From the NCBI GenBank assembly GCA_028753945.1, contig JAPNXP010000001.1:8422501-8486500 (forward strand): a stretch of 64,000 nucleotides of DNA, in the 5' to 3' direction. Position numbers and translations under genes: made by a program. Of the stretch, positions 1 through 64,000 are shown one piece after another. Origin of the DNA: Hexactinellida sp. DTS-2022. Lineage: Eukaryota; Porifera; Hexactinellida. The stretch's first letter is position 1; every line of letters starts with the position of its first letter. The notes beneath the pieces are model-generated. The model was not told the DNA's origin. It saw nothing but the letters and a program-made list of their open reading frames with translations, and did no database searches.

Positions 1-374
1 CTGTGGAATTAACATTGCTATTCTTTATTCTGGGGAATACAAAAAACGGAATTGATTACATTTCTATCAATCTAGTAGCTAAATCCGGCTGTTCTCTTGG
101 ACCCCTTCGTATGTATAAAGTAACTAAAGTTGAATCATATTTTTCTTATCATTCTCATGTTTGAGTGTTTGTGTATATATGCATCAATATTACAACTTGA
201 ATTTATGATACATATTGAACAAGGATGTAATTTACATTCCATACACATGTGGGTTTAAATATTACAAAATATTACAAGTCTTTACAGCTGCACAGTTGGG
301 TTAAAATCGGTAAAATTATTTGGTTCGTCGCTTGAGAGTAGCATTACAGGCCAATTTATACAATCATCACTTTT
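1..374. other. 3' flank of the FAM124-like gene
   Basis: AT-rich non-coding sequence downstream of the minus-strand gene that ends at 375. It would contain that gene's 3' UTR. I see no second gene or repeat that I can name. Confidence 0.4.
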
Positions 375-1526
375 CTAGACATATGTTACTCTGTGGTAAG
401 CAACGCTTCCTGAAACTGTTTTTGAGGGAATAATGCAAGTGTCACCGAATTTATGCGACTCGCTTGTGTTGGAGATCATTTTCTCGATTTTCCTCTTCTC
501 ATATCTTTTTTGCTCGGATTTTGTCACAGATTGCAGAGGGCTGTTTGATGCCGATATTGACGGCTCAGAGAACCCGCTATCTACCGTGTGAAAACTTAGG
601 TTAACTGGATCCTGATCCGATATTTCTGTTGACTTTCTATGTTTGAAAGTTTCCTGAGGAAAACTAAATGGGTGATCTAGAGTGGGCTCGTACTCTTCTA
701 AGATAAGGTTGTTGCCGTCAGGATCCATTGTCTGCCACAAAGGGGTACGTTCCTCTAGGCTAGAATGTTGCACCGCATACAATTGGTTGTTGAGGAAAGG
801 TTTGAGTCCTTCTAGATTCTTCACTTTAATTCTAAGGCCTACGAGACTGCTCGGCTTAACTTCCAGGTTTGTCGCTTCTTTAATGCAGAACTCGTACTGT
901 GTTTTATCGTCACTCTCCAGAATGAAAGTGCAGAATTTATCGGAGGCATACGAGTACTCCTGTCTCAACAGGAACTGGTAGAAGTAGACTGTTTCGAGGA
1001 AGTTGTTTGTAACAAGAATAAATCGCATGATGCTTTGATGAACCTTTCTTCTGTTCGTGGCCAAGATAGCCCAGCTAGGTGTGAATCGATTGTGGTTGTA
1101 GAATTCGGCTGAATAGGTTTCTAGAAAGCGGTTTGGGGTTGTATAAGCGAGGTCAGTGGAAAATGTTTTGTGCCAGGGTCTTGATTTCAGCGGGGGTACG
1201 TCTTCAACCGAATTTGTTTGCGGGTACGAGACACAGATGCTGATTGAGTGCTCAACTTGTTTGGTTATGTTATTACATCGCCCGTGGGGGTTTGTAAACT
1301 TTGTGAATGTTTGTGTGTCCAGGTTCTTCGACAAAGTTTCGTCTACGAAATTGTTAATCTTTATTCCTTGAACGGTATAGCTCGATGCTCTCGTCAATTT
1401 GATGTATTCCTTAATATTTGGTGTGTATTTGCTGCTGAAATGTATCATATCTTTGATCTTTGAAATAGGAACATCGTCCTTCATCAAGTATTGAATTGAT
1501 ATTTGCTTTGTATTTGAATCAGACAT
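375..1526 (-). CDS. FAM124-family protein (glyoxalase-like domain)
   Basis: Single uninterrupted frame of 383 residues. Residues about 117-278 follow the FAM124A/B domain layout: a PW-H element near 117, a P-SWAI strand at 150-154, a helix FLETVYFYQFLLRQ at 176-189 matching the family's 'RFYQLIL' helix, the DKFCTF strand near 196, and the diagnostic WQTMDPDGNNLIL at 264-276 matching 'WQTEDHDGNKILL'. Vertebrate FAM124A has interaction and repression roles but no settled biochemistry; the fold is related to glyoxalase/bleomycin-resistance domains. The C-terminal 100 residues are Ser/Thr-rich and not conserved. The start at 1526 is the first Met of the frame and matches the family's variable N terminus. 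It is transcribed away from the TMEM248-like gene. Family call is firm; molecular role unknown. Confidence 0.78.
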   Translation of the reverse strand: MSDSNTKQISIQYLMKDDVPISKIKDMIHFSSKYTPNIKEYIKLTRASSYTVQGIKINNFVDETLSKNLDTQTFTKFTNPHGRCNNITKQVEHSISICVSYPQTNSVEDVPPLKSRPWHKTFSTDLAYTTPNRFLETYSAEFYNHNRFTPSWAILATNRRKVHQSIMRFILVTNNFLETVYFYQFLLRQEYSYASDKFCTFILESDDKTQYEFCIKEATNLEVKPSSLVGLRIKVKNLEGLKPFLNNQLYAVQHSSLEERTPLWQTMDPDGNNLILEEYEPTLDHPFSFPQETFKHRKSTEISDQDPVNLSFHTVDSGFSEPSISASNSPLQSVTKSEQKRYEKRKIEKMISNTSESHKFGDTCIIPSKTVSGSVAYHRVTYV

Positions 1527-2112
1527 TTTATAATCACCTATTTTAGTTTGGATATTATCAATTTTCCATTATTTATACTAACACAAAGTGTATGCAATGG
1601 CAGTCTATTGCAAAATGTCTGCTCATTAAAGTTAGTATTATAGTAATTAGCTTCTATGTGAATACTGTAGTCGCGATTGCGGCTAGTTGTACCAAGCTCC
1701 TGTCTTTTAACTAAATGCAACCTAACCAGAAAATTGGGAATATATCAATTTTAATTTTCAACGGCTCTTCTGTCCCTTCCCTACCACCTACATAATGAAT
1801 ATCTCGAGACTATTAGCATTACTGTATCTACATAATTATTTGTTATCGATTTACATAATAGTCTCATTTTATTTCTAAGGGTTTATACTAAATTTAAAAT
1901 GCAAAACACACTGAATATTATTGGGAAATTTCCAAAAATATACTCAAGTTAAAAAAAAATCCAATTCTGCTCAAGTTTTTATCAAGAAATTCTAAATTTA
2001 CTTTTTTTTTTACTTTTTAATAAATTCACAGATCCACTCAAGTTTTAGAAATACTATTATATATTTGTGTTTGGAACTTGGAGCACCATGCTAGTAAAAT
2101 AAATCTTGAGTA

Positions 2113-2281
2113 TACAGTCAACCTCTGGACCAGGTTACTTTGACCCGACTAAGCGGAGAAATCTATTAACCGTAATATTTTAAGCCAAAATGTAATTCTG
2201 TCCTATAAATCCTGTGAAAATTTGATCCGATTAAGTGGAGAAATTTATTACCGGTGGCTCAATTGAGCGGAATCGACTGTA
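2113..2281. mobile_element. Short pogo/Tc1-like MITE
   Basis: Starts TA-CAGTCAACC and ends CGACTG-TA, so the termini are inverted repeats bordered by TA dinucleotides, as expected for Tc1/mariner/pogo insertions. Internal words 'AAGCGGAGAAAT' and 'TTAAGTGGAGAAAT' recur. The same internal sequence is found at 62443-62625, which makes this a family. Confidence 0.65.
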
Positions 2282-3587
2282 TTTGTAAAACTTGAGTATA
2301 ATATTTACAAATTAGCTGAGTATATTTGCATTTTTTGAAAAACTTGAGAATATTGGAATTGTATCGAATACGTATTATACCGGCAAGGTTGAAACCAAAT
2401 ACGTACTGATATATTTGGTTGAACCGAATATTATTTGCCGAATAGTTGATATTTGGGATATCAGTATTCGGTATTCGGTCTCCCGACCGAATATGATCAG
2501 TATTCGTATTCGGTTGATGCAACATGGACATAGTGTGGACATAGTACGAACAACTGTTATCGGACTACATAATCGAAGCGTTGTAAGTGCAATTCTAAAC
2601 TGGGTAATAGTATGGTTGGGAACAAGATTCTCGTAGGAATACTTAGATTTGTTCCAGGCCTTGGGATATTTAATTACATGCAAGATTACAGTGTCATAAG
2701 TAGAGTAATGAATGGACTTTAACGTAAAGTTTACGTTGTACCCCATTATTAATGACTAATAAATTTCAAGGTTGAGACCGCTCGAACCGAATATCAGTAT
2801 TCATGAAAAGTTGCCTTACCGAATACGAATATATTGATATTCAGTCGAGTAACCGAATACAAATACTGATATTTATTATAATTTTCATGCCATAAGCTAG
2901 CATGGGCAAATTTATCAGGGCTATTCATGAGTCATTTCATTGACTCGATCACTCGCGAGTCACATCGAGTCAGGTGACTCGGTAACTATGAAAAGCCCTG
3001 AAATTTATGCTCCCAGCATACCATATGGTATCGCCTGGATAGAACAAGAAGAAGTTAATTTTGAATATTAATTTTCCACAAAAATCAGAACGAATCCTGA
3101 TACAATTGTCAATTAATTTGGACAATAGAGCTTATTAATTAATTAATTAATACAGATCTCACACTTAGTACGACCACGAATCTAAAATGAGTACAAGTCT
3201 CAGCTCTCCAGATGCTTACTGATTATACACCTCATCAGTTAACAATTAATTAATACTCCATAAGTACAATACATTTTCCTGGTGTATGTAACGCTATTCT
3301 ATTGGGAGTTGTAACAATTTAACTGGGCTAAGATAACATAATGCGTATAGCTCTAATCTGATCCATTAATAATTATTATTTTCAATTGTTTGGAACTTGG
3401 AAGGTCCCAAAATATATAGTAAATTTCTCAGAAATCCCCCTACTCTCTCAATTTCTCAATTTCTGCGAAAACTACGTATACTTAAATTTGAATATTAAAT
3501 GAATCTATATTTTAATATCAAGACGATTACAAGATTACCTGACATTAAAATTACTAATTTGACTTTACTACTAATAATTTCATATTA

Positions 3588-3944
3588 GGCCATATAAAAT
3601 AAATAACTTGTTTATCATCCGGATTTTTTCAGAAAATACGGACGGCGGACGGGATTTTATTTTTATTTTTTATTTCCGTTAATATGCAAAAAACATTACC
3701 CTATGCCAAACAATAAATATTAATAATTAAATTAAATTATAAAATCACATGACAAAGCCCAAATAATGAAAGTAATGTTCTAAATCAAGACTAATTAACA
3801 ATTTCTAAATTAGGAGTACTTTACACAAGTTTATAGTTAATATCTGTACGATTATGTTCATAAAATAATAATAAAATAGATCCGGAGGGGGGTAAATATA
3901 GGGACGGACGGGGATGATAAACAAGTTATTTATTTTATATGGCC
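3588..3944. mobile_element. Harbinger-like MITE, copy 1
   Basis: 357 bp with TIRs of about 35 bp: GGCCATATAAAATAAATAAC at the left, its reverse complement at the right. A perfect TTA flanks both ends (3585-3587 and 3945-3947), the TWA-type target duplication of PIF/Harbinger elements. A second diverged copy is at about 25397-25750. No coding capacity. Confidence 0.75.
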
Positions 3945-4151
3945 TTAGCAACTTTAATATTTCTTATTAACTAGTTACTGAGACTAGCTTCTAAATTAGC
4001 TTACGGTGGTGATTTCTGATTTATTTGGATATTGGAGTGTACGTATACGTGTACTATCTCCCTGCTTTGTGAATAACTTTGGTTCATGGTATGCATCCTT
4101 GTAATTGATATATTATGCAATCTATTTGGTTTGAAAACTAGATTATATCAG

Positions 4152-5003
4152 ATGGTAACGCTACATCAAAAAAGCTTAATTCACAGATGCTTCTCGAAGG
4201 ACATTCCATTGATATTATTTGCGACTACGCTGATCTGCATTATGTTGTGTTTGCTGCTTCTAGCTCTCTACGTGCACTCCGCAGCTCTCCCTGCCTGGGA
4301 GCTTAACCACAAGTGGAACAGACTAACCATGGGCCTCGGGGGCCAGACCTTCTGTCTCTCCGATAGAGACACTGCAGAGCTGTATTCTCACTGCATGCCC
4401 CCCTCTGATACCAATTCGGTACAGCAGATAGCTTTTACAGTTAAAGCGAGAGTTCAGTTGGAAGAGTCTTTCTTGCTGAGTGGGGCAAATATAACTCTGT
4501 ATTCTTGTTTCGATAGACAGCTAGTTGCTAACGACATAGACGCTCTCTCCTTAGCTAAGAATACGTATTTCTCCTTATCTCTCACTTTGCCTGCGCCACT
4601 CAATCAAGATATTGAGATGTGTGTAGCGGTTACATCTACGGACAAACTAGTCATCAATCACTTTCAAAAGCTAACTATCTCCCCCTATCCGCCCGAGTGC
4701 CAGATATCGCTCCCTGCCGAGACATCGCTTAGAATGCTGCCCGCGCCGCTCCTTAGCAACTTGTCTGGGTGTGAGCGTGTACGTATACAGCCCGTGCTAC
4801 AGCCGTCAAACAACTGGGAGCTGTCTCGTATCTTCAAAGACGCCTTTCCGCTCGTCAATCTAGCTCTCACTGAGCAGAGTAAATTCCTAGCTGCCAAACG
4901 TCTTGTCATGATGTCTCTCTTTTTGCTGTTAATTGTTTTAATATGCGGTCTTGTATATTTTATTAGAAGTAATAGAAGAGTTTTCTGTAAATCTTGCTTT
5001 TGA
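4152..5003 (+). CDS. TMEM248/TMEM219-like two-pass membrane protein
   Basis: The frame is open from 4086, but I place the start at the Met at 4152 because it puts a short cytosolic segment before the first membrane helix, as in TMEM248. The 283-residue protein has a hydrophobic segment about 20 residues in (LFATTLICIMLCLLLLAL), an extracytosolic domain of about 190 residues with several cysteines (FCLSDRD, YSC, MCVAV, PPEC, SGC), and a second membrane helix near the C terminus (SLFLLLIVLICGLVYFI). The post-helix-1 stretch (W..L...L...FCLS), the CVAV...SPYPPEC stretch and the LVNLALTEQSKFL run before helix 2 parallel TMEM248. TMEM219 of the same family is an IGFBP3 receptor. The gene is single-exon and precedes the F-box gene by about 315 bp in the same orientation. 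Homology is distant; the fallback call is an unassigned two-pass membrane protein. Confidence 0.5.
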   Translation: MVTLHQKSLIHRCFSKDIPLILFATTLICIMLCLLLLALYVHSAALPAWELNHKWNRLTMGLGGQTFCLSDRDTAELYSHCMPPSDTNSVQQIAFTVKARVQLEESFLLSGANITLYSCFDRQLVANDIDALSLAKNTYFSLSLTLPAPLNQDIEMCVAVTSTDKLVINHFQKLTISPYPPECQISLPAETSLRMLPAPLLSNLSGCERVRIQPVLQPSNNWELSRIFKDAFPLVNLALTEQSKFLAAKRLVMMSLFLLLIVLICGLVYFIRSNRRVFCKSCF

Positions 5004-5317
5004 TTGTTAATTCATCTGATTGATATTAATTGAGGTAATCGTTTCCGGAATTAGAACTCTTTTCGCCAAATTCCTTAGCGCCAAATTTATGTCTCTAAAT
5101 CAAAACTTTCATTGAGTCTATTGGGTCAGTAGAATTATCTTACGGCTTTCCAAGTTGCGCTCTTATATCTCCTCTGTTCCGTTGGTATTTTGGATTCAAC
5201 ATTCGCCTGACTACGATACATTTTTATTCATGTATACTGTTTCTATGTTTCTGTTTAATTAAAAGAAAGTAGTTACTATTTGTAGTATTTAGATGAAACT
5301 TTTTTAGCACTGTCCCA
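5004..5317. other. Short intergenic spacer
   Basis: About 314 bp of AT-rich DNA between the TMEM248-like and F-box genes. It must hold the 3' UTR of one and the promoter of the other. No repeat or clear core element recognised. Confidence 0.4.
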
Positions 5318-6484
5318 ATGGCCTCCACTGACCATCCTACTGAGCTAAGCTCAGTTATAAGATTGCCTCTTAGTCTCTCTGAGCTGCACACTGATCTCCT
5401 TCTGAAGATTCTAGTCTACACCTCGCCCCGTGACGTCATATCTCTCTCCTTATGCTGTAAGCAGTTGTATAGAGTGTGTAATATAGATTTGCTATGGAAA
5501 TACATTCTAATGTATCGCTATTGTCACACTCTACATCCCACTAGCCTATTCCTGCGTACGGACGCTCCGTACAAGTACTTTGTAATGCGGCACTACTCCC
5601 AGCTGTTTCCTCTGCTGGGCCTCTGGCTCCTGCACCTCTCCCCCTACAACATTGTTATGAAGGTATCGCACTCCGACCTAACGCCCTACTCGCTGCAGGG
5701 ACTCATGTACTACTTGGATGCTAGCAATTCCAGCGTCTGTTCTCACAATATAGCTTCCTTCCGAGTCTCTCAGGGAGACGCTTGCACCTCAGAAGACACT
5801 GTATTCTCCGAATACGACCTAACGGTGCTCACCAATGAGCATGAGCAGTCTTACCATCGCTTTAATCCGTGTCATGAGTTCGATCTCACCTACGCCCCCC
5901 CTCAGGCTGGGTCCGTTGTTTGCAGCATTAGTGAGTTCAGATTTTCGCAAGTGGCAGATAAACATCTGTTTGGGAAAGAGAGACTTGCGAGAATTGAGAG
6001 CAGAATTAACTGCAAAAGACCTATTCACGTATCAAAGCTGAGTATAAATAAGTCCCGTCTCCCATCGAGCTACACACTTCTCCCGGGGGTGTACAAGGGC
6101 GCCTTTTCAGCTGGCACTCCGCAGCTCACTCTGCTATACTACCAAGCAGGTTGGTTGTATTGTAAGAAACTGACCGGAGACGTTAATATCCCAGGAGGTA
6201 AGGTAATCCTGAAGGTGCGGAACCTTAACATTAATCCGTCTGCCAGTTCCTTTCCTCTAGATCCCCCTGGGGAGGGCACCTACACATTCAATACGGAGCT
6301 TCCGTATTTGAGATTTGTTGCTTGTTACGAGGGAGAGGCTCAGTTCGCGCAGAGAGGGTTTCTCTATGTAAGTTCCTGCAGCGCGAAAATGTATGTGGCA
6401 AACGAGAAAAGTTTTGTAATTGTGACAGACTGGCTCAATGTGAGTTATTTTACAAGGTGTACTGAATTGAGTCGGTTTTTGTAA
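5318..6484 (+). CDS. F-box protein, FBXO31-like
   Basis: Single-exon, 388 residues. Residues about 18-66 form an F-box: LPLSLSELHTDLLLKILVY, then ISLSLCCKQLYRVCNIDLLWK, with the expected Leu-Pro start, central Leu/Ile positions and terminal Trp-Lys. The region after it (FPLLGLWLLHLSPYN, 97-111) resembles the FBXO31 'LGLW' segment. Residues 254-295 contain LLPGVYKG and LTGDVNIPGGK, matching the FBXO31 'PGLFKG...ITGDPNIPAG' signature. FBXO31 is the substrate receptor of an SCF (SKP1-CUL1-F-box) ubiquitin ligase, implicated in cyclin D1 turnover and in clearing proteins with C-terminal amides. The protein is shorter than human FBXO31 (about 539 residues), mainly in the linker and C-terminal part. 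F-box call is firm; FBXO31 orthology is likely but not proven. Confidence 0.72.
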   Translation: MASTDHPTELSSVIRLPLSLSELHTDLLLKILVYTSPRDVISLSLCCKQLYRVCNIDLLWKYILMYRYCHTLHPTSLFLRTDAPYKYFVMRHYSQLFPLLGLWLLHLSPYNIVMKVSHSDLTPYSLQGLMYYLDASNSSVCSHNIASFRVSQGDACTSEDTVFSEYDLTVLTNEHEQSYHRFNPCHEFDLTYAPPQAGSVVCSISEFRFSQVADKHLFGKERLARIESRINCKRPIHVSKLSINKSRLPSSYTLLPGVYKGAFSAGTPQLTLLYYQAGWLYCKKLTGDVNIPGGKVILKVRNLNINPSASSFPLDPPGEGTYTFNTELPYLRFVACYEGEAQFAQRGFLYVSSCSAKMYVANEKSFVIVTDWLNVSYFTRCTELSRFL

Positions 6485-7269
6485 TTCTTCCAATTTTATT
6501 TGATCAATTCGCTACACTGCTATTTGTTGACAGCATGCTTGAGGTTGTTGTTTGAGTTGTTTTCTAACTAATTGAACTATTTTCCTTCACCACGTTTTAA
6601 TCAAATAGACTTTGTTTTTCCATAAGCAGATATAGAATCTGGACGTTGATAAACCAAGCCAACTATTCGATAGCTTCAGGAAACCCATTCAATACTTAAA
6701 AATAAAATATTTTAATTGATTGTTTAACAAGTACAGTCTACTCCGATTAATTGGGACACATTTGTTCAGGCCTCTTGTCCCAATTAAGCGAACAAATTTT
6801 ATAAAGTAGCGATCTAGTAGCGTTTACAACAATTTCAGTTTTATACCTGTTATAACAGTTCCTCCACTGCCTGCGGACCCTTGAGGCTACTCACACTCAT
6901 AGTATGAGCCCTAATATTTTGTGGACCGTTTGGCACTATCCGTAAACCACAAGGTCATTATTTCTGTTAAGTTATCATTTCAAGGAAATCATTAAGACAA
7001 TAGACCATATTTAGATATTTTGTCATAGCTTTATCAGAATTGACCAAGATTATTAGAATTTGTTCTGATCAATATGAATTTTCTATTGAGCAAGCACCAA
7101 TTTTAAACCCAATTTGTTGAGTTTATCCCGATTAAATGAAAAAAAATTGTAATAGCTTCTATGGAAAAGAATTGGTTCTAGGGGAGTTGTCCCAATTAAG
7201 CGGTTGTCCCTAAACATTATCACTGATTGTTTATTGTGATTAAATCGGATCATTTATCTTTGATGTAGT

Positions 7270-7431
7270 CAGGTTTCATCCAGGCGCGTTTTTTTAAGGA
7301 AAGTTTTTAACCGCGCGAAAATCGAGAGATGCTCCCATAGGCGTAATACAAATCGAGTATTAAGGCGCGTGTGAGCGAGCTTAAATTTAATCTAGCTAGG
7401 CGCAAAAATTATTAGCCTGGATGAAAGCCTG
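7270..7431. mobile_element. 162-bp MITE
   Basis: Inverted termini CAGGTTTCATCCAGGC and GCCTGGATGAAAGCCTG. The flanks GATGTAGT and GTTTTAGT agree at only part of 8 positions, so a hAT assignment is tentative. The interior has several GCGCG words. Confidence 0.5.
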
Positions 7432-8228
7432 GTTTTAGTGTAAATTAATTTAAATGCAATACACAATTATACTGTTATGGATTCAAATGGATTCTAAATT
7501 ATAATTGGCTCGTTGCATTACTATACTTTCAGGTCATATTCAAAGTATTATTAGTGACCTTAGCTATTTTAATTTTTTTCTCATCTTAATTCTACTGCGT
7601 ATATCTCGTACCTTGAACTACTTGCTGTGAAGAGTTCTACAGAGAATTTATTGATTGCATGGACAGCGCAGTAGATCATCCATTCGGTATTTCGCAGATG
7701 TACTACAAATCATATGTTAGAATACTTCTGGAAATATTATATTTTTGCGGCCAAAATATGTTAATATGAATTGCGAAATGTATAAATTAATTACACAGAT
7801 TGTACTCTAGGTAGCTATAGTTCGATAAATTATGATGTGTTGGATTGCGATATCAATTGGATTCTCACCAGTCTTATTATTCTACTGGTATTAATGTTGT
7901 AATACATAATAGCTTTTATCTAGGTAACAGTGAGACCTAAAGCGTTTAATTTACCAAATGTCTTTGGAGATGTTGAAAGGCTTGCTAAATTTCGCAGAAA
8001 AGGCCATTGTATTTGATATAAACACTCACCGATAGGGTATTTAACTTTCGGCTTACTTATAAGTCAGCTAGCTGACATATAAGGAAATGTACCAAATTGA
8101 AACTAATTATAGGAAAAGTCTCTGGAAGATAGGAACTAATATGCTATTATGGAGGGAAAAAATTATCGAGCTAGAGCCTAGAAGCGACTATAAATGGGCA
8201 GACTAAAAACCTGAACTTTTAAAGAGAG

Positions 8229-8464
8229 TACCGTATTGCTTCGAATAAGCGCTCCGGCGCTTATTGTTTTCATGAGCCAAATTTATCCTCAAATTCTTTT
8301 AGAAGAATCAAGAAAATAATATTATTGTGGGATCTAAAAGTTCTCAAGGACAGTATACATAACAAAGTTGCAAATCAATTTAATTGTTATCAACTATTGC
8401 GTATTAATTTTATCACACAAATGCCATCTTTATTGATCCGGCGCTTATTCGAAGCAATATGGTA
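8229..8464. mobile_element. MITE of the TACCGTAT family
   Basis: Left end TACCGTATTGCTTCGAATAA and right end TTATTCGAAGCAATATGGTA are inverted repeats ending in TA. The GCGCTCCGGCGC words sit just inside both ends. The same outer word TACCGTAT starts the element at 18012. Confidence 0.6.
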
Positions 8465-9197
8465 TTATGGAGTATTAGAGAAAAAGTACGGAATCAACTC
8501 GGCTAAATCCTTATGTCGGCGACATTTGTTTATATGTCGGTGGCCGACAAAAAAGTAATTCCTGTAACTTTTACACTATTTTGCTATTACATTAGCTCTA
8601 TATGTTTCCTGGTTACATCAGAGTATATAATATAACCACAAAAGATAATGACCCTGCTAATGTGCAACTGCCTGTAATTAGACTTAGACATAAAATTTTG
8701 GGCGGAAATTAAAATATTAATTAACCCAATTTTATAAAGGTGTCAAAGAAGCGTTATTGGTCCATGAATTTAATGTAAGGAATACTAAGGATGATATGCA
8801 TATGAAGGTATTTTATATACGAAGTTAATAAACTGTTAGAACGATCGTAATTGCTTAAATTAGATTAGTTCGAAATTTATATCAGGTGAAACATTAAAAT
8901 ATTCATTTTTCACTCCATAAATGTACGTATTACTAACTAATTCAAAGCTAACATCAAAACTACGTACATGCATAGTCACACCTTTATCAACTTTGGATTA
9001 AAATGAATACATTAACTATTATAATATTCGCAATTTCCGGGCAGTTCCTCATTAGCTGGGACATTGAAAATTTTGTGTTGGGTACTTTCTACAATGTAAC
9101 CAGGAAATATAAAAGCAATTGAATCGCGAAAAAGTGAAATGCCTTAATCTGCTGTCGATTTCGCTCAATTGGGTCACTTTGGTCCGAGTGTAGTTTG

Positions 9198-9493
9198 CAC
9201 GGTTGCCGTGGGAATGGAATTTCCGTTCCCATTCCCATAGGAATCCTGTGGGAATCCCCATAAGGAATCCCATTGGAGAGTATATACATAAAATCGAATT
9301 TAAAATTTAATTACTAAAGCAGATTCGTATCAATAGTAGAGCCTATATTAATTAAGGATGACCTAATTAAACCATATTCGAATATCCCATGGGAATTCCC
9401 ATGAGGATCCCCACAGGGGGAAATCTGATTCCCATTCCCATTCCTATGGGTATGGGGATCCCCATGGGAATTCCCATACCCACGGCAACTCTG
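9198..9493. mobile_element. hAT-type MITE with perfect 8-bp TSD
   Basis: 296 bp. Ends CACGGTTGCCGTGGG and CCCACGGCAACTCTG are inverted repeats. The 8-bp direct repeat GTAGTTTG lies on both sides (9190-9197, 9494-9501). The interior is built from repeated 'CCCATGGGAATTCCCAT'-like palindromic words. Confidence 0.8.
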
Positions 9494-10833
9494 GTAGTTT
9501 GACCCAATTAACCGAAAATATGTTATATTTACTTACTATTAGACTACTAGAATATGACTCTCCTTAGTCTCCTAACTAGTGATGTGATTATATTTACCAA
9601 TTTAGAATTGAATAACCAAAATTTGACCGAGTTTATCGAAAATATTTTATATTAGCTTCTATTGGCATGATTCTATTCTTGAGAAAAACATCCAATTAAG
9701 TGGTTGATCAGATTAACCAATGACCAATTAAGCGGTGTAGACTGTAGTTATATACAGTTCTTATTTAAATCGACTGTCTCTGATGCCCACATAGTATAAT
9801 CAGGCGATATTGTAATACTATATACTTAGTCCAAATGATATTTCAGCGATTATCCTAAATCGTTTATAAAGATATGCGCAATCAGATGCTATCGTGTTAT
9901 TTATTTTAATAAATGCTATATCGCACCTTTGGATCAAATATGCTGATTAATAATTTCATAAGAAAACTATATGTCCCATTGGCACCAAATTTTGAATGTA
10001 AATTCAGTTTGTGGTTTAGATAATAAGATCTTGGTGTTTACTGTTTAACCATTATAATAGAGTCAGACTCATGTTGGTTACAGAGCACAAATGCGTAGTA
10101 CTGGTTTATAATAAGCGCGGCATTTGAGGAATAAAACACTTGGTAAGGCTCCCTAGCTACGCTATCTGACCAATGCTTCTTCTAGGCGCATTGCACGCGC
10201 AGTACATAAATTTGAAAGGAAACTTTCTAGGTACGCAAAAATCGAGATTCTCCCATAGACCAAGTGTTTCCCCTAAGCCAAGTTTGGGGCCACTTGACCG
10301 GCTTCATCGACCGATAAATTCCCGACAACGGCGATATACCGGGAGGAGAATACGACACTTTTCATACAACACGAAACGCAATTACTGTATCACACAATAA
10401 TTTATGCCTTTACTAACTCACCCGAAACCATTACTACATTTCTACATTTTTGAAGGCTTCAAGTACATTGTGATCGGCTGCTAGCAGTCCAAATTAGAAT
10501 GTTGACCGGCAAGCCGGTCGGTCCAAAGGCTTAGATGGAACCCTGCATAGACATAAAACAAAATAACTAATTTAGACTCTGTCGAGCTAGGCCCGCGCAG
10601 AAAATTTCTGGTACAGCTTTCGGGTGAGCTGATTGATCATACTTATTTTCACCATTCTGATGATTAAATCGAATTGTACGAATGATCAACCTCCAACCGA
10701 TAATTAACATTTTCTATATACAATTTTCTGAGCTCCTTAGCTGTCTAGGGGAGATTTTCTATTATGGAACTATTGTTTATCTACCATTCCTTATCTGAGA
10801 TTTCTTTAGGAGTAACCAGCAAATAGAAACTGA

Positions 10834-12249
10834 ATGCGTGGCCGTCGTATGCTATTTTCAATCACCTTTTGGGTCACATTCGTGCTCCCTAGTCTCTTCT
10901 TTGGCTTAACGACTGTCTATTTCCTTGTGGACTATGCAACCACATACTTTTCAATAGAAGAGCTTTTCATTTCAATTGAATCAATTCATGCGCCAAAGGA
11001 ATACAGATCTAGTATTAATACAACCATGGAATGTGTTCCCATTAAAGCTCAAATAAATCTACTCAATTACCCACACACATACACGTTTTTAAATAAGAAT
11101 CCGGTCAATTTAATTAAAGAGATCTTAACTGAGAAATCGTGGATCTTCATTGACTCTAAATTAAAGAAATCTCAACTTCTGACCTTTCTGAACAGAATCG
11201 ACTTTATATTCACTCATCCGACTGCCTACATATCTCCCAAGACAGCAGGTGTGCTGTCCCAGCTGAGAGATGACGGCACTCAGTACATTAATGCCATCGA
11301 TAGGATGTACAACGTTACTGGGAACAAACTGGTACAGAGGAGAGTTATGGAAGAATTCGCTGTTTCTAACGGTTGCTCTCTCGACAGGCTAGGATTTATG
11401 CCTAGAACATTCCTGTTGGGAGAGTTAGAAGAATGCAAGGCCTTTTTTAGGTTTGCGAGGCGAGTAAACAAAAGTTGGATACTGAAGCCTTATAGCGGAG
11501 AGGGAGGTGTAGGGATCACTATCCACCCCAACACAAGTAGCTTGAAAGATCAGTTCGCATGCAAAACTCCCCAAAGGTATTTGGTTCAGGAGTATATCCG
11601 TCCCCTGCTGTTAGACGGGAGGAAGTTTGATGTGCGTGCGTACTTCCTCATAGCCCGAACAGACCCTTACTTGGTGTTCTACCATCACGGCTACCTTAGA
11701 CTCTCTCTAAAGAAGTTTGTCATGAACTCAGACCCCGCTATCCATCTGGTCAACACTCACGTGCAGAGTCAACAGGAGGGGTACAAACAGATGGCACACA
11801 CCCACATGTGGACTTTCAATGAATTCCAGGAGTACCTCACCGAGCGTAAGTTAGTTGGACACGACTGGGTGGAATCAGTTTTGGAAACTTTTTTGAAGAG
11901 AGTTGCAGTCTACATATTTCACTCTGGTCTGCGTTTCTATGCAAAGAGGAGAGGCAGCTTTCAGCTCGTGGGCCTGGACTGTCTGGTGGATAGCGAATTC
12001 CGCCCCTGGTTCACTGAGGCTAACAACTATCCCCTGTGGATAGAGACCATCCCGGAAGATGTGCATAACACATCAGTTAATTTAGGAAGAGAGATGCTAG
12101 AGCTGGTGTTCATGCTCCATCAGGACCCGCCCGCCTACCTCTCACCAGGGTATTCATACGGGGGCTGGGAGTTAATATACAATCAACAAACTGAAGGCTG
12201 TGACCCGAACCACTCCCAATACCAACCCTGCTTAGATTTACATTCCTAG
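10834..12249 (+). CDS. Tubulin-tyrosine-ligase-like (TTLL) protein with N-terminal membrane anchor
   Basis: Single-exon, 471 residues. Residues about 7-31 are a hydrophobic helix that reads as a signal anchor. The TTL ATP-grasp domain occupies about 160-430: WILKP (215-219), glycine loop GEGGVGI (222-228), LVQEYI (250-255), DGRKFDVRAYFL (261-272), HGYLRLS (285-291), HLVNTHVQ (304-311), and the metal-binding end GLDCLVD...FTEANNYP (380-400) with the E-x-N pair. The family ligates Glu, Gly or Tyr to tubulin or other acceptors using ATP. All core ATP-grasp residues I can recognise are present, so it is probably active. The membrane anchor is unusual for tubulin ligases and would place the domain in the lumen or tethered to a membrane; C. 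elegans ttll-15 is a possible analogue. Substrate cannot be told from sequence. Confidence 0.82.
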   Translation: MRGRRMLFSITFWVTFVLPSLFFGLTTVYFLVDYATTYFSIEELFISIESIHAPKEYRSSINTTMECVPIKAQINLLNYPHTYTFLNKNPVNLIKEILTEKSWIFIDSKLKKSQLLTFLNRIDFIFTHPTAYISPKTAGVLSQLRDDGTQYINAIDRMYNVTGNKLVQRRVMEEFAVSNGCSLDRLGFMPRTFLLGELEECKAFFRFARRVNKSWILKPYSGEGGVGITIHPNTSSLKDQFACKTPQRYLVQEYIRPLLLDGRKFDVRAYFLIARTDPYLVFYHHGYLRLSLKKFVMNSDPAIHLVNTHVQSQQEGYKQMAHTHMWTFNEFQEYLTERKLVGHDWVESVLETFLKRVAVYIFHSGLRFYAKRRGSFQLVGLDCLVDSEFRPWFTEANNYPLWIETIPEDVHNTSVNLGREMLELVFMLHQDPPAYLSPGYSYGGWELIYNQQTEGCDPNHSQYQPCLDLHS

Positions 12250-13178
12250 CAGTGCATCACTTATCACTTTTATCAGTTATTTAGTTTAGTTTTCATATCT
12301 TTTAACATCTGTTCATACAATTTCAATTTTTATTATCATGAAAATGCTGTTTTATCAGGAAAAAATATTTCAATTATTTGACTAATCGACCATTGAATCT
12401 GCATTATCTGTTTTCTTATACCTACCTGGTATATTTGAGGGAAAATATAATTATGTGGTTGACAATGACTATGTTGTGATATTATTTATATTATTCAAAC
12501 AATTAATGTACTATGGTAGGATGATAATAAATTATCTTAAAGAATCTTGGGTTAAATTTCTATTGGCTACGTGATGCCAGCTGTGAGGCTTTATCGAAAT
12601 TATTTACACTGAGCTGTGATTCCTACTAATCAAATCCAGTCGAATCCATTCGTGCCAATTGTTAGAATTGCTACTGATTCACAAAATGATTAACTTTGCC
12701 AACACCTGTAGCAAATCGCCCAATTGTGTTTTAGAATTTCCGAGCTATCAGTAGAATGAAATAATTCCGCTAAGAATGAGTGAATGAATTATATTTCCAA
12801 AGAACTGTACGTAACTTGGCGCCCATAATGGTTATTGTCTCAATCTACTTGAATCCTAATAGTGTCTGTCTGTGAAATCTTTGGTTTGAAGACATTTGTT
12901 TGCATTTTGACAGGAGTTATTAGTGGTAGCCTGCAACTGAAGATATTTTTCCTAATTTTCCTAATTAAGAACTGGAATTTTCTTTGCACTCCTATCCACA
13001 CAAAAGTAACATTTTCATTGCAACTGTAACACGCAGTGTTTAATTTACATACCACTTAGCTGTGTAGGGTCATCGTTTGCCAATTCACAATTTACATTGA
13101 CATAGTATTTGTACTTAGTATGTGTCTGGTCTGGCATCATTATTGGAACATATTTTTATTAACTATTAGCATTGATTC
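12250..13178. other. Intergenic, nothing recognised
   Basis: About 930 bp of AT-rich sequence between two co-oriented genes. It starts with the 3' UTR of the TTLL gene; an AATAAA lies at about 12526. No repeat family or gene recognised. Confidence 0.4.
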
Positions 13179-14810
13179 GTGATCCATCAGGACGAAACGA
13201 CCACTAGCCTTATGTCACGAAGCGATAATCTTTTCGACGAATACAATATAATAGACGATAACCCTGACCTCCACCCGGATGATAACTTTTTCTTGAAGAG
13301 TCCTCCCGCCGTAAAGTTTGATAATGAGGATGAATTTATGGATGAGTGCGGGAATGAGGAGTTTGAGAGCGAGGCCGCTTCTTTCCCCACAGAAATAAAC
13401 CGGGATGACATCATCGAGAACATAGTGCGCTTCTACTCGCTTTCTTATGGCATACAGGAGGAGGAACTGGTTTCCACGTTTCAGAACGACATTCCCGAGC
13501 TGAGTCCGGATGACGCTATCATTGTAAAGTTTACGGATGGAAAGCGAACTGGTACAGCTTTTCTCAATTTGGGCAGCAAAGAGGAAGTCCAGGCCGTCCT
13601 CAGGCATAACGGACAGAAGATTAGAGGTAGGTTGCTGATGATCATGCCGTCAACTGAGCGGGAGATCCAGGAGTGCCAGGCACAGGCCCAGAAGAACGAA
13701 CCGATTCGTCTCAACCCGGTCAAGACAGGCCATGGAAAGGTGCTCACTAAGCTGAGAACTCCGTGTGTTCATCTCAAGGGCGTATGCCTCACCTCAAATC
13801 ATAACGCGGTACGTCGCTTCTTCGAGCCACTCCGCATTCCCTCCCAGAGCGTGTTCCTGATCCCGCGACAGGCCGGCGCATCTTCCCTGGAGGCCTACGT
13901 GCAGTTCCGAGACACTGACGACTGCGAGACTGCTCTGTCCAAGCACAAGGCCGTAATGGACGGGTCCGAGGTGGAAGTGTACCCTGTGAACAAGAACAAG
14001 ATGCTGGAGTCAATCGAGATGTACGGAGTGCTGGACAAGGGTCCCATTCAGCCCAGAGGGGACCACGTAGACTCGGATATAATAGACGCGCGCCTGAAAG
14101 CTAGACAGGATATCATGAAGGATAGGGGGCAGGGGCGCTCTCGCTCCCCTCAGTACCGGTCTGGTGAGTACCAGCGGTCCGGCTTTCTGTCGAGGGACAG
14201 GGACCCTGACGCCCTGACCAGGCTCCATGAGATCGAACTGCTGAGAGACAGGGATAGGCTCCGCGAACGCGAGAAAGATCGGTATTATGAGAAAGATCGT
14301 AGATACGACAGTGGTAGAAAGGATTTCTCCTCCATGGGGTATAACGGTAAGAGAGAACGCATTAGTGACTCACTGCGGAATCCGCGATATGAGTCGCGCG
14401 ATGAGGACAGAGAGTTTGACTCAAGACGGAGTTACCTGTCCAGAGAAGACGACTATAAGATCTCGCCTCCCAGTAAGAGGGCCAGTCGCCGGTCGCCGTA
14501 TTCTGAGCGGTTACCTGGGTCTGCCGGGAGATCTCGAGACCTCGGAGGCTTCAACCAAGAGCTCAGCAGAAATCCAATTGTCAAATTGACTGACATTCCT
14601 ACCGACATACTCATTTATGACATCATTGACTTTTTCCACGGATTTGACCTAAAAATTGATTCGATTCGTATCCAATGCAACGATTATGGATTGCCAAATG
14701 GAAAGGCTTATATCCGGTTCCCTTCTTTCTCACAGGCAATGTTAGCCATTGACCAGTGTAAGGACAGAGCACTGGGCAGTTCCCGTAGCGTAGATCTGTC
14801 TCTCATATGA
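13179..14810 (+). CDS. RNA-binding protein with three RRMs, RBM12-like
   Basis: Single-exon, 543 residues. An acidic N terminus (1-75) is followed by an RRM at about 78-158 (RNP1-like RTGTAFLNL), a second at about 195-270 (LEAYVQF), an Arg/Asp/Ser-rich disordered segment at about 315-455 (RSRSP, RDRDRLREREKDR), and a third RRM at about 466-543 (RNP1 GKAYIRF). The first two are quasi-RRM-like with weak aromatic positions. The last resembles the C-terminal RRM of RBM12 (LTDIP...IIDFFHGF), and RBM12-type genes are also typically intronless in coding sequence. A nuclear role in splicing or mRNA metabolism follows from the RS/RD-rich linker but is inference. A second Met at residue 12 could also start the protein. 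Alternative: hnRNP H/F- or ESRP-type qRRM protein. Confidence 0.7.
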   Translation: MIHQDETTTSLMSRSDNLFDEYNIIDDNPDLHPDDNFFLKSPPAVKFDNEDEFMDECGNEEFESEAASFPTEINRDDIIENIVRFYSLSYGIQEEELVSTFQNDIPELSPDDAIIVKFTDGKRTGTAFLNLGSKEEVQAVLRHNGQKIRGRLLMIMPSTEREIQECQAQAQKNEPIRLNPVKTGHGKVLTKLRTPCVHLKGVCLTSNHNAVRRFFEPLRIPSQSVFLIPRQAGASSLEAYVQFRDTDDCETALSKHKAVMDGSEVEVYPVNKNKMLESIEMYGVLDKGPIQPRGDHVDSDIIDARLKARQDIMKDRGQGRSRSPQYRSGEYQRSGFLSRDRDPDALTRLHEIELLRDRDRLREREKDRYYEKDRRYDSGRKDFSSMGYNGKRERISDSLRNPRYESRDEDREFDSRRSYLSREDDYKISPPSKRASRRSPYSERLPGSAGRSRDLGGFNQELSRNPIVKLTDIPTDILIYDIIDFFHGFDLKIDSIRIQCNDYGLPNGKAYIRFPSFSQAMLAIDQCKDRALGSSRSVDLSLI

Positions 14811-15440
14811 CACTACACATAATTATGACTAACTAACTAATTGCTCTAATTTCAATTGACTAGTCGAACCTTACTTTAGAGATTTATTCCAGTCAAAACA
14901 GGTTCTCTTTCTTTGCTATGTTTGTACGTACTTTGTGTTAGCTTTTGTGTATTCTCTCTATTCTAAGTAATATAGTACCTACTGAGCATAGCAGGAATAT
15001 TCGTGTTACTCCTTAGAAGTACAGTGGGAGACATGGGATTCATTTCTTCATTTTGGCTTCGCTATACCTATTGCCAGTTCCCTTTGAAATCCATGGGGAA
15101 AGTTTGAAAGCGGAGCTTCCATTGTATTCCATTGCGATTTGCATATTTTGACTTCTTGGTTAATTTTCCAGCCAATATTCCAATAGCGTTGAGTAAACAA
15201 TACGTAGTTCGAAATGTACGTCGTCAGAATCTGCCCTTCTGTGAGAAAGCTTATCAGCAGAGAATCAGAGGTATAACCATAGGTTTCCACATCATTGCTC
15301 CAGTGCAGGCTATGTTATTATTGATCCGGATTATGGTTTGAACTTTAATTCTATTAGGTTAGATCATTCATAAGAATTGGATCTGTGAATCCGTGAACAA
15401 CTCTAATTTGATTCACCTTCATCTGTGTGTACTCCTGAGT
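14811..15440. other. Intergenic, nothing recognised
   Basis: About 630 bp between the RBM12-like stop and the DDX10 start. No gene or repeat seen; it should hold the DDX10 promoter. Confidence 0.4.
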
Positions 15441-17836
15441 ATGTATTCTAAGAAACAGAGAGGTGGCTTCTCCAAGCTGAAGCGGCCCTTCCAGAAGGGA
15501 TCCCATGCCCGCCGGGCCCGCTGGGCGACGGAGCGGGCGGCTATTGACAAGGTGCAGCTGTCTATCCGGGAGCTCAGGCCGCAGAGCGTCACTGCCTTCA
15601 GACAGATCCCCCTCTCCCCCCACACGCAGGAGGGACTAGCCTCCGCGGGGTTCTCAGCTCCGACGGACGTACAGAGAGAATCGCTGCCGCTAGCTCTCAG
15701 CGGCGGGGACATACTCGGCACCGCAAAAACTGGTAACTTGATAGCTATCCGTCTGATTAAATGAGTTAATAACACTGTTTTCATCAGGCTCTGGCAAAAC
15801 CCTAGCATTCGTTATCCCCCTACTGGAGTGTCTGTGGAGAGAGCAGTGGGTGTCTCTGGACGGAGTGGGGGCTATCGTCATTTCCCCCACGAGAGAACTG
15901 GCTTTCCAGACATTTGAGGTTACATATACATTGTGTTGCATGAACTGCTATTCACTGGATCTACGTCATAGGTTCTTAGGAAGGTCGGTGCCAAACACGA
16001 TCTATCCGCTGGGCTTATTATTGGCGGGAAGAATATATCTGAGGAACAAGACAGAATAAGCTCCACTAACATTATCATCTGCACCCCGGGTAGGCTCCTG
16101 CAGCACATGGACGAGACTCCTGCGTTTGATTGCAGCAACCTAAAGGTTAGAAAGTCGTTGATTAACTCAAGGTTAATGACACGATAGCTGATTGATTCAT
16201 GTATGTAGATACTTGTGTTGGATGAAGCGGACAGAATTCTAGACCTAGGATTCAAAGCCACGCTCGACTCCATACTTGAGAATATTCCTGCCACGAGACA
16301 AACACTCTTATTTTCAGCGACTTTTAATAAGTCAGTGCATAATCTGGCCCGTCTCAGTCTAAACAATCCGCACTATGTATCAGTACACGATTCGGACCTG
16401 CAAGCCACCCCTTCTAACCTAACCCAGAGCTACGTCCTGTGTCCCCTACAGCACAAACTGGATCTTCTCTTCTCCTTCATCAAGGCTCACCTCAAGAGTA
16501 AAGTGCTTGTCTTCATCTCTACTTGCAAGCAGGTGACTTTAGCACTATTTGACTGCATTAGAGATATTATTGGCATGATAATCTAGCTGCTTGATAGGTA
16601 CGATTCGTGTATGAAACCTTTCGGCGCATGCGACCAGGGATACCGCTGTTAGCTCTGTTCGGACGTATGAACCAGACCCGCCGGATGTGTGTCTACCAGA
16701 GCTTCTTCCAGCGAGACAGCGCTGTTCTCTTCGCAACCGATATCGCCGCGCGGGGTCTGGACTTCCCTAGGGTTAACTGGGTCCTGCAGCTAGACTGTCC
16801 CCCTAACTCAGACGAGTACATTCACAGAGTGGGACGCACTGCTCGCTACCATTCAGGTGGACAGGCACTGCTGGTGCTCTTGCCCTCCGAGAGTAAATTC
16901 ATAAAACTGCTTGAGAAGAATCGCCTGTCTCTGAACCAGATCACTCCGAACCGAGCTCACCTGTTCTCCATCTCGGAGCGGCTCTCCTACTTCTGCGCCG
17001 AGGACAGCATGATCAAGTACTGGGCGCAGCGGGCCTACATAAACTATATTAAGTCAATAGCGAAGGAAAGCAATAAACAGGTGTTCGACATAACACAGAT
17101 TCCTCTAGAGAAGTTCTCACTTTCAATTGGACTCCCAATTCCCCCCAAGGTTAGATACTTGAACAAAGTGATAAGTGGAAAACAGTCAAGTGTTTCCGAA
17201 GTGAGAGAATCTGAACCAGAAGATACTGAAAACGCTGGTTCGGACACAGACACAGTTCCCAGAGATTTGTTGAAATTGAAAAGAAGACAGTCAGAAGTGT
17301 TTGATGACAATGAAGAAACAGACCTAGCGTTACCGCCTAAAAGAAAGAAAGTTATTTCTAAGATATCAAGTAGCAAGAAACTTTTGAAGAAAAATATCAC
17401 GCTCAACTCCAAACTCGTGTTCGATGAAGAAGGCAATATATTAGAGGCTACCAGGTTTGGCAAGAAGGTAGATACGAGCGAGCTAGTGAGTAATAATAAT
17501 AAAGTAAAAAGTAGATTGAAACAAGGGCTGGATCTGCTGGAGGCTCAGCAGAGTCTGGAGAAACAGCTGGAGGGAGACCGAGAAAGGGAGCATGCTAGAG
17601 TTAATACGAAGCATCGGAAAGTGAAGCAGAAACTTAAGAATATGAAAACCAAAGAGTTATCGCAAGAAAATGAAACAAGACTGGAGGAGAGCTACGTTTC
17701 TGAATCTGATTTTGATTCTTACATACAGGAGTCTGCACCTGCAAGCGAAGTAGATTCTGAAAGTGCATTGACGGATAACTTCAATGATTTGAAAGATACA
17801 GAGGAAACAGTATTAGCAATGATTGGACATTCCTAG
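15441..17836 (+). CDS. DDX10: DDX10/Dbp4 DEAD-box RNA helicase, five exons
   Basis: Exons 15441-15732, 15788-15918, 15972-16145, 16209-16532 and 16598-17836 join in frame with GT-AG introns of 53-65 bp to give 719 residues. All helicase motifs are present: Q-motif region (52-82), AKTGSGKT (95-102, split by intron 1), [28 protein letters not shown] (204-207), SAT (235-237), ARGLDF, and HRVGRTAR (383-390). 'LLQHMDET', 'LARLSL' and 'GRTARY' are characteristic of DDX10. The C terminus (about 470-719) is Lys/Glu/Ser-rich, as in the family. DDX10/Dbp4 is a nucleolar ATPase needed for small-subunit pre-rRNA processing and snoRNA (U14) release. The start at 15441 is chosen because the basic N terminus MYSKKQRGG follows; an upstream in-frame Met adds a hydrophobic run unlike the family. 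Human DDX10 is longer (875), mostly in the acidic tail. Confidence 0.92.
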
Positions 17837-18011
17837 GTTTGGGATAATATGTATCCTTTAACTATAATTATATTTCTTATGTCCGATCAACCAATAAGGC
17901 AAGGCACTGTCACGAAAATTTTGGTCCCCTTTGAAAATTGGTCCGGGGGGACCAAACTTTCATGTAAATTCTGTGGAAAATTGGTCCCTCTGAGGTTTGT
18001 GTTTATTTAGT

Positions 18012-18503
18012 TACCGTATTTACTAGAATAGTAGCCTAGGCGATTTTTCGCCATATTGGGACCAAAAATTTAGGAATAAGCCTGTACTGGAAATTTTTTC
18101 CATATACGTATTTAAAAGTACCTGGCGCATGCGCTACTCGTGTGACGCAACATCCGTATATGAGGTGTGTATTAATTAAATAGGCTATCGTTTAAAATAA
18201 TAAATATTGAGTACTGGGCACTATCTGAAATACTGAACACCGTATTTATTCGAATAGTATCTTAGGCGATTATTGTTTTTTAGGCCATTTTCTGACCAAT
18301 AATTTTTGTGAGTTTTCGAGAATATCACATGTTGATAGAATTTTTTTAGTATAGTCGGTTGATAATCGTATTTTGCGACTAATATTAGATAAAGAGATTT
18401 TCCCAGGGTATCCGTGGTAAATTTCTATTTGCTAATTTGGGGGGGCTATTATTGGAGGTAGGCGATTATTCGAATAGGGGCTACTATTAGAGTATATACG
18501 GTA
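18012..18503. mobile_element. TACCGTAT-family MITE
   Basis: Begins TACCGTATTTACTAGAATAG and ends CTATTAGAGTATATACGGTA. An internal second start (CACCGTATTTATTCGAATAG at about 18239) suggests a tandem or nested copy. Its right half is repeated at about 35855-36035 inside another element. Confidence 0.6.
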
Positions 18504-18517
18504 ATTAACTAAACACT

Positions 18518-18828
18518 TACAGTCAACTCCCGTTATAACCAAGTCGATATAACGAAGTACCTGCTTATAACGAAGTAATTCAATGGTCCGAAAATCCTTC
18601 TATCTTATTACATTAATAAAACTTCTGTTACAACGAAATGGATATAACTAACGAAGTCATTTAAATCCCATATAGCCTCTGAGTCTAAGCTATTGATTTT
18701 ACTCCGGGTATAACGAATTCTGCTTATAACGAACTCCGGTTAGAACGAAATCAGTTTATAACAAACTCCGCTTATAACGAAATGAAACTATGGTTCCGAG
18801 CACTTCGTTATAACGGGAGTTGACTGTA
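18518..18828. mobile_element. Pogo/Tc1-like MITE
   Basis: TA-CAGTCAACTCCCGTTATAA at the left and TTATAACGGGAGTTGACTG-TA at the right are perfect inverted repeats with TA on each side. The interior is an array of 'TATAACGAA' words. The same head occurs at 30837. Confidence 0.8.
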
Positions 18829-19456
18829 TTCATTGGAAACTGTCACATTTCATAGGAATATTGCCTATAAGTATTAAATGGAGTAGTAGCGCATGCGCCT
18901 GGTACTAGTAGCACATGCGCCAGGTACTTTTAAATAGCTCAAAATTTTAGACTAAGTCTATTTTTCCATGCAATATTGGTCCCCCGGACCAATTTTTCCA
19001 GTGACAGCACCAACCAATGTAATTTAAATTTAGATTGGATAATGTATAACATAGCAACAAAACAATTAGCAGAAATTCCATACATTTGTCCGGTTGGGAC
19101 TGCGCAGCGCAGTCATCTCTAGCTCTATTGTATTAGTTATTTGCAACCTGCTCATTCCCCGCTACGGACGTTTTGCCCTCACTTAAACTTCAAACATATT
19201 ATATATGGTTACGGAATAATATTTTAATGAATGTGATTACAGTAAATCATCTATTTGTCACAATCTATGAAGTACGTATACACGTATACACGTATACTAC
19301 TATAATAATTATAGGTTTTAGTATTCTACCCCACCACGTTATCCCTAATGAATAGGATTATACATTTGATACTAGTTTGTAATTTGTAATATAAAATTAT
19401 TTAACAGAATGATATCTAAAAGAACTAAAGAAGGTTGAAATTTAGTAAAATTGAGA

Positions 19457-19654
19457 TCATTTAGATTTCCTGTCGATCTCTTCATCTAGAAAGTCTTCCT
19501 GTCTAACAGACAGAATGCTGTAAGCATAGATGGCAGCTATTATGCTAAATATTCCCAATCCCACTATTCTATTGCGTCTAATGTAGGGCCTGATTCTGTG
19601 GTACTGTATCATCTCCAGCCTTTTGCGATATTCTATCTTGGCTCTTTTGTCCAT
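19457..19654 (-). CDS. COA3: Cytochrome c oxidase assembly factor 3 (COA3/CCDC56)
   Basis: A 65-residue single-exon frame. The basic N terminus is followed by IRRNRIVGLGIFSIIAAIYA (26-45), one membrane helix, then YSILSVRQEDFLDEEIDR. Human COA3 reads '[38 protein letters not shown]' over the same span, so the GLGI helix, the IY-Y and Q-FLDE motifs are all conserved. COA3 is a mitochondrial inner-membrane protein that stabilises newly made COX1 and couples its translation to complex IV assembly. The protein is shorter than human COA3 (106) at both ends, as in several invertebrates and fungi. Small size makes it easy to miss, but the motif match is specific. Confidence 0.88.
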   Translation of the reverse strand: MDKRAKIEYRKRLEMIQYHRIRPYIRRNRIVGLGIFSIIAAIYAYSILSVRQEDFLDEEIDRKSK

Positions 19655-20412
19655 TTCACGAATATAACTATCCTATAGATTTATTTCTAGTTTGGAAGTT
19701 ATTACTTCAGTGATTCCATACTCTATTTTATGGTATGTTTATAATTAGGATTATAAATATCTGAGTAGTTTTAGTATTTTCGAAAAAACTGTTCATCAGG
19801 ACACTAAGTAATATTTTGTATCTTTAGAAATGTGTCTATGTCAAATAATTTGTTTAGTCGAATTTTAAAACATATGAAGCCATATGCATTGTTATTTCTC
19901 AAATCATCATGTTTATTGCATTGATTCTCATCAAAAATATTAATTACGTACATATACGTATCATAACAATATTATACTATATGTTGCTCTATTCGCAAGT
20001 TATTTTCAGTCCGCAAGAGAGTATATAATGTTAATTTTGTTCATCGAGTATAAAGTTTTGCCTATTTATTAATTAGAAATCAAATCTCGTACAAAATCCG
20101 ACTGCTACTACGTGAACACCATGTATACAATGCAAACAGTCAAGTTCTTTTATTATGAACATTCAAGGGACCAAAAATCGTGTTCATAATAGAGAGACTT
20201 CATTATAAGCGAACTCAACTTAATACAAACCCTATGTAAATTATTAAATTGGGACCGTAGGGTTTGTTCATAATAAGAAATCTTCATATTAAGCAGACGA
20301 AATCTTGTTCACAATAAGCAGACCTTGACTGTACTAGGAATTAATTACTCGAGTCTAGAGCAATAGGCTTGTTGATTTATAATTATCACTACTTATGCAT
20401 GATGTTATATAA
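19655..20412. other. Intergenic with one MITE
   Basis: AT-rich. Contains an inverted-repeat element at about 20135-20333 (ACAGTCAAGTTCTTTTATTA at the left, CAATAAGCAGACCTTGACTGT at the right is its diverged complement). It is related in design to the other CAGTCAA-headed pogo-like elements. Nothing else seen. Confidence 0.5.
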
Positions 20413-21329
20413 TATACGAGCCCTTCGGTCTCGGTCGCTTTGCGACAGATCGGTGCTACGCACCTCAAGTTAACGGCCGCTATGCGGCCTTAATCTTCAC
20501 CCTTTCTGCCATGGAAAATGGTAGAAAGGGACGTTATATAGATCCTTATATGATTTCCATTTTTTTTAACTTGCTTTTCATATTCTAAATTTATAAACGC
20601 GAAATTCGTGATCAGCATACTTGTTTACCTATAATACCCGGTGAAAGCTAACTTCTAGGTTGATTTTTAATTTCATCAATTTGTTTTCCTATTTTTGTAA
20701 ACAACAACAACAAATATTCATATTATAAATTTATATAAACGCGAAATTCGTGATCAGCATACTTGTTTACCTATAATACCCGGTGAAAGCAAACTTCTAT
20801 ATTGATTTTGAATTCATTAATTTGTTTACCTATTTTGTGTAAACAACAACAATAAATATTCATATTAGAAAATTGTAAACGCGAAAATCGTGTTCATCAT
20901 ACTTGTTTACCTATAATACCATTGAAAGCTAACTTCTAGGTTTATTTTGAATTTCATTAATTTGTTTACCTATTTTGTGTAAACAACAACAACAAATATT
21001 CATATTATAAATTTGTAAATGCGGAATTCGTGTTCAGCATACTTGTTAACCTATAATACCCGTTGGAAGCAAACTTCTAGGTTGATTTTGAATTTCATTA
21101 ATTTGTTTACCTATTTTGTGTAAACAACAACAACAAATATTCATATTATAAATTTATAAATGCGAAATTCGTGTTCAGCATACTTGTTTACATATTATAA
21201 CATTTGAAAGTTAGTGAATATCTCATATATTAATGCGGTTTCTATCCCCCCGTCACTTTAATACAATCCGGACAAACAAACACACACACACACAAACAAA
21301 CACACAACAATCGAGATTTAATAATATAG
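20413..21329. mobile_element. Hairpin-headed repeat element, copy 1
   Basis: Begins TATACGAGCCCTTCGGTCTC followed by short GC hairpins (GGTCGCTTTGCGAC, GGCCGCTATGCGGCC) and a GAAAGGGT-type arm pair. The body is five tandem units of about 141 bp (repeat points near 20616, 20758, 20898, 21038, 21179), each with GTAAACAACAACAACAAATA. It ends in an A/C-rich run (CAAACACACACACA) and ACAACAATCGAGATTTAATA...ATATAG. A second copy with the same head and tail is at 42019-43267, and a reversed body/tail fragment is at about 61480-61870. It ends 16 bp before the VPS9D1 start codon, so it forms the promoter or 5' UTR of that gene. Class unknown. Confidence 0.6.
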
Positions 21330-21345
21330 ATATATATCACTTAGC

Positions 21346-24300
21346 ATGTCCCTTCTTCCCAAAACTGACACTATACATGACAAACTCCAACTTGTCTACA
21401 AACATGTGAAGGAAGCTCAGGAACTGGACGAGGCAAATCGTCCTATCGAAGCCTACGTCAAATATCTCTCTTGCATGCAATCCATAGTCCATACGCTTCT
21501 AGACGACGCATTAGGTGGCGAGTCATGGGTGCTAAAAGCAAAGACGCGGAAGTCCTACTTCAAGATACTGGGGATCTCTCTCGAAAGGGCAGCGGACAAT
21601 GTGGACCTCGCCTACAGCAAGAAAGCTGTCATCAACAACACTACTCCCGACGCGATCACACCAGGGATAACAAACAAGGGTGTTTTCCCACCGCCCGAAT
21701 CTCCTGCCTCTGCTAACCCAGCACATCACTGCTTCTTAACCAATAATTTCTGTCGACAGTCTGTTACACGCAAAACTAGCTATGATTCATTTAAAGATAA
21801 GGTAGGATCTATATTCTATAGCACACTACGCTGTAGGCAGAGCCGATACCTAGGCCTGCATTGAAGGTGCGGCACTGACAAAATTTCCGCACGATAGTAT
21901 TATACTAATGGGCATTATGGTTGGCACAATTTTTGGGAGGGCCTGTGCCCGAAGTGCCGCATCCTGGCTAGTGGCTATGCCTCTGACTGTAAGTATAAGC
22001 AATGTGTCTATGTGTTGTAGAGCGAGGCTAGCATGCGGAACTCGTATCTGCAACAACTACACACCACACTCGCCAAAGATAACATTAGCCGTCCGCCCTC
22101 CATAAAGGTGAATATGAACCTCGAGTTGGCGCGTCGCATGGAGGAGAACAAAGACCTGTCTGACAAGCGGGCCCGGATGCTCCAGCAGCAGCGGGAGAGA
22201 CTGAAGCAGGAGGCCAGTGCCCAGGAGACCTACCACATGTCCGTGCACCATGTCTCTCTCAAGCACAGGGTGGACAACTTCTCTCGCAGGAACAGATGGA
22301 TCGTGTCAACTCAGGTAGTACAGTGGATGCCGGTTATAAGAGCATCTTCGGGAACTGCATATAATGTTCTTATAACCGGCATAAATTATATAGGGTATAT
22401 GACAATCGTATTCCAATAAAATGTTCTTATATCCGGCATCGTGCGCACGCGCATCTACTGTCTACTGTATAACCAGGGGGTTATTATCTTATATCTATTA
22501 TTTTCTTGGCCGGCATTTTATTATAGAGGTAAAGTTTTTACGGTACTCTAAAGTGTTAGCCAGTAGCGTAACTAGGTAGGGGCGATGGGGGCACATGCCC
22601 CCATCGGCACGCTTTGGGGGCGGCATTTTGACATTTTGTTTACCATTTCTTCTCACAATTGCACGAATTACATGCTAATAACTATCTCTTTGAACCATTT
22701 CAAGTTAATTTTCCAGGTTTTTTCTTAACGATTGCAGTTGTCAATACAGTAATATTCTTTAATAATTCAGTAATACATTTAGTATATGAACTCTGAAATT
22801 TAACTGCAAATGAATTAGATAACACAGGATGCAATATATACGTATTAGCTGTGTACTTCATTTAAAATACGCTGTCTCCTTGCCCTTGGTAAGTATATGT
22901 AGTATAAGCAAATATTTATACTTTCTTTTTTTATAAACTAATTAGTGTTTTTTGTCTGGGAGAGGGGGGGGGGGGGGCGGCGTTTTTATGCTATCCCCCA
23001 GCGGCACTTTACCACGTTACGCCACTGGTGTTAGCCATAATACATGATCAGTATTATTCAATGATGCGGCATTATTTGCAAAATTTGTACGGAACCCAAA
23101 CAGGGTTTATCCAAGAATTTATGGGCCAGAAAACCTAAATCGAATCACACTACAATCACCTTGGCACCTCAACCGATACCTGGCTGGCACCTATAGTATA
23201 AACCCCTGGTATAACTTCTACCATTCATTCTGTTATGAATGTTGCTTTAGAGATCTTTCCACTCTACTTCCCAAGAATCGGGGCGAGAGAAGTTCGCTAG
23301 AGAGCTCTCCTCAGGAGTGCTGAGACTCACAGGTCACCCCATCTGCAGCATTCTCAACCAATACCAGTCGGAGATACACTCAGCAGTCAGTCCCTTCTAC
23401 CAGCGCCTGCACCAGGCAGGAGACTTCCCCACCCTCTCCCTCTCCTGCAACCTGTCTCTCTCGGCTTCCTACTCCTCCGCCGACCTCAGTCCCACTGCCG
23501 AGACCAGGGACGGACTCACTGCCTCCTTCAATCTCAACGATATCTGCAGTCTCGAATCTGGGGCCACAGATGAGGAGGCGGCGCTGAGTGGGAGACTCAG
23601 CTACGGAAATCTCGGTAAGCGAACTCTCGTGTTTGCCCACTCTAGTGATTATAACTATTCATTTTATACCCGTTATACACTCCAGATAAAGTATGGAATT
23701 TGAGGAATTATATTTGTATGGAGTATTTCATGGCACAAGTGGGTTATAAGTTCTAACCTAGGATTTTGAACCAAACTCTTTTAGACGTACAATTTAACTG
23801 GGAATTTGCCCGGATCTCAGAAATACAATGGCTAGTATATGTGCAATCCCAAAATGCCTAAATTCTTATTTTCTAGATTCATTCAAAAATCAAAAAATTT
23901 AACGGGTTGTGGATAATTTAAGATAAGTTTTCTAATTTTGTCATTAAACAACATTATTGGTTAAATTAATACATATTTAGTTTGGCTTTACTCGAATAAG
24001 GGTGCCTGTATCTGAGAGGCCCGGATCTCGGAGGTTTGAGTGTATTTATGTTGTAGACTGCCTTCGTAAGGTGCAATCGGAAGTGACAGGGAGTACTCTT
24101 AAGAAACTCAGCGAGCAGATGCTCTCCAAGATGGACTTCCTTGAGTTCAGCCTGCTGGATTCCTATCCAGACCTGTCTCAGTATAAGTTCATCTGCAGGG
24201 AGTCTGTGGAGGAGGTATTCCTGTACCCCCTCTGGGTCCCGCTGCTGTCCCTCTTCCGCTGTAAGAATCTGGACAGAGAGCTCGCGCTGGCAAGAAACAT

Positions 24301-24739
24301 GATCAACAGGCTAAATGATCCCCCGTCTGCTTTTCATGTGCCGCAGCACCTCTGTCTCTGGGATGACGTCACGCACTCTGACCACATTCCTTACTCTGCG
24401 GCTATCAACAGACTCAAGCTACTCACGGACCAATCCAGCTTGTCAGAGAAGGTGTCTGGTCTTAACGAGTCCTCCCATCTTATTATCTCCGGCATTGAAG
24501 AGTATCAGGCGCAGAGGAACCTTAAGGATACCTCCTCCAGCGTTGGGACTGACGACCTACTCCCCATCGTATGTTTCGCAGTGCTGCGTAGCTGCACGCC
24601 CCAGCTGTTGTCAGAGTGTGAGATGATCGGGTCTCTCCTGCCCGAGAATGTTCTCTTCGGCGAGACTGGGTTCTGTCTGAGTACAGTGCAGACCGCGTTA
24701 GACTACCTCGCTAGTCAACCGAACCGGGCTGAGAGCTAG
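21346..24739 (+). CDS. VPS9D1: VPS9 domain-containing protein 1, four exons
   Basis: Exons 21346-21801, 22021-22314, 23251-23614 and 24057-24739 join in frame (GT-AG) to 598 residues. Residues 1-90 are an MIT-like helical domain (LVYKHVKEAQELDEANRPIE matching the VPS9D1 start), residues about 165-240 are charged coiled coil (MEENKDLSDKRARMLQQQRE), and 400-598 are the VPS9 domain: FLYPLWVPLLSLFR, VGTDDLLPIVCFAVLRS (534-550) and GETGFCLSTVQTALDYL (573-589), the signatures of VPS9 Rab5-family exchange factors. VPS9D1 is thought to act on endosomal Rab GTPases. Introns 1 and 2 each contain a hAT-type MITE with TSD. Exon 3 start (23251) is the least certain boundary. Confidence 0.87.
21838..21985. 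mobile_element. hAT MITE in VPS9D1 intron 1
   Basis: 148 bp, starting CAGAGCCGATACCTAGGCC and ending GGCTAGTGGCTATGCCTCTG. It is a reversed relative of the 33588-33741 element (shared 'GTGCGGCAC' and 'TGCCGCA' words). Flanks GCTGTAGG and ACTGTAAG match at 6 of 8 positions. It fills two-thirds of the intron. Confidence 0.7.
22561..23027. mobile_element. hAT MITE in VPS9D1 intron 2
   Basis: 467 bp with ends CAGTAGCGTAACTAGG and CCACGTTACGCCACTG and a perfect 8-bp TSD GTGTTAGC (22553-22560, 23028-23035). A 13-bp G run sits near 22965. The intron also holds older fragments, including repeated 'TTATAACCGGCAT' words at 22330-22435. Confidence 0.82.
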
Positions 24740-25231
24740 GCTAGATATACTGGTGTTTAATGAAGATTCTTAGCCATCTATAATGTCAATTATCTTCCAT
24801 GGGAACTGCAACTTTAGTGAACAACTGGCTAATATAATCATATATTAATTAGTTGTATTTTAATGATTCACTTTATTCATTTTATGTATTTTGAGTTGTA
24901 TATGGTTTGATGCTATTAGGTATGTATTATATTTTAGATAATTATATTAATTAGAATTTTATATAATTATTGCTAATGCAACTGTTGCCTGCAACTTGTA
25001 TCGTGTATGTTGAATTTTCCAAGCAACACAGTTGCATCCTACAGCTGTATGGTGGACTTAATTAATAGTTTTCTTCTTTTGTATATCACTTTTAGTACGT
25101 AATTGGGTTTTTTCACTTTGTTGTCATCTACTATGTGCGTAAATATAAAATAATACAACTCTTGGCTACAAAATTCAGTCACCGGTTTTAGGCGCCTTCA
25201 GTTCTAAGCCTGGATAGAACTTTGGTTTAGG

Positions 25232-25402
25232 CCAGGCAGGGTTTCATTTAGACATTGACTCAAGGGATGGCAATATTATCGTTTTCAGGAATAAGGGATG
25301 GCGAGTATGTGACCGCGCGCGAAATCACGCTGTAGGGTAAAGGGATGGCGAGTTAGAATCAAGTGATGACAAGAGCCATCCCCTAAATGAATCCCTGCCA
25401 GG
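25232..25402. mobile_element. 171-bp MITE
   Basis: Ends CCAGGCAGGGTTTCATTTAG and CTAAATGAATCCCTGCCAGG are inverted repeats; 'AAGGGATGGC' recurs inside. It abuts the Harbinger-like copy, so one inserted next to or into the other. Confidence 0.6.
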
Positions 25403-25750
25403 TTAAATAAATAAATTGTTTATCATCCATATATTTTCAGAAAATACGGACGGCGGACGGGATTTTATTTTATTTTTTATTCCCATTAATATGCAACAAC
25501 ATTAGCTATGCAAAACAATAAATATTAATATTTATTATAATTATAAAATCACATGACAATGCTTAAATAATAAATTCATGCTCTAAATGCCAGACTTATT
25601 AAAAATTATTACATTAGGAGTAATTTACACGAGTTTATAGCTAATATTTTTTATTTTTATGTTCATAAGATAATAATTAAATATATCCGGACGGAGAGTA
25701 TAATTTGGGTCGGACGGGGATGATAAACAAGTTATTTATTTTTTATGGCC
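25397..25750. mobile_element. Harbinger-like MITE, copy 2
   Basis: Diverged copy of 3588-3944: shared GACGGCGGACGGGATTTTAT and GATGATAAACAAGTTATTTA. The right end GGCC-TAA is intact; the left end is decayed. Confidence 0.6.
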
Positions 25751-28527
25751 TAAAGGCCGTTCACACGTTACATAATGCAAAATTTTCCTGCTTTGCCCCT
25801 ATGCCATTGTAGGTACTAACCAAATCACAATTAGATTGCAATTTTGCTTTGAAGAATAATTATTAATTTATATTTAATATGATATGACATGATATATAGG
25901 TTGTATTTTCCCACTAATCGAGTTATACTGACACTAACTGATGGGTTAACTTAATTAATAACCATCATATTCGATCGCTTTACAAAAGTATCAGAGTTCT
26001 CTGTTTTCTGCTCTTCTTTATTGATAAATAATTGATGAGCAAATTTGAATGTTAGCGATGATTATAATTCTCTAATTTACTGTTTATCATGCTGGGCAAT
26101 TACTGTTCAAAAGTGGTTTCTATTCACGCTTAAATGCACTGCACAAAATGTTCTATTTTTATCTTCAAACATGTTTTCCAATATTTAAATAGCTTAATTG
26201 AATAGAGAGAAGAGAAACAACTGCCTATGTGGTCACATGGCGCACTCGACTCCAAGTTAGTTCCAAATTCTTTACAATTAGAGATCATGTGTAAGAGGCT
26301 GGGATCACATGTTTTCGATTTAGAGTTCAACCATTCAAGCATAAATATATTATAATGAGGAGTTTAATCTTCCCGTAATTATATTCGTTTGATTTTTTGA
26401 ATTCTGAAGTTTTTATCTTCTTTAATTAGGGTTATTATCTGTGATGATTAGTACTATGAAAATGTGATTATATCCATCTACTTAAGAATGTATACTAGGA
26501 AGGAATGCGAATGCATAACTGTTTGCAAAAGGGGGGAGGGGGGGGAATAATTAAGAAAGTTTGGGGCCACTGTAGTAGCCCATACTAGGTAGCTAATGAG
26601 ACCTGTTATTTTCCATAAATATATCTGATAGGTATGCTAGTCAATTAGCACATAGCTGTTTAATTTGCGTTTATTAAAACAAATAATAAAAATCAAAATT
26701 AATTAATATTTTTGAACATTTTATAATACGCGCCTTTACCATACCAAATAATCATCCTATCCTAGCCACTCCAGGCTTATCAAAAGTTCCCTAATTATTA
26801 ACTCAGGTCAGGTCAGGTCTTTAAAAAAATTGTTCCGGTCAAATCAGGTCAGGTCCTTAGGAAAAATATTGGAATAAGGTCATTTCAGGCCATTTCAAAG
26901 TGTTAAATTTCAAAAATTTTCTGGTGCGAAGATATTGGAACATTATCTTAAATCCTTCGAATTTAATGCCGAAATCCCGGATTGTACGCGCTAGTACCCA
27001 CAGATCAACATATTCTAGAATCTGATTCTTATTATGAAAGTACACTATTGAGTATGGTTAAGTTGTAGATAAATATACAAATAAATAATTAACCCAATGT
27101 TACGGACATAATATCCATAGGAATTTCATAAGCTTAATTTTACCTCATTCTCATCCATATGGAATCCTATTGGAATGCTAATTATGGTTGGGTTCCCTTG
27201 AATCCTTTTTGATATTTATTTGACACCTGATAATACTAATTTCTGATAAGAACAAATTTAGAGAGTCCCCTATTTTTCATACTAACCAGAGTTGACAGTA
27301 ACTACAAACTAGTGCTGAAACGAATATTCGTTTAATACTTTTGGACAATAACAGGAGTTTTATGAAGTTGGAGGGATTAACAGTTCCTATTCAAGTTTAT
27401 AGGGTTTCCCTAGACGAGCGAGAAAATTTGTTTTGGGATGTCCAGGGATTTTGGCCAATATACAGGGGAAAATTAGAGCCCATAAAGGGATATATTATAT
27501 GACTCAAATAGGTTGGCAGGTATGAGTTTGGTATATTTAATGCGATTGTTATTGTGCGATGTGCCAAAGAAAACTTAATGCATGAAAGCAAGAATGGCGG
27601 CTTTGGAAGCCAAAACCTAGTGCTCAATCCTATAAAAATAATCAGAGCAAACTAAGGTACACATGTAACCCAAGAGACACCTATCCTAAAAATTTTGGCT
27701 CTTAGTTAATAGAACTTTTCTGTGGAAAGGATACATATATATTTAAAATATACGTAATGATATACCAAAGCAATACATACTGGCCCACTACATAGTAGTC
27801 AGTTGACAGTTAAATGCACACCTACACGCCCAAGTACGTATATAGGAAATTCGAGATAGCGAACAGTGCAGTGTTTCTATACTAATCCTATTACTAGTAG
27901 AACGAGGGGAAATTAAAATTCTTTCGAGATAGCGGGTGTCTACTGTATTTACATAATTGTAATTGCAATGTAATAGCCTCACACATGCAATAGAAAATGA
28001 TTCCCGAGTGCAATATATTTCTCTCAGGAATCCAAGATACTACCATGGAAGCCCCATGCTCCTAGTAAGTAGTACTTTTTAATCTGGTTTCTTAATTATG
28101 GAATAAAGTTGCTTGTCATTATTTCTTATTTCTGATATATAATTCCAATTGAACGCATTGTAAATTGATTGTACTTCCAATAATAGCCATCATGACACAA
28201 AACTATGTCGAGCAATATTATTGTTAGAGCAAACTTGTTCCTCTCATTTTGTGGTATTTCTACTTCACGCTAGATTCTATTTTTATTATACGTATGCTCT
28301 ATATTTAGGAATTACCGCGCAAATTAGCAAGGAATTTACAAAGAATTAATGTAACGAGCCATTATATTTATCAGCAAGCAACAAGGTATCCTCAGCCTGT
28401 ATTGCTAGTGAGCTAGTTCGTTCTATCATTCAACTATAAATAGTGAGACATTACAAGGAATGCTAAAACACATGCACAACTCTAATCTCTATATTTTAAC
28501 CACTCCACTTATACAACTTGAATTCAA

Positions 28528-29454
28528 ATGGCACAAAGGTACATTTCGGATAGGAGTATTTCCCAAGAGGCGGAAGTAAGCGACTCGAGCCGAGAACAGT
28601 GCAGTCAGCTCGCTTTTGGTTTTATGACTGCTAAGGTAGAGCGAGAGAGGGAGCGCTGCACGAGTGAGTCGGGCAGACAACTGCTTGTGACTTATCAGTC
28701 CGAGCTGAATACTGCCAGACAAAGCACTATTCATGAACGGAATCTTGATTTCCCTACCAGCGATCCCACCAGTCTAACCTCTGACGAACAGCTGCTCCCC
28801 GACTCAGAAACTGCCCCGACTGAGAGTCCTCCGGCTGAGCGGGTGGGCGTGGCCCTCGGCGAGTTGGGAGACGTGCTAGAGCAGCACTCGGACTCCGTCC
28901 GAACAGCCCCGAGTCCTGCCAGCAGCCTAGGATCTCCCTTATTCTCTACGCCCACTCACGTCCCGTTTGTCGAGCTCCGAGAGAGGATTGACGAAGCGGT
29001 AAACCGCATCGTCCCCTCTTACCAGGACGGGTCTCTCATCTTGAGTCCGACTGGCTCTGAGCTTCCCCTCCCCCCTCTGGAGAGCTGCACCTTCAATAGC
29101 ATAGCTCGCGAGCTGCTTCAGGTCACAGCTGGGGACAGCATGCACCCCGGGAAGCTCGCGATCTGTCTCTACTTCTGCTATCGACTGGGAGTGCGAATCC
29201 TCTCTCAATACCTCGCCAGCCGTCTGGGACTCGGAAGTGCACTGAAAGACCTGATGGAGACGTGCGTGCAGTTCCTGTTGGAGCAGCAGCTGCTGCCCAT
29301 GGTGTACCAGCAGGGAGGCTGGGGCAGCTACATCGAGCAGTGGCCTCAGCCCAGTGGACAACTCATAACTACCAGTACAGCCATCGGGTATGTGGGACTG
29401 GGTCTCGCTATTGGATTCGCTCTGGGGTTCCTTGTGAGCAATTTGAAACCTTGA
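28528..29454 (+). CDS. BAK/BAX-type Bcl-2 family protein
   Basis: Single-exon, 308 residues. The Bcl-2 core lies in the C-terminal two-thirds. A BH3-like motif LGELGD (110-115, the L-x-x-x-G-D pattern) is followed by a helix-4/BH1 region with IARELLQ (192-198) and HPGKLAICLYFCYRLGVRI (206-223; aligns with 'NWGRVVALxxFxYRL'), a BH2 element QQGGWGSYIEQW (261-272), and a C-terminal membrane anchor at about 284-303 ending SNLKP. QGGW plus the tail anchor matches BAK and BAX better than the pro-survival members. Such proteins permeabilise the mitochondrial outer membrane in apoptosis. The long Ser/Pro/Glu-rich insert (about 70-145), with BH3 sitting in it, is unusual, and the usual Asn-Trp-Gly of BH1 is replaced (MHPGK). 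Pro- versus anti-apoptotic function is inferred. Confidence 0.85.
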   Translation: MAQRYISDRSISQEAEVSDSSREQCSQLAFGFMTAKVERERERCTSESGRQLLVTYQSELNTARQSTIHERNLDFPTSDPTSLTSDEQLLPDSETAPTESPPAERVGVALGELGDVLEQHSDSVRTAPSPASSLGSPLFSTPTHVPFVELRERIDEAVNRIVPSYQDGSLILSPTGSELPLPPLESCTFNSIARELLQVTAGDSMHPGKLAICLYFCYRLGVRILSQYLASRLGLGSALKDLMETCVQFLLEQQLLPMVYQQGGWGSYIEQWPQPSGQLITTSTAIGYVGLGLAIGFALGFLVSNLKP

Positions 29455-29952
29455 GTATAAAACTAATACAGTACAATCTAATCACTTTATATTTCTTTTA
29501 TCTCTCATCTCTTAAGTTAATACTCTCTCAAGCTCCTACCTTCTTTATTCACATCTTTATTTTCCGATTCTGTTTTATTTCTCCAAATACCGCATATTCA
29601 CTGAGCTATTCTTGCATTGCCTGTTCTCTTCATTCTTATAGTTTTGATTATTTGTTTCAGAATACAGTTTTTCTTTGATTATAATAATAATTACCCTTCT
29701 TGTTGGATATATTTATATTTAATTTTATATAATTGGTATCATACACTTTATCAATAATTAAACTGTCCAGACTTATTCGATATGCACTTTCGCACTAGAA
29801 ACTGCTGACTAGATTTTATTTATATTTACAAGAGAACTACGGTATTGGTTTAATCGGGGTTTCAAAACTTTTTATAATATTCCATTGAACACTATATAAA
29901 GATTTATAAAGAAATAATTTATATGTAGACCGTATATAAATTCAATACTATT

Positions 29953-30269
29953 CATAGGCATCAAGTTTTGGAACTTATAATCAAAGATGGGGGGGGGGCC
30001 CACTTGGGGGGTCTGGGGGGCCACTGGGAGGTTTGCTAAATATTTCCAGATTTGTTTCTTCAGAAACAAAATCTGCATATGTTGAGTTAACAAACGTGAT
30101 TCTCACCCTCTATCATCCCTTGGTTGATCAGAAGGACCACTTTCATACAAAAATTAAATCCATCGAAAGGTCCGGGAGGTCGCTCCCAGTGACCCCCAGC
30201 CCCCCAATCAGCAATATGGGGGGGGGGGGCGCCCCCCCCCCCCCCCAAACCCAAAACTTGGCGCCTATG
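29953..30269. mobile_element. hAT MITE with poly-G/poly-C interior
   Basis: 317 bp. Ends CATAGGCATCAAGTTTTGG and CCAAAACTTGGCGCCTATG, perfect 8-bp TSD ATACTATT (29945-29952, 30270-30277). The interior has G runs of up to about 12 and a C run of about 15. Same family as 39691-39831. Confidence 0.82.
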
Positions 30270-30836
30270 ATACTATTACCCATAGACGGCAGGGGCTTTT
30301 GGTCTACAGAATTTATAGATGGTCTACAATTTTTTGCTTATTTTGTATGGATTTATAGACTGTCTATAAATAGATCGGCTGCATACAAGATATAAGGAAG
30401 CTCATTTATTAAAAATTTTTGTTACATCAACTCCAAATAAGGGAATTAACAAACTTATTTACACCCCTAAGTTCTTAATGTGAAGGCTTATACAGAGTTG
30501 TAAATATCCAATAGCTTTATTAAGAAAGAATGTTTGAGATATTAAACATTAAAAGGCAATTCATCCCCGGTTCTTGAGCACAACACTTATAGACAAAAAT
30601 GAATATTATAACCTTTGTGAATCATTTGGACTATTGTCAACGCCTAAACTCAAGTTTTTCTAACTACTGTGTAATTCCAGGTTGGGAACCGCTGGTTTAG
30701 ATATAGGTTATTTCTATCATACTATTCTCTAAATTTTGCTATATATATTGGTGCATTTTCTTGAATATTAATTAAGATTCTGTACATTCATTTATACCCC
30801 TTTGTTCCACCAACGTTTATACTCTAGTCTAGTTTA

Positions 30837-31021
30837 TACAGTCAACTCTCGGTATAACTTAGTGCTTGGGTCCTTGGGACCTGTAAATTCCTTCGTTATA
30901 TCAGGATATTCGTTAAAGGCGGATGATAATAATACATTTAGTGCTCTAGGGGAGAATTTCCATTTCGTTATAAGCGTGTATTTCGTTATATCCGACTTCG
31001 TTATAACGGGACTTCACTGTA
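30837..31021. mobile_element. Pogo/Tc1-like MITE
   Basis: TA-CAGTCAACTCTCGGTATAAC at the left and GTTATAACGGGACTTCACTG-TA at the right, with TA borders and 'TTCGTTATA' words inside. Relative of 18518-18828. Confidence 0.75.
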
Positions 31022-32579
31022 CTTTATTATATCAGGATTGGAACTTTCTGATTATGTAATTAATTTCCCCTAATGTTCCTTAAATAATTCCAGTGAATAT
31101 AAAGAAATAATTAATCCCATACAAAGGTGGGTTTAGTTATACAAGATTACTATACCACAATTATCTTGGCAAATAGATTGTGAGTTTGCATCATAAATTT
31201 TAATCAAGGATTCAATATTCATTGTCATTGTAGGGAGGTATACCCATGAACCAGATCACCTGACAGATAATTCTAACTTAACCCATTTATAATTATATTT
31301 TACTAAAAATACTACTGAGTCCTAGCTTTCTAAGTAGTTTCCAATAGTATTCAACTCCTTGACCGAATAAATTGACCACAAGCAATTTTAGAATTATATG
31401 AAGTTTGTCCTGTCCCCAGAACATTGTTTATTAGGTAATCATGATACCTGCTCTATTTCAGGACGAACACACGGCCTCCTGAATATTTGTCACCTTTAAC
31501 TGTGTCTCAGTTAAGCAAAATTACTATATCACTTGCCTTAGCTATATATAGAAGTATTAACTAATGACCTACAGACCTGAATTACCAAATATTTTACTTT
31601 GTTACTTATTTATTTGCTAATCCTGGTTATTAATAGTAATTCCGTCAAATAGAATACTTTAATTTATTACTTCCATATAATTATCAACTTGTGGAACTCC
31701 TTTGTCACTTTCGTTATCTAGCGCAGTCAGGATTGCTTATTTTGAATTCACTTAAAATGGAACATTTGATTATGAAATTATTAACAAATATCCTTAATTC
31801 GGGTCATATCATGATAGTAATTAATAATTATGTTCCTCAGTAGTTCTAACAGGGAGTCTGTTTACCTTAAACATACAGTTAAATCTCCTTATTATGAATA
31901 TCGAGTTCTTAGGCCAGCTTACTAATTTGCTTGATGTAGTCCTGGAAGTTCTTAATATGAACCTACCCATTGTGTTATTTAGTTGAATAATTTTCTATCA
32001 TTTTAGGAACTTTTGTATGGTTATTGAAGACTTTAAACTGTTCGATTTCATGAGTTCTTGCATTCTGATATCTCTCTCTAGTTGAGAAGCAAACCACTTG
32101 TTAGTTACGTTAGTTATTGAATAGGTTTCTTGGGGTTATGTTCACTTTAGAAGCCGATAATAAGGCTTTGAAATCCTATAAATAGTTCGGGTTTTTCTCT
32201 TGTGGGATTATTATTAGTGGATCAGTTTATGGCTACACTTAGATACGTTTATTCCTTGATAATGACTGTACTATATCAAACAGTACTACGTAGGTTAGTG
32301 GTATCCTACAAAATATCATTACCTCAGAAATTGAATTATTCGTGTTGTTTTATATTTCCACTTATGTTTCTTTTGGTATTTAGTTATTTTGTTACACTAG
32401 AACTCAGTTATAACGTATCCCCTCGGGAACGGAACATAAGTACGTAATATGCGATTGTACGTACTAACCGAGTTTACCCTACGTATAAGACATACTGCTT
32501 TATAAACTTGGTTAAAATTAATTAGTGCATCCCATAGCATTCTATACATAAGGCAATGGTACGCACTCAAATTTCTGGA

Positions 32580-32870
32580 CCAGGGATTAACTAGTATAGT
32601 CAACTAAATAGATGCAACTCAATTATTCTTCGAAATAACTAATCCAGGGTGCTTCTACTTATGTAATTGTTTTTTATAAAGGTAGTCATATACAAGACGC
32701 ATATTTTTGAGATGCCACTTAGGCGAAATGACGTCACTGTAGTGCTCCATCTCCAACCAATTTTGCGCAAATTGGTTGGAAATTGGCTTTATTAGTATGG
32801 GTATTGCATACCCATACTAATAAAGGTATGTTATACCCGTTATTTCTGAAAAATATTTGATTTACGATAT
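32580..32870. repeat. Foldback-family fragment with strong palindromes
   Basis: Shares TATAGTCAACTAAATAGATG, GGTGCTTCTACTTATGTAAT and ATACAAGACGCATAT words with 62919-63813. It is followed by two tight hairpins: CCAACCAATTTTGCGCAAATTGGTTGG-type at about 32753 and ATTAGTATGGGTATTGCAT... at about 32790-32821 with 14-bp perfect arms. Confidence 0.6.
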
Positions 32871-33180
32871 TCTAACCTGCAACTCAAAATTTGTTCCAGA
32901 TAAGATTAAAATTACCCTCGGCCCTCCTTGAAATTTAGTTTTGAATGACGACTGATTTACCAAACCATTTTGAGACTAATTACATAGGAAGCCATGGCTA
33001 AATATAAGTGCGTATTCCAAAAACTTCTTAATTACTGAATTCATTGAATTCATTTAATAATCTTTAGTTAGTTGACAAGTTACTACATCTTTCAATACAC
33101 GTATTCAAAGTCGTATATTTAAAATTCGACTAAACCTGTGTAAAATTGGGATAATCCCGACGAAATTGGCATGGTAGGGC

Positions 33181-33345
33181 TGTTTTGACGGCGCCGGATT
33201 TGGACTCCCCTACAGATTTGGACCGGGGGGTCCATTTCCGTCAAATATGTAAAAATATAGATAGTGTTTGACGGATTTGGACCCCCCTTTAACTTGATAA
33301 GCAAGTCATCACTATTGTGCCTTGACTTCCTGTTTGTCATCACAC
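33181..33345. repeat. Ginger left TIR
   Basis: Matches the reverse complement of 40235-40399 with only a few differences, including small indels. It contains GACGGATTTGGACCCCCC-type words twice in inverted order, so each TIR is itself internally repetitive. Confidence 0.88.
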
Positions 33346-33587
33346 GTGCTTACTTTCCAACTATCTTGATATTACTCTTATTTGAACATTTCTGTAAATT
33401 TGTCTGTCATTTATCAATACACTAACAATAAAGATATACTGAGCACTCAAGTTAATAATTGTGAAAACCTGTGAAACTCAGGTCCCTTGATTATAGGCAA
33501 TTCCAAAAATTAGAGAAATTAATGAAGATTACAATAAGTAAATTCATAGGTTATTTACTATATTATTAAGGACATATATGATGCAAT

Positions 33588-33741
33588 CAGAGGCGTAGCC
33601 AGGGTGCGGCACTTGGGGCACAGGCCGCACCCAAAAATTTGTGCCCACAAGAATGCCCACTAGTACAATACTATAGTGCGGAAATGCCGCAACCAAAATC
33701 CACCAGTGCCGCACCTCCATGCAGGCCTAGCTACGCCTCTG
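33588..33741. mobile_element. hAT MITE in the Ginger element
   Basis: 154 bp, ends CAGAGGCGTAGCCAGG and CCTAGCTACGCCTCTG, perfect 8-bp TSD GATGCAAT (33580-33587, 33742-33749). Same family as the VPS9D1 intron 1 copy. Confidence 0.88.
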
Positions 33742-35404
33742 GATGCAATTTACCCGACCAGGTAAGTCTTTTTCCTTGTTCCTGATTTGAGTTAATTTTG
33801 GGCTTTCCATTCCGTCGTAAGAGTACCAAACGGTATCATTTCATGACTCTCATCGTGAAATGTATTGCACGATGTATAGTAAAGCCGAGAAGCGTATAGT
33901 ATAGTAGTCGATCTGCTTGTGATATCGTAATGGTGTCATCGATTTCACATATTTGGACACTATGAGTAAGATGACCTACTTCCAGAATGAAGATTGGTGA
34001 TATTTCGCTGAATTCCTTAGATATCGGTTCAATGTTAGCTTCTTGATCTCTGCACTTTAAGCAAGCAAACCTGGAATTAATTTGATTATTGATGGACGTT
34101 TGGCAGCTGGAATCGAAATTTGTTAGACAAGAGAGATTAAGTATCTTTTCAGCTGGAAACAGCATCCCCAACACTGAAAGTTGATTTTGTACCCATCCGA
34201 ATTCAGAGATAGATCCTTACAGAAGAGTTGAACAAATCTTCCTTCATAGCCCAACATATTATATTGTGAGTTTTCGAGTGGGATTCTTAATTTCTTATCA
34301 ATTGACAAATAGTTGTTCTCACTTTATTAAATTGTAACGTATGTATCAACGATAGGATGTTTTCGAGGAGTAAGTTGGGAGAGAAACGGATAAGCTCAAA
34401 GTCTGTAAAAAGTGAATTTCTATGCAAACTGAGCAAAGTTATAAAGTTGTCAACAGAGCAAGTATTGGCTAGTTCGATTCCATGACAATATCCACCCTAA
34501 CTAACACACATGTCTTCCAGAGGGAATGAAAGTGGTAAAGGTGTATTGATGTTGGAAATATCATTTGCAGCCTGAGGAGCATTTATTATTAATTCAGTTA
34601 CAACTGGATGGAGCACTTTCGTTATATAGTTCATGCCTTTTTCTTGCCAATAAGTGGCAAACTTGAAGTCGTCATCGGTATATTGGTACATAGGAATCTT
34701 GATTTCACAACTCTCTAGATAACATTGAATTAGTATATCAGCCATTTTTGACTTGTTTCATGGTCCATCAGTCTCTTTTCGGGATATTTGGTTGGAGCAA
34801 AATGTTCGTATCTCCAGTCAAATAGTTGGCGAAATGGAAGGTCTTGTCTTTAATTGAGTTCTCGATGGAGATCGGAAACTGGAATTGTAGACTTAAGAGA
34901 GGAAATAATTTTATCCTTAAACGAGTCAAGCAACTCCAATAGCTCTGCCCGTGTATTCTGTATGATATTGGTTTCAAAAACTGTTTCCTCAACTCCTGTA
35001 AATTGGGTTGATGGGAAGTCAGATAAAGTGTGCTGGATATCAACACTGTCACTTTCCAAACGCTGGTATTTGCTTGGTGGTGTCTCTGTTGCTGTATCAG
35101 TAAACGATCTTTTGTAAAGCTTTACCTTTGATCTCTTCACATGCAGAGTTGCCTTGTTGCGAACGATATGAACATTAGACTGATTAGCCTTAACGACGGG
35201 ATAGGGACCAAGCCATTTATCCTGTAGTTTTCCCCCTTTCTTTTTTTGGTAGACATTTTCTATCAAAACCGCGTCAGTTTCTTCTAGCTTGCAAAAAGTG
35301 ATCGGGTTAAGTTTTCTGTCGTGTCGTTTCTTCATTACTTCTTTTGAGTGCGTTAGAGAGTCTTTAGCTATTTGAAAATCGTCATCCTGTGCAGTTCGCA
35401 TGTA

Positions 35405-38400
35405 TAGTGCAGCCGCTAAGTGCAACATTTTGGTCAAATTGTGCTTTTGATGATAAAAGCGTGAAACTTGGCACAAAGTAAGAGCACATCATACGAAACC
35501 TTTTTGGATATAAGGGCATCTTGGATTTTTCCCATGGTACAAAATATTGAGGGTCAAAGAAATTGACCCCGAAAAAAATCGCCGTTTTAAAAAATCAAGG
35601 TTATCTTATCCAGATGCTTTCAAAACAACTTATTATTCTCAGATTCATGCTCAGAACTTAATTTCCAGCATTTTAATATGTATTTAGACCAGTTTCGGGC
35701 AACCTAAACCTTAAGTGGGCCCTAATTTGGGGTTCCGTGAGCCCCCTTGCGGTCCCAAATTTTTCATTTCTTGCGACGACCATAGCTCCTAAGTATGATT
35801 TGGAACTTCCAATAAAACAGTTTAAAAAAATATCTATAATGTATTACCTCGAATTTTCGAGAATATCACATTTTATTACTATTTATTTATTATAGTTGGT
35901 TGATAATCGTATTGAGACTTATATTAGATAAAGATGTTTACTCCGGGTAGCGGAAATACATTTTTATTATCTACTTTTCGGGGGAGATTATTCTAGGGAG
36001 GAGGAGGAGGGCATTATTCTAGGTAATACGGTAACTGTTAAATACTACAATAACAAGTCCAAATTCATAATCAATGAGACATTTTGCAGTCCATCTCTTC
36101 CTCAAGAACTTCATTAATTATCATTTTCTAGATTTTCTTCGGTGAAACGATTTCTTGTATTGCATTTAACTGCTTTCATTGCAGCAAATGTTACTTCACA
36201 AGTATATGTGGAACTAAAAATAGATACAATTTTAGCAGCAAGTAGTCCAATGTAAGACTGAGTTACATTTCTCCAGTCAAGTGTTGATTCAGATGGCGTG
36301 ATTGAAGATCAATGTGGTCAAACTCTAATCTGGCACAATCCACGCTGAATATTTGAGCCAAATGTTTCGCCTTCGACAATGGAAATTTCATTGCAGTATA
36401 GGTTGTGAATAATGTTTTATTTTTCCTTGCAATTTAAGGTTCAGATTGTTCAAATGGTGTGTTATATCAGTTAGAAAGGCTAGATCACGAATCCAATCAA
36501 TATCACACAGATATTCGTCGTATATATTGATATATTTTGAATTTTATTTAACCGTGCTGCAACATCCTCTCCTCGAGTCCTATCGTGCATTCCTTCCAAA
36601 CTTATCAATTCTTCATGACAAATTAAATCACTATCAAGTGTCAACGTATCGTATCCATACACACGAGCTTAACTGACTGCCAAACTTTGTATAAGTTGTA
36701 TTTTTAACTGGAAAACTAAATCGGAAGAATATCTTAAATTCGTCGTACTATTATTGTTCGGGGACTCAGCTGCATATGCCTAATTCGGTGTAATATTTAA
36801 GTATGATTAGCATATCCTTCGAGAAGCACTGACAACATGGATTCCATAATACAGTACTTTACCAGTTCGCCATCGCAAAGGAACCTTTATGCCTTGCAAG
36901 TATCCAAGGGACGTTAAAGGATGCTAAAGTGATTATTTTAAACTCGGACATTGTCATTATTAAAACTTTTGGTTCGTTATTTCGCTGAGTCTTAAAAAAT
37001 ATCACCCTTTAACGCTCAGGACTCTCAATAGGAAACTTCTCATCACTATCTTTATGAAGAGAATAATAATGGCACTTCACGTTGTATAGTTTGCAAATAC
37101 TAATTAATTGTATAAAAGCACAATAAACACTTAGGTTTGCCATCTTGTTCACTCAAGAAATAGAGGACTTCCCAATCCTTGTTTAACATTCGTTCACGGT
37201 TATTTTCTGTTCGCCGATCCAATTTAGGCTTTTTTGGCTGTGTTTCAGGAAGATTGTTGTGATGTCTGGTTCCAGGTGTACTGATCTTGACAACCGATTA
37301 TCCATTGCTATGGTATCTAGTTCTGTAACTAATTAAAACGTAATTACTCTGAAATAAACAATGAAAATTCACAAAGTGATATTGTAGCCGGGCGTTTATT
37401 TAAGTACCTGGCGAGAACTTTTAGGTGCCGGCCAGACAATTCTTGTGGTTAAAAAGTACTTGATGTGTGATTCGATTTAGGTACCGGGTTGGCACTTAAT
37501 TAGGTACCGGGTGTCTGGCCAGATTTTCCGGTCTAGAAATGGCTGGATAAACCCATATTTTGGTACCGTCTAACCTTACCTCCTTCAATGCCGAATCATT
37601 GAATTATACAGGTCATGTAGTATGGCTTACACCTTCAGGGTACCGGAAAATTTTACCTCCATAATAAAGTTCCAGCCAAGAAAATCTTAGATAAACCCCT
37701 GATAGTAGTGTCAGATAGTGTCGGATAAAAATGAACCTCAAGGTGCACACCCCGTACGTAATTAATCCAAATTAGTGACACAAAGTTTTACTCAAATAGT
37801 AATGGTACTTACTATATTATCAGAAATAAGAAAGAAAACACTAGGGAAACTATGTAAGATATATTGAATCGATAGCCCAAATAATATTATGGTGGGATAA
37901 AATATATATTTATATAAATTTGTATAGCCATTACTAATTATCTCACGGGCGGCGGATCCAAAATAGAGTTTGAAAAGAGGGCCCAGAATTTTGTCTCACG
38001 AGCCCTGGTTTCCCACCGCTGATCTAGGGGGTAAAGTCTTTTACCCCCGAAATTAACCATTGGAAAATTAAAAATGTCCCTATACACAAAATGTTTCGGG
38101 AGGATGTGCCCTTACTTTTTGTGCCAATTATTACGCTTTTATCATTAAAAGACACTTTGACCAAATATTGCACCTAGCGGGCTGGATTATTAAGACCTTT
38201 GCTAGTGAACATCAAAAAAAATCTCCAAATATGGTCTATATACACATAAAAATGCTGGAAATTAAGTGCTAAGCAAGAATCTGAGAATAAAAGTTGTTTT
38301 AAGAGCATCTGGAAAAGATAATCTTGATTTAAAACGGCGATTTCTTTTTCGGGGTCAATTATTTTGACCCTCAAAATTTTTTTGCATGAGAAAAATCAAA

Positions 38401-38506
38401 GATGCCCCTATATCCAAAAAAGTTTGGTATGATTTGCTCTTACTTTGTGCCAAGTTTCACGCTTTTATCATCAAAAGCACAATTTTTCCACTAAGCGGCT
38501 GCACTA
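35405..38506. mobile_element. 3.1-kb element with 260-bp TIRs, inserted in the integrase
   Basis: Left end TAGTGCAGCCGCTAAGTG and right end CACTAAGCGGCTGCACTA are the tips of inverted repeats of about 260-295 bp (35405-35700; 38225-38506). The 3-bp flanks GTA/GTA (or TA, depending on how the tip is drawn) restore the integrase frame when counted once. A second, diverged copy of the right end lies at about 38085-38180. The interior contains a hAT transposase relic and a TACCGTAT-family fragment (about 35855-36035). Superfamily unresolved. Confidence 0.7.
36400..37320 (-). pseudogene. hAT transposase relic (ZBED5/GTF2IRD2-like)
   Basis: On the minus strand, at about 37200-37110, WEVLYFLSEQDGKPKCLLC resembles the start of the BED-like zinc finger of this transposase group. 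At about 36510-36425, WIRDLAFLTDITHHLNNLNL followed by KLQGK is the diagnostic block of the same group. Frames are broken throughout. It lies inside the 35405-38506 element, either as its original cargo or as a secondary insertion. Confidence 0.72.
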
Positions 38507-38978
38507 GTACTCCAACAACTCCTTTTGATCTTGATCACATGATACAGATGCAATATCAGGGTAGCGAAAGGCCTGGTTCTCTGCCTCCGTTGGGAGGCGA
38601 GGTTTCCTCGAGCCATGCATTAGCTCAAATGCGGAAAATTGTGTAGTGTCTCTAGGTCTGATATTCAAGGAAAATGTTATTTCTTCTAGGTAGTGGGACC
38701 AATTTTCCTTCTTTTCACCCAACGACTTTACCATAGATCTCTTGAGAGCTTTGTGGGTAGACTCTACTAAGCCATTGGTTTGAGGGTGGTAGCCTGGTAG
38801 GGTGTCGAGAAAATAAGCTTGCAGTTATGTGTATCTTGCAGTGCCTTTGAGATCTGATTTTGAATTCTGAACCATTATCACTGATAATTTGTACTGGTGC
38901 CTGTCGACAATAAATAGAGAATAATATTGCTTTGGCGACTTCATTTGCACTTTTTTACCGGAGAAGACGAGTCTCAAT

Positions 38979-39442
38979 CAGAGATGCAGCGGTCTGGACC
39001 GGACCGGACCGACCGGTCTTAGGTCTCTCCGGTCTGCTTATTTTCAAGTGCGGTCTGGACCGGTCCAAATTAACGATATAACGGTCTGGACCGTTCATCG
39101 ATCTGGACCGGTTCATCGGTCTGGACCTTTCATAGGTCTGGACCCTTAATAGGTCTGGTCTCATCCTAGATTGGACAAACGATCAGGCTCCAATCCGTTA
39201 TTTCTTATTGTTTACAAGCACATAAGTTTCTTATAAATACAAGTGGATATAATTAGCCACTCTACTATGCGGTCTGTGACTGTCCAAATAAGGGATAAAA
39301 CGGTCTGGACAGTACATCGGTTTGGACCGATCCAGACCGATCCAATATTTTGATCATACGGTCTGGACCGGTCCGGACCGTCCAGAAAAAAATCATGACG
39401 GTCCAGTCCGGTCCATGAAATTTCCGGACCGCTGCATCACTG
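38979..39442. mobile_element. hAT MITE built of GGTCTGGACC words
   Basis: 464 bp, ends CAGAGATGCAGCGGTC and GACCGCTGCATCACTG, perfect 8-bp TSD GTCTCAAT (38971-38978, 39443-39450). The body repeats GGTCTGGACCG and its complement more than ten times. Confidence 0.85.
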
Positions 39443-39690
39443 GTCTCAATCCATTTGGTAAAATGGTCAATGAATGTCAAAATGTATTTATACCCCTCCG
39501 ATTCGACAAGTGGGCCAGTAAGATCCATCCCAACGTGAAACCACACTTTGGCAATCACTGGGAGTGGTTGAAGAGGTGTAGCAGGAGCCTTGATACTGGG
39601 TTGGTTCTTTAAGCAACGGACACAATTATCAACGTATGACTCAATATGCTTCAACATCCCAGGCCAAAAGAATCTGTCTTTCCCAATGCT

Positions 39691-39831
39691 CATGGGCATA
39701 ACTTTTGAGGCCGGACACCAAAAGTTGGGGGGGTCCTAATTGAAATTGGGGTGGTCCTAATGAGATCGGACCCCCGAACCTTAAATGTTGGGAGGGTCCG
39801 ACCCCGAAAAAAAGGGAAGTTGGCGCCTATG
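39691..39831. mobile_element. hAT MITE, 141 bp
   Basis: Ends CATGGGCATAACTTTTG and AAGTTGGCGCCTATG, perfect 8-bp TSD CCAATGCT (39683-39690, 39832-39839). Same family as 29953-30269. It splits the integrase zinc-binding region. Confidence 0.85.
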
Positions 39832-40234
39832 CCAATGCTATATGAGTAGCGAGCATTGATGGCCTAGATTGTCGTGGATTTCTTCTAGTATGGCTGGAAT
39901 TTCATTGGTGATAATTACAACAAGCTGCTTGCCTTCCGAGGTTCTTACAAGTTTGTCGTTTGCAAGCGAATATTTGGAAGCTTTTTCCCGAAAATTTCTC
40001 TTTTGGTCTTTAGTCATCCCATGGGTAAGTAAATGTTTTCAAATAATTGAACAAAAGTTCATATTCCTGAGGGTCAATATACCGTCTATGCGAGAGACTT
40101 GGCTAAACAAAATAAATCCGTATCGTGAAGGAACTTAGATAGAGATTGTAGACAATCTATTTATCATCTCAAAAATCTAACCCAATCGGCATAATAACAA
40201 AATCTAAATCTAGGACTATATTAATAGGTAATCG

Positions 40235-40399
40235 TAATCAAGTGTGATGACAAACAGGAAGTCAAGGCTCAATAGTGATGACTTCCTTATCAAGTTAAAG
40301 GGGGGTCCAAATCCGTCAAACACTATCTATATTTTACATATTTGACGGAAATGGACCCCCCGGTCCAAATCTGTAGGGGGGTCCAAATCCGTCAAAACA
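40235..40399. repeat. Ginger right TIR
   Basis: Reverse complement of the left TIR. Outer end reads CCGTCAAAACA then GTGC. Confidence 0.88.
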
Positions 40400-40543
40400 G
40401 TGCTTATTACTTGCATGTTCTTATATATGGCAAGTGGCAACCGTTTCTAACTAGTGTTCTTATATCTGATATGTTCTTATAACCGGTGTGCTTATATCCG
40501 ACATCTACTGTATATTGCAAAGTACGCTTAGAATAATAAATTT

Positions 40544-41122
40544 AATGAGTGTGAAGTTGGCAGCGAAATCATATTTAATGAGTGTGAAGTTGGCAGCGAA
40601 ATTGGACAAAAAAATCGAGCAACTTTCACACGCCATAATTTCGTGTTCAGGGAATATAGAGAGGTGTCGTTTGGAATATATCAATACCAGCCTAGGAGGT
40701 TTTTGTCATTTAATTTCATCTCAATCTGACACCTCAGGTACACAGGGTGACATTGCAAAAATTTGCATAAATTTGACAAATAATTCACATTCTCTAAAAT
40801 CGAGCACACTTTCACACGCCATAGTTTTGTGTCCAGGGCACATAGAGAGGAGCCATTTGGAATATATCAATACCAGCCTAGGAAGTTTTTGTCATTTTAA
40901 TTTCATCTCAATCTGACACCTCAGTGACACAGGGTGACATTGCAAAAATTGACAAATAATTCACAATCTCTAAAATCGAGCACTTTCACACGCCATAATT
41001 TTGTGTCCAGGGCACATAGAGAGGTGCCATTTGGAATATATCAATACCAGCCTAGGAGGTTTTTGTCATTTTAATTTCATCTCAATCTGACACCTCAGTG
41101 ACACAGGGTGACATTGCAAAAA
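40544..41122. repeat. Left iterated TIR of the OTU transposon
   Basis: The tip (AATGAGTGTGAAGTTGGCAG) occurs twice, at 40544 and 40577. Three units start near 40616, 40801 and 40977, each with TTTCACACGCCATA, CAATACCAGCCTAGGA and TGACATTGCAAAAAT. Confidence 0.85.
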
Positions 41123-41423
41123 TACACCAGACAGTAATCGGTTAAATTATACAAAATATGTAGATGTCTTTGAATCTGTTATCGTATGCTCGAAAATTTG
41201 TTTTCTAACTCACACAATATGAAATCGTATAAGATTGTTATTTCTTAATTACTATGTAATAATACGTGTATACAGTATATTAATAAATTACTTCAATTAC
41301 CATTGTAGTTACATATAGAGCTTCTTTATCATATACGTGATCATAAGCGTAATTATATAACTAACATACTAGTAGTATTCATTTGATATTCATCAAATTT
41401 ATAATATTGTCCTTTCTCGAATC

Positions 41424-41684
41424 ATGTTATTATTTTCACTTTATTTTCGCATTATTTTTTTATTCCACGATGTTTCTTTGTTACTCCGAAGTGGTGATAT
41501 TGAAATAAACCCTGGACCTTTAACACAAGGTAAGTAATTTCTGAAGTTAAATATTAACTAATTTCTACCCAATTGTTATTCTCTAACGATTTCTAGTTGA
41601 TGGAAATTCTCGAAAGAATATGCAATATCTAATTGTGAATGCATTGTTTGCTTTGGAAATCGAATGGTCTGAAGTTGAAAAATA
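41424..41684 (+). CDS. Leader exons of the OTU transposon with a 2A-like motif
   Basis: Exon 1 (41424-41529) encodes a short hydrophobic leader followed by LLLRSGDIEINPGP, then a GT-AG junction (GTAAGT at 41530; acceptor TTTCTAG ending 41596). SGDIEINPGP fits the 2A consensus D-(V/I)-E-x-N-P-G-P, which makes ribosomes skip the Gly-Pro bond. Exon 2 from 41597 reads on in frame (VDGNSRKNMQ) to a stop at 41684 unless a further intron removes it; GTAAGT at 41731 is a candidate donor. The hydrophobic run before the motif resembles the signal-peptide-plus-2A leaders described in some invertebrate proteins. Its link to the transposase frame downstream is plausible but not shown. Confidence 0.6.
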
Positions 41685-42018
41685 ACTAAAAGAGAACCAG
41701 AATTGGCGTTACCCAAATACTATTTGGGTAAGTTATCTAAATATATATTTGGTAGAAATCGTGCTTGTCAACGTGCAAAAATAATGAACATATGGCGCAA
41801 AAACCAAACACAAATTCAATCGTAAATTTCTGAGCTTTCAGATGTCCGATGAATCTGATAAACTTCTTCAGAATTTACCAATTAGTATTAGTTTTCTACA
41901 ATTCCCAGCAACATATTTTCTCACTCCAGTTGGAAGATCTCTTATTTCACAATCTCAAAGTATTGCTCTAGACAATTTAGAGAGTCTTAGTACAAGTAGT
42001 ACCGATTCAAATTTTACG

Positions 42019-43204
42019 TATACGAGCCCTTCGGTCTCGGTCGCTTCGCGACGGATCTCTCTCTCACAAAAGTCGCTTCGCGACTTTTGTTCGTTCGTGT
42101 TATTCACTACGCGATACAATTAACGGCCGCTTCGCGGCCTTTCCCTTCCCAAAAAGCTATATAGTATTACTATTCAGTTTCACCTGTGGCTAGTGAATTA
42201 CACACTATTACTTAATAACGCGTGCCTAAAATTCATTTTGGGTTGTGATTCCTGTAATTTGTTTGGGGAATTATGTTGAGTAAGTTATTCTCATTGCTCA
42301 ATAGTTATTAATTATTAGTTAATTAATAGCTCAATAATTCTTAAGGATAGCTCGTTCAGCTATACGTATTAAAAGGTTCAGCTTGTTAGCTCAAATAAAT
42401 TGAGACCTGTGGTTGGTAAATTATACGCAATTAATTATTTCAGTAAGTTGTATTGCAAAGTAATTTACTAACTCTGGGTGTAATCTCTCCATAATAATGG
42501 TTTAAAGATGAGAATAAGACCGCTTCGCGGTCTTATTCTCACCATTAAACCATTATTATGGAGAGGTAAATCCAGGGTTGCAAAATATTTGATTTATAAA
42601 TAGTAATAAAGTTCTACATCTCAATAAACAATTCTTTTTGCAGGAGCTGGGTTAGTGAATTATTTAATTTAATTGATAGTAATAATTAACATAATAAATC
42701 TCATCGTTATAGGCAGAACCAAAAATCCTAGATTACTTAACTTAATTAATTTCTAGTAGAAATCCTAGGTTAGAAATTACGTAATCCCATTGATAGTCTT
42801 ATTATAGGAAGCCAATATAGGTGTAATAAATAAACAATGCATCAAAGAAATTAACTACTCTAAGCGCATTCTTGTTAACCAAACAAATCAGATCACCCAC
42901 ATGGTGATACAAATAATAGGACACATTTTAACTAATAACTTTTGCTATGTAAGTTAGTAAAAATTGATAATTTTCACAAAGGTGTTCCATTATGTGTTGT
43001 CGATTTTCATATAAAATTTGTACTAACCGAGTCAAATGTGCAAAAGTTATTAAGGAAAAGGTTACCGTGTGATGTCATACTCACAATATTTCGCTTAGAA
43101 AACCAACATACCCTTGTCGCTATGACAAACTACTCCTATATACCAAATTTCAGCTCTCTTGGTAGCATGGTCTTTTCAATCAATTACGGACAAACATCCC
43201 CCCC

Positions 43205-43245
<41 letters not shown>

Positions 43246-43267
43246 CAATTCCGCTTTTAATATATAG
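42019..43267. mobile_element. Hairpin-headed repeat element, copy 2
   Basis: Same head as 20413 (TATACGAGCCCTTCGGTCTC) with perfect small hairpins AGTCGCTTCGCGACT, GGCCGCTTCGCGGCC and, at 42519, GACCGCTTCGCGGTC flanked by long arms CCATAATAATGGTTTAA...TTAAACCATTATTATGG. Tail is an A/C run ((CA)n at 43208-43243) then ACAACAATTCCGCTTTTAAT and ATATAG. It interrupts the OTU transposase or sits in one of its introns (acceptor-like TATATAG at 43267). Confidence 0.6.
43208..43243. repeat. (CA)n microsatellite
   Basis: About 18 CA dinucleotides directly after a C run, at the tail of the hairpin-headed element. Confidence 0.9.
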
Positions 43268-46200
43268 ATTCATGCTGAGGAAAGAGACCATAGCTCCTTA
43301 CCTATTTCGTCCGCCTACCTTGATGAAGAATTTGAAATGTTTTCTCCCGTGTGCAATTTGAAAACAAGCAAAATTTCAGAAAGGAACAACGAGAGCAAAT
43401 TTGAATGTCCAAAATCTTTTGAATTCTCAATGAATAAAAGTGAATGGGATATTATATTGCCAAAAATTGATGGGAAACAATTGAAACCCGATGGACGAAC
43501 ATTTTTAAAAAAATTCTGTTTTTTCTCCTTTTTGCGTCATTAAATTTCTCTACCATCGTATTAACAAATCTACTATCGGAAATTGCTCATTTCTTGTTGG
43601 AGAAGCTATTTGTAAATTCAAGAACTGTTTAAGATATGAATTTCGGATAAACGATATTCCTAATCCTGCAACAGAAAATATTTTTGTTAAAGTAAATGTT
43701 TTAGGATCGATTTCTTGCCAGCACTTTGATAACATAACATCATTTTCGCGAAAATTGTCTGGCCAAGTAAGGAAATTAGTTGCTGGAAAATTGGTTCATA
43801 ATTCTGCGAGTAGTATCCATTACAAGCAATTTGAACAATCTAGTAGTTTAGATGTTGCAAAGCATGGTAACCTGAACTTTCTGAAATCCCAAGAAGTCTT
43901 TCGCAAAGTGAAATCAGAACATGATTCAAATAGCAGATTAAGTGATGATATGTGGCAAGATATCATAATCACTCAAAGGACCTATGATAGTAATATTAAA
44001 GGAGATATTCTTAATGGTTATATACAGACCATATCTCGATATCCAATTGTCATCCATATGCACACGGAGGAACAAATACGTATTATCAAAAAACTTCAAC
44101 CTGGAAACTTGATAATGCATTTGGATGCAACTGGTTCAATTATAAGAAAAATGGACAAATTTCACAAAAGAATCTTGTATTATGCTTTAACAGTGAGGCA
44201 TCCTGAAGCTAAAACTTCCCCAATTCCGCTTGCTGAGATGATAAGCAGTGAACATACTAATGTTGAAATTGGCCATTTCCTAAGCAAATGGTTCTATAAT
44301 GTAAAAAAGGTATTAAATAAAGATACTATTATTACACATGTTGAGGTAGATTTTAGCTGGGCTATGTTACACAGTGTTTCCAACAGCTTTAATACACAAA
44401 CTCTAGACTTATACTTGGATGCTTGCTGGAAAAGAATTAACAAGAAAGAAATAGGTATCAACAGTATTAAAACCACGATTCATATATGTTCAGCACACAT
44501 AATGAACCGTTTCAGCTACAAGATTGAACGTAAATTAACCAAAAGGCCGACGAAAGAAAATAAACGAGTGATGATGTTTATAATGGCACGGATTATAAGT
44601 TGTACAACTCTAGAAGAAGTAGACCAATTATTTACATCCCTGTGCATATTGTGTTTATCTCAAATGAGATACCCTGAAGTTGAACAGTACATTAAAAAAA
44701 TTGAGAATGCAATATTTCATGATAATGAAAATTATGAACTCGGAATGGATTATTTGTCAGAAATTGATGAGGAGTTATATAATGAATTAGGAGATAGTAT
44801 GACATATAAAAATAAGTCTCCCTTTGGAAGACATTTTGATTCCATTCTACAGAAAAGTAATTCCTTCGTACAAGATTTGCAAACTCGACGCCAAACTACG
44901 CCTCTGGAATTGAACAGCAGATATTTTTTACCGGATTTGCCTGAGTATTTGGTAACACATTACATGCCCATATGTCCTTTATGGACCGGAATGATTATTG
45001 GAGCAACTTTATTCCCTGGAAAGTTAGATGTCACTTTTACGAACTCTTTTGTGGAAAATTGGATGAAAATTGTTAAACATAATATTTTGAAAGACGAAAT
45101 AAAATTGAGGCCAGGTGACTTTATAAGAAAAATTTATGAAGGAATTTCAGGTAGAATTAAAGCATTCGATTTTGCTTTTCTTCCAATTAGCACCAAGGTG
45201 TTGAAGAGAATCAAGTTAAAGATAGAAAGCGATAACACACAAATCGAGGAAATCTGGGAAAGACGCAAGAGAAAGCGAAGTTATTTCAAACAATGCCAAT
45301 TGGCCAAAACAAAGTTTAGTGAAATAAATATGAAACAAAATAAACTCACTAAACCTGAGCAAAAAAAGAAAATAAGAAGAGGGAGAAAGTTCAAGAATTC
45401 AAAAATATCAGAAAACCTTCCCAATCATGTGCAAAGTGATGATAGTATCTCCGATCTAGTAGTACATGATGTTCTTTTTCATGATCACGGACAATTTTCT
45501 CCTGTTACTTCTGATTGGCAACGCCAAAAATGTAAAGAATTTATGTTTACATATATTCTGGGTGTCATTTATGAGAATGAGGCTTTTGATAAAAGTTTAG
45601 AGATTCGAAAGTTAGCTCCATCAAAGGAAAAGCGAGTATCTCCCGATGGAAATTGTCTCTTTAGTTCTCTATCTTATGTTGTAACTGGCTCAGATCATTA
45701 TCATAAAGAATTTAGAGAGTTGTTAGTTACCAATATGAAAAATAAATATCGAGCAGAATGTACGAACTACGAACTATTGCACAGCAAAATACGATTTACT
45801 TCCTGAGAAGCATTGTGATACAATAGAAGAATATATAACTGTAAGTATGATGGATCGAGTAGGATCGTGGGGGACAGACTTAGAATTGTTTTAGCAGCTC
45901 AACTCCTTAAAACGGATATTTTCGTATTCAAAGATGTAAATCGTTGCTGGAACAAATTTTCAGGCTATGGGTTCAATGACAAACAAAATGTACATGATTT
46001 AACTGAGAGAAGGTTGTATTTGCGTTTATATTTCAGTCATTTTCAACCAGTGACAAAAGTCAATACAGTAGAGAATGTGATGACTGATAGTTACATAGAA
46101 GAATTTGATCCAATTCAATAAGATACTTTTCACTTTTATATAGAGTATTATTATAAACAGTAGAGTTTAGAAATCGGTTTAAATTAAGCTATCACTTATA

Positions 46201-46349
46201 TGGTAATTTTATATCAGTATTCTAGAATACCAGTATTATTAGACATGACTTTTTGTTTTGGAAAACTATAGTTATGCAATACTTTGGGTTGGGAGTGGGT
46301 AATAGCTATACGACTGCAATGTCGTTAGAATAACAGAAAATTTGAAATT

Positions 46350-47070
46350 TTTTGCAATGTCACCCTGTGTCACTGAGGTGTCAGATTGAGATGAAATTAA
46401 AATGACAAAAACCTCCTAGGCTGGTATTGATATATTCCAAATGGCACCTCTCTATGTGCCCTGGACACAAAATTATGGCGTGTGAAAGTGCTCGATTTTA
46501 GAGATTGTGAATTATTTGTCAATTTTTGCAATGTCACCCTGTGTCACTGAGGTGTCAGATTGAGATGAAATTAAAATGACAAAAACCTCCTAGGCTGGTA
46601 TTGATATATTCCAAATGGCACCTCTCTATGTGCCCTGGACACAAAATTATGGCGTGTGAAAGTGCTCGATTTTAGAGATTGTGAATTATTTGTCAATTTT
46701 TGCAATGTCACCCTGTGTCACTGAGGTGTCAGATTGAGATGAAATTAAAATGACAAAAACCTCCTAGGCTGGTATTGATATATTCCAAATGGCTCCTCTC
46801 TATGTACCCTGGACACAAAACTATGGCGTGTGAAAGTGTGCTCGATTTTAGAGAATGTGAATTATTTGTCAATTTTTTTGCAAATTTTTGCAATGTCACC
46901 CTGTGTCACTGAGGTGTCAGATTGAGATGAAATTAAAATGACAGAAACCTCCTAGGCTGGTATTGTTATATTCCAAATGACACCTCTCTATGTGCCCTGA
47001 ACACGAAATTATGGCGTGTGAAAGTGTGCTCGATTTTTTGTCCAATTTCGCTGCCAACTTCACACTCATT
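46350..47070. repeat. Right iterated TIR of the OTU transposon
   Basis: Four units in the opposite orientation to the left TIR, marked by CAATGTCACCCTGTGTCACT near 46354, 46530, 46703 and 46890. One unit more than the left side. Confidence 0.85.
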
Positions 47071-47237
47071 AAATTTTATGATAACCGAATATAAAATTCA
47101 ACATCTGAAAATATTTTCAAGATATAATAGGTGTAGATCAGGGATTGCTTAGTATATTCAACTAAATACATATATGCAATGCAATTATTTTCGAAATTAG
47201 TAATCTAGGGTGCTTCTACTTATTTAATAGTTTTTTT

Positions 47238-48533
47238 AGAGCTGAAACGAATATTCGAATATTCGTTCGTTTCGAAACGAATATTCGTTTGGGCGAAGAT
47301 TAGACTAAAACGTGTATTCGTAGACTACTTTGACTACAACAACAATACTTTTGTATATCTTAGAGATATTGTAAATATAAATTCCTACCTAAACTAGCTG
47401 ATTGACTCTGATACACTTTGTAACTATTATTAAACTATTGTAACATTAACAAAAACCTATTTTTCAATGTATTTGTGCCTTGAAAATATTTAATGCTTAG
47501 TCATCCAAACGAACGAATATTCTAATATTCGTTCGTTTAGAACAGTGGTTCTCAAACTTTAAAATAAAATGGGGTTTTGGTCCCCTATGTAATTTGGAAA
47601 CTTCTTGCGGTCCCCCAAGAATTTCTGCACAAATATGATATCTCTAATGCAGTATTCGTATACTTTGAAAAAACTATAAAGCATAACAGCAAAAAGAGCA
47701 AAAGCTACATTTATGTTACATATAAAATCTAAAATTACAGCTGTGCCGACATGTAGAATTTGAATTGGAGGCACTATAGATAGGGGTTCGTGGGAATAGT
47801 GCCTCCATTAGATATTCAATATATCAGAAGAGCTAAAGTTTTCGATTTTTTCTTCTCTTGGGCTGAATGCGAATTCGAGGGTCTATAATCCTTGCTGAGT
47901 TCATTGCAATTAATTCTTATAAAGTATTTATTTGTGCTAGAATATTCAGGCATTGCGAATATTTTCACATAATTGTATATTTATTACGGAACGTATTACC
48001 CTAGAAAACAAACTAGTTTAAAGAATCCAAGGAGGATGTAGGATTTGTTACAAGGGAGTCGTGATTTTATAAAACAATGGCAACCCTAGCTGGGGTCCTG
48101 AGGAGCGAGGTAATCCCCCAGGGCGGTCTTGGGGCGGAGCCCCTGGAATGCTGATACAATATAGTGCCACTATCCCAATTTCCAATATATTCCAGTGTGA
48201 TACTTAGTAGGTTATTCTAGACATTTCGAAATTCAAGGGACCATATGACACACTGTACCACAAAGAGTGGACATCTAACTAACCAAAGAAGTGATATCAG
48301 TCCTGGCCCACTACATAGTAGTCGGCACAGTAAAACTATGTTACTAACTTTTTCTAATCACATGAAATGATTTCTAATTCTAAAATGTATACTAATTATT
48401 TTTGGGTTTAACTACATCTCGCGGTCCAACAAAAGTGCCTCGCGGTCCCAAAGGGACCGCGGACCCCAGTTTGAGAATTACTGGTTTAGAAAAAGGTTCG
48501 TTCGTTACATTTCGAAAATTCGTTTCAGCCCTA
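47238..48533. mobile_element. hAT element with AATATTCG-rich ends
   Basis: Ends AGAGCTGAAACGAATATTCG and CGAAAATTCGTTTCAGCCCTA; flanks GTTTTTTT on both sides (47230-47237, 48534-48541). The short sister copy at 57060 lacks the inner insertion. Carries 47543-48483 inside. Confidence 0.72.
47543..48483. mobile_element. hAT element, Charlie-like termini
   Basis: 941 bp, ends CAGTGGTTCTCAAACTTT and CCAGTTTGAGAATTACTG, perfect 8-bp TSD GTTTAGAA (47535-47542, 48484-48491). The ends are of the widespread CAGTGGTTCTCAA type. Near 48300 it contains a GGCCCACTACATAGTAGTCG word related to the 60541 array. Confidence 0.82.
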
Positions 48534-48626
48534 GTTTTTTTATAAAGATGGTCATGTACAAGACACATCTTTTGAGGTACCACTTGGTAGAAATGACGTC
48601 ACCATATTGTCTACTAGGAAAAATAT

Positions 48627-49483
48627 CAGGCTTTCCGTGGAGATGAAAAATCGCATCCATATCCATATCCAGACCATTTTTTGTGGATATCAATGGATAT
48701 CCATTGGATATTGATAGATTTCTAACACCTAATATCAACAAAATATCCAGAAGATTTAGGTTCTATAATTTATGTATATATTTATTAACTTGATGTTGTT
48801 CTATTTAATCAAAGTTCGTCAATATCGCTATTAGCCTCAAAACCTCTCTTTCTGGGTCATTCATTATTGATGGATTCTGCTAGATTATTGGGTTCGATAA
48901 CAATTCCTAGCTTTTTGAAGAGTCCCTCGCGACTAATTTTTTTGAATTTCATTGTCTCTTCTTTGGTTAATTAATGAGCTAAAAGTATAGCAAGTAAGAT
49001 AAACGAAAAGCCAAAATAAAAATCAGGGCAAGTAAATATTCAGGAGTGACGAAAAAAAATTACGGAGATAGACAGGTCAATCTCAGGAAATATAACAAAG
49101 TCCACATTTCTTGTATTATATTAGCATTCCCAAATATTATTTGACATGCAAGGTTTCCAAATGTGAAAGAAAAATTTGATTCGGTTACTATTTTGACCTT
49201 TTTGACGTCAATAAAGGTCAAAATCACCTTTTAGAATAATAAGGCTAGTAATAATTTTATTAGATGAAATCAATTATGCGAGTAAAAGATTAAGTCAAGT
49301 AAATTAAGGCGAGTAAACCAATTGGGAGTGGGACAAAAAACTAAGGCTACTAATTACACACTCATTATCTAGAATCCTGGTTTGAAATATTTAAATGGAT
49401 ATCCACAATATCCATGGATATGACAAAAACTCGATATCCATCCATGGAGATCTCCATGGATATCCATATCCACGGCAAACCTG
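48627..49483. mobile_element. hAT-like element of GGATATCCAT words
   Basis: 857 bp, ends CAGGCTTTCCGTGG and CCACGGCAAACCTG; flanks AAAAATAT and CAAAATAT match at 7 of 8. The sub-terminal regions repeat ATGGATATCCAT. Interior AT-rich, non-coding. Confidence 0.65.
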
Positions 49484-50017
49484 CAAAATATGCCAAAAAT
49501 TTGAATGCATGTAAAATGTTTAATTTCGCTTTTACAACAAATTGCTGTGAATAACCCATCGAGGAGTCATTTTACATAAAATATCTCAGATTCAAAAATT
49601 GAATGTTACCACATTCCTCTGTCGCTTGCAAACGTGATTTCAATGCTTGAGGTCATATCTCGAGAAGGAATAAAGTTACAGGTTAGTCAATTGATCCAAT
49701 TGATAGCCCATCCTCAACTTCCTATTCAATGACTCGTAGCTGCCCAGGATTGTTGAAGTGAAACTGAAAGTTAATTCACTTTCAATTGAAAGTGAAATTG
49801 GGATTTTTCTATTTATACCTTTGACCGCAATGGCAACTTCGTGTGATAATACATTTCGATGCTCTACCTCCAACCATTTTGCGCAAAATGTGTATAACCT
49901 TTGAATTTATTTTGCAATATTGAATAAATTAATTATCACAATTACAAGAAAATTGGTTTAGAAAACTAACTTCCTGCATATCTATCCCAGCTACTGAACT
50001 ACTGCCATGTGGGAAAC

Positions 50018-50433
50018 CTGAATAAGACCGAATGGAATAAGACCGAAAAAATATAAGGGCTGCTTTTCACCCTGATCAATATTAGACACTTAGAAAGGCG
50101 AGCGTTTTAACTATTCACCATAAAAGACAATGAGAGTGGCGAGTGTTTTCTATATGATTAATACAACACACTTAGAAAGCCGAGTGTTTTCTCAATGAAC
50201 CATAACTCGCGCTTAGAAAGTCGAGGTTTCACTTTTATTCTTACAAACACATATTTAATATTTATGTATAGAGCAGCTCTTATAATTTTCGGTCTTATTC
50301 CAGTACTGATTTTCTTTTGGTCTTATTCCATTCGGTATTATTCCAGTACGGATTTTCTTTTGGTCTTATTCCATTCGGTCTTATTCCAGTCCATATATTT
50401 TTTCGGTCTTATCCCATTCGGTCTTATTCCAGT
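50018..50433. repeat. Inverted-repeat element of GGTCTTATTCCA words
   Basis: Left arm TGAATAAGACCGAATGGAAT then AAGACCGAAAAAATATA; the right arm is its complement, preceded by four more CGGTCTTATTCCA repeats (50290-50435). No TSD recognised. Confidence 0.65.
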
Positions 50434-50639
50434 CCTAGAAAATCAGATTTTCTGCTTAGATTTTTTTCTAATTAAGTCAACTCTGCCATGTTACTTACCT
50501 CTTTTAATATATATTACTAACATAGCGATGAGCTTCATGCTTCATAACAATCGATGTCACCCTGTGATTATTGTGTGAATGGGAAGTTGAGTATATGATG
50601 ACGGAAATGCCTCATCGTAGACTAGTGCATCCTTTATTT

Positions 50640-51215
50640 CATTAAATTGCAACCATGCTACTCAGGCTGAGTCGCATGGTTGCAATTCAGCGAGTCACTC
50701 AGCGAACAGTTTTTGGAGCTCTGGGACTGACAGCCGTATTCGGGGACAATAACTGTTTGAGATACAACGATCAAAAATAGGCGCCAACTAATCTACGCTT
50801 CTGAATTATCTGGACGAATTATGAGGATTGGATGGGAAAACTGCAATTGGATCATTCTTTCTTGAACGTTCCTGGATCACTCTCCAAACGAAATTCGTTT
50901 AGCTCAAGCTAACCTTTTTTATAGCAGCTAGGGTGGTTGCTGATTAGAGTATGGTGATGGCGATAAATCAGCTCAGAGTCCTTCATTCTTGTGATTCGAG
51001 TTTCTAGCACGTGGAAGTTGTTGGGACCTTACCAGCAGCATTCAGTCAAACCTGGAGGTGGTTTCTCGCCATACTTCGCTGCCGAAATTTCAGCTTAGAT
51101 GGGAGAGGTTGTATCCTGCGGTATATCCTGCAACAGCTGTGCCTACTGCATCGCAATGACAACAAGATGCTAGACTCTCTAATCAACCCGGCCCGAATAA
51201 TACTAAGCTAAGATG
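50640..51215. other. Unrecognised higher-GC segment
   Basis: Noticeably less AT-rich than its surroundings. It contains short plus-strand frames (50656-50778, 42 codons, MLLRLSRMVAIQRV start; 51011-51211) that match nothing I know. It could be a small gene, a pseudogene fragment or a transposon part. Confidence 0.25.
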
Positions 51216-51379
51216 GCTATCCACAAGCCTGTTGCAGTATGCAGACTCTTCTTCAGTGCAATTGGAATCAGCGATAGCTCCTAAATTCCTGGGCATACCT
51301 GCCAACCGTACAGGGAGGACCTGTACAATACAGGTATTTTAACTATTTTTGCTGTTCTGTTCAGGCGTACAAGGATTAA

Positions 51380-51778
51380 TTACATTTGTATATGTTATGT
51401 CGATTTTGTCAAATGTTGATTTCACAAAATCAACATGAATCAACATAACTAAAACAAGTGTTCGACTTTTTGGCTATATTACTCGGATAAGCCTAGGTTT
51501 TATTGCATTTTGTTCAGAATCGCTTTATCCAAGTATATACCGACTTGTATGAAGAAAAGTTTTTACCAAATGAATTTTTTTTACTAGAATGAAAAAATAT
51601 TCCAGGGTGATTTTGAAAAATCAACGAATAAAATATGTCGATTTTTTAAAATCAACATTTTTTATTAGTCGATTTTGTAAAATCGACATTTCTAATTAGT
51701 TTATTTTGTAAAATCGACATTCTGAAATGTCAATTTACAAATCAACATTTCAGAATGTCGATTTTACAAAATCAAGTA
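51380..51778. repeat. Cluster of small palindromes
   Basis: At least six copies of a TGTCGATTTTGTAAAATCGACA-type perfect or near-perfect palindrome in both forms, spaced 20-60 bp. Ends just before the first 125-bp hairpin of the 1.2-kb array. Confidence 0.7.
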
Positions 51779-53124
51779 ATTAACAAAAATTGCAGTCTGT
51801 GCCGACGCATGTTCCTTTGGTGGCACTCTATTTTGATTGTGGTTTATTGATAGTGCCTCCAAAGGAACATGCTGTCGGCACAGGCTGCAATTTTTGGATT
51901 TTTTTCGCCAAGTCATCAACGGCTCAAGGTGTCAAGAATATTTGTTAATTGGTCCGAGTCACAAGTAACGGTAGATAAATTTGAAGTTTGTTTCTATCAT
52001 AAATCATCTTGAGTTAAATGCCATTCATTTATTATGTATTGCTAATAAATTATATTATTAGTTATTTATTTTAGTAATGTTATCCACGGTGAGTTGAGTA
52101 AAGTCAACAAATTCCCTATATTATATTATTTTATTTTATCCATTGTATAGTAATACTACAATTAAATAGAAGCCAGCTGGAATTGAATCAATATATTTAT
52201 CGCAAGTTGAAACAATAGAGTAAGATTTAACAAGTTAAATCAATATATTTATTACAAGTTGAAACAATAGAATTAGATTTAGCAGTTTACTGAGATTAAA
52301 GTGTGAGTAAACAAAGGAAATTTGCAACTCAATAGTGGCACAATCTAAGCCCAATTTGAAAATTCGTGCACTGTGAAAAGGTGTAGAATTTAATTCTCTA
52401 TCCAAATATGTAAATTTTATGAAGCTCACTATTTATTATTTAATGTTATGAAGTATAATCTGGTATAATTCGATTAAATAGGTGTTTGGAAAATTTGAAC
52501 GGAAATCGTAACCCCAGGTGCAAATTAGACGGTCACTCCGCACCTACATGCCAAGTTTTAGCCCTTAATGTATAAAGGTGAGGGCAGGGTACCGTCTACG
52601 GAGAAATAATAAAAATAAAAATCCAAAATTGCAGCCTGTGCCGACGCATGTTCCTTTGGTGGCACTATATTTTGATGGTGATTTATTGATAGTGCCTCCA
52701 AAGGAATATGTTGTCGGAACAGGCCCCAATTTTGGATTTTTTTGCCATGTCAACATCACTATGAAGGTTTTAAATTCTTTCAGAAATGTGTTTCAAAAGG
52801 CATCGACCCTTAGAGTGGTGGAATATTATTTACCTATGGGAAATCGTATCTTTAGAATCTATTGGTATAATCAAAATTTTTCTATGACTTCAGAAGTTAA
52901 AGTTATGACGTCATTGACACATTCTATTTTTAGCATTTTTCAAATTTACTATAATTGGTCTCATTTGTGTCTAAAAGTTTTACAAATTAATTACGTGTCT
53001 ATTCTAATTGATCAACCATTTTATGAAGGAAATTTATAGCCATTGCTTGGGGAAATATCACTTTATTTTATTAATATAAATTGAAGTAAGGAATAAGGAA
53101 AATACATACAAAAAAAGATTATTT

Positions 53125-55454
53125 AGTTAATTAATCATCAATATTATCATCATCATTATGAATAAGGTTGTTCACTAGAATATATTGGTTACTTTTAAGT
53201 TGCTGGCACGAGGGAGCCTTTCGAATAGGAAACTTGCGATTCATTAACAGTATGGGATCACTGAGAAATCATTCTAACAAATATATCCTTTAAATTTTCT
53301 TCAAATGAAAATTTGCGAGCAAGACGATCTCTGTATCTTCGTATATATTTGTTAGAAGCCTCTAGTCCTTCTTCAGATAAGTGCTCTAGTCCATGCCCAT
53401 CGTTGAATGTTGAGATGATTTCAGGTGCATGCGCTAATAGCTTGTGTAATGTAGGGGAAACATTAGCCCAAGGGAATTCACAAATATTTGACTGGTAGAT
53501 CTTACTGCAAACAATTGCTAGTTCTTCTGTATCCACTCTTTTGCTGCTATTATAGACACGTAGGATTGCTCCTAGGCATGTGTGAATTTCAATTATGTGG
53601 GACTTGAATTAAGACGGGATCACTGTTAAAACCCAGTAGAGGAAATCTTGATAGTTGTCATCCTTTCTTATCAAGCATCTTCTTACCACATTACCAGTAG
53701 TTGTAGTTCCACCTTGTGTTGAAGGGCTGTCAATGATAATATTCAAATTGTCATTAATTAAACTTGTAATGAATTTTTTAGCATCTGAGAGACTGAGACT
53801 CTCTTAGAAGTTGGTGACCACTTAAATACACCTGCGTGCAAATGGCTAATAAGAAGTAGAAACCAGCCAAAACATCGGAGATATGCGTGCAGAGGAGAGC
53901 TTGGATTGATGTCTAAGTCAGATATTGGTTTGTGTGTTATGTTGAATCTTTTGTCAGAAGACAATGAGAGAAATTGCTCTTCGTCAACTTCTTGAAATAC
54001 TACTTTGGCATCTGTTATCGATCGATTAATTGGAAACCCGTCTTTCACCATATCCAGATCATGGATTTGTTTGAATGTCGCTGTGCAGAACTGGCAACAT
54101 GCGCCTCCAGCTCCACTAAGAATTTTAGCCATTTCCCATCCAATTGAGAACGCTGAATTTCAACATGACAAATTCCGCTAGTTAATTAATTAAACTAAAC
54201 CATCTTCTACTATCTGGGTAGACTGAGCCAGGGCCGGCGCCACCGGGGGTGTCCTGGGTGTCCAGACACCCACTGCCTCAAGGAAATGAAGCGGTGCTTG
54301 GACAGTGACACCCACTAGACTATACAGTGGACACCCACAAAACCCACACCTCATAATACGTGGCGCCGGCAATGTAGACTCCCTATAGATTAGTGTATCC
54401 ATAAGATATCGAATATTGTCTTCGTTTTCCTGAAGAGCTAATATCTCAACTGGTCGAATTGAGAAAGGAGAATTGGGTAGTGGGTTTTTCCAAATCAGTT
54501 TGTTTTCGATGTCGGATATAGAAATTACCTTAAACCCGAATAGAATAAAACTTTTCGTTGAAATCTCGGGGTGAGTGGCTTGCTGGTAAACTCGGTGACA
54601 GCCCGAGCCGTCAAGTCCATCTGAAATTCGTATCTTCAGATTGCTGGCAATGTCAATGTCAGAAGCAGTCAATATTCTGTTCACTGTATGTGTCAGAAGC
54701 TTGTTGTAAGATATACTAATGCCTACCTGATGATCTCGATTGACTGGAAAGATGTCATTAGTCAAGCAGATTTGAGATCGATGGGTAGCTATTCGATTGT
54801 AACCTGGAAGCTGGACATCTGAGAGCAATAACCTTCTTAAATCGATGTATTTCTTCTTCCCAATTTCTAAAGAATCCATTAAGAATGCAGCTTTATCACA
54901 GGTCAATTTATTGCAGACTAGACCGAAGCTTCCCTTAGCGATAATTTCTTTGCAAAACTTCGCATTAGTAAAGTCGTATTCAGCCTGTGAACATAGCATC
55001 ATCATGTAACAGGAGAGTTCCTTACTGGAAACATTTTCTTGTTCAGCAACTGTCTCAAGATGTGCTAGTAGAGAGGACAATCGATTACGTAGCCCTTTAG
55101 TTGATAATTCGTTCAGAGGCTTACGGGTGGGTCTACTTGACTAGAGCAAACACTCCCAATCACCATGTCTTCATCTGAGTATTGAGAACCAGTACTCAAT
55201 CTTGGATGCTTAGCAGCAGGTAATGTGTAAAAGGATATCGCATTCCAAGTAGATATGTCGGCTCGCTTCAAGTATTCTCTTCTATCTTCTCTGAGACTCG
55301 AAAATTTTCTCCGAAATGTATCATGCGCAGTATCTTCCAAACTATTCAGGACAATAAACTCGGACGCAATTGAGGTGATAGGTTTGTCCTTTCGAGCAGT
55401 GAAGAATGTGTATGCATCTTCGTTATTCATAATAGTGCTAATATTATAAAACAA
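53125..55454 (-). pseudogene. RAG1/Transib-superfamily transposase relic
   Basis: Minus strand, read from 55436 down. Order of recognisable blocks: KPLNELSTKGLRNRLSSLL (about 55110-55060, Transib-like start of the core); KIRISDGLDGSGC (54628-54600, first catalytic Asp in the RAG1 'DGMGD' context); NPLPNSPFSIRP (near 54470, cf. RAG1 'KPNSELCCKP'); CCQFC (54090, zinc Cys pair); PSSPLHAYLRCFGW (near 53910, cf. RAG1 'IDALHCDIG'); TTTGNVVRRCL (near 53690); HKLLAHAPEII (53445, zinc His pair, cf. 'HKTLAHVPEII'); SEEGLEASNKYIRRYR (53370, catalytic Glu, cf. 'SEGNESGNKLFRRFR'); and SDPILLMNRKF after a frameshift. Broken by frameshifts near 55120, 53800 and 53258, a stop near 53614 and a MITE at 54229. 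A GT-AG intron of about 50 bp near 54150 is possible. Confidence 0.78.
54229..54374. mobile_element. hAT-like MITE in the RAG1-like relic
   Basis: Left end CAGGGCCGGCGCCACC, right end GTGGCGCCGGCAATG. TAGACTGA and TAGACTCC lie at or within 2 bp of the ends, consistent with a decayed 8-bp TSD. It contains a repeated 'GACACCCAC' word. Confidence 0.55.
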
Positions 55455-55990
55455 TTATTATGATTTTGTGAGAAATTTCGAAAAATATAAACAAAGTGAG
55501 ATTTTTTAATCGAAATTTTTTTATCGTTGACACTTCCTGACACCGTAGTTAATGTGTATTTTGTAGAGCAGAAAATAAGGTAATAGAAAAATGTAAAGGA
55601 AAGTTCCGCAAGTGAAGGCATTAGAAGTACTATTACTTTTTGTAAAGCGGTCTATCATTTTATACCAGTTGTACAAACAAGCAGGTTTAAAATTAGAATA
55701 ATAAATTCCATTTCATCTTAGGCGTAACGAATGATGTAATTTATTATTCAGCAACAAAAGAGCTTTCGATTGATATACTATATATAGCAGGTATTTGACG
55801 TAAAGAATCTAAATAATTCAAAATTACATCATGGCTAAAATTTGAAACCATAGATACTATTTTTGGAATGTCAATTATGACCTCATTTGAAGACGTGTGA
55901 GTTCAATGGAAACGTTATTTTAGAAATTCCAATTGCTTCCCTAGATTAGTGAGGGTGCTGAATTCCAATATAACAACCTTATAAAGCAAT
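55455..55990. other. AT-rich flank between the RAG1-like relic and array unit 3
   Basis: Does not match the 1.2-kb unit and codes for nothing recognisable; probably the 5' part and end of the transposon. I could not find its TIR. Confidence 0.35.
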
Positions 55991-57059
55991 CCAAGGTTAC
56001 GATTTTTTATCCTATTTCCACATATCGTGCCACTGTGCAAAGAAATTTAAACCCCGATTTGTGGCATAAAACAACACACATTTGTATATTTGTGATTTTC
56101 CAAAAGGTGTAGAATTAAATTTATGAAAATTTTATTAAGTTCACAATTTATGATTTCAAGTAATGAGCCATAATTAGTTTAAATAGGTGTTAAAAATTTG
56201 ATCAAAAATCGTAACCCCAGGTGCAAATTAGACGGTCACTTCGAACCTACATGCCAAATTTCAGCCCTCAATGTAAAAAGGTGTGCTACGGAGAATTATT
56301 TAATTAAAAATCCAAAATTGCAGCCTGTGCCGACGCATGTTCCTTTGGAGGCACTATATTTTGTTGTTGGTTTATTGATAGTGCCTCCATAGGATCATGC
56401 TGTCGGCACAGGCGCAATTTTGGATTTTTTTTCCGCCATGTCATCATCACTATGAAGGTGTTAAATTATTTCAAAAAGGTGTTTCAGAAGGCATCGACCC
56501 TTATAGTGGCGGAAGTTTCAAATTAATCACTTCATTTTAGAGATATTCAAGTTTGAGTATAATATAACAGCTGATGACTCAGCATTTTTTATGTGAGTGT
56601 TGGGTCATCACCCAACATGAACTAACCCATTTTAAATATCGGATTAACAAAATTGTAAAAAAACATTTTTTCAACGAAGTCATCATCACCTCAAGATGTC
56701 AAGACCCACTTGTATAGGTGGCACGTGCCATAAGGACCAATTGATATATTGAAAGTTTGTTTCTATCTTCTATGATCTCTGAGATTTATGATATTTAATT
56801 AATTAGTATAATTAACTATTAATATTATTTATAATTTAACACCAATTTCAAAGTCAACTTATATTTATTAAGTTTAATTATTTTGTCATAAATAATAAAT
56901 AAATTAATTTGGTTATCAAATTTCAATTCCGCACACTCGATAACCCCTAATAAACAAATTGGGAGCATCTATATAAGTCATATACTGACTTAATTAATTA
57001 TAATTAATTACGTCAGTATATTAACAGTGCAAGAGTATTCTTGGAGAAGGAAATATAAT

Positions 57060-57452
57060 TAGGGCTGAAACGAATATACCGAATATTCGAATATTCGTTC
57101 GAAATGATTGAACGAATATTCGTTCGTTTGCAAACGAATATTCGTTACGAAACGAATATTAGATAGAAACGGATATTCGTTGACTAATTTTGACAACAGC
57201 AAGACTTTTGTATAGCTTAGAGATATCGTAAATATAAATTCCTTCCTAAACTAGCTGATTATTAGTTAACTTGAGTATAATACACTTTGTAACTATTATT
57301 ATACCATTGTAACATGAAAAACCTATTTTCCAATGTATTTTATCTCTAGAAATTGATTTAATGCTTAGTCATGCAAACGAACGAATATTCGAATATTCGT
57401 TCGTTTAGAAAAAGGTTCGTTCGTTACATTTCGAATATTCGTTTCAGCCCTA
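57060..57452. mobile_element. hAT MITE in array unit 3
   Basis: 393 bp, ends TAGGGCTGAAACGAATAT and ATATTCGTTTCAGCCCTA, perfect 8-bp TSD AATATAAT (57052-57059, 57453-57460). Sister of 47238-48533. Confidence 0.88.
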
Positions 57453-60400
57453 AATATAATCACATAATCTGTCATTGTTATGGAAAGTAGAATCTTAGTT
57501 TTCAATTGGAAAATAGAAGCCTACTCGATCTCACAAGTTGAATCAATATAATAATAACGAGTTGAAACAATAGAATTTGATTTAACACTTTCAATTGAAC
57601 TGAAGTGTTAGTAAACAAAGGAAACTTGCAACTCAATTGTGGCACAAACTAAGTACAATTTGAAAATTCGTGCACTATGAAAAGGTGTAGAATTTAATTC
57701 TCTATCGAATGCATATATATTTAATTTTCGGGTACTATTTATTGTTCCTGTTTCAATATTAAACAGGTGCAAAAATGTGTCCAAAAAAGTTTAATCAAAA
57801 TTCGTGACCCCAGGTGCACATCTGTAACCCATGAGACACATATTCTGAAGATTTTGGCTCTTAGTAATTATAACTCTGTTCTGTGGAGAAGATACGGAAG
57901 GAAAATAATAAAATCCAAAATTGCAGCCTGTGCCGACGCATGTTCCTTTGGTGGCACTATATTTTTATCGTTGTTTATTGATAGTGCCTCCAAAGGAACA
58001 TGCTGTCGGCACAGGCTGCAATTTTGGATTTTTTTATCGCTATGTCATCATCACCATGAATGTGTTAAATTATTTTAGAAAGGTGTTTCAAAAGGCAACA
58101 ACCCTTAGTGAGTTGTAAGTTTCGTTTTAGCTAACTTCATTTCAAAGATATTCAAGTTTCAGTAGAATATAAGAAGTGATGAGTCAGCATTTTTTATGTG
58201 AGTGTTGGGTGATCACCCAACACAAACCAAACCATTCGAAATATAGAATTCACAAAATTGTAAAAACACATTTTTTTGACGATGTCATCATCACCTCAAG
58301 GTGTCAAGACCCACTTGTATAGGTGGTACCTGGCATAAGGACCAATTGATAAATTGAAAGTTTGTTTCTATCTTCTATGATCTCTGAGATTTATGATATT
58401 TAATTAATTAGTATAAATAATTATTAATAATATTTATAATTTAACACCAATTTCAATGTCAACTTACAATTATTAAGTTAAATTATTTTGTCATAAATAA
58501 TTAATTAATTAATTTGGCTATCAAATTTCAATTCCGCACACTCGATAACCCCTAATAAACAAATTGGAAGCATCTTTATAAGTCATATACTGACTGAATT
58601 AATTATAATTAATTACGTCATTATATTAACAGTGGAATAATATTCTCGCAGAATTAAATATAATCACATAATCTGTCGTTGTTATGAAATATATAATATT
58701 TTATTTCAATTGGAAAATAGAAGCCTACTCGATCTCACAAGTTGAATCAATATAATAATAACGAGTTGAAACAATAGAATTAGATTTAACACTTTCAATT
58801 GAACTGAAGTGTTAGTAAACAAAGGAAACTTGCAACTCAATTGTGGCACAAACTAAGTACAATTTGAAAATTCGTGCACTGTGAAAAGGTGTAGAATTTA
58901 ATTCTCTATCGAATGCATATAAATTAAATATTCGCGCACTATTTATTGTTCTTTTTCAAATATTAAACAGGTGCAAATATGTGTCCAAAAAAATGTAATA
59001 AAAAATCGTGACCCCAGGTGCACATCTGTAACCCATGAGACACCCATCCTAAAAATTTGGGCTCTTAGTTAATTAAACTCTGTTCTGTGGAGTGGCTACG
59101 GATAAATAAAAAATCCAAAATTGCAGCCTGTGCCGACGCATGTTCCTTTGGTGGCACTATATTTTGTTGGTTGTTTATTGATAGTTCCTCCAAAAGAACA
59201 TGCTGTCGGCGCAGGCTGCAATTTTGGATTTTTTTTTCGCCATGTCATCATCACTATGAAGGTGTTAAATTATTTCAAAAAGGTGTTACAGAAGGCATCG
59301 ACCCTTAGAGTGGTGGAAGTTTCCATTTAGTTCATATAATTTTAGAGATATTCAAGTTTGAGTAGAATATAATAGCTGATGACTCAGCATTTTTTATGTG
59401 AGTGTTGGCTCATCACCCAACATCAACTAACCCATTTTAAAAATCGAATTAACAAAATTGTAAAAATACATTTTTTTGACGATGTCATCATCACCTCAAG
59501 GTGTCAAGACCTACTTGTATAGGTGGTACGTGGCATAAGGACCAATTGATAAATTGAAAGTTTGTTTCTATCTTGTATCATCTCTGAGATTAATGAAATT
59601 TACCTAATTAGTATAAATATTTAATTAATAAATTAATAATTTAACACCAATATTATGTACAGCAAAATAAATAAAGTTCAATTATTTGCACTTATTATTA
59701 ATTTAAATCGAATTTCACTATCATATTTGAATTCAGCGCACTCGATAACCCCAATAATCCAATTGGAAAATTCTATAAGTTAAATACAAAAGGAATTTAT
59801 TATAATAAATTATGTCAGTACATTAATTGTGCAAAAAGAATATTCTCGCCGAAATAAATATAATCACTTAATCTGTCGTTGTTGTGGAATGTAAAATCTT
59901 AACGGTTCTATAATAAACCATCTTTAGTTTAAAGCCATTCATTCATTACTTATTGATATTAAATTAAATTATTAGTTATTTATTTTAGCAATGTTATCCA
60001 CGGTGAGTTGAGTAAAGTCAACAAATTCCATATATAAATTAATTTAATTTAATCCATTGTATAGTAATGCTACAATTAAATAGAAGCCAGCTGGAATTTA
60101 TAAGTTGAATCAATTTAATTATCGCAAGTTGAATCAATAGAGTAGGATTTAACAAGTTAAATCAATATAATTATTACAAGTTAAAACAATGGAATTAGAT
60201 TTCACAGTTTTATTGAAATTGAAGTGTTGAGTAAACAAATGGATTTCAACCCTCATTTATGGCAGAAATTAAACCAATTTTAGCAAATTTTCTTCTCCCA
60301 TCAGACGCATAATTTTAAGATGAATCTAAATATTAAATAAAATTTTGGGGTTTATTAAAACATATTTTGAGTTATGGACAAGACAAATTTTGAAAGGTGT

Positions 60401-60540
60401 TAAAGATGTGTCCAAAAAAATTTAATCAAAAATCGTAACCCCAGGTGCACATCTGTAACCCATGAGACACCCATCCTAAAAATTTGGGCTCTTAGTTGGT
60501 AAAACTCTGTTCTGTGGAGTGGCTACGGAAGAATAATAAT

Positions 60541-60916
60541 AACTAACCAAAGCACTAAGATTAGAACTGGGCCACTATACTATAGTATAGTCGGCACAGT
60601 AATAACTAACCAAGGCAGTAAGATTAGAACTGGGCCACTATACTATAGTATAGTCGGCACAGTAATAACTAACCAAAGCACTAAGATTAGAACTGGGCCA
60701 CTATACTATAGTATAGTCGGCACAGTAATAATATACCAAAGCACTAAGATTATAACTGGGTCACTATACTATAGTATAGTCGGCACAGTAATAACCAAGG
60801 CAGTAAGATTAGAACTGGGCCACTATACTATAGTATAGTCGGCACAGTAATAATAACCAAATCACTAAGACCAATACTGGGCCACTATACTATATAGTAT
60901 AGTCGGCACAGTAAAA
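60541..60916. repeat. 63-bp tandem array with internal palindrome
   Basis: Six units starting near 60538, 60601, 60664, 60727, 60790 and 60849. Each has AACTGGGCCACTATACTATA followed by GTATAGTCGGCACAGTAATA, so CTATACTATAGTATAG is a perfect palindrome in every unit. The last unit has CTATACTATATAGTATAG, a 2-bp expansion. Confidence 0.88.
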
Positions 60917-61331
60917 ACCCTCGCAATTTAATACACACGATAATCTGAATATTTGTAGTTGTTATTATAAAATATAGCTAGACCAAGTAGTGGCTGAATA
61001 ATCTGTCGCGAAACGACCTAGACTAAAGAGTAATGTAAATTATATTTGAATTTTCTTCATTTTTAGGTTGTTTATGCAAAGAAATTTAAAAAATTGGTGA
61101 AGCTTGAAAATCAGAGGGAAAAATACAGGGAAAGTGTGATGGTGGTAAGTTTACTTTATTGCATTGCACTTCCATTATTATACGTAAATGATTGAAAGTT
61201 TTTGTATATAAATAATATCTATTTAAAACACATATTTTAAAAGAACGATTGATACACAAACTGTCTCTAGTAAATCAATCTTTACTAGGTAAAGAAAATC
61301 TTAATCTGTATATAAATATACTGTATATATA

Positions 61332-61476
61332 CTACAGTAGAACATCGGTAATACGAACACCAAGGGACCTTAAAGATTCTTTTTGCCTTATCCGAAATTC
61401 GTATTACCGGTATCATTGCATTGAAAATCATTTAAAGGGTCCAAAAATGGTGTTAATACTAACGAAGTTCTACAGT
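61332..61476. mobile_element. Short CAGTAGAAC-headed MITE
   Basis: TACAGTAGAACATCGGTAAT at the left, GAAGTTCTACAGTA at the right, with TA-type borders. Inside are ACGAACACCAAGG and TTCGTATTACCGGTA. Confidence 0.5.
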
Positions 61477-61479
61477 ACA

Positions 61480-61870
61480 TCTATAATATTAAAATTTGAT
61501 TGTTGTGTGTTTGTTTGTGTGTTTGTTTATTTGTTTATTTGCTTGTTTGTCCGGATTGTATTAAAGTGATGGGGGAATAGAAACCGCATTTATAATTGAG
61601 ATAGAGACTAACTTCCACAAGTTATATTATGTAAACAAGTATGCAGATTACGAATTTTGCATTTACAAATTCGAATATGAATCTTTATCGTTGTTGTTTA
61701 CCAAAATAAGTAAACAAAATTAATTAATATTCAAAATAAACCTAGAGGCTATCTTCCAACGGATTTTATTGGTTAACAAGGATGCTGATTTCGAATTTGA
61801 AGCCTACAAATTTATTATGTGAATATTTGTTGTTGTTGTTGTTGTTGTTATTGACAAAAAGAAGTAAAGA
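61480..61870 (-). repeat. Body/tail fragment of the hairpin-headed element, reversed
   Basis: Reverse complement carries the same tail (ACAACAATC, CAAACACACAA, TCCGGACAAACAAG, CACTTTAATACAATCCGG) and two diverged 141-bp units with TTGTTGTTGTTTAC. The GC-hairpin head is absent. Confidence 0.6.
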
Positions 61871-61959
61871 AAAAGCTATTTATTTTCTATTGAAAAATGC
61901 GAGACAGTGTATCGGTTGAGTTATCCGTCTTGAAGCGGCCGAGACTGAAGGACTCTGTA

Positions 61960-62432
61960 TACAGTGGTGTTCGCCTAATAGCAAGTCGCATTTTGCACGA
62001 AATTTGCTTGCTAATAGGCGAACTTGCTATTAGGGGAACAAAAATAACATTAAATGCTCGCTTAGGGACAGAAAATACCTTGCTAATACATACTTGCCAA
62101 TCTATAGCAAGTCTATGGCGGGACGGTGGAATGAATTTTGGCGGGACATAAGGAAGTTTGGCGGGACAAAGAACATTAGTAGATAAATAAGTGATGTAGT
62201 ATTACTATTACTAGTTAATAATAATTCATATACTATATTTTCTATAATTAGAGTTCAAAATAGTCCTAGTAATTGTAATAATTTGATTATCTCAACGGAA
62301 GGAACCTTGCTCCAATTGCATAAAACGAGACGTCCAGTCAAAAATCTCTGCCAAAAAGCGGGACGGTTGGCAAGTATGCTAAAAGAGCAATATTGCTATT
62401 AGAGCAATTGCTATTAGGCGAACACTACTGTA
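61960..62432. mobile_element. TA-flanked MITE, 473 bp
   Basis: TA-CAGTGGTGTTCGCCTAATAGC at the left and GCTATTAGGCGAACACTACTG-TA at the right, a 20-bp-plus TIR. 'TTGGCGGGAC' repeats lie inside. Confidence 0.75.
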
Positions 62433-62442
62433 TTTATATTTA

Positions 62443-62625
62443 TACAGTCGACTCCGCTTAATAGAGTCACCTCGAGACCAGTTATTTAGACCCGATTTAG
62501 CGGAGAAATCTATTAACCGAAAATAATTTAAGTCAAACTATGATTCCGTCGAATATATCCTGTGAAATTCTGATCTGTTATGCGATTCAATTAACTAGTG
62601 GCTCTATTAAGCGGAGGATACTGTA
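62443..62625. mobile_element. Pogo-like MITE, sister of 2113-2281
   Basis: TA-CAGTCGACTCCGCTTAATAG and CTATTAAGCGGAGGATACTG-TA. Shares the AAATCTATTAACCG core with the 2113 copy. Confidence 0.75.
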
Positions 62626-62918
62626 TTTATATTTTTATTGTTTGTCCAGAATTGAATAAAGAAGCCAATGTATCCCAGGGCTGATTATTTGATACACACT
62701 AACCGCTCAAAAGTATGTTTTTGAACTACAATAATTTTATTCCAAGCACAACATACTTCTTTTAGCGTATTAATTAATTAAAATTAGCTAGTAGCTAGCC
62801 ATGATTATTCTCTCAGAGCTTATTTTAACCCCCGGTTTAACCCCTGGCATAGCATTCTATACTCTAAGGCAATACCTCGGTTGAATGGACTTGGACCATG
62901 GATGAACTAGTATAGTCA

Positions 62919-63813
62919 ACTAAATATATGCAATGCAATTATTCTTCGAAATAAGTAATCCCGGCAGCTTCTACTTATGTAATTGTTTTTTTTATAAAGG
63001 TGGTCATATACAAGACGCATATTATTGAGGTACCACTATGTCGAAATGACGTCACCGTATTGTCTAATAGGCAAAATATGCAAAAACTTTGAACGCATGT
63101 AAAATATTCAATTTCACTTTATAACACAAATTGATGTAATTGACCCATCTAGGAGTTATTTTATATAAAATATCTCAGAATCAATTATCGAATGTTACTA
63201 CATTCCTCTGTGGATACGTGAATTCAATGATTGAGGTAATATCTCGAGTAGGAATATAGTTACAGCATAGTAAATGGATCCAATCGATAGCCCGTCCTTA
63301 AGAGAGAATTGTGAGAATTGTGATTATTGTAATATACATTCAAATGATTATACACATTTGCATAAAATTGGTTGGAGATAGAGCATCGAAATGTATTATC
63401 ATTGAATAGGAAGTTAAGGACGGGCTATCGATTGGATCCATTTATTAATAATGCTGTAACTATATTCGTACTCGAGATATTACCTCAGTCATTGAATTCA
63501 CGTTTCAAAGGCAACAGAGGAATGTGGTGACATTCCATAATAGATTCTGAGATATTTTATGTAAAATAATTTCTAGATGGGTTAGTCACAGCAATTTGTT
63601 TGAAAAAGCGAAATTGAACATTTTACAAGCGTTCAAAGTTTTGGAATATTTTGCCTATTAGACAATACGGTGACGTCATTTCGACATAGTGGTACACACG
63701 TACCTCAATAATATGCGTCTTGTACATGACCACCTTTATAAAAACAATTACATAAGTAGAAGCACCCTGGATTACTTATTTCGAAGAATAATTGCATTGC
63801 ATATACGTATTTA
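62919..63813. repeat. Foldback palindrome, arms about 390 bp
   Basis: Left arm 62919-63300 and right arm 63405-63813 are inverted copies (ATGCAATGCAATTATTCTTC, GAAATGACGTCACCGTATTG, AGCCCGTCCTTAA) around a unique centre of about 105 bp containing TGCATAAAATTGGTTGGAGA. A member of the family at 32580 and 47110. Non-coding. Confidence 0.82.
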
Positions 63814-64000
63814 GTCAGGGTTGCCAACCTCTGAAAACCAAAAAGCGGGAGATTTTTCCAATTTTGGCGGGAGTTTACCAAAAGATCGGGAGGTCGAAGG
63901 TGAAAAAACGTGGAGAAAAGCGGGAGACTCAAAATATATGCCATTTATTTTGAATCTACCATGAATAGAACGATACAATATGATTATTTTTTATGTTTGG
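63814..64000. other. Right edge, unassigned repeat start
   Basis: Begins CAGGGTTGCCAACCTCTGAA, a typical hAT-like head with GCGGGAGATTTTTCCA and GCGGGAG repeats. The other end is outside the window. Confidence 0.35.

Follow-up and report, generated by a model that had tools for sequence, protein, structure and literature searches.

A hydrophobic leader exon ending in a putative 2A (StopGo) core belongs to a Mutator-like DNA transposon of Hexactinellida sp. DTS-2022, and similar leaders appear on other transposon classes

Results

The window, as the whole stretch of DNA analysed here is called (64,000 nucleotides; G000:C1:8422501-8486500, in a searched genome of 112.4 Mb on 18 contigs), contains a transposon copy on the + strand at 40545..47069, which was delimited by reading its tips (ATGAGTGTGAAGTTGGCAGCGAAAT at each end) and the 9-mers flanking them. 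Repeat search placed a terminal and subterminal inverted-repeat array at either end: the left one consists of tandem units (40568..41123, + strand; arms of up to 367 nt at 98%), and the right one lies at 46340..47069 (− strand). An exon of the transposon (41424..41529, + strand), read directly and kept in near-identical copies, starts with an ATG at 41424 and translates as MLLFSLYFRIIFLFHDVSLLLRSGDIEINPGPLTQ, that is, a hydrophobic leader, a 2A core and the residues LTQ, followed by a GTAAGT donor at 41530. The core, DIEINPGP (GAT ATT GAA ATA AAC CCT GGA CCT; 41496..41519, + strand), was identified by reading the sequence and by a pattern count across the genome. It conforms to the rule for StopGo/2A cores, the residues ahead of its D are LLLRSG, and the N-terminal hydrophobic stretch ahead of the 2A has a hydropathy (KD15) of 1.83. 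The first-pass annotation had claimed the motif, the hydrophobic leader and the donor for this exon, and all three were found at the positions given.

A predicted intron of 67 nt (41530..41596, + strand; GTAAGT to TTTCTAG, the acceptor AG ending at 41596) has counterparts in paralogues, where in-frame introns are predicted with the donor at the same place. Joining 41424-41529 to 41597 leads in frame into VDGNSRKNMQYLIVNALFALEIEWSEVEK and then to a TAA (41683-41685), which breaks exon 2 (41597..42022, + strand), the start of the N-terminal domain of the transposase according to the spliced reading and the copies. Exon 2 is followed by an insertion of ∼1.24 kb (42023..43264, no strand assigned), which is missing from the copies L009, L010, L011, L012, and L014, and the transposase ORF extends, from stop to stop, over 43509..45806 (+ strand). 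With the stop in exon 2 and the insertion, the window copy is dead. Palindromes of the CGCTTCGCG type and an extended CA run occur in the insertion, which probably represents at least one small nested element. Elsewhere in the window, a stretch at 38500-39700 (− strand) resembles, by eye, a piece of a retroelement pol/integrase, and a patch of GGTCTGGACCGG repeats lies at ∼38980-39440.

Transposons of the Mutator superfamily have target duplications of ∼9 bp and long terminal inverted repeats (TIRs), and their transposases have a DDE RNase H fold with a CxxH motif. The window element has TIR arrays, and among the six copies with both ends present, the flanking 9-mers agree at 9/9 positions in three (L009, L010, and L011), at 8/9 in L012, and at 6/9 in L014 and the window copy. 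Alignment of the transposase ORF identified D206, D281, C327xxH330, and E516 (ORF numbering), which are kept in nearly all ungapped rows (D206 in 39/40, D281 in 37/37, C327 in 36/36, H330 in 37/37, and E516 in 35/35), and a C-terminal OTU piece. The fold nearest to the predicted structure (mean pLDDT 75) is that of ISCth4. None of the Pfam transposase models matched the window transposase; OTU alone was recognized, below threshold, and in P0002 it exceeds the cut-off.

A genome search with the DNA of the exon returned 11 matches, one of them the window copy; the other 10 come from six near-identical and two diverged elements, since two of the six are interrupted and have two exon matches each. 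In the near-identical copies, the exon follows the left repeats and precedes the transposase, in elements with long inverted repeats, ∼9-bp target duplications, and a DDE transposase. The first-pass annotation had assigned the exon to a DNA transposon and had suggested searching the other copies for it. The assignment holds: the exon lies inside the element at 40545-47069, and the six near-identical elements, which were retrieved by the exon sequence itself, all carry it at the same place, as do paralogues. In an independent search with the transposase, 4/4 places with at least 91% protein identity also carry the exon (among the matches listed). The outer repeats are more diverged in three near-identical copies (L010, L011, and L014); in L014, the leader exon is interrupted, directly before the 2A, by a small element (∼4291-4705) in which ATGGGTCA repeats abound. 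Diverged paralogues keep their own version of the 2A exon at the same place, many copies being broken. In L015, for instance, the transposase DNA is 72% identical and the leader is a different one, ending in GDIEVNPGPLTS, with the donor at the same place. A 2A also lies upstream in paralogues with 37-68% protein identity (among the matches listed). The leader exon is a real feature and part of the transposon.

For six subfamilies (L015, L021, L027, L048/L049, L061, and L071), a GT-AG intron, in every case a prediction from sequence, can join leader and transposase in frame. In five of these, donor and D codon are 34 nt apart, the same spacing as in the window; in L071 they are 55 nt apart. A scripted search for such joins in 17 sequences returned no in-frame join for nine (the window, L011, L018, L035, L039, L040, L051, L076, and L025); the window nevertheless reads in frame by hand, and leader and transposase frame are both present in L018, L035, L040, and L051. 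An in-frame join in L009 was left out of the count because its acceptor is unlikely and its own exon 2 has a stop.

Cores of this kind were then counted in the 112.4 Mb with patterns that coded valine as GTA/GTC/GTT (RTH) and missed GTG, which makes all totals lower bounds: D[V/I]ExNPGP gave 50 matches (reversed pattern, 0), G[V/I]ExNPGP 69 (reversed, 0), a W-R-Y codon at the D/G position with the rest of the core 4 (reversed, 1), and the wider [V/I]ExNPGP at least 128 (reversed, 3). A chance motif is rejected by the reversed patterns (0 vs 50 and 0 vs 69). The missed GTG is probably the reason why L088 and L094 escaped the pattern list although they carry a 2A. According to tblastn or direct reading, 30 of the 50 D-type loci stand ahead of the window transposase family (class A) and 16 belong to class B, described below; three (L022, L032, and L047) have the leader common to the class A loci L048 and L049, and L025 is without class. 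Nine of the 69 G-type loci were read and comprise two of class A, two Mutator loci by Pfam, four with one type of N-terminal protein (one of these, L073, having a helicase downstream), and L076, which is without class; among the other 60, further loci are tied to class A by distance. In L077 (1-1601), GNIETNPGP is followed by a cysteine-rich, weakly PHD-like stretch; this locus may be a non-LTR retrotransposon with a 2A.

The StopGo/2A core is given as (D/G/C/N)(V/I)ExNPGP in the accessible part of PMC12846837, where active L-rich upstream motifs end in (A/S/C)G before D, or in (A/G/S)G at the G position, and where H at the core N position (p16), a rare variant, has >95% activity. Neither p10, p11, nor any other upstream position was part of the search pattern. 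At the D-type loci, p11 is G in 46/50 (28/32 distinct sequences; background G frequency, 3.5%), p10 is A/S/C in 44/50 (26/32 distinct sequences), and the nine residues preceding are 64% L/I/V/F/M. Eight Mutator leaders picked by protein similarity end in GGVEEHPGP (five times), GGVEENPGP, GGVELNPGP, and GGVEVNPGL; thus, seven of the eight have a core form given as active in the accessible part of PMC12846837, five of them with p16 = H. In L089, L090, L091, L092, and L095, EEHPGP replaces ExNPGP, which matches this rare variant in a cellular genome. Outside the known active set are the cores of L013 (asparagine changed, N to Y), L079 (E at p12), and L093 (NPGL). The pN/pS of the core is 0.12, but as the core was the search key, this value is circular and was rejected as proof of selection; pS between subfamily cores is 0.62-0.74, that is, synonymous differences are large. 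Hydropathy (KD15) of 24 leaders ranges from 1.28 to 3.31, and the most hydrophobic run of 15 residues ends at most five residues from the core in 21 of them. Leader lengths vary much, and in class B a long distance separates the hydrophobic run from the beginning of the open frame.

How regularly the 2A accompanies the transposase was assessed from the transposase side, in a search in which 66 of 994 candidates were scored, giving 75 matches and, after 10 second-piece rows had been dropped, 65 places that represent part of the family. Among the matches listed, 26/65 places are preceded on the same strand by a 2A core at a distance of up to 6 kb (chance expectation, 0.2), none has one on the opposite strand or downstream, and 39 have no listed 2A in reach upstream. 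A G-type core lies 1.53-1.55 kb upstream in eight of the 26 places, which are 37-41% identical, and five of these eight have uninterrupted frames of 1251-1260 aa; uninterrupted frames (1245-1261 aa, 37% identity) are also found at ten of the 39 places without 2A (all among the matches listed). Leaders of paralogues whose frames are uninterrupted lie at C13:4677097, C6:1160897, and C9:442051. The upstream DNA of six 2A-less places (L065-L070) was read and contains no NPGP; in L066, the ORF has a Met directly before the N-terminal domain. The notion that every family member has a leader was rejected, and because the 39 places without 2A include ten with uninterrupted frames, the leader is not required for transposition generally. 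The transposase superfamily comprises lineages with and without leader, and distant members are often without. One subfamily, found at G000:C1:12266711-12268687 and at five equal-scoring places, is 37% identical to the window transposase, has no listed upstream 2A and includes several uninterrupted frames of ∼1255 aa; it is presumably young.

In class B, leader, 2A, H2C2 finger, and integrase core form a single ORF (PF00665 3.2e-10, PF17921 3.5e-8), and one element has 147-bp TIRs that are 98% identical (C11:5176526/5179935). Ginger1 transposons combine an integrase core and an H2C2 finger with TIRs of ∼40-270 bp, a CCGG/CCGT duplication, and a C-terminal OTU or Ulp1 domain, as described in the accessible part of PMC2836005, in which the string NPGP does not occur. 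The CCGG/CCGT target duplication is absent from the flanks of one class B copy, and no C-terminal OTU or Ulp1 was found in L043 or L085 (one element); because these two Ginger1 features fail, the class is called integrase-type here. Relatives of class B with a 2A are P0062 (best genome match 81%) and P0065 (best 85%, without its leader). Class C has leader, 2A, and a PF20700 Mutator transposase in one ORF (L081, E 4.9e-24). Class D is represented by one locus, where a leader-2A ORF precedes ORFs of the same orientation that contain DUF6570, Helitron_like_N, and PIF1; the distance from the 2A at C2:899120 down to the helicase ORF (PF14214 4.9e-29, PF05970 6.5e-24) is ∼2.5 kb. Class D thus appears to be a Helitron with a candidate 2A leader, an assignment made by position at this one locus.

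Three of the four classes, A (L071/L082), C, and D, have in common a leader of the form MISIExWRxRIG...LLxxGG[V/I]ExNPGP, the proteins downstream being unrelated and the likeness at the DNA level being limited to 14-35 bases. The Mutator protein P0099, which carries the MISIExWRxRIG leader, has a best full-length match of 44% in the assembly and therefore probably comes from another genome. Judged from their sequences, DNA transposons of several unrelated types appear to encode, at the N-terminus of the transposition protein, a short hydrophobic leader with a terminal 2A.

Discussion

The reading we favor, with a probability of roughly 0.8, is that a StopGo/2A leader belongs to the transposon and that skipping frees the transposase from it, the leader probably being a brake or divider. 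From the sequence, we infer splicing, skipping, the fate of the leader, and its effect on targeting or dosage as follows. Splicing would place the entire transposase immediately after a short, hydrophobic leader that terminates in GDIEINPG|P. On reaching NPG|P, ribosomes would let the leader go and continue, yielding a separate transposase that begins with proline and lacks the hydrophobic stretch. A minority of them, failing to skip or falling off, would produce a leader-bound, membrane-directed protein or none at all. The leader would then be a separable module, probably a brake on the transposase or a divider of it. StopGo activity of the leaders is, on sequence grounds, highly probable, and the chances that dosage or release is the main point of the leader are about even.

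That the exon is foreign to the transposon, stemming from a host gene or an inserted retroelement, would fit the occurrence of 2A in non-LTR retrotransposons (PMC4981915, accessible part), but the exon has a constant place in near-identical copies and paralogues and is followed by a predicted in-frame intron; the retroelement was rejected on the constant position, and an origin outside the transposon is extremely improbable. The motif might also be a fossil, an old 2A-type peptide kept by chance and inactive, as the dead window copy, the many broken copies, and the few changed cores would suggest. However, with pS between subfamily cores as high as it is, the flanks, which were not selected for, still follow the 2A rules, and places with uninterrupted frames carry a 2A, which makes a fossil very unlikely.

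Two further explanations accept a working 2A and differ in what the leader does. As in the NLR proteins of sea urchins, it could be a signal sequence that also skips, so that cytosolic or nuclear and secretory forms of the transposase arise at a ratio set by the 2A. There is a tested precedent in the sea-urchin NLR leader, where the unskipped fraction is held at the membrane or exocytic route (PMC4981915, accessible part), and the position of the hydrophobic run close to the core in 21/24 leaders agrees with it. However, no reason to secrete a transposase is known, leader lengths differ much, and in class B the run does not lie near the frame start. Moreover, StopGo itself depends on hydrophobic residues, those close to the core acting in the ribosome tunnel (PMC12846837, accessible part), and the leader therefore need not be a signal sequence. 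Dual targeting is somewhat unlikely as the explanation. Alternatively, the released peptide could be a second product with a job of its own, for example a membrane microprotein, the 2A yielding two proteins per message. The MISIExWRxRIG stretch points in this direction, as it stands at the start of the leader, far from the core, in three unrelated classes, and so does P0099, one such Mutator protein, which is not encoded in the assembly. In contrast, the class A leaders of the window type are short and variable outside the hydrophobic run and the core, and a second product is unlikely. Release of the transposase from a brake or divider remains our preferred reading.

A broader and more tentative view, possible rather than probable, is that 2A leaders are a swappable N-terminal cassette of unrelated transposons (OTU-bearing Mutator-like, PF20700 Mutator, integrase-type, and Helitron), passed between classes or repeatedly fixed because release tunes the amount of free, nucleus-going transposase, the MISIExWRxRIG peptide having its own task. 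That 2A leaders recur on DNA transposons of unrelated classes within a single genome would point to a new level at which transposases are controlled. No report of a 2A on a DNA transposon was found in searches of open-licence papers, and an earlier mention is possible; PMC10641963, which came up as a candidate, was dismissed since it matched through the gene name GTF2IRD2/2A-like. Candidate 2A leaders of natural origin from outside viruses, including those with G-type and H-variant cores, become available for direct testing. Known occurrences of 2A comprise RNA viruses, non-LTR retrotransposons, and certain NLR genes of invertebrates, a range that class II elements would extend.

Odon, in 2013, reportedly described 2A in non-LTR retrotransposons of the APE type, which the present case resembles in that the 2A is part of a mobile element; those elements copy RNA, whereas the proteins concerned here are DDE transposases, an integrase-type transposase, and a Helitron. 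Compared with IS256/Mutator-type transposases such as that of ISCth4, the window family differs by its lack of a Pfam transposase match and by its C-terminal OTU piece. Class B resembles Ginger1 in its integrase core, H2C2 finger, and 147-bp TIRs, but has a 2A leader in addition and, in the one element concerned, neither OTU/Ulp1 nor the CCGG/CCGT duplication (PMC2836005, accessible part). With the 2A signal sequences of sea-urchin NLR proteins, the leaders share the N-terminal hydrophobic stretch ending in a 2A; there it belongs to host immunity genes, whereas here it precedes transposases and is often a separate first exon (PMC4981915, accessible part). The likeness to the StopGo/2A of RNA viruses extends to the (D/G)(V/I)ExNPGP core, the L-rich upstream region, the (A/S/C)G before D, the GG form, and p16 = H, but the viral 2A stands within a polyprotein, whereas here it is the putative leader of a DNA-transposon protein (PMC12846837, accessible part).
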